From NCBI RefSeq assembly GCF_000002425.4, contig NC_037259.1:4555481-4619480 (forward strand): 64,000 nucleotides of DNA, read 5' to 3'. This document shows, one piece after another, positions 1-64,000 of this stretch (positions are counted from its first letter, which is position 1; the number at the start of each line of letters is the position of its first letter). Under the pieces are notes generated by a model, which was not told the DNA's origin, did no database searches, and saw only the letters and a program-made list of their open reading frames with translations. Source of the stretch: Physcomitrium patens. Lineage: Eukaryota; Streptophyta; Bryopsida; Funariales; Funariaceae. A program made the translations under genes and the position numbers.

Positions 1-1065
1 TGTCAAAGCAAAGAACACATAAGGAAAAGACGGAATTATATTTTTCTGTTTCGATGAAAAGTAGCCACATACACGCAGCCGGTTCACTCAGCATTTCCAT
101 AGATGATAGAGATTTTTTGAATCTACGAAAATCGGGCATAACTGATGTTGCAATGAGCAACGTAGTTCAAGTTTTCCAACTTGAGAAGCGACAAAAACGA
201 TGGTGAATGGGCACTACTTAAGTGTCCACTAATTCACAGCCTTTCACATGTTTGCGAATGATGATGAGCTTGTTACATGACTTGGATCCTACTTTGAAAA
301 CTTACGTGGCATTCCAGAATGTTTGGGTTCACCAGAAAGGTCAAATAGTCAGAAAACGTTAAAACACTTGCATGGCTATAAACTACACTTCTTTGAGACT
401 AATAAGCCTATTCTTCCAGATAAAGAAAAGAAAAACAAATCCTGGCGTCAAACCTTCCAAAAGGAAAGAAAAACAAACCATCAAAAACGGGTTGAATACT
501 AATAAAATGAGGAGAGATGTAGTCAAGCACCGGACCCGCTATAAAGTTCGTGCTCAAAGCTACCAATCTCAACATAAAATATCAGATTTCTGTACAAAAT
601 CTGACTTAGAAAAAAAAAAAAAAAAAAAAAAAAAAAAACAACAACAACAACCGATTTCCTCGTTGAGCGAAGAAAAGTCATCGCCGCCTAAAATATTTTA
701 ACCCCATCCAGACCAAAACGCTGACACGCTACTAGGATATGACAAAATATGTTCAAATTCAACTCACCCAAGTTATCCAAATTCTAAACTATCAGCAAAG
801 CCAGCAACGAACCCTTGGCGATGGATTGGGTAAACCGGGTCGATATTGACCGGATACTCTGACACAACCGGCCTTCACAGTTACTGTGGTAAACTCTCCA
901 CAATTCACTCTCACCCCATCAACTCATCCCTACTTAAGCACCCCTCTCGTCCATCTTCCTCACTGCATCCAGCTTCCCAGTTGTCTGTGCTACCATCTCC
1001 CAGCCTGCTCACCGTTCTCACGCTCATCATCCCTGCGGCCCCAATTCATCCCCTGCTGTGCCAAC
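1..1065. other. Upstream flank of the STIG1-like gene, no gene seen
   Basis: This stretch has mixed base composition and no recognisable coding region. It contains a poly(A) run at about 609-639 followed by a short CAA repeat. A 109-codon reading frame across the run is low complexity and is not accepted. The last few hundred bases are pyrimidine-rich and presumably hold the promoter and 5' UTR of the gene starting at 1066. I see no convincing TATA box; the nearest AT-rich motif is TACTTAAG near 931. Confidence 0.5.
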
Positions 1066-1907
1066 ATGGCGCTCTCCAAGCAGCTCGTGCTTGTGGCAGC
1101 CCTGGTGGTCATGTTCATTGGTGACCTCCAATTCCCCGACTCAGCATCATTGCGCTTTCTCGAACTCTACCATTCCTGACGATCCACTTGCTGATTTATA
1201 TTGCTTTCGCTCATGACTTCGATTGCTCAGCATGAGCTTCCCGCACATGCCTCAATCGCTCGAGTATCCACTGACGTTGACAACCCTGAGCTGTTGCAGG
1301 TTCTGCTCATGCATGGAAAAACGGGTGCGACGCCGACGTCCATGGCGGCGACGTCAACAACTGCGGCGGCTGCAAAGTGAAGTGCTACGCCCCGCCCCAC
1401 GCCACCGCCAAGTGCAACAAAGGCAAATGCGGGTACAGCTGCCAATTCGGGTGGGGCAACTGCGACAAGGACTGGAAGAACGGGTGCGAGAAGGACCTGA
1501 GCAAGGACGTCAACAACTGCGGCTGGTGCGGCAACAAGTGCAAGCAGCCCAAGTACCACGGCGGAGAGACCGTGTGCAGGTAAGCGCGACCCTCGACCGC
1601 CGTCGCGACTGCTACTACTACTGCCACCACGACCATTCTGCTTGGTTGCAATCCGACGTTGAGCTCGTGACCAACGTAGATTGTCAAGCGTCTGAAAGCG
1701 GATGTCACGTGGGAAGCTTTGCATTGCATGCATGATTTTGATGATGTCGATCGGTTCCGTTGTCATGCGATGCCGTCAGCGGGATACACGGTGTGACGTT
1801 GCTGACATTGGTTGGGGGTTGGATGGCGTCGATGCAGAGGTGGCAAGTGCGTGGAGCAGTGCATGAAGGGGATGAAGTGGAACGACAAGATGAAGTGCTG
1901 CGTTTAG
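1066..1907 (+). CDS. Secreted cysteine-rich protein, STIG1-like, three exons
   Basis: Inferred exons are 1066-1120, 1300-1579 and 1838-1907, with GT/AG introns of 179 and 258 bp; the joined frame is 134 codons plus TAG. Residues 1-23 form a signal peptide: a basic start, a Leu/Val/Ala-rich core, then a small-residue site ending AHA before Trp. The mature part has 17 cysteines and consists of two similar modules, each starting WKNGC, then DVNNCG-x-C, K-C, and ending G-K-C-x3-C. A short linker (QFGWGNCDKD) joins them and the protein ends CCV. The NCG-x-CG spacing recalls stigma-specific STIG1-like proteins, which are secreted to the apoplast; that assignment rests on motif only. The codons are strongly G/C-ending, unlike all flanking DNA. 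Intron 1 follows the signal peptide and intron 2 precedes the last GGKC. No lesion is seen, and this is the only intact host gene in the window. Confidence 0.72.
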
Positions 1908-2157
1908 GCGACATCTCGGCCCAGCTCCAACGCACCATCTATCCGGCCGAGTTGTTGCGGTAATCACCGTCAGAAGGAGGAGATTGGTCCGATGTGCTGC
2001 AGAGAGCGCGGCGGAGGTGGGGCGCGGTGAAGATGCGGAGATGGTCTAGTTGTGATATATCTAGAGATCTAGTTGTGGTGTGATCCAATAAGACTTGTGT
2101 TGAGCGTATCACCTCGATACCTGCACGGCAAGCTGCTGGCTGAAGCCTGGGCTGCCC

Positions 2158-2180
2158 TCTAGAGTAGAGTAGAGTAGAAT
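2158..2180 (+). repeat. Short TAGAG microsatellite
   Basis: A five-base unit (TAGAG) repeats about four times, the last copy imperfect, in the presumed 3' UTR of the STIG1-like gene. Confidence 0.7.
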
Positions 2181-2317
2181 GTGGTGTGGACCGGAGCTGC
2201 TGGAGGTGGGTTCTTCCTGTTCACGTTCGCGATGGTGTTTTGGGTCTGCGGCGGGAGGAGGGCGTGAAGCCTACCCCAGCAGAAGAGGGGATTGCGTGCA
2301 AGTGTGATGAGTCCCAG

Positions 2318-2323
2318 AAATAA
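2318..2323 (+). terminator. Possible poly(A) signal of the STIG1-like gene
   Basis: AATAAA lies about 410 bp after the stop codon, in the moderately GC-rich region that continues from the gene. Plant poly(A) signals are loose, so this is only a candidate. Confidence 0.3.
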
Positions 2324-2964
2324 ACTCACGATTTGGGCCACGATGAAGGTCCGCGTTGGTGGCTATGTGAATGTGGTGCATGTATGTTGAGGTTGTGTTG
2401 TGTGTGGAAGCGGAGTTGAGTCGTGGAGAGTTGGCGGTGTTCAGTCCTGTTGGTCGCCGGACAGATTACTTCTGGCATGACGATGGTGAGTGCAGATGTT
2501 GGGTTCAGCTGGCACCGACGTCGAGGCTTCTGGTGTATAGTATTGCATGCATGGGTCAACTGGGCATGTCGCGCGAATCTAGTTGCAGCGTGGTGCTGTA
2601 GCATGGGCGTGGTGCCGTAGCATGGGCGTGGTGTCAACCTGGTTAAACAAAACAGTTGGACTTGTGGTGCCCACCTGGTCATCGGTGCACAGGCACGAAG
2701 GTGTACTTATTAGAAAACGGGACAAATACTATTAATCAGATTGAGTTGTTAGAGTGGCACTCTGTAGAGGGGGCGCAACCCTTCAGGTTTTGCCGTCCTT
2801 GACAATATAAAATTAGAACAAAAACAATCATAATAATAAGAAATATTATAATTCTCTAAGACTGAACTTATCTTACCCTAACCCTAGTACTTGAAGTTCC
2901 AATTTGGTATCCAAGCTTATCTTTGATAACTTACAAAAATAAGTTCCAAAAAAGCAATAATAAG
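2324..2964. other. Gene-island edge, no gene seen
   Basis: GC-moderate DNA continues to about 2.7 kb and then changes within about 100 bases to strongly AT-rich repeat-derived sequence. Reading frames of 60-120 codons here on both strands show no domain or codon signal. A G-rich stretch with GGGGGCGCAACCC at about 2769 could be the edge of an old element. Confidence 0.4.
2595..2632 (+). repeat. 19-bp direct tandem duplication
   Basis: Two adjacent 19-base copies beginning GCTGTAGCATGGG and GCCGTAGCATGGG differ at one base. They lie near the end of the gene island. Confidence 0.75.
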
Positions 2965-5900
2965 AAGACTCAAAAGAAATAGGCTTTATTTATTAAAGAT
3001 GTTAAAAAAATAAATTGAAGCACCAATAAACCTCTCTCTTCTCAAGGATATGGTTGCAAAGAGCCCATCCACCAAAGAAAAGTCCAAGTTTGATGGAGTG
3101 TGGTATAGAGTCTAAAAATAAAAAATAGAAGTGAAATTTGAAATAGAAGAGATGTAGAATTTAGTTTCAGTAATTGAAATAGAACCAACTTCTATTTCAG
3201 AAATAAATGCAACAATAATAACACCACTAAAAAATCAAACCAAAATACTCACATGGAAGAAGAAAGATCGTATTGTTCTTGTCACAATATAAGATTGTAT
3301 ATGCAACACAATTTTATCCCATATTGTAGTATGCAAAATAGCCAACAAGGCATGGTTGGCTCTTAGAAACACATATTTAGCAAGTAATATAGTCACTTAA
3401 GTACACCTACAAGAGAAATTTTTTATACAAAAGCTGAAGTTAAGCAAATCAGTAATTTAACATCTACAAAATTTTAGAAATTTAATTCAATAATGCTATT
3501 CTATAGGGGTTGTAATTCTACTACAAATGAAAATACTAACCTTCATGAAATCTATGCCATCACAAAATGGCATTGTAATAAAAATATTACAAATAATAAG
3601 AAATAAAATATTTTTTAATTAATTACTATTTTCTTTTAAGAGGAGACAATTACGAAAGGTTCCTCCTCTAAATCATAAGCCTTCTTCATCAATTGAAAAA
3701 GCAAAGGCAAATGGAAATCAAAACCACTACCAAAACAACATTCAAAAGATTACAAATATAACAAAGCCAAGCAAAAAACTACAACTCTATGTCTTTATTA
3801 TAAAAAGATTGGTTATTAGAAATTGAATTTTTTTTAAAAAAATCCAAAGATGCTACAAATCATGCCACAGCTTCATATATTTTTAAAAAACCAAAAACAA
3901 TATAGAAGGAAGAAGACATGGAAGAAATCCAACCTTTCTTTTATGCTCATATATAAATTATACAAGCATTTTACTTTGAAAAATCCATTAAATTTGAAAA
4001 TATAGAAGATAATTATTACTTTATTAATATACAAGCTATACATCACTTGACTCATATAAAAATATGATTCATGAATTTTGAATCACTCTCATCTAGTAAT
4101 CATAAAGTGTACTATTGAAATGATATGATGCTTCTTATATATGGCCAAGGCTCAATTAAAATTTAATTGGTTAATAGACACATACTTTGCTTTACAAAAG
4201 TCTTATATGTCCTAAAATATATAAAAATCTATTCTTAGTTCAAGAATGTAATTAACAAGGATGATGGCTTTTCATAAAAAATCAATCATTTCAGTTATTA
4301 GATTGAAATGAACTTATTTTTGTAGAATGCCTTCTTTGGAAGAATCTCTACTTGCCTTGCACAACATTACTTGTTGCTTAAGTAGAAGCCAACTTGACCT
4401 TCATTTTATCAAAACCACTTATATTGGCTAAATGTATTCTTCTTTGGCCACACAAGCAAGCCCTAAATGAAATTTCAGCACCTTGTATTGTAGTTTTGTG
4501 CTCTTGTAGTCCTATTTTTGGACTAGTGCCTCTATCTTTTATAGACATTCACAATCAATACTCTTAGTATTTTGACTACTAAGAGTGATGTTTCCTCTAG
4601 TAGTACCTCAATCAAGAAATAGTTGTGAGATTTCCTTCTCTATGGTATTTTTTTCAATCCAACTACATTTCATTGTGATCATTCCAATCTCAATATAAAA
4701 TTGAAGTCACTACTTAATTCCTTTGTGCCTCTTCTAGCTCACCAAACCAGTCTATTAACAAATCCAATTGCCACATATTATACTACACTTACTCTTGGAT
4801 CACAATTTTGAACAATTGATAGTATACTTATGCACCTATAGTAGTGATGTCTTGGCTACATTGGCACTCAATAATTAAAGCAATTAATCCAAAATAATGT
4901 AGTTAAAGAATTATCGCTTAAACATATTTATTCACATATATAATCCACATATATTCATAAAAAATAAATCATTACCAATTTTTTTTAAAAAGTCACATTT
5001 TGAGCTATTTAATCTCTTGTAATTATACATTCTAATATAAGTGGTAAGATTGCTACAACTACACTCTCATAGTATAAATATTATTTTATCTTTATTAATG
5101 ATTATTCAAGATATACATTTTTTAAGCTCTTCTAACAGAAAAGTAAATGCTTTGAGTTTTTTAAAATATTTCTTGTATGAATAGAAAAAAAAACTAGCTA
5201 TAAACTTTACATTCTCTGATCTAATTAAAGAAGAATATATCTCTTTTTTTTATTTTAATCAGTACCTTATTATATGAAGAAAAATTAGTCAAACTGCATT
5301 AAGAAGATATAGTGACATGTGCCACATACTTTTAAAACTACATCTCTACCAAAATAATTTAAAGAAACATCACTCTATTTGAACTCTAGCATAAAAGAAA
5401 ACCAAATATTTTTTATTTCTTATTATTTGAAAGTAAATATTTTTTAACTATTTTTAATGCTCTTCAAGTCAAACTAGATATAAAAATCATTGAATGCACT
5501 CTCTTAAGATATAGTTCCACAAGCAAGGAATATAAATTTTAGAATGTATATACAAATTTCATGATAATTTCATGTAATGTGGTATTTTATGAGGATCTCT
5601 TACCTTCAATATCCTTTCTAATGCCACTTTTTACTTTTGATGATTTGATTTATCAAATTATTTTATTATTTTTGTATAACAATAGAGTAAATAATGAATC
5701 TTTGTCTATAAATTCAATGGTCCAAAAAGAATCAATCTATGATCTTATTGATCATGTACTACATACACTATAAGTCCAACTTCTCTTACCACCTCCAATC
5801 TTAGCACCAACCACACCTTTTTTATAATTTAAGGTGTTTTTTTTTTTTTTTTTTTCTACTAAAAAAATATTCTACTAGCAAGAGCCATTCCTTTGACTCT

Positions 5901-6495
5901 TCATAACTCACCACCAACAAACAATCTATTACAGATCTCTTCTTTTTGCATGCCAACATGTATAGATTTATTCTTGTTTCTTTCAACAATGTTGCAATCA
6001 ATATTCTAGAATTTCCTTATTAATACGTAAATGCTCAATCTAAATTTAAAGTAATGTCTCATATTAGGCAATATTCTCAACCTTTATAAAATTTTCTTTC
6101 TTATAATCTTTTTAGTGCAACTATCAATACCTCTAATTTTAATAATAAGTCCAACAATCCAATTTCACTTTTTTTTTGGTGCTCACTATTCTATGCCACA
6201 CTTCTTCTTATGGTACAAAAGAGTTACCTCCTCCCAAAGACCATGTGGAGATTTTTAAAACTAAGATTTTGTGCCTTTGAAAACCACTCAAGCTTCTTTT
6301 TAAAAAAAAACAGATATGTATTTCTTGACCTATGTTTTGTTTGAATCTTTTATACATAAATAAGCCATATCTTTGCTCAATGCCACTTAATAGCAAGCTG
6401 CCATTTCAAAAGAATTAAACTCTTATGTAGTCAACAAAATTTGGATCTTCATAGAGCTTCTACTTTGTCCATGCACAATTACATGTAAGTAAGTT
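2965..6495 (+). mobile_element. Decayed Ty1/copia retrotransposon remnant
   Basis: Frames are heavily broken, but pieces read in copia order on the plus strand. Near 3255-3400 there is a gag-like stretch (LTWKKKD, then ANKAWLALRNTYLASN). Near 4020-4260 a degenerate protease end and pre-integrase region shows HHLTHIK and VLYVLKYIKNLFLVQE. At about 5480-5620 the integrase end reads CIFLGYSSTSKEYKF followed by ISCNVVFYEDL, the conserved copia block before reverse transcriptase. At about 6395-6460 an RT start reads AISKELNSYVVNKIW. RT beyond that point, RNase H and both LTRs were not found. It is an old, 3'-truncated copy next to A0. Confidence 0.68.
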
Positions 6496-6711
6496 TTTAA
6501 GATTAAACTAAAAAAAATGGCTATGTTGATTAGTTTAAGGCTTGACTTATAGTCTAAAAATTCTATCAAGTCTTAAGCCTCATTTATAATAATATTTTTT
6601 CTAATTATTTGAATCCAATCTATTTGATTAATATTCATCCTAATAGTACAACAAAATTTACATATCCACCAAATAGATATAAAAATTATATTTTTCAATA
6701 AGATCCTCTAT

Positions 6712-6714
<3 letters not shown>

Positions 6715-6743
<29 letters not shown>
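6715..6743. repeat. AT dinucleotide microsatellite
   Basis: An uninterrupted AT repeat of about 29 bases lies between the copia remnant and the left LTR of A0. Confidence 0.9.
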
Positions 6744-6855
6744 CTAGATAGAATAATACATCTGCAACTTGGTTTTATCTATTTATTTTATCAAACTGAG
6801 TATGGCTGAAAACAATCTTTTTGAAAATAATTTTAATGAATCGATTTGTATATTA

Positions 6856-7339
6856 TTTAATAAAAATCTAACAAGAAGATTTTAAAAATATTTTTAGAAT
6901 ATTCTATCAAGTTTTAAAAGATTCTAAAAGATTTTAAAAATATTCTAATAAGAAGTTTTAAAGAGATTTTAAAAATATTTTAATAAAATATTCTAAAAAT
7001 ATTTCTAAAATATTTTTAAAGATTTTAGAAGGTCCTCAAAAAATTATAGAAGATTCTAGAAAGTTTTAAGAAAATTGAAGAAGTTGTCTAAGAAACTTCT
7101 TAAAATTACTTTATCTTTAAGCAACATGAGAATTTTTCAAGAAGCTTCTTAATACCAAATATATATTAGAATCAAGGCTAAAGAGATCTTCAATCTCGAC
7201 ATTATATCTCTTGAAGCTTTAGCTTGCCTTTCTTGGTATTAATCTTATATTCATTTGATTTAATCAAGTTTTTGCTAGATTACTTATTAAAACTCTTATA
7301 TTCAACTTCTTATTTGGTCTTTTATATAATGTATCCATA
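6856..7339 (+). repeat. A0 5' LTR (decayed)
   Basis: It aligns by eye with 24156-24596, including the shared ACAAGAAGATTTT near the start, the AGCTTTAGCTTGCC region and the end before the leader. Its first half is a string of TTCTAAAAGATTTTAAA-like units, which look like decayed heat-shock-type TTCTAGAA repeats of the A family. Confidence 0.6.
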
Positions 7340-7500
7340 AAAATTTGTCAAGATTGCCTTCTTATCAATACTATAGCTTAATTCTTTTTCATAAATAATA
7401 GATTATTCCTCTTCTTGAAGACATCTAAGCACTTTAGAAGTTGTAGAGTATTCTCTTATAAATTGGAATTATTTCAAAACTCCTTTTTTTTTCTTTTAAG

Positions 7501-8602
7501 ATGGTTAGAAGTAAAGATGTCAGTATGGTTGAGTCTCTTGAGTCTAAATTAGATGTTATTATATACTAAATATTTTATCTCATAGAATTGCTGAAATTGA
7601 GGGATTTTTTGCAAGATTTTATGGTAATGTAAGACTTAAGGTAGTTGAATTTGTGGTGCAACCACTTTCTCAAGCTTTTATATTCAAAGAGGCAATGGCA
7701 TCCATATCTCAATAAGAAAATTCACCTATTCAACAACATAAGGAGCCTTGGATTAATCTTTTAAAAAAAATGAATGGCACATGCTCCAAGTCTTGAGGAT
7801 TTGTTAACCAAACTCAATTAATAAATTTTCTATTATCTAAATGCTATTCAAGAAAGGAATTACAAATTGATTTAATTGGAACCTTGCTTACAAGATAAGC
7901 CTTATCTTGATTTGCTCTTTTATTTGAAAAGAGATTTCCAATCTTAAGCAACTTTGAAGTTTTTTTTTAAAAGCATTTGTGAAGGCCTTTAGTAAACATG
8001 ACAAGGCTCAATAGGCAACAACAAAGATTTTTTTATTATATTAAAGATTATACTCTTAATAATTTTTAATGATTATAAATTATTATGCATTAATTTATGC
8101 ATTTGATTTTAGATAATTGGCTTTTGATATCAATTAAAATGAATAAGTTCTTATAAGTTAATTCTATTGAAAACTAAGAAATGATGTGAAAGCTCTATTA
8201 TTATCATTATTTGATCCTCAAAAATTTAGTGAAGCTATTAACAAAGATGTAAAGTGAAATAATCAATTATTTCAATACCATTAAGATTATTGCTTGTGGA
8301 CCTTGATAAAAGAATATACTAAAAATTTGTATTCTATTGCTTCAACAAATACATTACTTCCATATTTTGGAGCTAAGAATATAAAAATTAATATGGTACA
8401 ATTCAAACTTCTTATACTAAAAGAAAAAAAAAGCATAAAATGAAATTAAACATATGCTTGTATTATAGTGAAGAAGGAAAAAAAATTAAAAATTATCTAA
8501 AGAAACAATGTACAATTAAGATTAGAATTGCAATCTTTTAGAAAAATAAAAAAGCCCAAGTACAACAAAGACCATATAGCCACATATTCCAGCACCTCAA
8601 AT
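7501..8602 (+). pseudogene. A0 gag (broken)
   Basis: The ATG at 7501 is followed by gag sequence parallel to that of A for about 1.1 kb. It contains many stops and ends after a degenerate zinc knuckle near 8455-8515, where a Cys has become Tyr (LYYSEEGK against YCGEEGH in A). At 8602 the sequence is cut by element E, and the homology continues at 14996. Confidence 0.65.
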
Positions 8603-9131
8603 TGTCACAGACATATATATTTACTATAATATTTATCTATATGATTAAATAGAAGTAAATAAAAGTAGATTTATTTCATAATATTTTCTAGAGAAGCTTC
8701 CTAAAAGCTTCATAGATATTTTTTTGACTTTACATGTGTTTATAGTTGATTGGTTGGATAGAAACTTGATCAATAAATTAAGCATGTATTGGTAGCTTAT
8801 AAAAAAAGTTAAGTATATGGCATACATATAAAAAACTTGCCTTGCAAGTTAAGATACAAGTCTTATAAAGTCAACATGTTTTGGAGGTCCTATAGAATAT
8901 TGCCAAGTAGATCCTAATTAACAGTATATATAGAGATAAGAGTGAAGTCTTCTTCATTCTTGTCAATGCTTTTTTATTCTTTAGTCTTATTTCAAGACTT
9001 TTTAGTCTTCTTGACTTTGACAATAGCCATTCTAATTTAATACCATATCATCTTAGAGTGACTTTTTAGTTCTTTTGAATCATACAAGAGTGTATTAATG
9101 ATTTCTTTTTTCAAGATTCATGTCTTTAATA
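8603..9131 (+). repeat. E 5' LTR
   Basis: It matches 14463-14990 along its length. Near its centre are a TATATATAG motif and a GTGAAG/CTTCA-type inverted repeat at the expected transcription start. The leader begins two bases after its end with TTGACAAGAAT, complementary to 8956-8966. Confidence 0.8.
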
Positions 9132-9599
9132 ATTTGACAAGAATCATAATTTATTATATTTATCTTATTTTAAAAATGAGTGAATTACTCCACTTCTATT
9201 GTTGTATTTTGAAGGTTGTGGACTATCCACTTTTAAATAAATAATCTTATTTTTTAATATTGATTTTTTCTTAAAAAAGATAGATTATCCTTCTTTGTGA
9301 AAATTTTCATTTGATATTAGAGGTTATAGATTACCTTCCTCTTATTTAACTTTTGAATTTGTTTGAGTTGTCTAGAGAAATAAAAAAGTATGAATGTTAC
9401 TCTGAGAAAAAAATAAGAATAGATTTGAAACTATTGCAGAGCTTCACAAGCTTGTCAATACTCTTAGAATAAAAATTTCATTTATTTTTAATGTAAATCA
9501 TGGAGGTACTATTCCTATGGCTCTAAAAAAATTTAGAATCTACATCAAGAAGTTGTACAATTGAAAGAAGTAAGTAGATTGACCTTACAACCAAATCTA

Positions 9600-10412
9600 G
9601 TGAGTTTTGCTTCTACAAGTATGATAGAAACAAGGATTAATATGCTTGAGAAGTTTGATGGAAGAAGATCAAAATTTTGAAGATTTTTGCAACAAGTCAA
9701 GCACTATCTAGTATTACATCTCTTTCATGGTTTTATTCAAGTCAGATTTATAGATGTACTTCTATCAAGAAATACTCTCTCTTGATTTACACCTTTAATA
9801 AAAAAGAATTTATAATTCTTTTATAATTTGAATTCATTTTTAGAAGTATTTATGACTACATTTGGAAAAAGTGATTCAAAAAGAGTAGCAGAGACTAAGA
9901 TCTTATCTTTATGGCAAAGATCAAAGTTAGCTACTATATATGCTAGTGAATTTCAAAAGCTTGTTGGTGATGTGGACTAAAATGATAAAGCCCTTATCAA
10001 TCAATTTTGATATGGATTGAAGGATAATATGAAAGATCTGTTATTTATAATGTTAAAAATAGAATCTTTAGAATAATTTATTACTCAAGCCATTGCATAT
10101 AATAATCAATTATTTAAAAGACATCAAGAATAAATACTTGGTTGAAGATGAACAAGTCAAATAATGACGATAGCTCTTAAGTTTTTAAAAACTTATTTAT
10201 CAAGGCCAAAATCAATATAAATTGATATAATATGTTTTAAATTCCTCATGGAGCAAAAAAAAAACTTGACAATATCAAGAAGTCTTATGCTTGTATTAGA
10301 AGCTAAACACAATACTTAATATTATCCAAAAAAATAATATAACCACAAAATGAGAAGCATGGATGCCAAAGAAAATAGTGTATTGGAAAACAAGTTTTTC
10401 CAACTACAATAG
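9600..10412 (+). pseudogene. E gag (broken)
   Basis: From about 9626 the reading parallels B gag (ETRINMLEKFDGRRSKF). The N-terminal part upstream is not clearly alignable. A zinc knuckle is hardly recognisable. The frame ends at TAG 10410-10412 inside the motif CTACAATAG shared by all these elements. Many internal stops are present. Confidence 0.55.
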
Positions 10413-13400
10413 AGATTGTACAATTAGAATCTTATAAAATTCCTAGTAAAGGTCTTATTCTCTCCTCAAATCCTTCACCTTGTTTTACAATAGAAGTTTA
10501 TTTAGGACTAAAAAATCACAAAGTCTTAACTTTATTAGATTTAGGACCGTCTACTTGTTTTATAGATGAAGATTTTGTCAAAAAATAAGAAATATCATCA
10601 ATCAAGAAAATCAAATTCATACACATAGAAGTCATAGATGGTCATTCACTATCTTTTGAAGATATTATGATTAAAATTGTTCCTTTAGATGTAGCAATTA
10701 AAGAACATAATAGCATAGTAATATTTATTATAATAAAATCTTCATCTAATCTAATTATTTTAGAATTATCTTGATTAAAAAAATATAATTTTTAAATAGA
10801 TTGGATTTATTTTAACCTTAATTTTTTTGTTAGTTTAATCTAAAATTCCATTGATTAAATAAAAATATATAAGTCTAATACATCCAAACTTTTATTGATA
10901 AATACGAAAGCTTTTATATATACTACAAAAGAAGTGTCATCTTTTGCTATATATGCCATAACTATTTTTATGGTAAAAAGATGTCAAGTAATATTCCTAG
11001 CCAATATCAATGTTTTTCAAGATATTTTTGAAAAGAAAAATGTAGATATTCTTCTAGAGCATCATGCTTATGATTGTTCTATTGATCTTCAAGAAGAAAT
11101 TCAACTACTATTTGGACCAATCTATAGCCTACTAAAAAACAAATTACTTGCACTCAAAGAATACATTGATGAAAATTTAGCTAAGAATTTTGTATACCAT
11201 TCTAAATCTCTAGTCAAAGCTTCTATCTTATTTGTGGAGAAAAAAGATGGATCTTTGCAAATGCATGTAGATTATTGATGACTCAACAAGATCACCATTA
11301 AAAATAGGTAACTTCTATCTTTCATTTGAATACTTTTTAATGAATTCAATCAAACAAAGATCTATACAAAAATAGATCTACAAAGAGTATATAATCTAAT
11401 ATGCATTAAAGAAAGAGATGAATAAAAAATTACGTTTCAAATCACTTATGGAGATTTTGAATATAATGTCATGCCATTCAGATTCACAAATGTAATAGCT
11501 ACTTTTCAACATCAAATGAATAATGTCTATTATGAGTTCTTTGATGATTTCATAGTTTTTTATTTTGACATCTTAATCTACTCTAAAAACATAGAAGAAT
11601 ATGAAGTTCATGTTTGTCGAGTAATATAAAAACTTAGAGATGCAGGATTATATACTAAGTTAAAAAAGCATCTATTTCATTACTCAAGTTGACTTCATAG
11701 GATACATCATTTCTAATAAAGGATTAATGATGAATTCAAAGAACGTCCAAACTATCATGGATTGGAAGATTTCAAAAATAGTAAGAGATGTATAATGTTT
11801 TTTGGACTTTACCAATTACTATTAGTTCTTCATCAAAAAAAATTCTCAAGTTGCAATTCTAATTATATGTTTGATTTCTAAAGACAAAATTGAGTAGAGT
11901 AAAGAAACCAAAGAATTATTTGATGCTTTGAAAAAAAATTGTATTAATCTAATATTGTGTTGACTTCTCTAAGATATTTTTTTATAGAAATAGATGCATC
12001 AAACTTTGTCTTAGGTGCAATAATGTCAGAAATAAAATTAAATAACAAACTCCATCTAATAGCTTTTTATTCCAAAAAAAATTTAGTAGTCGAGATTAAT
12101 TATAAGATCTATAATAAAGTACTTTTTAAAATCATGGATTCATTTCAAGAATGGTGTCATTATTTAAAAGGCACCTTGAGTTTAGTCACCATATATGCAA
12201 ATCACAAGAACCTTGAGTACTTCATGTTGATACATGTTTGGAATCATTGCTAAACTTGTTAGAACATGTCTTTATGGAGATTTGATTTCAAGATTACATA
12301 TTAATCCAAAAAATATCAAGGTTTATTAGACATCTTTTTTAAATACTCTAATCTTGCATCAAAAGAAGGAGATGCATCTTTTGATCAACAAAGAACAATT
12401 TTCTTAAAGTTGTAGCATTTTTACCTTCAAGCAATAAAATCAACATTAATTATTGATTCAATTTTTATTACACAATTCAATTAAGTATATCCTCTGATCT
12501 TCTTATCCATATTATCAAAAATAATTCTTCTAAATTTTATGATACTTTCAAGTTTGAATTTAAGAACAGCCTACTTTATTTCAAGGCACAATTATAAATT
12601 CCAAAAAGAGGGGCACAATTACATATTTTTCAAGCTTTTCATGACTTTCTAGTAGCCAAATATTTTAAATACAATAAGACTTTGGAGCTAATATTGACAG
12701 ATTTTTAGTGGCCTCAAATATAAAAGGCAGTCAAAGACTTTGTACAATCATGTGATATTTATTTAAGAATCGAAACTCCTCGCAATCAACTACATCAACT
12801 TTTTGAACTATTATCTATTTCAAAATAACCATAGTCTTCTATTTCTATGGATTTTATCACAAATCTTCTAATCTCAAGTTTGTATGATTTTATATTCATG
12901 ATAGTAGATTATTTTACTAAGATGGCACATTTTGTACTATGTATGAAATCTATTATAAGTGAAGAAATAGCTAAGCTTTTTCTTTACAACAACTATTGCT
13001 ATCATAAATTATCTAAGGATATTGTATCAAATAAGAGAACTTAATTTAATTCAAGATTTTAAAGAATCATTTTTAAGATTCTAAAGGTAGTTATAAAACA
13101 TTCTTTAACTTTTCATCCTCAAACTGATGGGCAAATGAAATAGGTGAATCAAGTTTCGGAGTATTATTTGAAGTATACCAAAAAATATCATTAAGATAAT
13201 TGACCAATTCTTTTGCTATTGGCAGAGTTTATATACAATAATTTTATATACTTATTTATTCAATAAATATATTTTTTTACTAATTATGATTATTATCCAC
13301 AACTTGATAATTTTGATTTTTCAAAAGTTGAAAATCCTATAATAGAAGATTTGGCAAATTATTTATCACAGTTACATGCACTAATGAAGGTACAGTTAAA

Positions 13401-13869
13401 GGGAGCTGAAGAACAATAAAAGATCAATGCGGATACCTATCGCAAAGAACAACTACAATTCAATGTGGATGATAAAATATAGTTATTTTGTCATAATATC
13501 AAGACTACTTGTCCTTGTGACAAATTGGACTATTGTAGGCTTTGACCTTTTTTTATTTGTAAATAAGTCAATCTTGTTGCTTATCAATTATATCTACCAA
13601 AATCTATAAAGATATATCTTATATTTTTCATATCTCTTTTTAAGCCATATAAGATAGTAAATATCTCAGAAAGAAGAAAAATACCACTTCTTCTTATAGA
13701 AATAGATAATAATCAAGAGTTTGAAGTAGAAGAAGTCTTAGATTCAAGGCAATGCCAAAATAGGTTGAAATATCTTATTCATTGGCACAAATATGATATT
13801 AGTAAATATACATGGGTGCTAGCAAAGAATCTTACAAATACTGCAAAGAGAATTGAAGCTTTTCATTAA
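10409..13869 (+). pseudogene. E pol (broken)
   Basis: Pieces follow the order of B pol: a protease core where DSGAS has become DLGPS (near 10539), RT N-terminal block 11010-11275, a decayed YxDD region near 11565, RNase H 11960-12250 (EIDASNFVLGAIMS), zinc-binding and catalytic integrase 12640-13150 (SNKRT where B has SDRGT), and a chromodomain near 13715-13860. The final TAA is the position of the natural stop in B. There are dozens of in-frame stops and at least one frame change, so no protein is expected. Confidence 0.7.
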
Positions 13870-13995
13870 GAATATCCATCAAAATTAAGATAAAAAATAA
13901 TAAATATTTATTATAAAAAAAATAAGATTTAAGAAATATAGCATTCTATCTTATATTTTTATTTATCGCTTCTATGTATTTGTAATGTTAAGGAC

Positions 13996-14421
13996 ATGGA
14001 AAACCAACAACTAGCAAATTTAACTCAAGAGCTTTTATTTGCTAACTTACTAAACAAAACATTGTGATTGTCACAACTTTCAAGACAATGCAATTTAAAT
14101 AAAGATTCTCAAAAATGACATGTCTTACCTCAAATAGATGGTAAAATACAATATGTTTGATATCACAACCTTAAAAAAGATTCTTGATATTTGGTGATTT
14201 TATTAAAGATAGGAAAAATTCTTGATGGTGTTTTAAATTTTTTATTTGAAAGAAGTTATAAAGGCTTCAATAATGACCTAATAACAAGATAGTCTTATCA
14301 CCCTAGTATAAGACATTATTAATGGCTAAAAAGACCTATCAACCATCTTCAAAAAAAAAAAAAAAGTTTAAAATATGTAGCAAACATGATTTGCCACATC
14401 TTTGATTTTTTCAATATATGA
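13996..14421 (+). pseudogene. E 3' accessory ORF (broken)
   Basis: It starts MENQQLANLTQE, matching MEDQQLVDSTQE in B. The conserved C-terminal block is visible as HYxWLKRPINHL, with the Arg codon before Trp changed to a stop. The position is the same as in A, B, C and D: after the chromodomain and before the polypurine tract. Function unknown. Confidence 0.6.
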
Positions 14422-14462
14422 TAATTGCTCTTTATAGAACTCGTTCCTAAAAGAGAGAGTAA

Positions 14463-14990
14463 TGTCACAAACATATATATTTATTCTAACATTTACCTAT
14501 ATGATTAAATAGAAGTAGATAAAAATAAATTTATTTCATAATATTTTCTAGAAAAGCTTCTTAGAAGCTTCATAGATATTGTTTTGACTTTATATGTATT
14601 TGTAGTTGATTAATAGAATAGAAACTTGATCAATAAATTAACCATGTATTGTTAGTTTGTAAAACAAGCTAATTATGTGACATACATGTAAAAAACTTGC
14701 CTTATAAGTTAAGTTACATGTCTTGCAAAGTCAACATGTTTTAGAGGTCCTATAGGATATTATCAAGTAACTCCTAGTTAAGAGTATATATGGAAGCAAG
14801 AGTGAAGCTTTCTTCACTCTTGTTAATACCTTTTTAGTCTTTATTCTTGTTTTAAGAATTTTTAGTTATCTTGTCTTTGCCAATAGCCATTCTAGTTAAT
14901 ACCATATCATCTTTGAATATTTTTTTAGTTCTTTTGAGTGACATAAGAGTGTATTAAGGATTTATTTCTTTAAGATTCATCTCCTTGATA
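14463..14990 (+). repeat. E 3' LTR
   Basis: It follows a purine-rich tract (AAAAGAGAGAGTAA, 14449-14462) and pairs with the LTR at 8603. It contains TATATATGG and an 11-bp inverted repeat (CAAGAGTGAAG / CTTCACTCTTG) with a short loop. Confidence 0.8.
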
Positions 14991-14995
14991 TAAAT

Positions 14996-15999
14996 TCATC
15001 AAGATCTTTTTTTCTTTGTCCAACCTGCTTATTATTTTGTTATACTTTTATTTCTTGGCCCACAAAAGACTTCAAAAAAATGCCTTATTAGATTCATGAG
15101 TATCTATTTGCTTTTTAGATAAAGATTTTTTTAAACTTCATAAAATTTTTCTAATACACAAGTTAAAACCTATCAAAAAGTCATCAATAATAATGCCTTT
15201 ATTTCTTTAAAAAAAAATTATAAAGATGGATAAGAAAAAATTATCCTTTGTCATTTATGCAATTCCATCTTGTGAAGGAGCAAGTTTATTAGTAGCTATT
15301 TAAAAACACTATAAAAAATACTAATATATTTTCAAAGCATCAATCATATGATAGTACCATTGATCTTTAGGAAAAGACATAACCACTATTTGGCCCAATC
15401 TACAACCTATCACAAAACAAGCTTTTGGCATTGAAGGATTACTCCAATAAAAAACTTACAAAGAACTTTAATCAATATTCCAAATCTCCAACAAGTATAC
15501 CAATACTTTTTGTGAAAAAAAAAAAGATAGATCTTTGTAAATGTATATTGATTATAGCCACCTCAATAAAATAATGGTAAAAATTGTTATCCATTATCAT
15601 TGATATCAAGGCTTTTAAAGCAATTTGGTAAATCAAAGATCTACATTAAAATAAATCTCTTTAGAACATATAATTTGGTGTGGATTAAAGAAGGAGATAA
15701 ATGGAAGATAATATTTTGAATAAAATATGAATATTTTGAATATAATGTCATACCTATTGGATTGAAAAATGCTCTAAAAATATTCCAATATTATATAAAT
15801 GATGTTCTTTAAGAATTCTTGAATAAGTTTATTATTTCATATCTTGATCTTTTCTAAGATTCTTGAAGAATATAAAAAATATGTATAATTAGTCTTGTAA
15901 AAATCACAAGATATAAGATTATATACCAAATTTAAAAAATATGTATTCTATTAACTAAAAGTAGAATTTTTTAAATATATTATATCCAATGAATACTTT
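14996..15999 (+). pseudogene. A0 pol part 1: protease and RT N-terminal half
   Basis: Homology to A pol resumes directly after E: protease near 15080-15180 (LLDS followed by a stop), then RT from about 15390 ([17 protein letters not shown]). The last codons are the RT block before the GLKMDPKK motif, cut at the ACTTT target of element A. Continuation is at 21967. Confidence 0.65.
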
Positions 16000-16019
16000 T
16001 GTTAGGGACATAGTTCTTA

Positions 16020-16110
16020 GAACCTTCTAGAGACAAGTTTCTAGAACCTTCTAGAAGCAAGTTTCTAGAACCTTCTAGAAGCAAGTTTCTAGAACCTTCT
16101 AGAAGCTTCC
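16020..16110 (+). promoter_or_regulatory. Tandem heat-shock-element array in the LTR promoter
   Basis: Perfect nGAAnnTTCnnGAAn modules recur: AGAACCTTCTAGAAGC occurs three times with flanking TTTCTAGAA, giving runs of alternating GAA/TTC units at two-base spacing. This is the known binding consensus of heat-shock transcription factors. The array ends about 40 bp upstream of the TATA box, and a further GAAGCTTCC lies at 16132-16140. Heat induction is an inference from motif and position. Confidence 0.7.
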
Positions 16111-16150
16111 TAGTTGATAGAAGTTGCTTGAGAAGCTTCCTAAATAGGAG

Positions 16151-16193
16151 TATATATTGGAATCGAAGCTGAAGAGTTCTTCAGTCTCGACAA
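16151..16193 (+). promoter_or_regulatory. TATA box, predicted start and inverted repeat of A
   Basis: TATATATT starts at 16151. At 32 bases from it, the A of TTCAGTC (16183) fits a plant pyrimidine-purine start. The start lies in an inverted repeat whose arms (TCGAAGCTGAAG, 16163-16174, and CTTCAGTCTCGA, 16179-16190) pair except for two decayed positions. In the 3' LTR the left arm reads TTGAGGCTGAAG. Confidence 0.55.
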
Positions 16194-16322
16194 CACATTT
16201 CTTGGAGCTCTAGCTTACCTCTCTGGTATTGTTCTTGTATTCATCTGATTAATCTAGTTCTTGTCAGTTCTTCTTGAACTTCTTGTTAGATCTTGAGCCT
16301 GTATTTCTATGTTCGTGACAGC

Positions 16323-16357
16323 TTGTCGAGACTTCACTCACCTCAGATATCAGAGCT
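16323..16357 (+). promoter_or_regulatory. A leader: 5'-end complement and primer-binding site
   Basis: TTGTCGAGACT (16323-16333) starts two bases after the LTR and is the exact complement of 16183-16193, the predicted first 11 nt of the RNA. TATCAGAGCT (16348-16357) matches the initiator-methionine tRNA type of primer-binding site (TGGTATCAGAGC), but the usual TGG is replaced by AGA and the site is 27 bases from the LTR instead of adjacent. Confidence 0.6.
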
Positions 16358-16600
16358 AGTTTCTTACTGGTTAGAGTGCGGATTACCCCTCTGCTTGGAA
16401 GTGTACTAGCATTTTAGAGGTTGCGGATTACCCTCCTCTAAATTGATACTTCTTTTCTTATAATATTGGAGTCTTATTCTTCTTGGAGAGAGTGGATTAT
16501 CCCTTTTCTTGAAGCTTTTAAGGCATTTTAGAGGTTGTGGAGTACCCTCCTCTAAACCAATATTGTCTTCTTGTAGAGTCATTTCTGTCCTTCTCTTAGA

Positions 16601-17626
16601 ATGGCCGGAGGCCAAGACATTAGTATGACAGAAAGTTCGGAGTCCAAGTTGGATGCTATCATGAATGCCCTCACTACGTTATTGCAAAGAACTGTAGAGA
16701 TTGAAGGAGTCATGGCAAGGCTTCATAATGATGGAGCATCTGGGATGGCACAATCTAGGTTGCACCAGCCTCAAACTTCTATACTTAGAGAAGTAACTTT
16801 GCCTCAGGTTCGACAAGCACCACTGGTTCTACAACATAAGGAGCCCCGAGTTAGCCTTCCGGACAAGTTCGATGGTATGCATTCTAAGTTTTGAGGATTC
16901 GTCAATCAAATCAGGTTGATAACAGTTTTACAGCCCGAACGCTATCCAACGGAGGAATCACGTGTTGGGCTTGTTGGAACCTTACTTACATGGCAAGCTC
17001 TATCATGGTTTGCTCCTTTGTTTGAGAAACGATCGTCCATACTAAAAAACTTTGAAACTTTTTTGGACGCGTTTGCGAAAGCATTTGGTGAACACGACAA
17101 GGTTCAATGGGCTACAACAAAGATCCGGTCACTATGACAAGGAATGCACTCTATATTAGTCTATGCATCGAACTTCAGGCAATTAGCATGCGACATCAAT
17201 TGGGATGAAAAAGCGTTGATGAGTCAATTCTATTGGGATTTAAGGGACGATGTGAAGGATTTGCTGTTAACTCTTCCTGATCCGCAAACGCTCAATGAAG
17301 CTATTAGCCAAGCTGTGAAGTGCGATAATCGCCTATTTCAATGCCACTAAGACCAATGTTCAAGACAACATACGGTTCGCCACGCCTCAACTATGTCAAC
17401 AAGCAGCGTGAATTTACATTCAGAGGTAGAAGACATATAAATTAATGCGGTACGTGTCAAATCTCTTACTCTAGAAGAAAAAAAGTGGCGTATGGAGGAA
17501 GGTCTATACTTCTATTGCGGTGAAGAAGGCCACAAAGTTGGAAACTGCCCCAAGAAGCAAAATCGACGTATTGTCAGGACTAGGGATATATTTGTTCAGG
17601 AAAATGAGGATACCCAGCCACAATAG
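16601..17626 (+). pseudogene. A gag (broken by C-to-T stops)
   Basis: The ATG at 16601 opens a 342-codon frame ending at TAG 17624-17626. The N-terminal part is helical and acidic; the central capsid-like part has the blocks SWFAPLFEKR and LPDPQTLNEAIS. A CCHC zinc knuckle near 17513-17560 reads YCGEEGHKVGNCPKK with the first Cys replaced by Tyr. Internal stops at about 16892, 17135, 17348 and 17438 are each one transition from Arg or Gln codons. It would bind RNA and form the particle if intact. The stop lies in the conserved motif CACAATAGG that overlaps the start of pol. Confidence 0.78.
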
Positions 17627-20600
17627 GAATCGTGCGGCTGGATAGTGAAATATCGCAACAACAACTAGGTTCCTTTTTTTCTGCTCAACCTGTCCTTTAC
17701 TTTATAATCCCTTTGCTTATTGGCCCTCAAAAACTGAGAACCTTATCATTATTAGATTCAAGAGCATCTGCTTGTTTCTTAGACGAAGAATTTGCGAAGC
17801 GTCATAAGATCCCTTTAGTACAAAAATCCAAACTTGTTCACGTTAAGATCATAGATGGGCGACCTTTATTGTCTGGTAGTGTCACCCACGAATTAGAACC
17901 TATAGAAGTGACGTTTAAGGGCCATAGTAGTCATATTATTTTTAATATTATTAGAACCCCATCAAATCCTGTTATTCTTGGTCTTTTTTGGTTGGAAAAG
18001 TATAATCCATCCATAGATTGGAGGTTGCAAAAAATGACCTTTCCCACAAAACCACCCAAGAGCAAGCCTAATAGAAAACCCCGAATAGAGAAATCTTTAT
18101 TCATTGGAGCAAGAGCGTTTATAAGATCGTCCAAGGAAGGTACATCGTTTGTCATTTATGCGGCTCCAACTACCGGGAAGAAGATCTCGACAGCAAGTAT
18201 ACCTGAGCAATATAAGGATTTTAAAGACGTGTTTCAAAAGAAGAATGCCGACATGCTACCAGAACACTGACCATATGATTGCGCCATAGACTTGCAGGAA
18301 GGAGCACAACCGCCTTTTGGCCCAATCTACAATCTATCGTAGATGGAGTTGGCAGAGTTGCAGAAGTACATCAACAAGAATCTAGCCAAGAACTTCATCC
18401 GTCATTCAAAATCGTCAACTGGAGCACCCATCTTATTTGTGAAGAAGAAAGATGGCTCGTTGCGGATGTGCGTGGACTATCGAAGCCTCAACAAGGTAAC
18501 AAAGAAGAATTGTTATCCGTTACCCTTGATTTTTGGTCTCTTAGAACAACTTGGACGTACTAGGATCTTTACAAAAATTGATCTAAGGGGAGCTTACAAC
18601 CTCGTACGAATCAAAAAAGGAGATGAGTGGAAGACAGCGTTCCGTACAAGATATGGCCATTTTGAGTATAATGTCATGCCCTTTGGTCTTACCAATATTC
18701 CAGCGGTCTTTCAACATATGATGAATGATATTTTCTAAGAATACCTTGACGATTTTGTTGTCATCTATTTGGATGATATTTTGATATTCTCCAAAAACGA
18801 GGAAGAGCATGAAAAGCACATTCGTTTGGTCTTGGAGAAACTACACGAGCGAGGACTATATGTCAAGTTGGAGAAGTGTTTATTTCACCAAATAGAGATG
18901 GAGTTTCATGGATTCGTTGCGACTACGGAAGGCTTGAAGATGGACCCCAAGAAGGTGGAAGCAATCGTGTCTTGGGAGGTTCCAAAGACGGTTAGAGACG
19001 TACAATTCTTTCTTGGTTTTACCAACTTCTATCGGATCTTCATCAAGAATTACTCTCAAGCTGCTGCTCCTCTCACTCGGTTGACATGCAAGGATAAGCT
19101 GGAATAGGGACCTCTAGCGGAGAAGGCGTTTCAAGATCTGAAGACCACATTTACTACGGCTCCAATCTTGGTACATCCAGACTTTACAAAGGCCTTTTAT
19201 TTGGAAACTAATGCTTTGGATTTTGCTTTGGGAGCTATACTTTCACAAATGAGAGAAGACAAGAAGCTCCATCCAATTGCATTCTATTCTCGAAAGTTCT
19301 CTGCTGCTGAAATCAATTATGAGATCCATGATAAGAAACTTCTTGCTATAGTAGATTCTTTCCAAGAATGGCATCACTTTCTTCAAGGAGCTGCACACCC
19401 AGTGACCATATATACAGATCACAAGAATTTGGAGTATTTCATTTCGGGTCGAGTTCTAAATCGACGTCAAGCTCGGTGGAATATGATTCTATCTAGGTTC
19501 GATTTTGTTATCACTTATCAACCTGGAAAGTAGCAAAGACTATCTGATGGCTTATCAAGGAAATCGTAACTTGTACCAAAAGGTGGAGAAGCAGCGTTTG
19601 ATCAACAATATACGACATTGTTGAAGCTAGAGCAATTTCAGCTTTGTGCTACTATTGTGCCAATTGATGTTGACTTCCTGAATCAGATACGTGCCGTGAC
19701 CATTGAAGATTTAATAGCCATTGATATTAAGCAGCATGCCAATGACGACAAGTTCAAGGTGGAGGGAGATCTTTTATACTTTGAGGAGCGGTTGTATATT
19801 CCAAAAGGACCAACACGACTCCGAGTTCTTCAATCTCGCCACGATTTTCCAGCTGTGGGACATTTTGGATTCAACAAGACCTTGGAGCTTATTTCTCGAG
19901 ATGTTTGGTGGCCTCAAATGTAGAAGGATGTGAAAGATTTTGTCCTCTCCTACGACATCTGTTCAAGATCCAAGAATCCTCGGCATTGCCCTTATGGACT
20001 CCTACAGCCATTGCCGATTCCACATCAACCATGGTCTTCAGTTTCCATGGACTTCATCACGAACCTGCCATCATCGAACTCATTTGACATCATCTTTGTT
20101 GTGGTAGATCGGCTTACAAAGATGGCACACTTTGTTCCTTGGAAGAAGACATTGTCCAGTGAAGTCACAGCAAGGCTCTTTCTCGATAATGTGTATCGAT
20201 ATCATGGACTATCAGATGATATCATATCAGATCGAGGAACCCAATTCATATTAAAGTTTTGGAGATCTCTCTTTGAGATACTGAAGGTGGATATCAAGCT
20301 TTCTTCGGCTTTTCATCCTCAAACTGACGGCCAAACGGAACGGATGAAGCAAGTCTTGGAACAATACTTACGATGCAGCATCAATTATCAACAAGACGAT
20401 TGGACCACATATCTGCCGCTAATCGAGTTTGCATATAACAACACCCACCATGCATCAACTCAATACATACCATTCTTTTCCAACTATAGGTATCATCCGA
20501 AGCTTGATTTATTGAGTCCGTCAACAAATAACAATCCAGCAGCTGAAAGATTTGCGAAACAACTATCAGAGCTTTAAAATATGTTGAAGCTTCAATTACA

Positions 20601-21105
20601 ATCCGCTCAAGAATCCTACAAGGCATCTGTAGATAGATTTTGGAATCAAGCACCTATTTTCAAAATTGAAGATAAAGCATGGCTTCTTCGACGAAATATC
20701 AAGACCAAGCGATCATGTAATAAGTTGGACTATCGAAGATTGGGACCATTTATCATCCAGAAGCAAATCAATCTAGTGGCGTACCGTCTGGAATTATTGG
20801 TTTCTATGAAGGTACATCCAGACTTTCATATTTCTCTGTTGGAGCCTTATCGAGAGTCGTCTTTTCTTGAAAGAGTGCAATGTTCACCATTTAGTATTGA
20901 GATCGAGAACCACAAGGAATACGAGGTTGAAAAGGTACTGGATTCATGGCAAAGGTGGAGCAAGTTGGAGTATCTTGTTCATTGGTGCGGCTATGACATT
21001 AATGAGCGAACGTGGGAGTCAACTGAAAATCTTGCCAATGTGCCGTGAAAGATACAGGAGTTTCATCAACAACATCCTCATAAACCTAAGTCAGTTCGAC
21101 GATAG
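17623..21105 (+). pseudogene. A pol: protease, RT, RNase H, integrase, chromodomain (broken)
   Basis: One frame, -1 relative to gag, runs through to a TAG also present in element C. Protease: DSRAS in place of DSGAS near 17755. RT: 18343-19100 with YLDD at 18766-18777. RNase H: 19168-19530, where the first acidic residue appears as TNAL in place of TDAL. Integrase: zinc-binding region near 19840-19985 with one Cys changed to Tyr (YDIC), and a catalytic core with MDF (20047), SDRGTQF (20227) and DGQTER. Chromodomain: about 20920-21045 (EVEKVLDS...ERTWE). Stops at 18268, 18340, 18736, 19105, 19531, 19567, 19918, 20575 and 21046 are nearly all CGA, CAA, CAG or TGG codons altered by C-to-T or G-to-A. 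No functional polyprotein is expected. Confidence 0.88.
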
Positions 21106-21236
21106 CTTCCTTCTAAAGCTTGCTCATCCAAGAATATAAGAAAGAGAGAAAGCATCACTAAAATTCGCAGTTGATGTAGTTATTTTCTCCAAGATAAAGT
21201 AGAATTTTTTGAGTAGCCATAGTTTGGTCTTCTGAT

Positions 21237-21590
21237 ATGGATAGCCAAGAGATAGATACTATGCCAGTCAGATTATCTCAACCGACTAGCTCACGAAGGC
21301 GACCCCGAGATGAAGAACCACCTACACCATGACGACGACGGAGGATACCGAGTAACCGATCACTAGTGATTGTATTCGAGTTCGAGCCTGCTTACGATGG
21401 TCAGCCAAAAGGCGTATTTGCAGGACAATTTCACAATGAGGACACGAAAGTTCATGCTTGGTTAGAAGTTGAAGGAGTGGGCCACTATCGTTGGCTTCAA
21501 GGGCCGATGAACCACTTACCTCGTGAACAACAGTTGGAGTTCATAGTAGATGTCATGCGACAGATCTTCATTTTCTTACGTTGGTACTGA
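21237..21590 (+). pseudogene. A 3' accessory ORF of unknown function (one stop)
   Basis: A 117-codon frame begins MDSQEIDTMPVRLSQ, passes an Arg-rich stretch, has one TGA at 21330 where C keeps CGA (Arg), and ends FLRWY. The C-terminal half carries VEGVGHYRWLQGPMNHLPRE, the block shared with B, C, D, E and the 35-kb remnant. It lies 130 bp after the pol stop and just before the polypurine tract. I recognise no known domain. The Arg-rich middle suggests nucleic-acid contact, which is only a guess. Expression may need a spliced or internal RNA, since it sits behind gag and pol. Confidence 0.65.
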
Positions 21591-21626
21591 TTAACAACAA
21601 CATTACTTTTTAGAGACCTCGAAGCT

Positions 21627-21640
21627 AAAGGAGGGGGTGA
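21627..21640 (+). promoter_or_regulatory. A polypurine tract
   Basis: AAAGGAGGGGGTGA ends directly at the 3' LTR and is the expected plus-strand primer site. Confidence 0.85.
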
Positions 21641-21961
21641 TGTTAGGGACATAGTCCTTAGAACCTTCTAGAGACAAATTTTTAGAACCTTCTAAAGACA
21701 AGTTTCTAGAACCTTCTAGAAGCAAGTCTCTGGAATCTTCTAGAAGCTTCCTAGTTGATAGAAGTTGCTTGAGAAGCTTCCTAAATAGGAGTATATATTG
21801 GAATTGAGGCTGAAGAGTTCTTCAGTCTCGACAACACATCTCTTGGAGCTCTAGCTCACCTCTCTGGTGTTGTTCTTGTATTCATCTGATTAATCTAGTT
21901 CTTGCCAATTCTTCTTGAACTTCTTGATAGATCTCGAGCCTGTATTTCTTTGTCCGTGACA
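21641..21961 (+). repeat. A 3' LTR
   Basis: The 321-bp partner of 16000-16320. Its heat-shock-type array is more eroded: TTCTAGAACCTTCTAGAAGC remains intact once, with other units reading TTTTTAGAACC or TTCTAAAGAC. TATATATTGG and the start-site inverted repeat are retained. Confidence 0.92.
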
Positions 21962-21966
21962 ACTTT

Positions 21967-23760
21967 TTAATGGATTCAAAGAAAGTTCAAGCTATAATGG
22001 AGTAGATAATTCTAAAGATAGTATAAAATATATAATTTTTTTTATTTTTTAATTTTTATTAGATATTTATCAAGAATTACTTTGAAGTTGCTACTTCTTT
22101 CACTTAATTGTTATTTAAAGGAAAATTAGAATAGAAATCTCAACACAAAAGGCTTTTTAAGATTTAAAGGTAGCTTTTACTATAACTCCAATCATAATGC
22201 ATCAAAATTTTATGAAAGCTTTTTATTTGGAGATTGATTCTTTTCATTATGTATTAGGAGATATATTTTCATAGATAGAAAATGATAAAAAGTTTTACCC
22301 AATTGAATTCTATTTTTTTAAAAAATAGGTGTATAGATCAATTATGAGATTTATAATAAAAAACTTTTTGCAATTATAGACTCTTTTCAAGAATGGCGTC
22401 ACATACTAAAAGACACTACACATCTTGTGATTATATATATAGATAAAGAAAACTTAGAATATTTCATATCAACTTGGATTTTGAATTGCTGTCAAGTTTT
22501 TTGGAATATATTATTATCTTATCTTTATTTTATGATTATATATTGATTAAAGAAGCAACAAAGACTATCAGATGTTTTATTAAAGATATCATATTTTGCT
22601 CCAAAGGCTGGAGAAGTAGCATTTGATCAAGAATATATTACTCTCTTGAATCTGAAACAATTTCATCTTTATATTACTTCTATAGTGACACTTATTTATT
22701 TAAATTTTTTTAGAAAAATTTATTTAACATTAGCTAAAGATTTTTTCATTTATAATATCAAGTAATATCTTAATAATAAAAATTTTAAGTTTTTATAATA
22801 TCTTTTATATTTTAAAGATTATTTATATATTCTAGAATATTTGATGTAACTTTGTATTCTTTAATCTTGTCATGATTTTTCAATTTCAAGACATTTTGGA
22901 TTTAAAAAAATATCAAAGCTTATTTCTCTAGATTTTTGGTGGCTTCAAATATAGAAGATTATGAAGGACTTTTTTCTCTCATGTGATATTTATTCAAGAT
23001 CTAATAATTTTCAACATTGTCTTTATAAACTTCTACAACCATTGCCAATTTCAAAGTGATCATGGTCTTTAATATCAATTAATTTCATCACTAATCTACT
23101 ACTATCAAATACATTTGATGCTACTTATGTTGTTTTGGATTGACTTATAAAGATTCTACATTTTTTCTTGTGCAAAAAAATAATTTTTGAAGAAAAAATG
23201 GCAAGACTCTTTCAATATATATTGTGAAGTATATATAGACAACTTTGAAGCTCCATTTATAAAAAACTCAAGATTCTTACAAAGCATCTTTAGAAAAGTT
23301 TAGAAAGAAATTTCCTCCTTTTTAAGTTCAAGATAAAATATAGCTTCTTTGACAAAATATCAAGATCAATCAACCTTGAAATAAGTTGGAGTATTGAAAA
23401 ATGGGGCTATTTTGTATTCAAAAGCAAATCAATCCAATGGCTTATTGGTTGGAACTACATACATCTATAAAAGCTTATCTAGTCTTTTAATTCAATGGTT
23501 TATTGATTAGAGGCTTATTCATAATCAATTATTTTAAGAAGAATATAATCATCATTGCTTTGAATTAAAATAAATAATTATATAAAATATGCAAAAAAAA
23601 TCTTTGATTTTTTACAAAGAAGAGGCAAATTGGAGTATTTTATTCATTAGCACTACTATTATATCAATAGAAATATATAAAAACTAGCAAAAAACTCTAA
23701 TTAATGTGCCACAAAAGATACAAGAATTTTATCAATGCTAATTTCAAAAACCTAAATCTA
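21967..23760 (+). pseudogene. A0 pol part 2: RT end to chromodomain
   Basis: It continues A0 RT immediately after A (LMDSKKVQAIM), then RNase H near 22200-22560, integrase zinc-binding and core 22860-23220, with a gap relative to A in the integrase catalytic region where the text jumps to the chromodomain linker, and a decayed chromodomain near 23590-23720. Stops occur every few codons. Confidence 0.6.
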
Positions 23761-24155
23761 TTTTAAAATAATTTTTTTATGAAGCTATTGCTATAATGAT
23801 GTATATAACAAAGAGAGTAAGTATAGCTCACAACAATCTTAGAGTATAATATATCTAATTTATAATCCAATATATTAAATTGGAAAGAATTTAAAAAATC
23901 TTTCAATCAAGAATCTCAAAGTAGAAGAAAAGTTAGAGCTTTCCTTATCATTGCTACTAAATCAATTATTTTAGCTTTCAAAATCTTTCTAAGATCATCT
24001 TAGACATAAAGCTAGACCTTTTCAAGAGAAAAAATGCCCATACTACAATAAATTCAAACAAAAAAGACTTGAAGATGATACTCAAGCTGTGGTCATTCTA
24101 TTATAGATATGAAATTGATACTCCTCATGAAACTTGGAATTAGAAGGAGAGATGA

Positions 24156-24596
24156 TATTACAGACATCCAACAAGAAGATTTTGTGAATATTCATAAAAT
24201 ATTCTATCATATTTTAAAAGATCTTTAAATATTTTAAAAATATTTTAATAGAAGATTCTAAAAGATTTTCAGAATATTCTTTAAATATTCTAATAGATTT
24301 TTAAAAGTTTTAAAAAAATTATGGAAGTTGTTCAAAAATCTTTCTAAGGTTGCTTCATCTTCAAGCAACATAATAACTTCTCAAGAAGCTTTCTAATACC
24401 AAATATGTATTCGAATCAAGGCAAAAGAAATCTTTAGACTTAACAATAATTTTCTTGGAGTTCTAGCTCACTTTTTTTAATATTAATCTTATACTTGTAT
24501 AGTTTAATCAAGTTCTTGTTAGCTTTTTTATTGAAAATTTTTTATTCAACTTTGTATTTAGTCTTTTTTATATTATATTTGTTATATGTTGTCACC
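24156..24596 (+). repeat. A0 3' LTR (decayed)
   Basis: It follows AGAAGGAGAGATGA, a decayed polypurine tract. The start TATTACAGACATCC corresponds to TGTTAGGGACATAG of A. The A-family heat-shock-type units are decayed to TTTTAAAA-like sequence. Confidence 0.65.
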
Positions 24597-25772
24597 TTTA
24601 GCTTCATTAATTCAATAGCTAATTAAAATATATACCATCTCAAGTACAACTAATAATTTATAATATTTTTTTATATATTGATAATACCATGATATTATGC
24701 TTGTAAGCAATAATCTTACCTTGCTTTAAGATATCAAAAAGTTATTTTATTCTTGATTTTTGTTATTCAACCTTACTTAAGTATCCTACATTTTGAGCCT
24801 CTATGTGATACAAGATATACACCAAAGATGACTTTGAGTCTCTCAAAGCATCTACTTGAAATAAAAATTCATTAAGTATGGTTTTTTCAAATCTCTCCCA
24901 ATCTCAACTCGTTTTGTACTTGGCATAAAACTTTTGGCATCAAATTTTTCCTCTACTATGATTATTGTTCTTATATCAAAGACTTTTTCATATGGAAATA
25001 TAATCAACTCTTTCAAATAGATCAGTATTTGCACGTACTTAAATATTGCCTTTATTTTGAATATTATGGCTCAATATATGTACAATCCTAAGGCCAAACA
25101 CATCCTTGCATATAAATACACCTTCAAATACATCTGCAATATTTTTAAGTATTTTTTAGAAAAGTGTTAAAGTTCACAACTACCACAGCTCTTATATAGA
25201 TTTAACAACAAGTACTAGGTTGGCAAGATGGATGAATATTGATCTACTTTAAGCTACATCTACCTACTGTCTCAAGAGACCATTAATTGGTATTCAATAC
25301 ATCAAAGATCCATTGCTATCATATTACATATATTCTTGCTTAAAAATATATCAGGCATCTAGTTATGAAAGGTAAGTAATAATACAACAATTCTACAAAG
25401 TTTAATAGAACCTTAAATAAACTTTTAATAATTCCTAATAAATCCAATCAAATTTTAATATATCAAAGTAAATTTTAAAAAAATTACAAAAAAATATAAA
25501 AAATCCTTAAAAAATACTAAAAATAAAAATCTTAATAAAATTTTAATTTAATCTTAACCAAATCTTAGATCAAATCATAACTGAAATCCTAATTGAACCT
25601 TAACCAAATCTTAGGTCAAACTCTCATGAAATCCTAATAAAATCTTAAATCCTAAATGAATGCTAAATAAGTTCTAAATCAAATCCTAAGCAAATCCTAA
25701 TCCTAATCAAATCCTAAATCATATCTTAAATCAAATCCTAATCAAATCATAGATCTTAAATAAACTTTTAAT

Positions 25773-25805
<33 letters not shown>

Positions 25806-26823
25806 TCAATATTTAATGATTAAACCATTGATATCAATTCAGATTTTGTATACTTTTTAATATCTTGGTTAGAAAAAAGTACAAGAAAGATGAAATTGAT
25901 TGCACTTACCAATTAAAAGAAATGCAAGATAATCCAATTAAGTGTTAGGCGGCCTCCTACTTCAACCTAAATGTTTAACTTCTAATGTTAACATCTCTTT
26001 TTTTAACTATTGAATTGTTCTTAAATTTCTCCCAAATGTTGAAAATAAAGTCTAGTATCTATTTAAAAAAAATACTTCAATCTAATTGACAAATGGCTGA
26101 AAATCTTAGAAATTTTCACTAACCTTCAAACTCCAATTTTTGAGACCTCAATCCACAAAAACCTTCATATACGTCAATCTATTTGTTCAATTGATCTCAA
26201 AATTTGTACACATTTATAAATATCATATTAATACACTATCCAAAATTCACCTATATATATACTACAAAACTCAAGAAATCCTTGAATTTATAAACATATT
26301 TTTATTTCTCAAAATCTAAACCAACCAAGAACAATATTAACTTTGAAAATCTCTCAAAAATTCAATATCAATTCAATTGACATAAATCCAATGTTTAAAA
26401 ATATCTCTTAAAGTTTTTTTACAAATTTCATTCTTTGATCTACCGAAGAACTTTGGAATTACCATAGGTGCACGGTTTTGTGCCTTAGAGTCTGATTTTG
26501 ACCAAAGTTGACAATTGGTCCTCTTTAGATATCAATTCTTGGCTTCTTGAGGTAAATTTTATTAAAATCTTCTCTTAATTTCTTCTTATAAATATCTATA
26601 ACATATAATTTTCTAATCTACTTTATTTTTCCTTGTTTATGATTCTATAAAATAAATGAAAGCCTATTTTATAAAAAGATAGCATTAGTATTTTTTAATT
26701 TTAATATCTTTTTATTATTATCTATATTTTTAAGATAATTTTCTATAATATTTTAAAATAAGATCTTCTATAATATAATATTTTCTTCTTTCTTTCATTC
26801 ATTAGCTATGTTACATCATAACA
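24597..26823 (-). other. AT-rich region including the probable 3' LTR of T1
   Basis: No coding signal was found. Read on the minus strand, position 26823 begins TGTTATGATGTAAC directly after a purine tract (TTTAGGGGAGATGAC, 26838-26824), so the 3' LTR of the minus-strand element T1 probably starts there and runs leftward. Its other end could not be placed. The region includes the degenerate repeat at 25400-25805. Confidence 0.4.
25400..25805 (+). repeat. Degenerate TCCTAAATCAAA-type repeat ending in poly(A)
   Basis: Irregular units such as AAATCCTAATCAAATC and AACCTTAACCAAATC repeat for about 400 bases and end in a run of 26 A (25780-25805). Spacing and sequence vary too much for a clean tandem array. 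The CCTAA words resemble telomere repeats only superficially. Confidence 0.6.
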
Positions 26824-26850
26824 GTCATCTCCCCTAAACATGTGCATCCT

Positions 26851-27397
26851 TGTTATGGACATACATATTTACTCTAATAATTATCTAGATAATAAGAATA
26901 AGTAGAAGTAAGTCAAAGTAGATAAATATGATAATATCTTGTGGAAAGCTTCTTAAAAGCTTCATAGATGCTGCTTTGTCTTTATACATATCTATAGGTG
27001 ATTGATAGGTTGAAAACTTGGCCAACAAGGATGCCACGTCTCAACATGTTGATCACTTGTAGTGTAAGTTGGACATATGGCACATACCTAGGAAACTTGC
27101 CTTACAAATTAGACATGTATCTTACAAGTTGGATGTGTATTAGTGGTTCTATAGCATGTCGCCACATAGTCTTTAGTTAAGTAATATATATATAGAGGCA
27201 AAAGTGAGGCCTTCCTCATTCTTGTCAATTCTTTTCTTGCTTTTAGTTTAGTTTCAAGATTCTTATATTTTTATAGTCTTTGGCAATAGCCATTCCAATT
27301 CTTCCTTGAATATACATACTTTCTTCTATTTTATCACTTATTTTTTTATACAAATTCTACGAGTTTATGTATCTTTTTTTAATTTGTGTCCTTGATA
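26851..27397 (+). repeat. D 5' LTR
   Basis: It starts TGTTATGGACATAC and ends CCTTGATA, matching 31496-32038. It contains TATATATATAG and a GTGAGGCCTTCCTCA inverted repeat at the expected start site, partly eroded. Confidence 0.82.
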
Positions 27398-27532
27398 GAT
27401 TCACAAGAGTACACATACAATATCAAAGCTTTGTCTTTTCTTCATTAAGAATGGATTATTCCTTTCTCTTAATAAGATGTAAGTATATTAGAAGTTTTAG
27501 ATTACTTTCTTCTAAAGTGATATTATTTTTAG

Positions 27533-27573
<41 letters not shown>
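27533..27573 (+). repeat. 41-base poly(A) run at an inversion breakpoint
   Basis: An uninterrupted run of A joins the plus-strand leader of D to its inverted gag block. The matching position in B reads GTCTTTAGCATTTTC, with no such run. Confidence 0.9.
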
Positions 27574-27575
<2 letters not shown>

Positions 27576-27865
27576 TGGTAAATTTGGTGATTGATGAATC
27601 TTCAAAACTTAGATCTTGTGCCATTAAACTTCTTAGGCAATCCAATTTTTGGTTCCTTGAAACTTGAATGATGTTCCATTGTAAGAGCAGTAGTATGGCT
27701 TGGTGTAAATGTTGAAGCAACTACAATCATTTCTATATCTTCATTGCTTGATAATCTTATTGCTCCTTGTGGTGGTAGACTAAGTTGATACATCGCAAGC
27801 ATTAACTCTCTCATTTTCTCTTACATTTGAACCATTATACTCTTCATTTCAGTAATCTTTGCCAT
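27574..27865 (-). pseudogene. Inverted N-terminal gag of D
   Basis: On the minus strand from ATG 27865 it reads MAKITEMKSIMVQM, a stop, then MRELMLAMYQLSLPPQ and EPKIGLPKKFNGTRSKF. These correspond to the first ~90 residues of B gag, where the same blocks are MAELFEMKSAIVQM and EPRITLPEKFDGTRFKF. The rest of gag continues on the opposite strand at about 27930. Leader-like sequence continues beyond the ATG to about 27925, so the inverted block is about 350 bp. Confidence 0.75.
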
Positions 27866-27929
27866 ACTAGTATAATAAAAAGAAAGGTGTCTATTCTCAT
27901 AATATACAATACTCAAGAATTAAGAATTT

Positions 27930-28662
27930 TTTTAATCAATTAGTCATTGAATTACAACTTTAAAGTTATTCAACTCAAGAATCATAAGTTAGGTTTATTA
28001 GAATACTACTTTTAGATTCTACTTTAACATAGTTTTCATTATTTTTTGAATGAAGTGATCTAATATTGGATAATTTGGAAGTATTTTTAGTGGAGTTTCA
28101 ATCTATATATAGGAAACATAATACAATCTATATTACAACTAATAAGATTTGTATCTTGTAATAAGGTAATTAATCAAAGACATTATACACTTCATAATTT
28201 TGACAATTAGTGATAGATATCAAGTAGGATGATACAGCACTTATCAGCTAATTTTTCTATGGATTACAATATGAAGTAAAGAAATTGATGTTCAATTTAT
28301 CTGATCCTCAAACATTGAGTCAAGCAATTGATTTTTCTATGAAATGTGATAATCGACTTTTTGAGTTTCGATCTGAGAATTGCACAAAAAAACCTCAATG
28401 TTATTAAAATTGAATGATGACACCAATGACTTTTCAATCTAAATATTTAGAAGTAGAAGACATACAAATTGATGTAGTATGTTTTAAACCTCTTACCAAA
28501 CAAGAAAAGACTTGTTGTCATCAAAAAAGACTATGCTTATATTGTGGAGAAGTTAAGCTTACTACTCAATATTTTCCAAAGAAACAATATAATTACAAAA
28601 TAAGGAGTACTGTTGTCAAAGATGAAAAAATATTAGAAAATAAATTTTTTCAACTATAATAG
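27930..28662 (+). pseudogene. D gag, C-terminal part in normal orientation
   Basis: Homology to B gag resumes at the INQVQLVIEL block and runs through LPDPQTLSQAIDF (here LSDPQTLSQAIDF) to a complete-looking CCHC-type knuckle region (LCLYCGEVKLTTQYFPKK, with the last Cys now Tyr). It ends at TAG 28660-28662 in the conserved motif. Confidence 0.68.
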
Positions 28663-30912
28663 GGACTGTGCAACTAGAATCTTGTATAATTCCTAATAAA
28701 GGTCTTATTCTTTCATCAAAATCCCTCTCCTTATTTTACAATAGATATGTGTTTAGGATCTAATAATCACAAAGCCTCTATTTTAATAGATTTAGGAGCC
28801 TCAACTTATTTTTTAGATGAAGAATTTGTTAAAAGTCATAATATATAATTAGTACAAAAAACTAAATCCATACACACAAAAGTCATAGATGATCATCTGT
28901 TATCTTCTAGAGATGTTACTCATAAAATTCTTCTAATCCAATCATTTTAGATTTATCGTGGCTAGAAAAATATAATCTTATGATAGATTGGATTTCTTGT
29001 AAACTTGACTTTTCTTCAAACATCATTAAGAGTTTTTCTAATCTAATAGAAAGCTATAAGTCTAGTGTAGCCAAACTTGTACTTGTAAGTGCAAAAGCTT
29101 TTTTGTATGCTGCAAAAAAAAGATTGTCTTTTGTTATTTGTGTCAGACCCATTTTAAATGATGAAAAGATTTCAAGTAAAATTTCAAGTTAATATTAAGA
29201 TTTTTATGATATTTTTGAAAAGACAAATGTAGATATTTTCTTAGAACATCGTCCATATGATTAGTCAATTGATCTTAAAGAAGGAACTGAGCTCCCATTT
29301 GATCTAATCTTTTGTTTATCACAAAATGAGTTTGGTTGAATTCAAAAAGTACATTGATTAGAACTTAGCCAAGAATTTCATACTCCATTCAAAATCTCCA
29401 AAAGAGAGAAAAGAAATTTTTGACCAACAAAAGATAATTTTATTAAAGCTAGAATAATTTCATCTTCAAGCAATGAAATCAACATTGATTGTTGATTTGA
29501 CTTTTCTTAAGCAGATCCAAGTAAGTATGTCCTCAAACCTTCTTGTTCATGATATTAAAAAGAGTTCTTCTAAGACTCCAAATACTTCTAAGTTTGAGTT
29601 TAAAGAAAACCTATTCTATTTCAAAAGACACTTATATGTTCCAAAAGAAAAATTACAATTACGTGCTCTTGAAGCTCATCACAATTTTCTTGCAGTAGGA
29701 TATTTTGGATATAATAAGACTTTGGAGCTTATATCCAAAGATTTTTAGTGGCTTCAAATGAGGAAGGTTGTTAAAGAATTTGTGCAGACATGTGATGTTA
29801 GTTCAAGATTAAAAATTCCTCATCATTGACCTTATGGACTCTCCTAACCATTATCTTTATCAAAACAACCATGATCTTCTATCTCTATGGATTTTATCAT
29901 GGATCTTTCAATTTAAAGTTCATATGATTCCATATTCATGATTGTAGATTGTTTCACTAAGATGGCACATTTTGTACTATGTACAAAATCTATCACAAGT
30001 GAAGGAACAGCTAAACTCTTTGTTGACAACATCTATCACTATCATGGACTATCAAAGGATATTATATTAGACAGAGGAATATAATTTTTATCGAGATTTT
30101 GAAGAACTCTTTTTAAAATATTGAAAGTGGATATAAAACTATTTTAGACTTTCCATCATCAAACTGATGGACAAACAAAACAAGTAAATCAAGTTTTAAA
30201 GCAGTATTTGAAGTATATCATCAACTATCAACAAGATAATTGAAAAACTCTTTTGCCATTAATAGAATTTTCTTATAATAATTTGATATATTCTTCTACT
30301 CAATAAATACCTTTCTTTGTCAATTATGGTTATCATCCATGATTTGATACTTTTGACTTTTTAAAAGTTGATAAACTTATAGCAAAAGATATGAAAAATC
30401 GATTGTTAGAGTTACATGCAACAATAAAGGCTCAATTAAAAGAAACTCAAGAACGACAAAAAACCAATGGAGATATCTATTACAAAGAATAACATCAATT
30501 CCATATGAGGGATAAAGTATGGTTACTTTGTCATAATATTAAAACTATTCATCTTTGTGACAAGTTAGATTATCATAAGCTTGAACTATTTCCTATTTGT
30601 GAATAGAGCAATCCAATTGCTTATCGATTATACCTACAAAAGTCTATGAAAATTCATCATATGTTCCATGTTTCTTTATTTGAGTCATACAAGACAATGG
30701 ATATACAAAGAAGGAGACAAATGCGTTCATCTTCTACAGAAGTGGACAATAATGAAGAATTTTAGGTAGAAGAAGTCTTAGATTCAAGGCGACACCAAAA
30801 TAGGTTAGAATATCTAGTATATAGGCATGGATATGACATTAATGAATATGCATGGGAGCCATCCAAAAATCTAATAAATACATCAGCTAAAGTTAAAGCT
30901 TTTCATCAATGA
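28659..30912 (+). pseudogene. D pol lacking RT and RNase H
   Basis: The protease core is near 28780-28830 (LIDLGASTYFLDEEF). RT starts near 29330 (FKKYIDxNLAKNFILHSKSP) and jumps at about 29400 to the linker before integrase, which in B lies 1.16 kb further on; both sides of the junction read CCAAAAGA. Integrase zinc-binding part follows (HHNFLAVGYFGYNKTLELISKD), then the core (MDF, with SDRGT decayed to LDRGI) and a chromodomain near 30760-30880. Several stops are present. Confidence 0.72.
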
Positions 30913-31027
30913 CATCCATTAAAATCAAGATGAAGAGTCAAAAAATTCTTTATTATAATGCAAAGCAAGGTTAATGGAGATTTTCATTCTATCTTGTATA
31001 AAAAAAAATTAGATTTTTTAGTATTTA

Positions 31028-31455
31028 GGAGATAGAAAAATCAACAACCAACAGATTCAACTCAAGAACTATCATTTTTTGACCTACCAAACAAGACATT
31101 GCAACTATTATAACCTTCAAGGTGGTAAAATCGAAATGAAGATACTCAAAAATGACATATTCTTCTTCAAATAGATGGCAAGATATAGTGCATTTGGTAC
31201 CACAACCTTAGAAGAGACTCACAATGTTTAGTGATACTTTTGGAGGTAAAAACCACTCTTGATGGTATTACTAATGTTTTGTTTGAAGAAAGTTATAAAA
31301 GCCTCAATAATGATCAAATATCAAGGTGGTCTTTATGTCCTCGTATGGGACATTATTGATGGTTGAAAGAACCTATCAACTACCTTTAAAAGAAACAAAG
31401 ATTAGAGTATATGGCAAATAGAATTCAGTGCATCTTAGACTTCATCAATATATAA
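31028..31455 (+). pseudogene. D 3' accessory ORF (broken)
   Basis: It follows pol as in B. The start ATG has become ATA in this copy (IEKSTTNRFNSR-like reading against MEDQQLVDSTQE). The conserved block reads MGHYxWLKEPINYL with a stop in place of Arg, and the end is FINI as in B (FLNI). Confidence 0.55.
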
Positions 31456-31495
31456 TCACCACTCCTCGTGGAACTCGTCTTTAGAAAGGAGATAA

Positions 31496-32038
31496 TGTCA
31501 TGGACATACATATTTATCTTGATAATTATCTAGATAATAAGAATAGATAGAAGTAAGTCAAAATAAATAAATAAAATAATATCTTGTCGAAAGCTTCTTA
31601 GAAGCTTCATAGATATTGCTTTACCTTTATACATGTTTATAGGTAATTAGTAGGTTGAAAACTTAGCCAATAAGAAAGCCACGTATTGACATGTTGACTA
31701 CTTGTAGTATAAGTTGGACATATGGTGCACACCTAAGAAACTTGCCTTGTAAATTAGACATATGTCTTGCAAGTTGGACGTGTATTAGAGGTTCTATGAC
31801 ATGTCACCACATAGTCCTTAGTTAAGAAATATATAGAGGTAAGAGTGAAGCCTTCTTCACTCTTGTCAATTCCTTTCTTGCTTTTAGTCTAGTTTCAAGA
31901 GTCTTATGTTTTTTTAGTCTTTAGTAATAGCCATTCCAGTTCTTCCTTGAATATACATACTTTCTTCTATTTTGTTACTTTCCTTTTGACACAAATTCTA
32001 TGAGTTTGTGTATCTTCTTTTAGTTTGTGTCCTTGAGA
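31496..32038 (+). repeat. D 3' LTR
   Basis: It follows AGAAAGGAGATAA and starts TGTCATGGACATAC. It pairs with 26851-27397 and ends CCTTGAGA, a decayed CCTTGACA. Confidence 0.82.
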
Positions 32039-32043
32039 ATCTT

Positions 32044-33912
32044 TCAACATGCACCAAGTTTTTTTGATTACATTAATATAGAGTATTCTTCATCTTAGTC
32101 AAATTTTTTATCTTCAATTTTCTCCTCTACTCCCATTTCAATGTCTTGTAATAAACTTTGTTCTTCATTAAAACAAATGTCTTCATCTCTTTATTTAAAT
32201 AACTTGATTTACTTGTCTAATATAGGTGTCTTCATTTTTATACCATCAAGTTCTTGTAACAAGTATGTTCCATTGTCATATACTTGTTTGATAATATAAA
32301 GTCCAAACCATCTCTTTGTAAGCTTCTTTATTGTACTATGTTGTTTGTCTAAGCTACTATCATAAACTAACACCCAATCATCATCTTTAATTGTCTTAGG
32401 TCATAGTTGATGTTTTTTTTTATCAAATCTGTCTTTATTCTTTTTTCTTGCTTCTTTCAACCTCTCTATTGTTGCTTCAATATCATTAGGTCTTCTTTCT
32501 AATTTTTGAATCTATAAAGCTAAAAATTATTTTCTATCAAAATCATCTTTCCAAGGCATTATATTCCATATAGGTACTATCTCTTTTATTGGCATTATTA
32601 TTTTTTGTCCATACATTAATTCAGAAGGCATATAACTTATTATTGAACTATGAGTTGTGTGATTAGTTCATAATGCAAATGGTAGTAATTTAAGCCATTC
32701 ATATGCTTTGCCATTACATGATTTTATTAATGCCTTAACAATATGTAACTATCCATACTCACTCTTACTATTACCTTCTAGATTATATATTGTTATTAAA
32801 TAAAGTTTAATTCTTATTTTATTAAAAAAAATCCTTATGCTTTCCTTGCATCCAATTTGCTGGTATAAGTTGTAAATTTTTTAATACAATCATAGCAACA
32901 AATAACATCTTCCAATAAAAATCACCATAAATCTTCAGTACCTTTTGTTCTTAATACTTATCATTCAACTTTATTTGATAAAACTTCTTGTGCAAGTATT
33001 AAATACTTCATTTATCTAATTTCTATAGATATTGCTACTAAATCTACTACCTACTTAAAATATAAAGCTAAAAGATATTTTACATATAATCTAGATGCAA
33101 AATATTTCAATACACTTAACAAGTTTCACAAGATTCTACAAAATTTGCTACGTCTTTGTACATGCTCTTCTACCAATATTTTTCTTTCAACTTAATAAAT
33201 TTTACTCAAATATCCCAATTCCATATCAATAAACTTTCATAAAATTCCTTAATAATCTTTTATTGAGCTTTTAAACCACATATAATCCATTGTGGTATTT
33301 CTCTTCTTTTTTTTGGATGCTTCCATAAATATCCATTATATAAAAAATATCCATTTTTTTTTTTATAATTATTCTTAAAATTTTAATTTTTCCAATCTTC
33401 TTGTCTCTTTTATGTATTTAAATACTCTCCAAAAATTTTTTATTCTCTTTCATATAAATATCTCAAAAATATTTTTAATGGTGCATTCAAACATACACCT
33501 TCTCCCTTTGATAATGTATTAATATAAAAATTTGTACCTACATCATCTTTTAAATCAATCATATCTTCTTCATTATAACCCCTTGTTTTTGATAACATAT
33601 CTAGAACTAATTTTTTTTCTTCTGTAATATATTAAAATTCTAGATTCATAGATTTGATATATGCTATTCACTTTAACATAGTAATATCAAGACTTGAACA
33701 ACTTGTAATCATACTCAATAAAGGTAGAAAATTTATTTTTATAATTATTAATGTATTAATTAAATTTTGTTTTTTATTTTTTATGGTTATTATTACAATC
33801 CATAATTTTCTTTTGATTTGTGCATACATCCTCTGCCTAACATTTAAAACCTTTATTCTAAATCTTATTACCTATTTATTCTCTTTTTCATCATCTTGTC
33901 CAATTGTCAAAT
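32044..33912 (-). pseudogene. T1 integrase region (broken)
   Basis: On the minus strand, from right to left, a zinc-binding end reads LKEKYWWKSMYKDVANF followed by CKLC (near 33180-33090). A later core part reads GKAYEWLKLLPFALWT (near 32720). A C-terminal domain reads DWVLVYDSSLDKQHS and KRWFGLYIIKQVYD (about 32390-32270) and ends YLLQELDGIKMKTPI. These are hallmarks of Ty3/gypsy integrase of a Tat-like or related lineage. Many stops and indels; no protein expected. Confidence 0.65.
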
Positions 33913-34677
33913 TATGATTGCTCATTTTATTTATTTCAAATTAATCTAATGGAAATAAACCCGTATATGAGGATTTGAACACGGAAAATGACTAGTTGCT
34001 TAAGCGTTCACGTTAGGGTCACACAATCAATTATCTCCTGAATGTATCGTCTCTATTTCTAATATCTGAACACACAAGGAAACTATAATCTCCTCCTTCA
34101 TCTTATCGGTCCCTTCCTTACAGTAATTCAGTCATACGAATAACTACTATTTCCACCAATATATTCACCCTCATAATCTCCAATTGTAATACTGCGCCCT
34201 CATAGCTTTCAGTACACAATTACCCTCATTTCAATCATAGGAATTCTTCACACAGAACCGCCATTCACATTATGGTGTTTCATACAAACAGAGATTCATT
34301 CTCTCTGCTGAACTACAATCAGATTTCAGCATTCAATCTTTCTTCTTCTCAAATAATACCAATCACATTTCCATTCCATAATTCACTTCACAATATTCAA
34401 AAACTCTCAATCCTCTTATTCAAAGAAAATAACAAACAAAAGAAAAGAGGTAGCACCAAGCTTACTCCGGCTTACACTATCACAGCGATGGCACCTTAAT
34501 TAACTTCTACAACTCCTATATACTTTCCTTTGATTCTCTAGATTCTAACCGTAATTCTGTAATTAACCGCTTTTAATAACTAAATCACTCATCCGTCCTC
34601 CTGAATTTCCTATTATATGGACTATTAATATATTTTATCAATATCTTTTAAAAACGAATTAATATCTATTCTATACA
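33913..34677 (-). repeat. Isolated T2-family LTR inside T1
   Basis: About 765 bp resemble the LTR at 58770-59509 and the solo LTR at 52992-53700, including the blocks CCCGTATATGAGGATTTGAA, AGGTAGCACCAAGCTTAC and the CTATACA end. It lies between the RT and integrase parts of T1 and is read as a solo LTR. No clean target duplication was found, so the ends are approximate. A 75-codon plus-strand frame over it is not considered a gene. Confidence 0.6.
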
Positions 34678-35241
34678 AACCTATTTTAATTAAACTTGCA
34701 TCAATTTTTTATATCACCAACCTTCCATATTCATAATTTACTTTCTTCAAAGTTGGAGATGAACAAAGAAGTTCTTTCAATTTTTTCATAGTTTTTTTTT
34801 CTTCTTTTTTTTTATTGAAATTTTTTATTCTTTTTTAGCAACTCATACAATAGATCTACTACATGAATAAAATAAAATATTTATATATGATAGAAAATAC
34901 ATGCTTCTAAAAATCTTTTAACTTTTTTTATATTTGTACATTCTTTTATTTTTTTAATAATATCAATTTTTTCATACTTGGCTTATATCTATATGATCCA
35001 CATATATGATCTACTATCAAAACTTTTTTTACTCCAAATATTGATTTTTCTCTTGATAAGGTTAAATAAACTTCTTTTAAACTTATCAAAATCTTTTCAC
35101 AATTATCAATATGATCCACTATAAACTTTCTATATTCCTTTAAATCCAAAGTTTAATCTTTTCTTTCTTTTTCACATCTCCTAATTTGCATATCATTTAA
35201 AAAAGGCATTGTTATACTCAAAATAAATTCTCTTAATACCT
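34678..35241 (-). pseudogene. T1 reverse transcriptase fragment (broken)
   Basis: On the minus strand it reads LDLKEYRKFIVDHIDNCEKI, then LTLSREKSIFGVKKVLIVDH and ICGSYRYKPS, followed by VKRFLEACIFYH: the RT thumb and connection region of a Ty3/gypsy element. The YxDD motif is not visible because the upstream part is lost at the junction with the truncated chromovirus at 35242. Confidence 0.6.
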
Positions 35242-35792
35242 TGTATCAAGGACAAGAATTTGATAAAAACAAATAAAAAAGTGAAACTTTTTTCAAAGAA
35301 AGATGAAAAATTAGAAATAACTAAATATGTATATTAAAAAAGAAACCTGGAATGATTATTGTCAAAAGACAAGAAAACTAGAAATCCTTGAAACTAGATT
35401 ATAAACAAGAAAAGAGTTGACAAAAGTGAAGAAGGCTTCACTCTTGCCTCTATATATACTATCTACCTAGGAGTTATGTGGCAACGTTCTATAGGACCTC
35501 CAAAAATGTATTGACTTTGCACAACACGTATCTTAACTTCCAAGGCAAATTTTCTATGTCGATACCACATAATTAGCTTGTTTTGTAAGCTATCAATATA
35601 TATGGCATGTGGTCAACTTCTTGACCAAGTTTCTAACCTATCAATCAAGTATAAACACATGTAAAATCAGTAACATCTATGAAGCTTCTAAGAAGCTTTT
35701 CTAAAAGATATTTTGAAATTAATCTACTTTTACCTAGTTCTATCTATTCATATCTCTTAGATAAAAATTACAATAAATATATGTCCATGACA
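35242..35792 (-). repeat. 3' LTR of the truncated minus-strand element
   Basis: The minus-strand reading starts TGTCATGGACATAT and ends TTGATACA. The inverted repeat near 35425-35455 is of the B type (GAAGGCTTCACTCTT), next to TATATATAC. Confidence 0.8.
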
Positions 35793-35833
35793 TTACCCCC
35801 CCTTCTAAGAACAAGTTCCATGAAGAGTGGTGA

Positions 35834-36258
35834 TCACATGTCGAGGAAGTCTAAGATGTGGCAAATTATATTTGCTACATACTCTGATCTTTATTTTCTT
35901 CGAAGATAATTAATAGGGCCTCTCAACCATCGATAGTGTCTCATACCAAGGCGGAAAGACCACCCAATTATTTCATCATTGTTGAGGCCTTCATAACTTC
36001 CTTCAAATAAAACATTTAGAACACTGTTAGGAGTTGTTTCTACTTCTAAAAAAATCACCAAACATTGGGAGTCCCTTCCAAGGTCGTGATAACAAATATA
36101 TTGTATCTCGCCATCTATTCAAGGAAGAACATGTTATTCTTGAGGATCTTTATCTCAACTATGTCATCTTGAAGGTTGTGACAATCGTAATGTCTTGTCC
36201 GGCAAGGTAGCAAATGAAGGCTCTTGAATCGAATCTGCTGGTTGTTGGTTCTCAATCT
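35834..36258 (-). pseudogene. Accessory ORF of the truncated element (broken)
   Basis: The minus-strand reading gives GLNNDEIIGWSF, HYRWLRGPINYL and FLDM before TGA, the same C-terminal block as in B (GLNNDQIIGWSS, HYRWLKGPINHL, FLNI). The Arg-Trp pair is kept here. The start ATG is altered. Confidence 0.6.
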
Positions 36259-36369
36259 CCTCAGCATCACAATTATAAAGAAGCTACAAACAAGGATTGA
36301 AAGTAGAATGTTATCTTGCCTAGATCTTATTTCTTTTATAAGAAAGTTTTTTATCTTGATTTTTATGGA

Positions 36370-37135
36370 TGTCGTCGATGAAAAGCCTCGACCGCCTTTG
36401 CTGCATTTGTAAGATTTTTTATTGGCTCCCATGTGCTTTCACTAATATCATATCCACACCAATGAAAAAGTTATTCCAATTTATTTCGACGTCGCCTTGA
36501 ATCTAGGACTTCTTTCACTTCGAACTCTTCATTATTATCTACTTCTATAAGAGGAGGTCGAGCTTGTCTTCTTCTTGGTATGTCCACTGTCTTGTATGAT
36601 TCAAGAAGAAACATGTGGAATATTGGATGGATTTTCATTTACTCTGGTAGGTATAAACGTTATGAAACTGGATTAATTTGTGTAGAAATAGAAAATGGTC
36701 CAAGCCTTTGATAGTCTAATTTGTGACAAGGATGAGTGGTCTTGATATTTCGATGAAGTAACCATACCTTGTCACCCATGTGGAATGGTGGTTGTTCTTT
36801 TTGATAGATATCAAATTGATCTTTTGTTGTTCTTGAGCTTCTTTTATCTATGCCTTCATTGTTGTATGTAGCTCTGATAAATGATTTGCCAAATCTTTTG
36901 CCATAGGATTATCAGCTTTTGAAAAGTCAAAAGTATCAAGTCATAGATGATCACTATAATTGGTAAAGAAAGGTGTTTATTTTATAGAAAAATGTACTGT
37001 GTTATTATAAGCAAACTTTACCAATAATAAAAGAGTTGTCTAATTATCTTGTTGGTAGTTAATGGTACAACTTAAATACTATTCCAAAACTTGATTAACA
37101 CGCTCCGTTTGTCGATCAATTTGAGGATTTTTTTT
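36370..37135 (-). pseudogene. Integrase C-terminal part and chromodomain (truncated)
   Basis: From the right edge: end of the integrase core, then a linker parallel to B, then the chromodomain at about 36390-36560 (FEVKEVLDSRRRRNKLE-type reading). Fewer stops than in E or A0. Confidence 0.65.
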
Positions 37136-37890
37136 ATAAGTAATACACATATATTGGAAGCCATTATGAAGAATTGGAGTAAGATTTGAAGGCCACACAA
37201 GGCTCCTAGGCTAATTAGATGTTTTTAAATACCATGATGAAACCAAAAATAAAAAAAATATATTGGTTTTATTAGTAGAAAATATGAGGACTAGCAGCTA
37301 ATATAGTCCTTATAAGAAAGCAGGTACATAAGTCTCATATAGATTGTAGCATCTTGAAGGTAGTTAGGAGGATAAGACTAAAACCTCGTGGCCTCTCTCA
37401 AACACCTACATACACTACTTATGAACCTTAATGAGGCTCAAATCTTTGATCCATAATCAAGTTATCTTTTAGATATAATATTTTTATTATTTTATTTATT
37501 TATTAATTATTTTTAAACTTTCATAAGTTACTCATAGTAATTCGAATTTATATATTTTTTATATCATTAGAAAAATTAAAAAAATAAAATTTTTAAAATA
37601 TATTTTTAAATTTTATTTTTTACTTTTTATTAGATAAAACTTAGTGCACAGATTGTGTAATTGCTTGATTTCATTTATTTCATTTGTTTTGTATTTTTTT
37701 TTAATTATTATTTTCTTTGTTTATTTTACACCATCAATTACTAGCAAATCTTAATTAAAGCTATCTTGTAATTTGAATTGATGGGTAAAATTTACCTTTA
37801 CAAAGATACCATTAGGATTGGTCAGAATTTATACTTTATTATAAGGGGCTACAAATTTTGTGGCACATATGATGAATAGAATATATAAGG
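37136..37890. other. AT-rich spacer, nothing recognised
   Basis: The stretch lies between the break in the truncated element and the 5' LTR of B0. A more GC-rich patch at about 37300-37450 has no coding signal. Its origin is unknown. Confidence 0.4.
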
Positions 37891-38440
37891 TGTCACAAAC
37901 ATATATTTACTGTAATTGTTATCTACGTGATATGAATAGGTAAAAGTAAGTAAAATTAGATTAATTTCATAATATCTTTTAGAGAAGCTTCCTAAAAGCT
38001 TCATAGATGTTGTTGTAACTTTACATGTGTTTATGCTTGATTGATAGATTAGAAACTTGGTCAACAAGTTAACCATATGCCACACATATTGGTAGCATGT
38101 GGAACAAGCTAACTATGTGGCACCCACATAGAAAACTTACCTTGTAAGTTAAAATACGTCTTGTATAAAGTCAATACATTTTTGGAGGTCCTATAGAACG
38201 TCGCTACGTAGCTCCTAAGTAGATAGTATATATAGAGGCAAGAATAAAGCCTTCTTCACTCTTATCAACTCTTTTCTTACTTATAGTCTAGTTTCAAGGG
38301 TCTCTAGTTTTCTTATCTTTTGGCAATAGTCATTCTAATTTCTTTCTTAATATATATATTTAGTTATTTCTATTTTGACATCTTTCCTTGAGAAAAGTCT
38401 TACTTATTTATTTATTTTTATGAAGTTCTTATCTTTGATA
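37891..38440 (+). repeat. B0 5' LTR
   Basis: About 550 bp starting TGTCACAAACATAT and ending CTTTGATA, parallel to the LTRs of B with many transitions. It includes TATATATAGAGG and the B-type start-site repeat in eroded form. Confidence 0.78.
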
Positions 38441-38653
38441 GATTAACAAGAGTACATTTATAATATCAAAGCTTTGTCTAATCTTGATTAAGAATAGATT
38501 ATTCCTTTCTCTTCATAAGACATAAGCTTATTAGAAGTTATGGATTACCTTCTTCTAAACTGATATTGTTCTTAGTAGTTTTTTTATTCTCAAGTCCTCT
38601 CTTTTATTTTTTTTGAGCAATATTAGACATCTTCTCTTTTTTAAAGTGTTATC

Positions 38654-38778
38654 ATGGCAAAACTTGCTAAATTAAAGAGTGTAATGACACAAATGCAAGA
38701 GCAATTGAGAGAGTTAATGCTTACAATGCATCAACTCAATTTACCACTACAAGGAGCAACAAGATTGGTAGGAAGTAA
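38654..38778 (+). pseudogene. B0 gag, N-terminal piece
   Basis: It reads MAKLAKLKSVMTQMQEQLRE and MHQLNLPLQGATRLVGS, parallel to B gag, and stops at the AGTAA target of element B. The continuation is at 45181. Confidence 0.75.
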
Positions 38779-39339
38779 TGTCACGGCCATAATCATGTAA
38801 GCTAATAATTACATATAGAAATAGATAGAAATAAGTAAAAGTAGGTAAAAGTAAGTTAATTCTATAATATTTAATATGGAAGCTTCCTAGAAACTTTTTA
38901 GATGCTCCTTTGACTTCATAGGTGTCTTTAATTGACTTTATGGATTAGAAACGTGGTCAACAAGTTGGCCATGTGCCACACATGTTGTTAGCTTGAAGAT
39001 CAAGCTAACTATGTGGCCCTCACGTAGAAAAACTTGCCTTATAAGTCAAGGCATGTGCCCTACAAAGTCAACACATATTGGAGGTCCTATAGAATGTTGC
39101 CACGTAGCCCCTAGTTAGATAGTATATATAAAGACAAGAGTGAAGGCTTCTTCACTCTTGTCAACTCCTTTCTTGCTTCCAGTCTAGTTTCAAGGGTCTC
39201 TAGTTTTCTTGTCTTTTGTCAATAGCCATTCCTGTTTCTCTTTCAATATACATACTTGTTTATTTATATTTTGTTACCTTTCTTTGAGTGAAGGCTCACT
39301 TGTCTGAATTATTTTTTCATCGAGTTCTTGTCCTTGACA
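38779..39339 (+). repeat. B 5' LTR
   Basis: Features in order: GGAAGCTTCCTAGAAAC (one GAAGCTTC head-to-head heat-shock-type pair), GTTGCCACGTAGCCCC (an ACGT core), TATATATA at 39123 and a perfect inverted repeat at 39133-39162. It ends CCTTGACA. Confidence 0.93.
39123..39164 (+). promoter_or_regulatory. TATA box, predicted start and perfect inverted repeat of B
   Basis: TATATATA starts at 39123. GACAAGAGTGAAG (39133-39145) and CTTCACTCTTGTC (39150-39162) are exact complements with a four-base loop GCTT. The A of TTCACTC (39154), 31 bases from the TATA start, is the likely first transcribed base, so the palindrome spans the start site. Confidence 0.6.
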
Positions 39340-39341
39340 GA

Positions 39342-39372
39342 TTGACAAGAGTACACCTACAATATCAGAGCT
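39342..39372 (+). promoter_or_regulatory. B leader: 5'-end complement and primer-binding site
   Basis: TTGACAAGAGT (39342-39352) begins two bases after the LTR and is the exact complement of 39154-39164. TATCAGAGCT (39363-39372) matches the initiator-Met tRNA primer-site core, with CAA in place of TGG before it and 23 bases from the LTR. Confidence 0.6.
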
Positions 39373-39551
39373 TTGTCTAATCTTAATTAAGAGTGGATTC
39401 TCTCTTTTTCTTGATAAGATATAAGCGTATTAGAAGTTGCGGATTACCCTCTTCTAAACTGATATTGTCTTTAGCATTTTCTTTGTCCGCAAGTCCTCTC
39501 TTCTATTTGTCTTGAGCGATATTAGACATCTTCTCTCTTCTAAATGTTATC

Positions 39552-40559
39552 ATGGCAGAACTTTTTGAAATGAAGAGTGCAATAGTACAAATGCAAGAGC
39601 AATTGAGGGAGTTAATGCTTGCAATGCATCAACTCAATTTACTACCACAAGGAGCAAAAAGATTGGCAGGAAGTGAAGATATAAAAATGGTTGCAGCTGC
39701 TTCAACATCTGTACCAAACCATGTCCTTTTTTTTATGGTAGAACACCCTTCAAATGTTAGTGAACCAAGAATTACCCTACCCGAGAAGTTTGATGGCACC
39801 AGATTCAAGTTTCGAGGATTTATCAATCAAGTGCAACTTGTGATTGAACTTCAACCCCAAAGCTATCCAACTCTAGGATCACAAGTTAGATTCATTGGTA
39901 CGCTTCTTTCAGGTTCAGCACTATCGTGGTTTTCATCTTTTCTTGAACGATGAGATCCAATATTGGATAATCTAGAGGCTTTTTTGGCGGAGTTTTGATC
40001 CATGTATGGAAAACATGATGCAATTCGTATTGCAACCAATTAGATCCATATTTTACGACAAGGCAATCGATCAGTAACGTTATATGCTTCACAATTTTGA
40101 TAACTTGCAACTGATATGAAGTGGGATGATGCTGCACTTATTAACCAATTTTTCTACAGATTACAATATGAGGTAAAAAAATTAATGCTCAACTTACCTG
40201 ATCCTCAAACATTGAGTCAAGCAATTGACTTTGCTGTGAAGTGCGACAATCGCCTTTTTGAATTCCAATCTGAGAACCATACAAGTCGACTTCAACGTTA
40301 CTGTAATTCAATGGCAACACCAACACCTCTTCAACACATACATTCAGAAGTAGAAGATATGCAAATTAATGTAGTACATTTTAAACCTCTTACTGAGCAA
40401 GAAAAGACTCATCGTCGTCAAGAAGGATTATGTTTATATTGTGGAGAACCAAAGCACACTGCTCAACATTGTCCAAAGAAATGACGCAATCACAAAATGA
40501 GGAGTATGGCTGTGAAAAAAGATAATATGTCAGAAAACGAATTTGTCCAGCTACAATAG
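39552..40559 (+). pseudogene. B gag (broken)
   Basis: A 335-codon frame starts MAELFEMKSAIVQMQEQLRE and ends at TAG 40557-40559. The capsid-like middle reads LSWFSSFLER and LPDPQTLSQAIDF. An intact CCHC zinc knuckle reads CGEPKHTAQHC with a preceding Tyr-rich strand (near 40436-40475). Stops near 39951, 39996, 40041, 40098 and 40482 are mostly transitions from Arg, Gln or Lys codons. Intact, it would form the RNA-binding particle protein. The end overlaps pol in CTACAATAGG. Confidence 0.8.
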
Positions 40560-43500
40560 GGACCGTGTGGCTGGAACCTTGCACAACTTCTAGTAAAGGT
40601 CCTATTCTCTCCTCAGATCCCTCTCCTTGTTTTACATTAAATGTTATTTTAGGACCTAAACATTACAAAGTCTCTGCCTTGTTAGATTCAGGAGCCTCAG
40701 CGTATTTTTTAGATGAAGAATTTATTAAAAGACATAGCATATCTTTAGTAAAGAAAACTAAACCTGTTCATGTAGAAGTCATAGATGGTCGTCCATTGTC
40801 TTCTGGAGATATTACTCATGAAACCCTTCCTATAGAAGTAATAATCAATGGTCATAATAGTTTTGTAGTATTTAATATCATTAGATCTCTCTCTAATCAA
40901 GTCATTTTAGGTTTATGGTGGTTAGAAAAATACAACCTTCAAATAGACTAGATTTTCCAAACTCTTACTTTCTCTAAAAGTATAACTAACAGTGTAGTTA
41001 AGCAAGTAGAGAGTCATAAGTCCAGTTCAATTAAACCCATATTTATAGGTGCAAAAGCTTTCTTGCATGCTGCTATGAAAGAATCACCATACATTATTTA
41101 TGCTACACCTATTTCTACTAGTGAAAAGACTTCAAGTGGCATTCCAAGCCAATATCAAGAATTTCAAGATGTATTTGAAAAAAAGAATGCAGATACACTC
41201 CCGAAACATCGTCCCTATGATTGCTCAATTGACCTTCAAGAAGGAGCACAACCGCCATTCGGACCAATCTATAGTTTATCACAAAATGAGTTGGCTGAAG
41301 TCAAGGAGTATATTGAAGAAAATCTAGCCAAGAATTTCATACGCCATTCTAAATCTCCGGCAGGGGCTCCAATTCTATTTGTGAAGAAAAAAGATGGATC
41401 ATTGCAAATGTGTGTTGATTATCAAGGACTCAATAAGATTACCATCAAAAATAGGTATCTACTACCTTTAATATTTGGACTTCTTGATCAGCTGAATCAA
41501 GCTAAGATCTATACAAAAATAGATCTTTGGAGAGCATACAATCTAGTACGCATCAAAGGAGATGAATGGAAGACTGCATTTCGAACTAGGTATGGACATT
41601 TTGAATACAACGTCATGCCTTTTGGACTTACAAATACACCAGCAGCTTTTCAACATCTAATGAATGATGTTTTTCGAGAGTTTTTGGACGATTTTGTGGT
41701 ATATAATCTAGACGACATCTTGATCTATTCTAAGAATTTAAAATTAACATGAACTTCATGTTCATCGTGTGTTATAAAAATTAAGAGATGCAGGACTCTA
41801 TGCCAAGATAAAAAAGTGTATATTTTACACTATTCAAGTCGATTTCTTAGGTTACATCATTTCAAATGATGGACTTATGATGGATCCTAAAAAAGTTCAA
41901 ACTATTATAGACTGAAAGATCCTAAAAACGGTAAGAGATGTCCAATGTTTTTTGGGATTTGCCAACTACTATCGAATCTTCATCAAAGACTTCTCTCGAG
42001 TTGCAGCTCCACTTACACGTTTGACTTGTAAAGACAAACTCCAATAGAATCAAGAAGCAAAAGTTACTTTTGAATCTTTGAAGATAGCGTCTGTTTCTGC
42101 ACCAATCTTGTATCATGTTGATTTTTCCAAAGCATTCTTTAGGGAAACAAATGCATCGGACTTTGTTCTGGGTGCGGTTTTATCACAAATGGGAACAGAT
42201 GACAAACTTCATCCAGTAGCCTTTCATTCAAGAAAATTCTCAGCAGTAGAAATCAATTATGAGATCCACGACAAAGAACTTCTTGCAATTGTGGATTCTT
42301 TTCAAGAATGGCATCATTATCTAGAAGGTGCTTCTAGTCCAGTCACTGTGTATACAGATCACAAGAATTTCAAATATTTTATGTGAGCACGCATATTAAA
42401 TCGTCGCAAAGCTTGTTGGAGCATGTCTTTATCAAGATTCGAGTTCATCATCACTTATCGGCCAAGAAAACAACAAGATTTATCCAATACCTTGTTTAGA
42501 CATTCTTATCTTACACCAAAAGAAGGAGATGCAGCTTTTGAGCAACAAAGAACGGTTTTCTTGAAGCTAGAACAATTTTATCTTCGAGCAATAAAATCAA
42601 CATTGACTGTTGATTTAACTTTCCTTAAGCAAGTCCAGTTAAGTATGTCTTCAGACCCTCTTGTTCATGATATCAAGAACAATTCTTCTAAATGTCATGA
42701 TCCCTATAAATTTGAATTCAAGAACAACCTACTCTATTTCAAAGGACGCTTATATGTTCCAGAAGGAGAAGCACATTTACATGTTCTTCAAGCTCGTCAC
42801 GACTTTCCAGCAGCAGGATATTTCGGATATAATAAGACTTTGGAGCTGATATCTAAGGATTTTTGGTGGCCTCAAATGTGGAAGGTAATTAAAGATTTTG
42901 TACAATCATGTGATGTTTGCTCAAGATCGAAAACTCCTCGTCATCGACCTTTTGGACTTCTTCAGCCATTACCCATTCCAGAACAACCATGGTCTTCTGT
43001 TTCTATGGACTTCATCACGGATCTTCCAATCTCAACTTCTTATGACTCTATATTCATGATAGTAGATCATTTTACCAAAATGGTACATTTTATACCATAT
43101 ACAAAATCTATCACAGGTGAAGAAACAGCTAAGTTCTTTCTTGACAATATCTATCGCTATCATGGATTACCCAAGGATATTATATCAGATAGGGGAACTC
43201 AATTTGTATCAAGATTTTGGCGGACTCTTTTCAAGATTCTTAAAGTGGATATAAAACTATCTTTGGCATTCCATCCTCAAATTGATAGATAAACAGAGCG
43301 TGTTAATCAAGTTTTGGAGCAATATTTAAGATGTATCATTAATTATCAACAAGATGATTGGACAACTCTTTTGCCATTGGCAGAGTTTGCTTACAATAAC
43401 ACGGTACACTCTTCTACAAAACAAACACCTTTCTTTGCTAATTATGGTTATCATCCATGACTTGATACTTTTGACTTTTCAAAAGTTGATAATCCTGCTG

Positions 43501-44027
43501 CGAAAGATTTGGCAATTCATTTATCAGAGCTACATACAACGATGAAGGCGTAGTTAAAAGAAGCTGAAGAACAACAAAAGGCCAATGCGGATGTCTATCG
43601 AAAGGAACAACCATCATTCATCTTGGGTGATAAGGTATGGCTACTTTGTCGCAATATCAAGACCACTCGTCCTTGTGACAAGTTGGACTATCGAAGGCTG
43701 GGACCATTTTCTATTTCTGTACAAATTAATCCAGTTGCATATCGTTTACATCTACCGAAATCAATGAAAATCCATCGAGTATTCCACGTATCTCTTCTTG
43801 AACCATACAAGACAGTGGACATACCAAGAAGACGACAAGCTCCACTTCCTCCTATAGAAGTGGACAATAATGAAGAGTTTGAAGTAGAAGAAGTCTTAGA
43901 TTCAAGGCGACGCCGAAATAAATTAGAATACCTTATCCATTGGTGCGGATATGGTATTAGTGAACGCACATGGGAGCCAATAAAGAATCTTGCAAATACA
44001 GCAAAGGCGATGGAGGCTTTTCATTGA
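40556..44027 (+). pseudogene. B pol: protease, RT, RNase H, integrase, chromodomain (broken)
   Basis: It is in the -1 frame relative to gag. The protease keeps LLDSGASAYFLDEEF (near 40680). RT at 41250-42010 has NLDD in place of YLDD near 41708 and a single-base frameshift at about 41735-41745, after which the frame changes. RNase H is at 42110-42386 (ETNASDFVLGAVLSQ). Integrase has an intact zinc region (HDFPAAGYFGYNKTLE and CDVCSRSK) and catalytic MDF, SDRGTQF and a later Glu (about 43007, 43186, 43297). The chromodomain, about 43875-43990, reads EVEEVLDSRRRRNKLEYLIH then GYGISERTWEP. Stops near 40949, 41919, 42045, 42384 and 43290 are mainly one-transition changes. It would copy and insert the element if repaired; here it is dead. 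Confidence 0.88.
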
Positions 44028-44145
44028 CGACATCCATCAAAAGTAAGATGAAAACCTTCTTTATAAAAGAAACAACATCTAGGTAAGATAACATTCTACT
44101 TTCAATTCTTGTTCATAGCTTCATTGTAGTAGTAGCGCTCAGGAG

Positions 44146-44568
44146 ATGGAGGACCAACAACTAGTGGATTCAACTCAAGAGCCTTCATTTGTTGACCTGC
44201 CCGACGAGACATTACGATTGTCACAACCTTCAAGATGATGCAATCGAGATGAAGATCTTCAAGAATGACATGTTCTTCCTCGAATAGATGGTGAGATACA
44301 ACGCGTTTGGTATCACGATTTGGAAAGGGACTCTCGATGTTTGGTGATTTTGCTAGAGGAAGGAACAACTCCTGATGGTGTTCCAAATATTCTATTTGAA
44401 GGAAGTTACGAAGGCCTCAACAATGATCAAATAATTGGGTGGTCTTCCCGCCCTAGTATGGGACACTACCGATGGTTGAAAGGCCCTATCAATCATCTTC
44501 AAAGAGAACAGAGATCAGAGTATGTGGCGAATACAATTCGTCGCATCATAGATTTTCTCAACATATGA
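44146..44568 (+). pseudogene. B 3' accessory ORF of unknown function (two stops)
   Basis: A 140-codon frame starts MEDQQLVDSTQEPSFVDLPD, has TGA codons near 44236 and 44266 (CGA in the expected ancestor), and ends RRIIDFLNI. The C-terminal half (from about 44320) is open: LVILLEEG, GSYEGLNNDQIIGW, MGHYRWLKGPINHLQREQ. Compared with A, the core GHYRWL-x-GP-x-NHL-x-REQ and the following Arg-hydrophobic helix are shared, while the N-terminal parts differ. No known domain was recognised. It is 118 bases after the pol stop. Confidence 0.68.
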
Positions 44569-44595
44569 TGACCGCTCCTCGTGGAACTCGTCCCT

Positions 44596-44614
44596 AGAAG
44601 GAGGGGTGGGGTAA
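44596..44614 (+). promoter_or_regulatory. B polypurine tract
   Basis: AGAAGGAGGGGTGGGGTAA runs to the 3' LTR. Confidence 0.85.
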
Positions 44615-45175
44615 TGTCACGGCCATAATCATGTAAGCTAATAATTATATATAGAAATAGGTAGAAGTAAGTAAAAGTAGATAAAAATAAGTTAATTCTA
44701 TAGTATTTAATATAGAAGCTTCCTAAAAACTTTCTAGACGCTCCTTTGACTTCATAGGTGTCTTTAATTGACTTTTTGGATTAGAAACGTAGTCAACAAG
44801 TTGGCCATGTGCCACACATGTTATTAGCTTGAAGATCAAGCTAACTATATGGCCTACACGTAGAAAAATTTGCCTTGTAAGTCAAGGCATGTGCCCTACA
44901 AAGTCAACACATATTGGAGCTCCTATAGAATGTCGCCACGTAGCCCCTAGTTAGATAGTATATATAGAGACAAGAGTGAAGGCTTCTTCACTCTTGTCAA
45001 GTCCTTTCTTGCTTCCAATCTAGTTTCAAGGGTCTCTAATTTTCTTGTCTTTTGGCAATAGCCATTCCAGTTTCTCTTTCAATATACATACTTATTTATT
45101 TATATTTTGTTACCTTTCTTTGAATGAAGGCTCACTTGTCTGAATTATTTTTTTATCGAGTTCTTGTCCTTGACA
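44615..45175 (+). repeat. B 3' LTR
   Basis: The 561-bp partner of 38779-39339. The inverted repeat at 44969-44998 is kept perfectly. Confidence 0.93.
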
Positions 45176-45180
45176 AGTAA

Positions 45181-46712
45181 AGATATAGAAATGATTGGAG
45201 TTACTTCAACATCTGCACCAAATCATGTCCCTTCTCCTATGGTAGAACATCCTTCTAGTATTAGAGAACTAAGAATTATCCTACTCGAGAAGTTTGATGG
45301 CACCAGATCAAAATTTAGAGGATTTATCAATCAAGTACAACTTGTGATTGAACTTCAACTCCAAAGCTATCCAACTCCAGGAATACAAATTAGATTCATT
45401 AGTACACTTCTTTGAGATTGAGCATTATCATGGTTTTTATCTTTTTTTGAATGACGAGATTTAATATTAAATAATTTAGAGGCTTTTTTGGTGGAGTTTC
45501 GATCCATGTATGGAAAACATGATGCAATTTGTGTTGCAACCAATAAGATCTGTATTTTGCAACAAGGCAATCGATCAGTAACGTTGTATGCTTCATAATT
45601 TAGACAACTTGTAACTAATATCAAGTGAGATGATGCTGCACTTGTTAGCCAATTTTTCTACGGATTACAATATGAGGTAAAAAAATTAATGCTCAACTTA
45701 CTTGATCCTCAAACAATGAATCAAGTAATTGACTTTGCTGTGAAGTGCAATAATTGTCTTTTTGAATTTCAATTTGAGAACCGTACAAGTAGACCTCAAG
45801 GTTAATATAATTCAATAGCAATACCAATATCTCTTTAATACATACATTTGGAAGTAGAAGATATGCAAATTGATGTGGTACATTTCAAACCTCTTATTGA
45901 GAAAAAAAAGACTGGTCGTCGTTAAGAAAGATTGTGCTTATATTGTCGAGAACCTAAGCATATTACTCAACATTGCTCAAAGAAGTGACACAACCAAAAA
46001 ATGAAGCATATGGCTATCAAAAAAGATAGTGTGTTAAAAATCGAATTTGTCTAGCTACAATATGGACCGTGTGGCTAGAACCTTGTACAACACCTAATGA
46101 AGGTCCTATTCTCTCCTCAGAACCTTCTCTTTGTTTTATGTTAAATATTATTTTAAGACCTAAACATCAAAAAGCCTTTGATTTATTAGATTCAAGAGCC
46201 TCAGTATGTTTCTTAAATGAAGAATTTTTAAAAGACATAGCATATTTTTAGTAAAGAAAACTAAACCTGTTCATATAAATATCATAGATGGTCGTCCATA
46301 GTCTTCAAGAGATGTTATTCATGAAATCCTTCCTATAGAAGTAGCAACTAATGGTCATAATAGCTTTATAGTATTTAAAATCATTAGATCTCTCTCTAAT
46401 CCAATAATTTTAGATTTATCATCGTTAGAAAAATATAATCCTAAAATAGATTGGACTTCTCGTAGTCTTGATTTTTCTGAAAGTATAACTAAGAGCGTAG
46501 TTTATCAAATAGAAAGTCATAAGTCTAATACAATTAAACATGTATTTATAGATGCAAGAGCTTTCTTACATGCTACAAAAAAAGGATCACCTTATATTAT
46601 TTATGTCGCACCTTTTTCTACTAGTGGAAAGACTTCAAGTGGCATTTCAAGCTAATATCAAGATTTTTAAGATGTATTTGAGAAGAAGAATGTAGATAGT
46701 CTTCTGGAACAA
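45181..46712 (+). pseudogene. B0 gag remainder and protease
   Basis: Gag resumes in register after B (KDIEMIGVTSTSAPNH; B has EDIKMVAAASTSVPNH). A degenerate zinc knuckle lies near 45935-45975. The gag stop motif reads CTACAATATGG, so TAG has become TAT here. The protease core near 46180 reads LLDSRASVCFLNEEF. Homology ends at about 46712. Confidence 0.68.
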
Positions 46713-48489
46713 TATTTATATTTTCTTTATATCTATGTGTATTATTATAAGTAATATACATAAATGTAAATATTGATCTTAATAAATAATCTTTGATACT
46801 TAATAGTAAATAAAAATGCTAATCAACTAAAATAATTACCTTCAAGAATTATTAAGATTTCATTTCTACAACTAACATTCTAATTTTCTATTTGTCTAAA
46901 GATTTCTATACTACTCTTCAGATATTGTGGTTTTAAACATTTTAAATTCATCTTTTTATCCTAAAACAACTTGTGAATTAATTCAATGATTCATACATGG
47001 CAACCATCTAGGACGATTTGCAAAGGAGAAGAATTTAGAGTTGACTATTTAAAATCTGCTACTTAAAAAGTGACATGACTATAGAAGCTCCCAATTTTTC
47101 TAAGATCAAAATGAATAAGTTATTGTTATTTAATATTTTAATTTAATTAAATTTAAATTAGCTCACTATCTAAAAAAACAAAAGACTTAAAATCTATATT
47201 GACTAAGACTTTTAAAGATAGGAAAATACTAAAAAAAATTAAAAATTAATAATCTAGAATCTTTTCTAATCTGAAAAGAATATGACATCAACCTTACAAG
47301 GCTTACATATTCTTTAATTATTTATTATTGGTCTTTCTTATATTAATACTAGCTCATTGAGACAGCTTATTTTTTCCAATTGAGTTCAAATCTAAGACAC
47401 TTTATTAATAATTCTTCACTTGATCAACAATTCTACAACCTTTGGATGATTAAACAAGACTTAACTACTACTTCTAAATATCTACCAATTTTAATTATTT
47501 ATTTATTTATTTATTTTTCTAAAAGTTTAATTAAATATATTGTTTATTTCCTTAGAATATACAGGATTTTTTATAAAAAACTAAATTAAATAGAAAACAA
47601 AATGAATGAATATATCAATTATTTGTCTTAAATTTTAGAATTTTGATTCCCTAAATTCCATCTAATTTTGATGATTTGTCACTTAAGAAGTTGAATAAGA
47701 TTAAATTTAAGGATGAGCCATTTAATTATATTGTTGTATTATAATAGAACTATATGGTGAAAATGTAAACAAAAATAAATTTCTAATTACAGTCTAATCA
47801 TCTTGATTTAATAATAATTTAAGACATTTAAACATAGCTTTTATAAAAGCCTATTAGTTTATTTTTTTATCTTAATAGCTAGTAGATTAAAGGTTGGTTA
47901 GTAATTTTACCTTCTAGGTTATAGAAACTCCTTAGAAATACCATAAATTAATAAAATTAGATTAAAAGAGATAAATAATTAGTATGGTTGATACTAAGAT
48001 TAAGTTAAAGATAGGATTGGGCTAAAAAATCCTTAAGATAGGTTAGATTGATATCCAAAGGTCCACCGTTTGTAGGATAGGGTCGAAATTAGACCTCTAG
48101 CTATTAAAGCAACCACCTAAAATAAACTAGGAGGGCATTCAAAGATTGACAATTAGAATTGGTAAACTAGCTTTAAGTTGATTCTAAAAATGTAAGGCTT
48201 GTTTTCAAAAGAGCTTAAAAAGACTTTTCAATTGGTGTTCAAAATCAAGGTTTATATCGATGATTTGGAATTTATGCAATAAAATTAAGGCTAACATTCT
48301 CGGCTAGTTTGTGTAAATGATATTACATCTATAATTCAAAATTTGATAGTGCTTGATTAATTAGATATATTAAGTGTGTAAAATTTTGTATCAATCTAAC
48401 TATGCAACTTAAAGATATATGGATTTTGATACAAGAGGATATTGAAAGTTGACAATTTGAGATTGGGTAGGATTTTTGTTGAAGTGTTT
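46713..48489. other. AT-rich spacer, nothing firmly recognised
   Basis: Sequence between the broken end of B0 and the end of T2 protease homology. No conserved reading. The part after about 48000 has a different texture (GGATAGGGTCGAAATTAGAC) and could be an old LTR, but no partner was found in the window. Confidence 0.4.
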
Positions 48490-50408
48490 TGTCCTACCCC
48501 AAATTATGGTGAACCTATAGCATCGTCATCTTCTTCAATCGATTGACTCTCGTTGTCCGATGTAAATTCTAATTTTGGTAATTGAGATTGTCCATGATAT
48601 TGTACCAGGTACATCTGTAGAACAATCTGGTCACAGCCTTTTCCAATTGTCAATGTGCTTCGGCTCCAATCATTCTTAGCTTTGACTTAATAAAGCCAAG
48701 GTCTGCCCAATAAAATAGAATACGATAACATAGAACTCTGTAATCAAAATACAATATAATCGATTTTGTATGTCAATCCCACAATTACAGTGGCAATATT
48801 GCATAAGATTCCCATTGGCTTTACCCGACTATGATCTACCATTTGTAAAACCAATGTCGTAGGTAGAAATTCCTTTAGATCCAAGTCCTCTATTGTATCT
48901 GCATTCATTAAATTCACACTAGAGCCACCATCGACTTGTATCCCTAGAATTAAAATGCCATCGATTGATACATCGATTGTTGATGCTCTCAAATTTGGGT
49001 TTAAGCTAACTTCATGAATTTCTTTAGTGCGGGATCTTCATCGTATTAATCCTGAATTCAATGTAGATCGACATTTTGATGCTACAGCCAAAAGTTACTT
49101 CATTATAATTGAAGGCTAAATATCATCCAAATCCTTCAGAATGTCGTAGGCTTCCATATTGAGAGTAATTCTCAATGCTCTTTTGCGTTTCATTGGTTTT
49201 GATTTTATTCCATTTGGTAGCAATTCTTTCTTGATGATTGGGATTGCCGTTGATAACTTCATCAACTTTTCTACTACTAAAGGTTCCTTTAATGCGTAAG
49301 AACTTTTATTGGACTGTACAGGTATTGGTACTTGGTCAGTTGGAATTAATCTTGATGGTTCCGACAAATTGGCACGTGGAACCGAATTGGGTTTCTCAAT
49401 GTGTTGAAGTCTCAATATTGGGATACATTCCAATACTAATATTGGTTTGTTTAGCCTCGTGGACGGCGTTACTTGCTCTCTTGCGATTGCTTCATCTAAG
49501 TTCTGAATTGGATTCTTGTCTTTTTGTTGGCCTCTGGTAAGCACTGTGTTCACCACCTCGACACGATATACTTGTGAGTCTCGTTGAACAGGACCTTTGT
49601 CCTCCATCGGTTAGCTTATTTGCATTTACTGGTCCCGATTATTATAATTAAAGGGTGCATTGCAATATTGATAAGTGTGACCAGACTGCTTATAATTTCC
49701 ACATATTGGAGCATAGTCATCACTAGCCCTTGAATTAAGACATTCACTTGCATAATGTCTAATTTATCTACAACGATAGCAATGAAGTGGTCTCCTGCCA
49801 ACTCCTTCAGGGATATTGGGTGTCTCTATTGGTATATAATGGCTACGTCTGTTCCATGTTAGATGAGTAAAGGATCTTGGTTGACTCATTGTTATTATAG
49901 ACTCTGGCATTGGCTTCGTCATAGGTGGATATTGATGGTATCATGGTTGGTTTATTGCCAATCTGTGAGTATTGGATACACCTTCTTGGTAAAATTCAGA
50001 GTTTAAGAAATTAGAATAATTCTTGTTTTGTTTATTTGCTCGATTTCCATTCCAGCCAAATCTATTATTCGTTTGTACTTGATTGACATCCCACAAAGTT
50101 GGTTGAATCATTATCTGGTTACTGAATTGTTGTTGCTTCCATAAATTCCAACACTTGGTGGTAATATGCTTGTCCCCGCAAAAGGTACATTGTATAGTCA
50201 TTTGGGGTGGTGAAAGACATTCTATTACTAAATGACCTTATCCCTCACAATTACTGCACCAAACATTGGGACGCATATTGGTTGATTTATGCCTTTTTTC
50301 TTTATCCTTGGTCAGATCACAGCCAATTCATCCATTTTTTTTGTCAATATTAACAACAATGACTCATTGGGATCCCTTGATAACAATGCATTTGGCAATT
50401 CTTTCGTA
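48490..50408 (-). pseudogene. T2 gag C-terminal part and protease (broken)
   Basis: On the minus strand: CCHC knuckles near 50240-50160 (CTFCGDKHITTKCW) and two more near 49790-49640 (CYRCR...HYASEC and a CGNYKQSGHTYQYC-like one). A long open stretch with a basic patch (SKPMKRKRALRITL) follows. Then a retropepsin with QVDGGSSVNLM in place of DSGAS-type context (near 48930) and the later ILLGRPWL motif (near 48690). The gag-pro frame is interrupted by a few stops only (163- and 82-codon open pieces), making it better preserved than T1 or T3. Confidence 0.68.
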
Positions 50409-50413
50409 AGTAT

Positions 50414-50864
50414 TGTCACAGACACAGAATACAGACTTGATATCTACCAAGAAGTTCAAGAAGAACTGGCAAGAACTAGATTAATCAGATGAATACAAGA
50501 ACAACACCAGAGAAATGAGCTAGAGCTCCAAGAAATGTGTTGTCGAGACAGAAGAACTCTTCAGCCTCGATCCCAATATATACTCCTATTTAGGAAGCTT
50601 TTCAAGCAACTTCTATCAACTAGGAAGCTTTTCAAGCAACTTCTATCAACTAGGAAGCTTCTAGAAGGTTCCAGAGACTTGCTTTTAGAAGGTTCTAGAA
50701 ACTTATCTCTAGAAGGTTCTAAGGACTATGTCCCTAACATCTTCTACCAACTAAGAAGCTTCTAGAAGGTTCCAGAGACTTGCTTCTAGAAGGTTCTAGA
50801 AGCTTGTCTCTAGAAGGTTCTAGAAACTTGTCTCTAGAAGGTTCTAAGGACTATGTCCCTAACA
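50414..50864 (-). repeat. C 3' LTR with duplicated HSE-rich end
   Basis: The 451-bp LTR, read on the minus strand, starts TGTTAGGGACATAG, passes an array of TTCTAGAA-type units, then has a second copy of the start (TGTTAGGGACATAGTCCTT, about 50741-50723) with another array. A separate 30-base direct repeat at about 50600-50660 (GCAACTTCTATCAACTAGGA) is present only in this LTR. Reading frames across it (LEGSR repeats) are translations of the array. Confidence 0.9.
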
Positions 50865-50914
50865 TCACCCCCTCCTTTAGCTTCGAGGTCTCTGAGAAGC
50901 AATGTTGTTGTCAA

Positions 50915-51268
50915 TCAGTACCAACGCAAGAAAATGAAGATCTGTCGCATAACGTTTGCTATGAACTCTAACTGTTGTTCACGAGGTAAGTGGTTCATCG
51001 GTCCTTGAAGCCAACGGTAGTGGCCCACTCTTTCAACTTCTCACCAAGCATGAACTTTCGTATCTTCATTGTGAAATTGTCCTGCAAATATGCCTTCTGG
51101 TTGACCATCCTAAGCAGGCTCGGACTCAAATACAATCACCAGTGATCGGTTACTTGGTATCCTCCGTCGTCGTCGTGGTACAGGTGGTTCTTCATCTCGG
51201 GGTCGCCTTCGTGAACTAGTTGGTTGAGATAATCTGACTGGCATAGTATCTATCTCTTGGCTATCCAT
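50915..51268 (-). pseudogene. C 3' accessory ORF (two lesions)
   Basis: A 118-codon frame on the minus strand starts MDSQEIDTMPVRLSQPTSSR and runs through an intact Arg-rich stretch (PPVPRRRRRIPS) that is broken in A. It has a TAG where A has Tyr-Asp (near 51110) and a TGA near 51043. The conserved block reads VGHYRWLQGPMNHLPREQQL and the end is FLRWY. Compared with A it shows that the stop in A at 21330 replaced an Arg codon. Function unknown. Confidence 0.66.
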
Positions 51269-51399
51269 ATCAGAAGACCAAACTATGGCTACTAAAAAAA
51301 TTCTATTTTATCTTGGAGAAAATAACTACATCAACTACAAATTTTGGTCGTGCTCTCTCCCTTTCTTATATTCTTGGATGAGCAAGCTTCAAAAAGAAG

Positions 51400-54300
51400 C
51401 TATTGTCGAACCGGCTTAGGTTTATGAGGATGTTGTTGATGAAACTCTTGTACCTTTTATGGCGCATTGGTGAGATTTTCAGCTGGCTCCCACGTTCGCT
51501 CATTAATGTCGTAGCCGCACCAATGAACAAGATACTCCAACTTGCCCCGCCTTCACCGAGAATCCAGCACCTTTTCAACCTCGTATTCCTCGTGGTTCTT
51601 GATCTCAATACTAGGTGGCGGACATTGCACTCTTCCAGAAAAAGATGACTCTCGATAAGGCTCCAACAAAGAAACATGAAAGACTGAATGTACCTTCATA
51701 GAAGCCGGTAATTCCAGACGGTACACCAATGGATTGATTTGCTTTTGGATGATAAATGGTCCCAATCTTCGATAGTCCAACTTATCACATGGTCGCTTGG
51801 TCTTGATATTTCGTCGAAGAAGCCATGCTTTATCTCCAATTTTGAAAGTATGTGCTTGATTCCAAAATCTATCTACAGATGCCTTGTAGGATTCTTGAGC
51901 GGATTGTAATTGAAGCTTCAACGTATTTTAAAGCTCTGATAGTTGTTTCGTAAATCCTTCAGCTGTTGGATTGTTATTTGTTGATGGATTCAATAAATCA
52001 AGCTTTCGATGATACCCATAGTTGGAAAAGAATGGTGTGTATTGAGTCGACGCATGAAGGGTGTTGTTATATGCAAACTCGGCTAGCGACAGATATGTGG
52101 TCCAATCGTCTTGTTGATAGTTGATGCTGCATCGTAAGTATTGTTCCAAGACTTGGTTCACTCGTTCCGTTTGACCGTCAGTTTGAGGATGAAAAGCCGA
52201 AGAAAGCTTGATATCCACCTTCAATATCTTAAAGAGAGATCTCCAAAACTTCGATACGAACTGGGTTCCTCGATCTGATACGATATCATCTGGTAGTCCA
52301 TAATATCGATACACATTATCAAGAAAGAGCCTTGCCATGACTTCACTGGACGATGTCTTCTTGCAAGGGACAAAGTATGCCATTTTTGTAAGCCGATCTA
52401 CCATGACAAAGATGCTGTCAAATGAGTTCGATGATGGCAGGTCCGTGATGAAGTCCATGGAAATTGAAGACCATGGTCGACGTGGAATCGGCAATGGCTG
52501 TAGGAGTCCATAAGGGCGATGCCGATGATTCTTGGATCTTGAACACATGTTGCAGGAGAGGACAAAATCTTTCACATCCTTCCATATTTGGGGCCACCAA
52601 ACATCTCGAGAAATAAGCTCCAAGGTCTTGTTGAATCCAAAATGTCCCGCAGTTGGAAAATCGTGGCGAGATTGAAGAACTCGGAGTCGTGTTGGTCCTT
52701 TTGGGATATATAACCGCTCTTCAAAGTATAAAAGATCTCCCTCCACCTTGAACTTGTCGTCATTGGCACGCTGCTTAATATCAATGGCTACTGAATCTTC
52801 AATGGTTACGGCACGTACCTGATTCAGGAAGTCAGCATCAATTGGCATAATAGTAGCGCAAAGCTGAAATTGCTCTGGCTTCAACAATGTCGTACATTGT
52901 TGATCAAACGCTGGTTCTCCAGCCTTTGGTACAAGATACAATCTCCTCGATAAGGCATCAGATAGTCCTTGCTGCTTTCCAAGTCCATAAGTGTAGAATA
53001 AGTAGTTATTTGTTGAATTGTAGATACTTAGTTCATAGTGTAAATAGGGATAGATGACTGTTGAAAAGGTAGTTCAGTAGGTAAAATGGATGAATAGTTA
53101 GGAAAAGCAGTTTTCATTAGAGATGTAGCAGTTGGTATCTCGTGGTAGCATAAAGAGGATGGGAGAGAGGAAGTAGGGGCCATTACTGTGATAGTGTGAG
53201 CCGGGGTAAGCTTGGTGCTACCTCTTTTCTTTTGTTGTTATGTTCTTTGAAATAAGAGTATTGAGAGTTTCTGAATATTGTGAAGTGAATCATGGAATGA
53301 AAGTGTGAATGGAATTATATGTTATTGAATGAGAAGAAGAGAGATTGAATGCTGAAATCTGAATGTAGTTCAGCAGAGAGAATGAGTCTGTGTTTGTGTG
53401 AAACACTGTAATGTGAAGGCAGTTAATGGTGAAGAACTCCAGAATTTGGATTATAGTATGATTATGTCCTGTCATTTAGGATAGTGCGGGATTACATGTT
53501 GTTGTTATCAGTGATGGTGGAGTATTATTAGGAAGTGGAAAGCATTGTAGTGTTTCCTGGATGTTTTAAGTAGTGCGGAATACAGTTAATTGTGTGACCC
53601 TAACGTGTAAGCTCATGCGGTATTCTTTCCCTGTGTTCGAATTCCCCTATACAGATTTACTCTGATTAGATAAGTTAGAGTAAGTAAAACGACAATCACA
53701 ATAAGTGATAATAAAATTGAACCTAGATAGCAACATACTCCATCGAACTTGACGTCGATTTAGAACTCGAGCCGACATGAAATACTCCAAATTCTTATGA
53801 TCCGTGTATACGGTTACTGGATGTGCAGCTCCTTCAAGAAACTGATGCCATTCTTGAAAAGAATCCACTATAGCAAGAAGTTCCTTATCATGGATCTCAT
53901 AATTGATTTCAGCAGCAGAGAACTTTCGAGAATAGAATGCAATGGGATGGAGCTTCTTATCTTCTCCCATTTGTGAAAGTACAGCTCTCAAAGCAAAATC
54001 CAAAGCATCTGTTTCTAAATAGAAGGCCTTTGTAAAGTCTGGATGTACTAAGATTGGAGCCGTAGTAAATGCGGTCTTCAGGTTTTGAAACGCCTTCTCT
54101 GCTAGAGGTCCTCATTCCAGCTTATCCTTGCATGTCAACCGAGTGAGAGGAGCAGCAACTTGAGAGTAATTCTTGATAAAGATCCGATAGAAGTTGGCAA
54201 AACCAAGAAAGCATTGTATGTCTCTAACCATCTTCGGAACCTCCCAAGACACAATTGCTTCCACCTTCTTAGGGTCCATCTTCAAGCCTTTCGTAGTCGC

Positions 54301-55596
54301 AACAAATCTCAAAAACTCCATCTCTAATTAGTGAAATAAACACTTCTCCAACTTGGCATATAGTCCTCGCTCGCATAGTTTCTCCAATACCAAACGAACG
54401 TGTTTTTCATGCTCTTCCTCATTTTTGGAGAATATCAAAATATCATCCAAATAGATGACAACAAAATCGTCAAGGTACTCTCGAAAAATATCATTCATCA
54501 TATGTTGAAAGACCGCTGGAGCATTGGTAAGACCAAAGGGCATGACATTATATTCAAAATGGCCATACTTTGTACTGAACGCTGTCTTTCACTCATCTCC
54601 TTCTTTGATTCATACGAGGTTGTAAGCTCCCCTTAGATCAATTTTTGTAAAGATTCTTGCACGTCCAAGTTGTTCTAAGAGACCAGAAATCAAGAGTAAC
54701 GGGTAACGATTCTTCTTTGTTACCTTGTTGAGGCCTCGATAGTCCACGCACATCCGCAACGAGCCATCTTTCTTCTTCACAAATAAGATGGGTGCTCCAG
54801 CTGATGATTTTGAATGACGGATGAAGTTCTTCGCTAGATTCTCGTCGATGTACTTCCGCAACTCCACCAACTCCATCTGCGATAGATTGTAGATTGGGCC
54901 AAAAGGCGGTTGTGCTCCTTCCTGTAAGTCTATGGTGCAATCATATGGTTTGTGTTTCGGTAGCATGTTGGCATTTTTCTTTTGAAACACGTCTTTAAAA
55001 TCCTTACATTGCTCCAGTATACTTGCTGTCGAGATCTTCTCCCCGGTAGTTGGAGCCGTATAAATGACATACGGTGTACCTCCCTTGGACAATCTTATAA
55101 ATGCTCTTGCTCCAATAAATAAGGATTTCTCTATTCGGGGTTTTCTACTAGGCTTGCTCTTGGGTGGTTTTGTGTGAAAGGTCATCTTTCGCAACTTCCA
55201 ATCTATGGATGGGTTATGCTTTTCCAACCAGGAAAGACCAAGAATAACAAGATTTGATGGGGTTCTAATAATATTGAAAATAATATGACTACTATGGTCC
55301 TTAAACGTCACTTCTATAGGTTCTGATTTATGGATGACACTACCAGACAATAAAGGTCGTCCATCTATTACCTCAACGTGAACAGGTTTGGATTTTTGTA
55401 CTAAAGGGATCTTATGACGCCTTGCGAATTCTTCGTCTAAGAAACAAGCAGATGCTTTTGAATCTAATAATGCTAAGGTTCTCAGTTTCTGAGGGCCAAT
55501 AAGCAAAGGGATTGTAAAACAAAGGGCATGTTGAGCGTAAAGAAAGGAACCTGGTTGTTGTTGCGATATTTCACTGTCTAGCCGCACGGTTCCTAT
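51400..55596 (-). pseudogene. C pol, interrupted by a solo LTR
   Basis: Minus strand, -1 frame relative to gag. Protease DSKAS for DSGAS near 55470. RT about 54960-54120 with YLDD kept ([11 protein letters not shown]). RNase H starts near 54003 with TDALDFAL and breaks at ...FIITY where the solo LTR enters (53700), resuming at 52987. Integrase about 52800-51930 is one open frame of 337 codons: HDFPTAGHFGFNKTLEL, CNMCSRSK, MDF, SDRGTQF and DGQTERVNQ all intact. Chromodomain about 51600-51480 (EVEKVLDS...ERGS region partly frameshifted). RT is broken at 54610-54543 and 54321, and TAG at 51402-51400 is the natural end. Confidence 0.88.
52992..53700 (+). repeat. Solo LTR of the T2 family inside C pol
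   Basis: 709 bp starting TGTAGAATAAG and ending CAATCACA, flanked by exact ATAAG pentamers (52987-52991, 53701-53705). It resembles the T2 LTR in inverse orientation, including a GGTAGCACCAAGCTTAC-type block on the complementary strand. No internal sequence is present, so it is a product of LTR-LTR recombination. It splits RNase H of C and is therefore younger than C. Confidence 0.92.
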
Positions 55597-56618
55597 TGTA
55601 GCTCAACATCTTTGTTTTCCTGAATAAACGCACCCCTAGTCTTGATAATATGTCGATTTTGCTTCTTGGGACAGTTTCCAACTTTATGGCCTTCTTCACC
55701 GCAATACAAGCATAGACCTTCCTCCATATGCTACTTTTTTTCTTCTAGAGTAAGAGATTTGACACGTACCGCATCAATTTACATATCTTCTACCTCTGAA
55801 TGTGAATTCATGCTGCTTACCGACATAGTTGGGCTGTGGCGAACCGTATGTTGTCTTGAACGTTAGTCTTGGCGATGTTAGAATTGGCGGTTATCGTACT
55901 TCACAGCTTGGCTAATAGCTTCATTGAGCGTTTGCGGATCAGGAAGAGTTAACAGCAAATCCTTCACATCATCCCTTAAATCCCAATAGAATTGACTCAT
56001 CAACGCTTCTTCGTCCCAATTGATGTCGCATGCTAATAACCTGAAGTCCGATGCATAGACTGATGTAGAACGCATCCCTTGTCGTAGTGACCAGATCTTT
56101 GTTGTAGCCCATCGAACCTTGTCGTATTCACCAAATGCTTCCGCAAATGCCTCCAAAAAGGTTTCAAAGTTATTTAGTATGGACGATCGTTTCTCAAACA
56201 AAGGAGCAAACCATGATAGAGCTTGTCCTGTAAGTAAGGTTCCAACAAGCCCAACACGTGACTCCTCCGTTGGATAGCGTTCGAGCTGTAAAACTGTTAT
56301 CAACTTGATTTGGTTGATGAATCCTCAAAACTTGGAATGTGTACCATCGAACTTGTCTGGAAGGCTAACTTGGGGTTCTTTATGTTGTAGAACCAGTGGT
56401 GCTTGTCGAACCTGAGGCAAAGTTGCTTCTCCAAGTGTAGAAGTTTGAGGCTGGTGCAACCTAGATTGTGCCATCCCAGATGCTCCATCATTATGAAGCC
56501 TTGCCAGGACTCTTTCAATCTCTGCAGTTCTTTGTGATAACGTAGCGAGGGCATTCATGATAGCATCTAACTTGGACTCTGAACTTTTCGTCATACTAAT
56601 GTCTTGATCCTCGACCAT
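55593..56618 (-). pseudogene. C gag (nearly intact)
   Basis: A 342-codon frame, the same length as A gag, starts MVEDQDISMTKSSESKLDAI and ends at TAG 55595-55593 in the motif CTACAATAGG. Few stops: near 56323 (Arg-Gly block) and around 55878-55730. The capsid-like block SWFAPLFEKR and LPDPQTLNEAIS are intact; the zinc knuckle near 55700 reads LCLYCGEEGHKVGNC with all four ligands, unlike A. Confidence 0.8.
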
Positions 56619-56897
56619 TCTAAGAGAAGGATAGGAATGACTCTACAAGAAGACAATATTGGTTTAGATGAGGGTACTCTGCAACCTCTAAAATGCCTTA
56701 AAAGCTTCAAAAAAAGGGATAATCCACTCTCTCCAAGAAAAATAAGACTCCAATATGGTAACAAAAGAAGTATCAGTTTAGAGGAGGGTAATCCGCAACC
56801 TCTAAAGTGCTAATACACTTCCAAAGAGAGGGGTAATCCACACTCTAACAAAGAAGAAACTAGCTCTGATATCTGAGGTGAGTGAAGTCTCGACAAA

Positions 56898-57319
56898 GTG
56901 TCACGGATACAGAATACAGACTTGATATCTACCAAGAAGTTCAAGAAGAACTGGCAAGAACTAGATTAATCAGATGAATACAAGAACAACACCAGAGAGG
57001 TGAGCTAGAGCTCCAAGAGATGTGTTGTCAAGACTGAAGAACTCTTTAGCCTCGATCCCAATATATACTCCTATTTAGGAAGCTTCTCAAGCAACTTCTA
57101 TCAACTATGAAGCTTCTAGAAGGTTCCAGAGACTTGCTTCTAGAAGGTTCTAGAAACTTATCTCTAGAAGGTTCTAAGGACTATGTCCCTAACATCTTCT
57201 ACCAACTAAGAAGCTTCTAGAAGGTTCCAAAGACTTGCTTCTAGAAGGTTCTAGAAGCTTGTCTCTAAAAGGTTCTAGAAACTTGTCTCTAGAAGGTTCT
57301 AAGGACTATGTCCCTAACA
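56898..57319 (-). repeat. C 5' LTR with duplicated HSE-rich end
   Basis: 422 bp, with the same internal second copy of the LTR start (about 57200-57180) as in the 3' LTR, so the duplication predates insertion. It is followed on the minus strand by a two-base spacer and the leader element TTGTCGAGACT (56895-56885), complementary with one G-U pair to 57035-57025. Confidence 0.9.
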
Positions 57320-57324
57320 AGTAT

Positions 57325-58730
57325 TCGTTTTAGATACACGGAATAAGGCGCATACGAGTGTGATGATGATGGTGGTACAGCCTACAATAGAACGGCATCT
57401 ACTATTTCGTGTAGAATTGTACCATAATCATTCCTTCCCAGATAACTTTTCGATGTGTCATTCCAATTTGTCATTTGATAACCTCCTTGAGATAGAATCA
57501 TCGTGGCTCCAACTATTAAATTCTGGTCATAGTGGCATTCTTCCCATACTTTTGCTCGCTTAAGAGATAATACAATGGTGGCTAATTGGGCCTCCTTTAC
57601 AAACATCTTTAATTCTGGTGGGTGTAGTCCATTAACCAATATGGACAACACAAACGATTTTGGTATTTGGTTATTTGGCCATTTTCAAAGTATATCTTCT
57701 ACACGACCATAATATGACTATATCGCTTCTCCTGGTACCATTCTGCTGTTCATTAATTTTTCTTTAAGACGTTCTTCAAAACCAATTAGTTAAAAATGGG
57801 CTAAAAATGTATTTTTTAATGCCTCCCAATTGATAAATTGTCCCACAAGTTGGTGGTTATACCACTCAAACGTTGTGTCTTTCAATGTCGTTGGTAGCCA
57901 TCTCAGCTAAATTTCTTCTGTTCTTTCATTATTGGCTATACACGCCATCAAGAATTGAGACAAATGTTGATCTGGATCCACATCTGGCAAACTCCAAAAA
58001 GTAGGTAATGGCACGGCGCTAGTCATTCGATCACCCACTACATCCATTTGAACTGCAATCAAAACTGTTGGTCCTCCGGACGCCATTAAAGATGCCAGTG
58101 TTCCACTCAATTCCTTATTAAAATAAAAACTGTCTCTTGCAAAAGTTTTTTTTGGACTTCTAGGCCTTTTTGATTGACTATTATTATCCCCAAATAATTT
58201 TACTGATTGAATATGAAGTAAAAATGATGGATTTTGATATACTTTGAATTAGTCTTTATTGGTAAGTGATTTATGCCGATCTTCAGAACCAATCTTGTTA
58301 GAATCGGACGTATCTTCAAGTGAGAAAATATCCAATGGGATACCTAATTCCTCTATGCCTTCCTCGCTTTTCGTTAATAGCTTCGAGAGATATGCTGGAC
58401 TATTAGCAACGCTTGCCGCAAGTGCTCTTGGCAATTTTTTTAATGATATGTACTTCTGAAATATTAGAGGTCGATCGTCTTTTGGGTATGATCGAATATA
58501 TTAATAGGCATGCAACCACGGCTTAATCCAACTTTGTCGATGCTTCTTTTTTAATTTGTAATCTTGCTCGTTATGCAACAAATTTCTTGCTTGCGATGTC
58601 TCTGTTCTTTTCTTTGATTGCTTTATTCTCTTTGCTGTTAAATTCTCATTCCTAATAACCATACTCTTTCATTATTTCTACTGAGTTTACTTCCTAATCT
58701 TCTTTACTGCTTCGGCAGTTAATTCCTAAC
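57325..58730 (-). pseudogene. T2 gag N-terminal part (broken)
   Basis: Minus-strand pieces: MPRALAASVANSPAYLSKLL (near 58434), a segment with PLPTFWSLPDVDPDQHLSQF (near 58030), and GLHPPELKMFVKEAQLATIV (near 57620), in the style of Tat/Athila gag. Frames are interrupted several times. It is cut by C at 57324 and continues at 50408. Confidence 0.6.
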
Positions 58731-58740
58731 ACTGAATAAT

Positions 58741-58769
58741 GTTGTCAATCTCCGGCAGCAGTGCCAAAA
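58741..58769 (-). promoter_or_regulatory. T2 primer-binding site, tRNA-Asp type
   Basis: The minus strand directly after the LTR reads TTTTGGCACTGCTGCCGGAG. This is close to TGGCGCCGTTGCCGGGG, complementary to the 3' end of plant tRNA-Asp and typical of Tat/Athila elements, with transition differences. Confidence 0.65.
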
Positions 58770-59509
58770 TACGATTATCGTTTTACTTATTTTGGAAGAA
58801 ACCTTCCAGAATAAATCCGTATAGGGGAATTCGAACACATGGAAAGACCATGTATATGAGCTACAATTGTTAAGGTCACATAATTAACTGCTACTGCTGA
58901 ATGCTTACCATACCGAAGAACACTTAACTTTTCTTCCTACTGTCCACTCTCTCATATCAATACAATAACAACCACGACATCGATTTCAGTACCCTGTGTA
59001 ATTCACAAACACACAAGCATAACCCAAACCTTGGAACAAACAACTTCCAATCCACAGAATCTGATTGAGACAATTCCTTCGATTACAATTCCTCTCCACT
59101 GAACTTGCAACCTTATAATAAACAGTGACTGAAAACTTTCATACATCATCAATCTTTCACAACAATTGATAAAAAATGATCCATAAATAACTTTGTAAAT
59201 CAAACATTGATTCATTAAATCAATTTTCTTTACTAGAATCAACACTAACACAAAAAAAACAAGAAAACTAAGAAGAAGAGATAGCACCAAGCTTATCTCC
59301 GGCTCAGTACTATCGCAGTCTGGTATTTTCTTCCTCTCTCCCATCCTCCTTGTACTACCTCGAGATACCAACTTCTATATTATGGATGATAACTACTTTT
59401 CTAACTATTCATCCATTCTACCTGCTGAATCACCTTTTCAACAGTTATCTATGCATGTTTACACTATATACTAGGTATCTACATTCTGAAAATAACTACT
59501 TATTCTACA
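58770..59509 (-). repeat. T2 5' LTR
   Basis: About 740 bp, minus-strand start TGTAGAATAAGTAG, end CGATAATCGTA (decayed CA). It matches the solo LTR at 52992-53700 in the opposite orientation and the LTR at 33913-34677 in the same orientation. A 122-codon minus frame inside it is not considered a gene. Confidence 0.78.
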
Positions 59510-60180
59510 ATGATATTTGAAGATCTACTAATTGAATCAAGATTAAATTTGGTATGGTTGTAGAAGACTTCAAGATCAACTTATATACCAATTTTGAATT
59601 GAAGTTAATAATTGGAGAAGGAGAAATCACTTCTAGAACATCTACATCAACTTTCAAGTTGGTGGTCAAGTGACATCAATGCAATTTTTGGATTTTTTCT
59701 CAAAATCTATAAATTAAACTAAGTTGAATTTTTTTGAGCATGTAAAAGAATTATAGTGGTATTTGTGTGTAAAAATCTATACCAAATAAATGATCAAATT
59801 AGAAGTTATAGCTCACCAAAGCTCACTAACAAAAATTAAGGCTTGTAAAGAGAAATTAAAATTACTTAATTATAAATATAATAAAGAAATTAGAATTTAT
59901 GTATGATTAAAATTTCTAAGAAGATTATTTTTGAGCACTTAATATTAGATTTAAGTACTTTTGAATTAAAATTCGAATTGCATTCTTCTTATGTAGATGA
60001 AACCTATTAGTGTTTCTTGGATATTTCTAAAATATAACTTCATCTTCTACAGCCAAGTGCTCAATATATTTTTAAATAAGACAACGCTTATTACAAGAAT
60101 GTATATGATAAAAATTAAACTCTATATTTTTTACATATATTTCCTAAATTTTTAGAAAGAAAATCTTTTCTATTCAAACT
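59510..60180. other. AT-rich spacer left of T3 integrase
   Basis: No coding signal. It probably contains the region downstream of T3 pol (linker, polypurine tract or LTR), but no LTR boundary could be placed. Confidence 0.35.
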
Positions 60181-61260
60181 TTATAACCAAACAAAATTCC
60201 TTAGAAAGATTTCTTTGATGAAATATGGTTGTAACCATACGACATCAAATTTGCCTAGGAAATCTAATCTCTTAGCATCTTGTAAAAGAATCACTATACT
60301 AGACCTAAAGATTTTAATCTTGTATTTTTTATCAAAGGTAATTTTTTTGCTTTTCTCAATTAGCTTTGTATATTGAGCACTTTGTCTTTTGGCTTCATGG
60401 AGATTTTCTAACCATTTGAGCTTATCAATTAAAGATTGTTTAATTGACACTCTTTCTATTAAGGTAATATAAAGAAAAGAAATATCAAATTTGATTGATA
60501 AAATAGCTTTTATACCATAAATTAAAGAAAATAGAGTTGCTTGGGTCGTCACCTTAAACGTTGTTTTATAAACTTATAAGGCCGTAGGAAGTTTTGTGTC
60601 TTAATTTCATTTAGATATTGTTATTATTTTTTGAGTATATTAACTAAAATTTAGTTGATCTATTTCATATGGCCATTGGTTTGAAGGTGATAAAGAATGG
60701 TCGTTCTTTAATCAATTTTAAATTATGAGATAAAGTCTTTTATCACCTCATTCAAGAAATATTTTATTCTATCACTAATCATGATTTTTGGACATCCAAA
60801 TCTAGTGATAATTTGCTCATAGAAGAATTTGATAGCTTGCTTTGCATTGTTGGCTTTAACTGCCTTTCTCTTAGCTCACTTGGTCAAATATTTAGTAGTT
60901 ACCACTATATATTTCATACCACTAATAGAATTGGCATGAACCTCTCTAATGTAATTAATTCCCTATTTCTTAAAAAGAACTAAAAGTAAAGATACATAGA
61001 GAAGGAAATTCATCTTTAAGTCATTTTTAATATAATATTGACATACATCATATATTTTTATATATCTAGACATCTTGAAATAATATAGGCCAATAATAAC
61101 TAGCTCTAAGAATTTTTTGGCCAATTAAGGTTTTCAAAAAATGCCCCTACATGCACTATCATGACATATTGATAGAATAGTAGGAATTTCTTTATCCATC
61201 TGACATCTCTTTAATATCCTATTAATTCCACATCTATATAATTTTCACCTAATTATGAAA
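60181..61260 (-). pseudogene. T3 integrase (broken)
   Basis: The zinc-binding end near 61240-61040 shows HDSAC and later Cys positions. The core near 60900-60620 reads VVTTKYLTK and then RFGCPKIMISDRIKYF, where SDRG has become SDRI, followed by YHLQTNGHMK (from YHPQTNGH). The C-terminal part (60552-60181) is an open frame of 123 codons: TTQATLFSLIYGIKAILSIK, ERVSIKQSLIDKLKWLENL and KFDVVWLQPYFIKEIF. This block pattern is that of Tat-lineage integrases. Confidence 0.7.
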
Positions 61261-61602
61261 AAAATATCTATTATTGATTCTTTTCTTTTTATATTCTATT
61301 TTAGAAAGATAAGAAAGAAGGACATGAATTGTCAAAAACTTGGTAATTAATTCATACCAAGTGGAAATAGTTGAAACAACAAACAAGCTTTCATCTATCA
61401 AGGTGTTATCAATTGGGGCTTCACCAATTTTCTTAACAACCTAAATAAATGATTTTCTTGCTTTCATATTTTTTTTAGGCTTATATTCTATTGAACAATT
61501 GGATTCTTCTAGTAGAAGTTCCCACCTTGCAAGTATACCATTCAAATCTACCTTATTAATAGGTATTTGATTGCCATGTGGTCTACAAAAAATATTACCA
61601 AT
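61261..61602 (-). pseudogene. T3 RNase H, C-terminal part
   Basis: On the minus strand: FFVDHMAIKYL, then ILARWELLLEESNCSIEYKP, the RNase H end and connection to integrase. The preceding part of the domain lies beyond the insert, at 62854 and above. Confidence 0.62.
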
Positions 61603-62853
61603 GTCATATTATAGTTGCTTATAATATGTAAAAATTAATTAAAATACATATTATGTTTGTAAGTCTTGATGCGGATTAGAATATTTAGTAAATAAATTTA
61701 AAGAAAATTGATACAAGAAAATTTATTTGGAGGTTTATCTATTTTGATTATAGTATTTATATTATGTAGGATTTAGGTATTTAGTATAAAGCTTAAAAGA
61801 AGATTGGAGTCTAAAGATAAAAGTCTAAACTATTAGGAGATTTATTGGGAAGGGTGAAAGGAAGGTATGAAGGCAAGAGATGAAGATCTTCATCTCTATT
61901 CATTGAATGATATGTCTAATGGGCTTCAAGGAGGCTACCTTAGGCCTTATTAGGGATTAGGATTTTTCTTCTAAGATCATTCAAACTTAGAAACTAGAAT
62001 CAGCAAGTTTAGGTTTTTGGATACGGTTTGGGTACAAATTTTGTGTAATTTGGAGTTTTTATGAAGGAATTATAGATGCTCAAAGTTAAGATGTCAATTT
62101 CATACCTACTATCACTCTTTGGGGCATAACATACACTTACAAAGAACAACGAAGGATCAGCAATTGAGATTGAAGAGAGCACTTTTTTGGCTATTGTTCA
62201 TGTATTATTTCATGAATTCTAAGTCTGGATGAAGGAATTAAAAGGCGTAGAAGATAGCACATGAAATTCAAAGATAGTAAGTGAGTTGTTTTATTGATAG
62301 TAATAGTTGGACCCATATCTTAAGTTTCTAGATGAATTATTGACTCAAAATTTCTACACATATATATATTATTAGGTTAAAAAGCTTTAGATCAAAGTTT
62401 CATGGTATTTGAATATTTGATTTGTGAGATATGAAGAAAATTGCATGAAGATATATGTAAGCAAGGGTTTGAAGCTATTGTTAGGATTTTGGCAATATCT
62501 CAAGATCCGTAATGAATTTATAGTTGAAATTTGTTTTAGTAGTTGTTGAAAGTATATCAGTACTTTATGTAAAATTTTAGTTTGTTTAGACAATTAAATC
62601 ATGAGATATGAATTATTGAAGTTCAGAAAAAAAAAATTCCATAAGGATATATAAGGTTTTAAGATATTTTATCATATATTTGGGTGTTTTTTTATACTTA
62701 GGCTTATGTTTTGATATAATTGCCTTAAAAGAAAAAATATTATATACATAAATTTAGAACTTTAAAATCTTAGACTTCATTGAGCATTTAGTAGCAACCA
62801 GAAGCTTAGGACTTTCTTGAGGCAACCTCTCTCTATCCTAATACCGAGTTAAA
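61603..62853. other. Foreign insert in T3 RNase H
   Basis: About 1.25 kb separates YLL (62854) from FFVDHMA (61600) of the RNase H domain. It has no reading frame of note. It contains a perfect 22-bp palindrome at 61876-61897 centred on GAAGATCTTC, similar in style to the start-site palindromes of the chromovirus LTRs, so it may be a solo LTR. Terminal TG/CA and a target duplication were not resolved. Confidence 0.45.
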
Positions 62854-64000
62854 GAGAAGATAGTATCTAAACTTCTTAACAAAAAAAATCATAGCAAGGC
62901 ATTTCCATTCCGTGGTAGTATAGTTTCTTTCTCTCAAATTCAATTGCCTATTAGCAAAGGCTATGGAATAGTCTTTGCCTTTCTTTCTAGTTGCTTGACA
63001 CAAGATACTTCCTATTTCGACTAATGAAGCATCACAAAGTATATGGAAGGATAATGACCAATTGAAGGGTCTTAAGATTGAAAAGGTACTAAGTTTCTCT
63101 TTTAGAGTATCAAATGCATCTTGGCATTTTTTTTCTACTCGAACTTCATCTTTTTTTATATTAGTTGAATTATTGACATATAAAGTATAGCATAGTCTTG
63201 TATGACTTCTTTATACTATCCAATGTGTCCTAAGGTTTTTTTTACCTCTTTTACCATTAAAAGAAGAGTTAATTCTATAATTACCTTGACTTTCTCTAAC
63301 TCAAGTTCCTTATCTTTTTTTGACACTACATATCCTAATAGGATTTCTTTTTAATTGCTAGAAATATTTTATCAAGATTTAATATTATCCTATTTTTTCT
63401 ATAACTTTAAAGACTAGTCCTTATACAATCATGATGTATTATTCTAGAAGATTAGGTGCTAAAATCATCAATGAAAACTATCATTGATTTGTGTAATAGA
63501 TTTAAGAAGGCATAAAAAATTGCTCTTTGAAATGTTGCAAGAGCATTGCAAAGTCTAAAAGGCATGACCACATAGATAAAGGTACCTTAAGATATAGTAA
63601 AAGTAGTTTTATGGTGGTCTTCTTGAGCTATGGATATTTCATTGTATCTTGAATATTTGTCCAATAGAACTTGATTGTATCTTATAGCAATAGATAAGAA
63701 TTCTTATTTGCATGCATATGAATAACATAAAAAGTAAAAAAATACTCTTCATCACTTGTTATTATCCTATAGCTACTAATCTAGCATAGAGAGGTGTCTT
63801 GGCTTTAATTAATCATCTTAATTATATAGAAAGAAGGACCAATTATACTATGGCTCAACTTCTCCATCATTTATTCAAGCATTATATTTAACCCACTACT
63901 CCCATCTACGATCGCGTAGGAGATGATCTTATCAACTATTGAGACTTTTAATTCAATTGCGTTGACTTCTTATATTCCTTGAATTATTCTTGTATGGACT
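62854..64000 (-). pseudogene. T3 reverse transcriptase and RNase H start (broken)
   Basis: On the minus strand from the right edge: RT with VVMPFRLCNALATFQRAIF (about 63570-63510), catalytic FIDDFST (about 63470), the thumb LLGYVVSKKDKELELEKVKV (about 63345-63280), then RNase H start CDASLVEIGSILCQATRKKG (about 63045) and ERNYTTTEW, ending KKFRYYLL. FIDD in place of YxDD fits Tat/Athila-type RTs. Frames are broken by stops and small indels. Confidence 0.7.

Follow-up and report, generated by a model that had tools for sequence, protein, structure and literature searches.

A probable self-primer and its binding site in chromodomain Ty3/gypsy retrotransposons of the moss Physcomitrium patens

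Results and Discussion

A matching pair of 11-mers in element A

Within a stretch of 64,000 nucleotides from the genome of Physcomitrium patens, referred to here as the window (positions 1-64000), we are confident in reading positions 16323-16333 as the putative primer-binding site (PBS) of a self-primed chromodomain Ty3/gypsy retrotransposon, element A, and positions 16183-16193 as its primer. As judged by sequence comparison, the two 11-mers are very probably a self-primer and its landing site, with the element's own RNA replacing a tRNA as primer. An earlier note on this DNA had described the pair as a leader element linked to the predicted 5' end of the RNA, and both points are upheld, the primer being located 31 to 33 nt after the start of the TATA box. 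We part from the note over the roles that it suggested, namely packaging, control of primer binding or strand transfer by an element 'next to the primer site', for we take the right partner itself as the PBS, with the left one as its primer.

The coding pieces of the elements match models for protease, reverse transcriptase, RNase H, integrase, SH3_Tf2-1 and chromodomain, and the chromodomain (PF00385) follows the integrase in A and B. For the integrases of B and A2, the relatives named by organism among the best 120 of 855 and of 7096 matches come from frogs, a lizard, Mucoromycota and a rust, and the placement in a lineage rests on the nearest named matches among those listed.

Pairing in the elements of the window

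Six elements were found in the window with a 5' LTR and a leader, termed A, A2, B, C, D and E; A2, located on the minus strand, was absent from the list in the earlier note. The 5' LTR of A (16000..16320, plus strand) starts with TGTTAGGG, ends with GTGACA and thus has TG...CA ends. Its 3' LTR (21641..21961, plus strand) abuts with the GTGACA end on the target site duplication (TSD) ACTTT, present at 15995-15999 and 21962-21966, and no PBS-like sequence was found after this 3' LTR. The self-primer of A, AGTCTCGACAA (16183..16193, plus strand), is predicted to form the first 11 nt of the RNA and begins 32 nt from the TATA start, and the self-PBS TTGTCGAGACT (16323..16333, plus strand) begins 2 nt past the LTR end. 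In B the 5' LTR occupies 38779..39339 on the plus strand and the 3' LTR 44615-45175, with the TSD AGTAA at 38774-38778 and 45176-45180; the self-primer is ACTCTTGTCAA (39154..39164, plus strand, TATA start + 31), and the self-PBS TTGACAAGAGT (39342..39352, plus strand) again starts 2 nt past the LTR end. Both pairs are complementary at 11 of 11 Watson-Crick positions, exactly as described before in coordinates and sequence.

Element A2, which matches A at about 91% over element pieces, has its 5' LTR at 56899..57319 (minus strand) and the TSD ATACT on both sides. Its self-primer AGTCTTGACAA (57025..57035, minus strand) and self-PBS TTGTCGAGACT (56886..56896, minus strand) form ten Watson-Crick pairs and one G-U pair. 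The remaining elements lie on the plus strand. In C (5' LTR 26851-27397) the primer at 27218..27228 and the PBS at 27400..27410 share nine Watson-Crick pairs and the single G-U pair reported earlier, but also a C-C mismatch that had been overlooked. Element D (5' LTR 37891-38440; primer 38258..38268, PBS 38443..38453) keeps 9/11 Watson-Crick matches, the same count as before, and E (5' LTR 8603-9131; primer 8956..8966, PBS 9134..9144) shows 11/11, an exact match that does include, as had been observed, a change missing from its 3' LTR. The rule that the right partner begins 2 nt past the LTR was confirmed in all six elements. The proposed distance of 31-32 nt from the TATA start applies to A and A2 (32) as well as B and D (31), but not to C (33); in E the primer is 31 nt from a TATA start read by eye, the scoring script having chosen another TATA.

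Dinucleotide shuffling of the LTR produced an exact match, at whatever position, in 2 of 20000 shuffles for A and in 8 of 20000 for B. Over the first 120 nt of the leader, the 11-mer at offset +2 is the sole exact match in A, B and E; A2, C and D have no exact 11-mer in this range. In A and B the primer is exactly 11 nt long, with the flanking bases unpaired by reading.

Some further features of the window were recorded. Element B is inserted in the gag region of D and splits it into 37891-38778 and 45176-46711 (TSD AGTAA), and in the LTR of A2 (56899-57319) about the first 125 nt are duplicated internally, with two copies of TGTTAGGGACATAG. Old elements have a GC content of ~25% and young ones of ~40%, and element copies differ mainly by changes of the C-to-T type, indicating strong decay after insertion. 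Positions 1067-1590 hold a probable gene, with an intron, for a small secreted Cys-rich protein, with only two homologues found among 5.8 billion proteins.

Compensated differences between families

The pairs of A and B differ at three positions, and each difference is present on both sides, as had been noted; the cross matches of the R region of A with the PBS of B, and the reverse, consequently fall to 8/11. The covariation claimed earlier holds between families, but not within family A. Among 40 fetched places of this family in the home genome (470,438,890 bp in 101 contigs), the window copy included, 19 pair at 11/11, seven through ten matches and a G-U pair and 11 with one mismatch, while two are worse and one was not scorable, and no compensated change of primer and PBS was seen by eye. 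What is found within families is decay and not covariation; the covariation sits between families.

A further 200 kb from 20 other stretches of the genome yielded eight leader matches, one of which (L081) is not a leader. The other seven, scored at the homologous place, match at 11, 11, 11, 10, 10, 8 and 8 of 11 positions, the two cases of 8/11 being L088, scored by eye, and an E-like copy in L083. The chromodomain gypsy family RLG1 is described in the available part of PMC7466625 as dominating the P. patens genome and as transcribed in protonema.

Relatives in contigs of other assemblies

An integrase-alignment scan of bacterial and archaeal assemblies led to 22 loci, which were taken as eukaryotic contaminants, and three scans of viral contigs returned no relatives. 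Eleven of the 22 loci (L001-L009, L021, L022) originate from a single cyanobacterial (Trichormus) bin of a reference genome collection, which thus holds LTR retrotransposon contigs that are evidently eukaryotic. The fern Azolla is the host of Trichormus azollae, so the loci of the bin may be fern DNA.

All 22 loci were scanned for CA followed by 2 nt and a motif of 10 or 11 nt whose complement occurs 60-700 nt farther upstream. Five passed with a rightly placed TATA box, namely L003, L004 and L006 (AAGGCGAACAA), L009 (AAGGTGAACAA) and L005 (CTCTTGATCAA); note that these were found via the match itself, so that their number is no hit rate. Matches without a TATA box, in these five and in other loci, look like chance, and L001, with about 7/11 by reading, appears to be a miss. 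TGACA precedes the 2-nt spacer in 5/5 loci, the scan having required CA only. The primer measures 11 nt in L003, L004, L006 and L009 and 12 nt in L005, and a comparison of L009 with L003 reveals one differing primer position that is compensated both in the PBS and in the upstream arm discussed below. The relatives from other contigs have unlike 11-mers, in the same geometry as the moss elements.

LTR ends and a tRNA-type site in the leader

The 3' end of an LTR is set by the start point of minus-strand synthesis, and a spacing of 2 nt past the LTR end is the usual amount that integrase removes. The 3' LTRs of A, A2 and B stop at the same CA, directly next to an exact 5-bp TSD, and since the 11-mer lies 2 nt beyond this CA, we infer that minus-strand synthesis started at the self-PBS. 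A TGG... PBS directly beside the LTR end, as expected for a tRNA-primed element, was not found in these elements or in the moss element L077 introduced below.

Two candidate functions for the site were considered and discarded. Priming by a tRNA at 16323-16333 was rejected on the grounds that there is no TGG and that the site varies between families in step with R, and packaging or strand transfer was rejected as the main function, as the site sets the LTR end.

In the course of events that we propose, the RNA of element A would begin at A16183, and its first 11 nt would fold back onto the PBS. The resulting duplex would be nicked after nucleotide 11, as is done by RNase H in Tf1, and the 11-mer would then prime minus-strand DNA, through the two spacer nucleotides into U5 and then R. 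Integrase would finally trim the two extra nucleotides to generate the CA end.

Behind the self-PBS, a second candidate site was found. It is complete in L077, whose leader contains, in this order, the self-PBS, 10 nt and the 12-mer TGGTATCAGAGC, which we take to be complementary to the initiator tRNA-Met. The L077 element has the TSD ATTTG on both sides, and its LTR ends at the self-PBS boundary. The family comprises 40 scored places at 98-100%, L077 itself among them, from 2800 first-look candidates, and 15/15 fetched copies keep both the 12-mer and the self-PBS, with a primer match of 11 in 13 copies and of 10 in two. These copies are near-identical, young and alike by descent, so that the 12-mer shows presence rather than constraint. 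The core of this site, TATCAGAGC, lies in the leaders of A (16348..16356, plus strand) and B (39363..39371, plus strand), and TATCAGAGCT is invariant in 11/11 leaders, a picked set from which C, D, E and the majority of family-A copies are absent. In addition, a related element in the same Trichormus bin, L021, has TGGTATCAGAGC at about 2301-2312, shortly before an ATG.

It might be argued from this that the downstream site is the real PBS and that the duplex of R and leader regulates packaging or access of the primer. The persistence of the 12-mer in the fetched L077-family copies, the invariance of TATCAGAGCT in the picked leaders, the presence of TGGTATCAGAGC in a relative from another contig and its appearance in print as a plant PBS with tRNA complementarity (PMC7215508 and PMC3977881, in excerpt) all speak in its favor. 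Priming there would, however, lengthen the LTR by ~20-24 nt, and this is contradicted by A, A2, B and L077, in which the 3' LTR reaches no farther than the self-PBS boundary and the TSDs are exact. Moreover, A and B lack a TGG to pair with the CCA end of a tRNA, TATCAGAGC is exact in just 22 of 39 family-A copies and is replaced by TATCAAAGC in C and D, and no exact site of this type was found on the given strand of L003-L006 and L009. We consider this explanation very unlikely. LTRs extended as far as the tRNA-type site were not observed either: TATCA or TATTA came after every one of the 49 self-PBS sites that had 34 nt or more of sequence behind them in the fetched genome pieces, where overlapping fetches were counted repeatedly.

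L077 shares TGGTATCAGAGC with the tRNA-Met-primed plant chromoviruses, but differs from them in that the 12-mer starts 24 nt past the LTR end instead of adjoining it and did not set this end. The TATCAG of the leader may be conserved for a reason other than tRNA binding, since it can also pair with a CTGATA that follows a leader stem-loop. With priming assigned to the self-PBS, the second site is either a surviving former tRNA site, a site where a tRNA still binds, or a motif for a leader stem.

An arm upstream of the predicted start

The first 8-9 nt of the primer also pair with an arm in U3, just upstream of the predicted start. Two mutually exclusive structures had been proposed before, and this stands, as U3 arm and PBS both pair with the primer. 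In A the arm (16163..16175, plus strand) faces 16178-16190 with 12/13 pairs including one G-U in the 5' LTR, and with 13/13 including two G-U in the 3' LTR; in B (39133..39145, plus strand) it forms 13/13 pairs with 39150-39162. The LTRs of A2, C, D and E, in a tally made without shuffles and excluding the 3' LTR 35244-35792, show 10 to 13 of 13 pairs, G-U included. The arm was assessed with 400 dinucleotide shuffles of the region per sequence, a picked copy lacking the anchor (L060) being excluded. An equal stem arose in 0/400 shuffles for the 3' LTR of A, both LTRs of B, L077, L003, L004, L006 and three family-A copies, in 1/400 for another family-A copy, in 3/400 for L009 and in 25/400 for the decayed 5' LTR of A. 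L005 has no arm at the primer (69/400 shuffles with an equal stem). The stems of the moss differ in sequence from those of the other contigs, with changes on both sides, and primer, PBS and arm accordingly form a three-way set.

The resemblance of U3 arm and PBS invites the objection that the pair arose by chance or as a by-product of a palindrome at the start site, with a PBS-like 11-mer that copies the arm and plays no part in priming. The resemblance follows from the fact that both pair with the primer. The shuffle controls for A and B given above contradict chance, as do the constant +2 offset and the length of about 11 nt in spite of unlike 11-mers, and L005 has a primer/PBS pair without any U3 arm. 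We regard this objection as having next to no probability.

For RNA extended upstream by 43 nt of U3 (37 nt for L004), folding favored the arm over the PBS in six of nine sequences and disfavored it in L004 and L005, with a near tie in L009. Under DNA parameters, seven of nine had the arm ahead, A gave a tie, and L005 showed no arm. Lying upstream of the start, the arm can enter the RNA solely in front of the 3' R; it would also occur in read-through RNA and in plus-strand strong-stop DNA, where R is preceded by U3. We suggest that the arm locks the spare copy of the primer, and it could serve again in plus-strand strong-stop DNA, the 3' end of which is complementary to its own R. If it is a lock, the arm would explain how pairing with the second primer copy is avoided.

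The palindrome of U3 and R could instead be a promoter element acting as DNA, such as an initiator or the site of a dimeric factor. In line with this, the palindrome of A and B covers the predicted start and has its first base 10-12 nt downstream of the TATA start. Its sequence nevertheless differs between the families of the moss and of other contigs while the pairing persists, whereas a site bound by protein would rather be expected to keep its sequence. We give this alternative real weight, if somewhat short of an even chance. The more comprehensive scheme is offered tentatively, and we think it rather unlikely to be correct as a whole: primer, PBS and arm would constitute a three-way code in which the arm locks the second primer copy, such that only RNA with the exact start primes and the strong-stop end is kept from folding on itself, and the tRNA-type PBS of L077 would be the record of a switch from tRNA to self-priming or a site for a helper tRNA.

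Folding of the leader

For RNA reaching from the predicted start to the PBS, the primer/PBS duplex formed with a mean pair probability of 0.86-0.98 in 9/9 folded sequences, a chosen set that leaves out C, D and E. With 30 and 60 nt of extra leader, this value decreased from 0.92 to 0.31 and 0.04 in B and went down to about 0.7 in A2. The duplex of D is weak throughout, at 0.45 or less.

Farther downstream, the leaders contain stem-loops with the near-constant loop GTTGCGGATTACCCT, at 16412..16443 (plus strand) and 16527-16557 in A, at about 39430-39460 in B and at about 5690-5722 in L077. The stem is repeated in A and differs on both sides in B, with AGAGG/CCTCT versus AGAAG/CTTCT. These stem-loops are a candidate packaging signal.

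Relation to known self-primed elements

Tf1 primes itself with the first 11 bases of its own RNA (PMC7175516, in excerpt), and the self-priming of Tj1 is the same in outline, according to the accessible part of PMC4600332. As in the Tf1/Sushi group (Tf1 of S. pombe, Tj1 of S. japonicus and the vertebrate sushi elements), the moss elements are of the Ty3/gypsy type and have a PBS that adjoins the LTR and is complementary to the predicted 5' end of their own RNA. The likeness to Tf1, as far as it is described in the excerpt of PMC7175516, includes the 2-nt spacer, LTR ends with target duplications, the length of 11 nt and the lack of TGG. The moss elements differ in their host and in that their priming is deduced from the sequence. 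Comparable as well is the Tcn1 lineage of plant chromoviruses, which the moss elements resemble as chromodomain Ty3/gypsy elements of a moss with predicted self-priming, and to which they may belong by their nearest matches. In the part of Neumann et al. 2019 available (PMC6317226), self-priming is predicted for the majority of Tcn1-lineage elements in mosses and club-mosses, as well as for copia TAR elements; for SM-Tcn1 of Selaginella, the excerpt of PMC2864245 reports evidence for neither tRNA priming nor self-priming.

As self-priming has already been predicted for the Tcn1 lineage of mosses and club-mosses, the core of our finding is known biology. Two details may be new, the U3 arm pairing with the primer and the tRNA-type PBS behind the self-PBS; the excerpts of the Tf1/Sushi literature mention neither such an arm nor a tandem tRNA-type PBS.

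The long-range pairing of R and leader becomes a specific, testable step of reverse transcription, with a start site predicted to the base. Self-priming gains comparative support in a moss, including the family of L077 with its abundant first-look candidate places. Annotators who mistake the tRNA-type site for the PBS would place the LTR end ~20-24 nt off. Finally, the tandem of self-PBS and tRNA-type PBS bears on the origin of self-priming in plants, by horizontal transfer, which is favored in the part of PMC6317226 available, or by a switch of primer in place.
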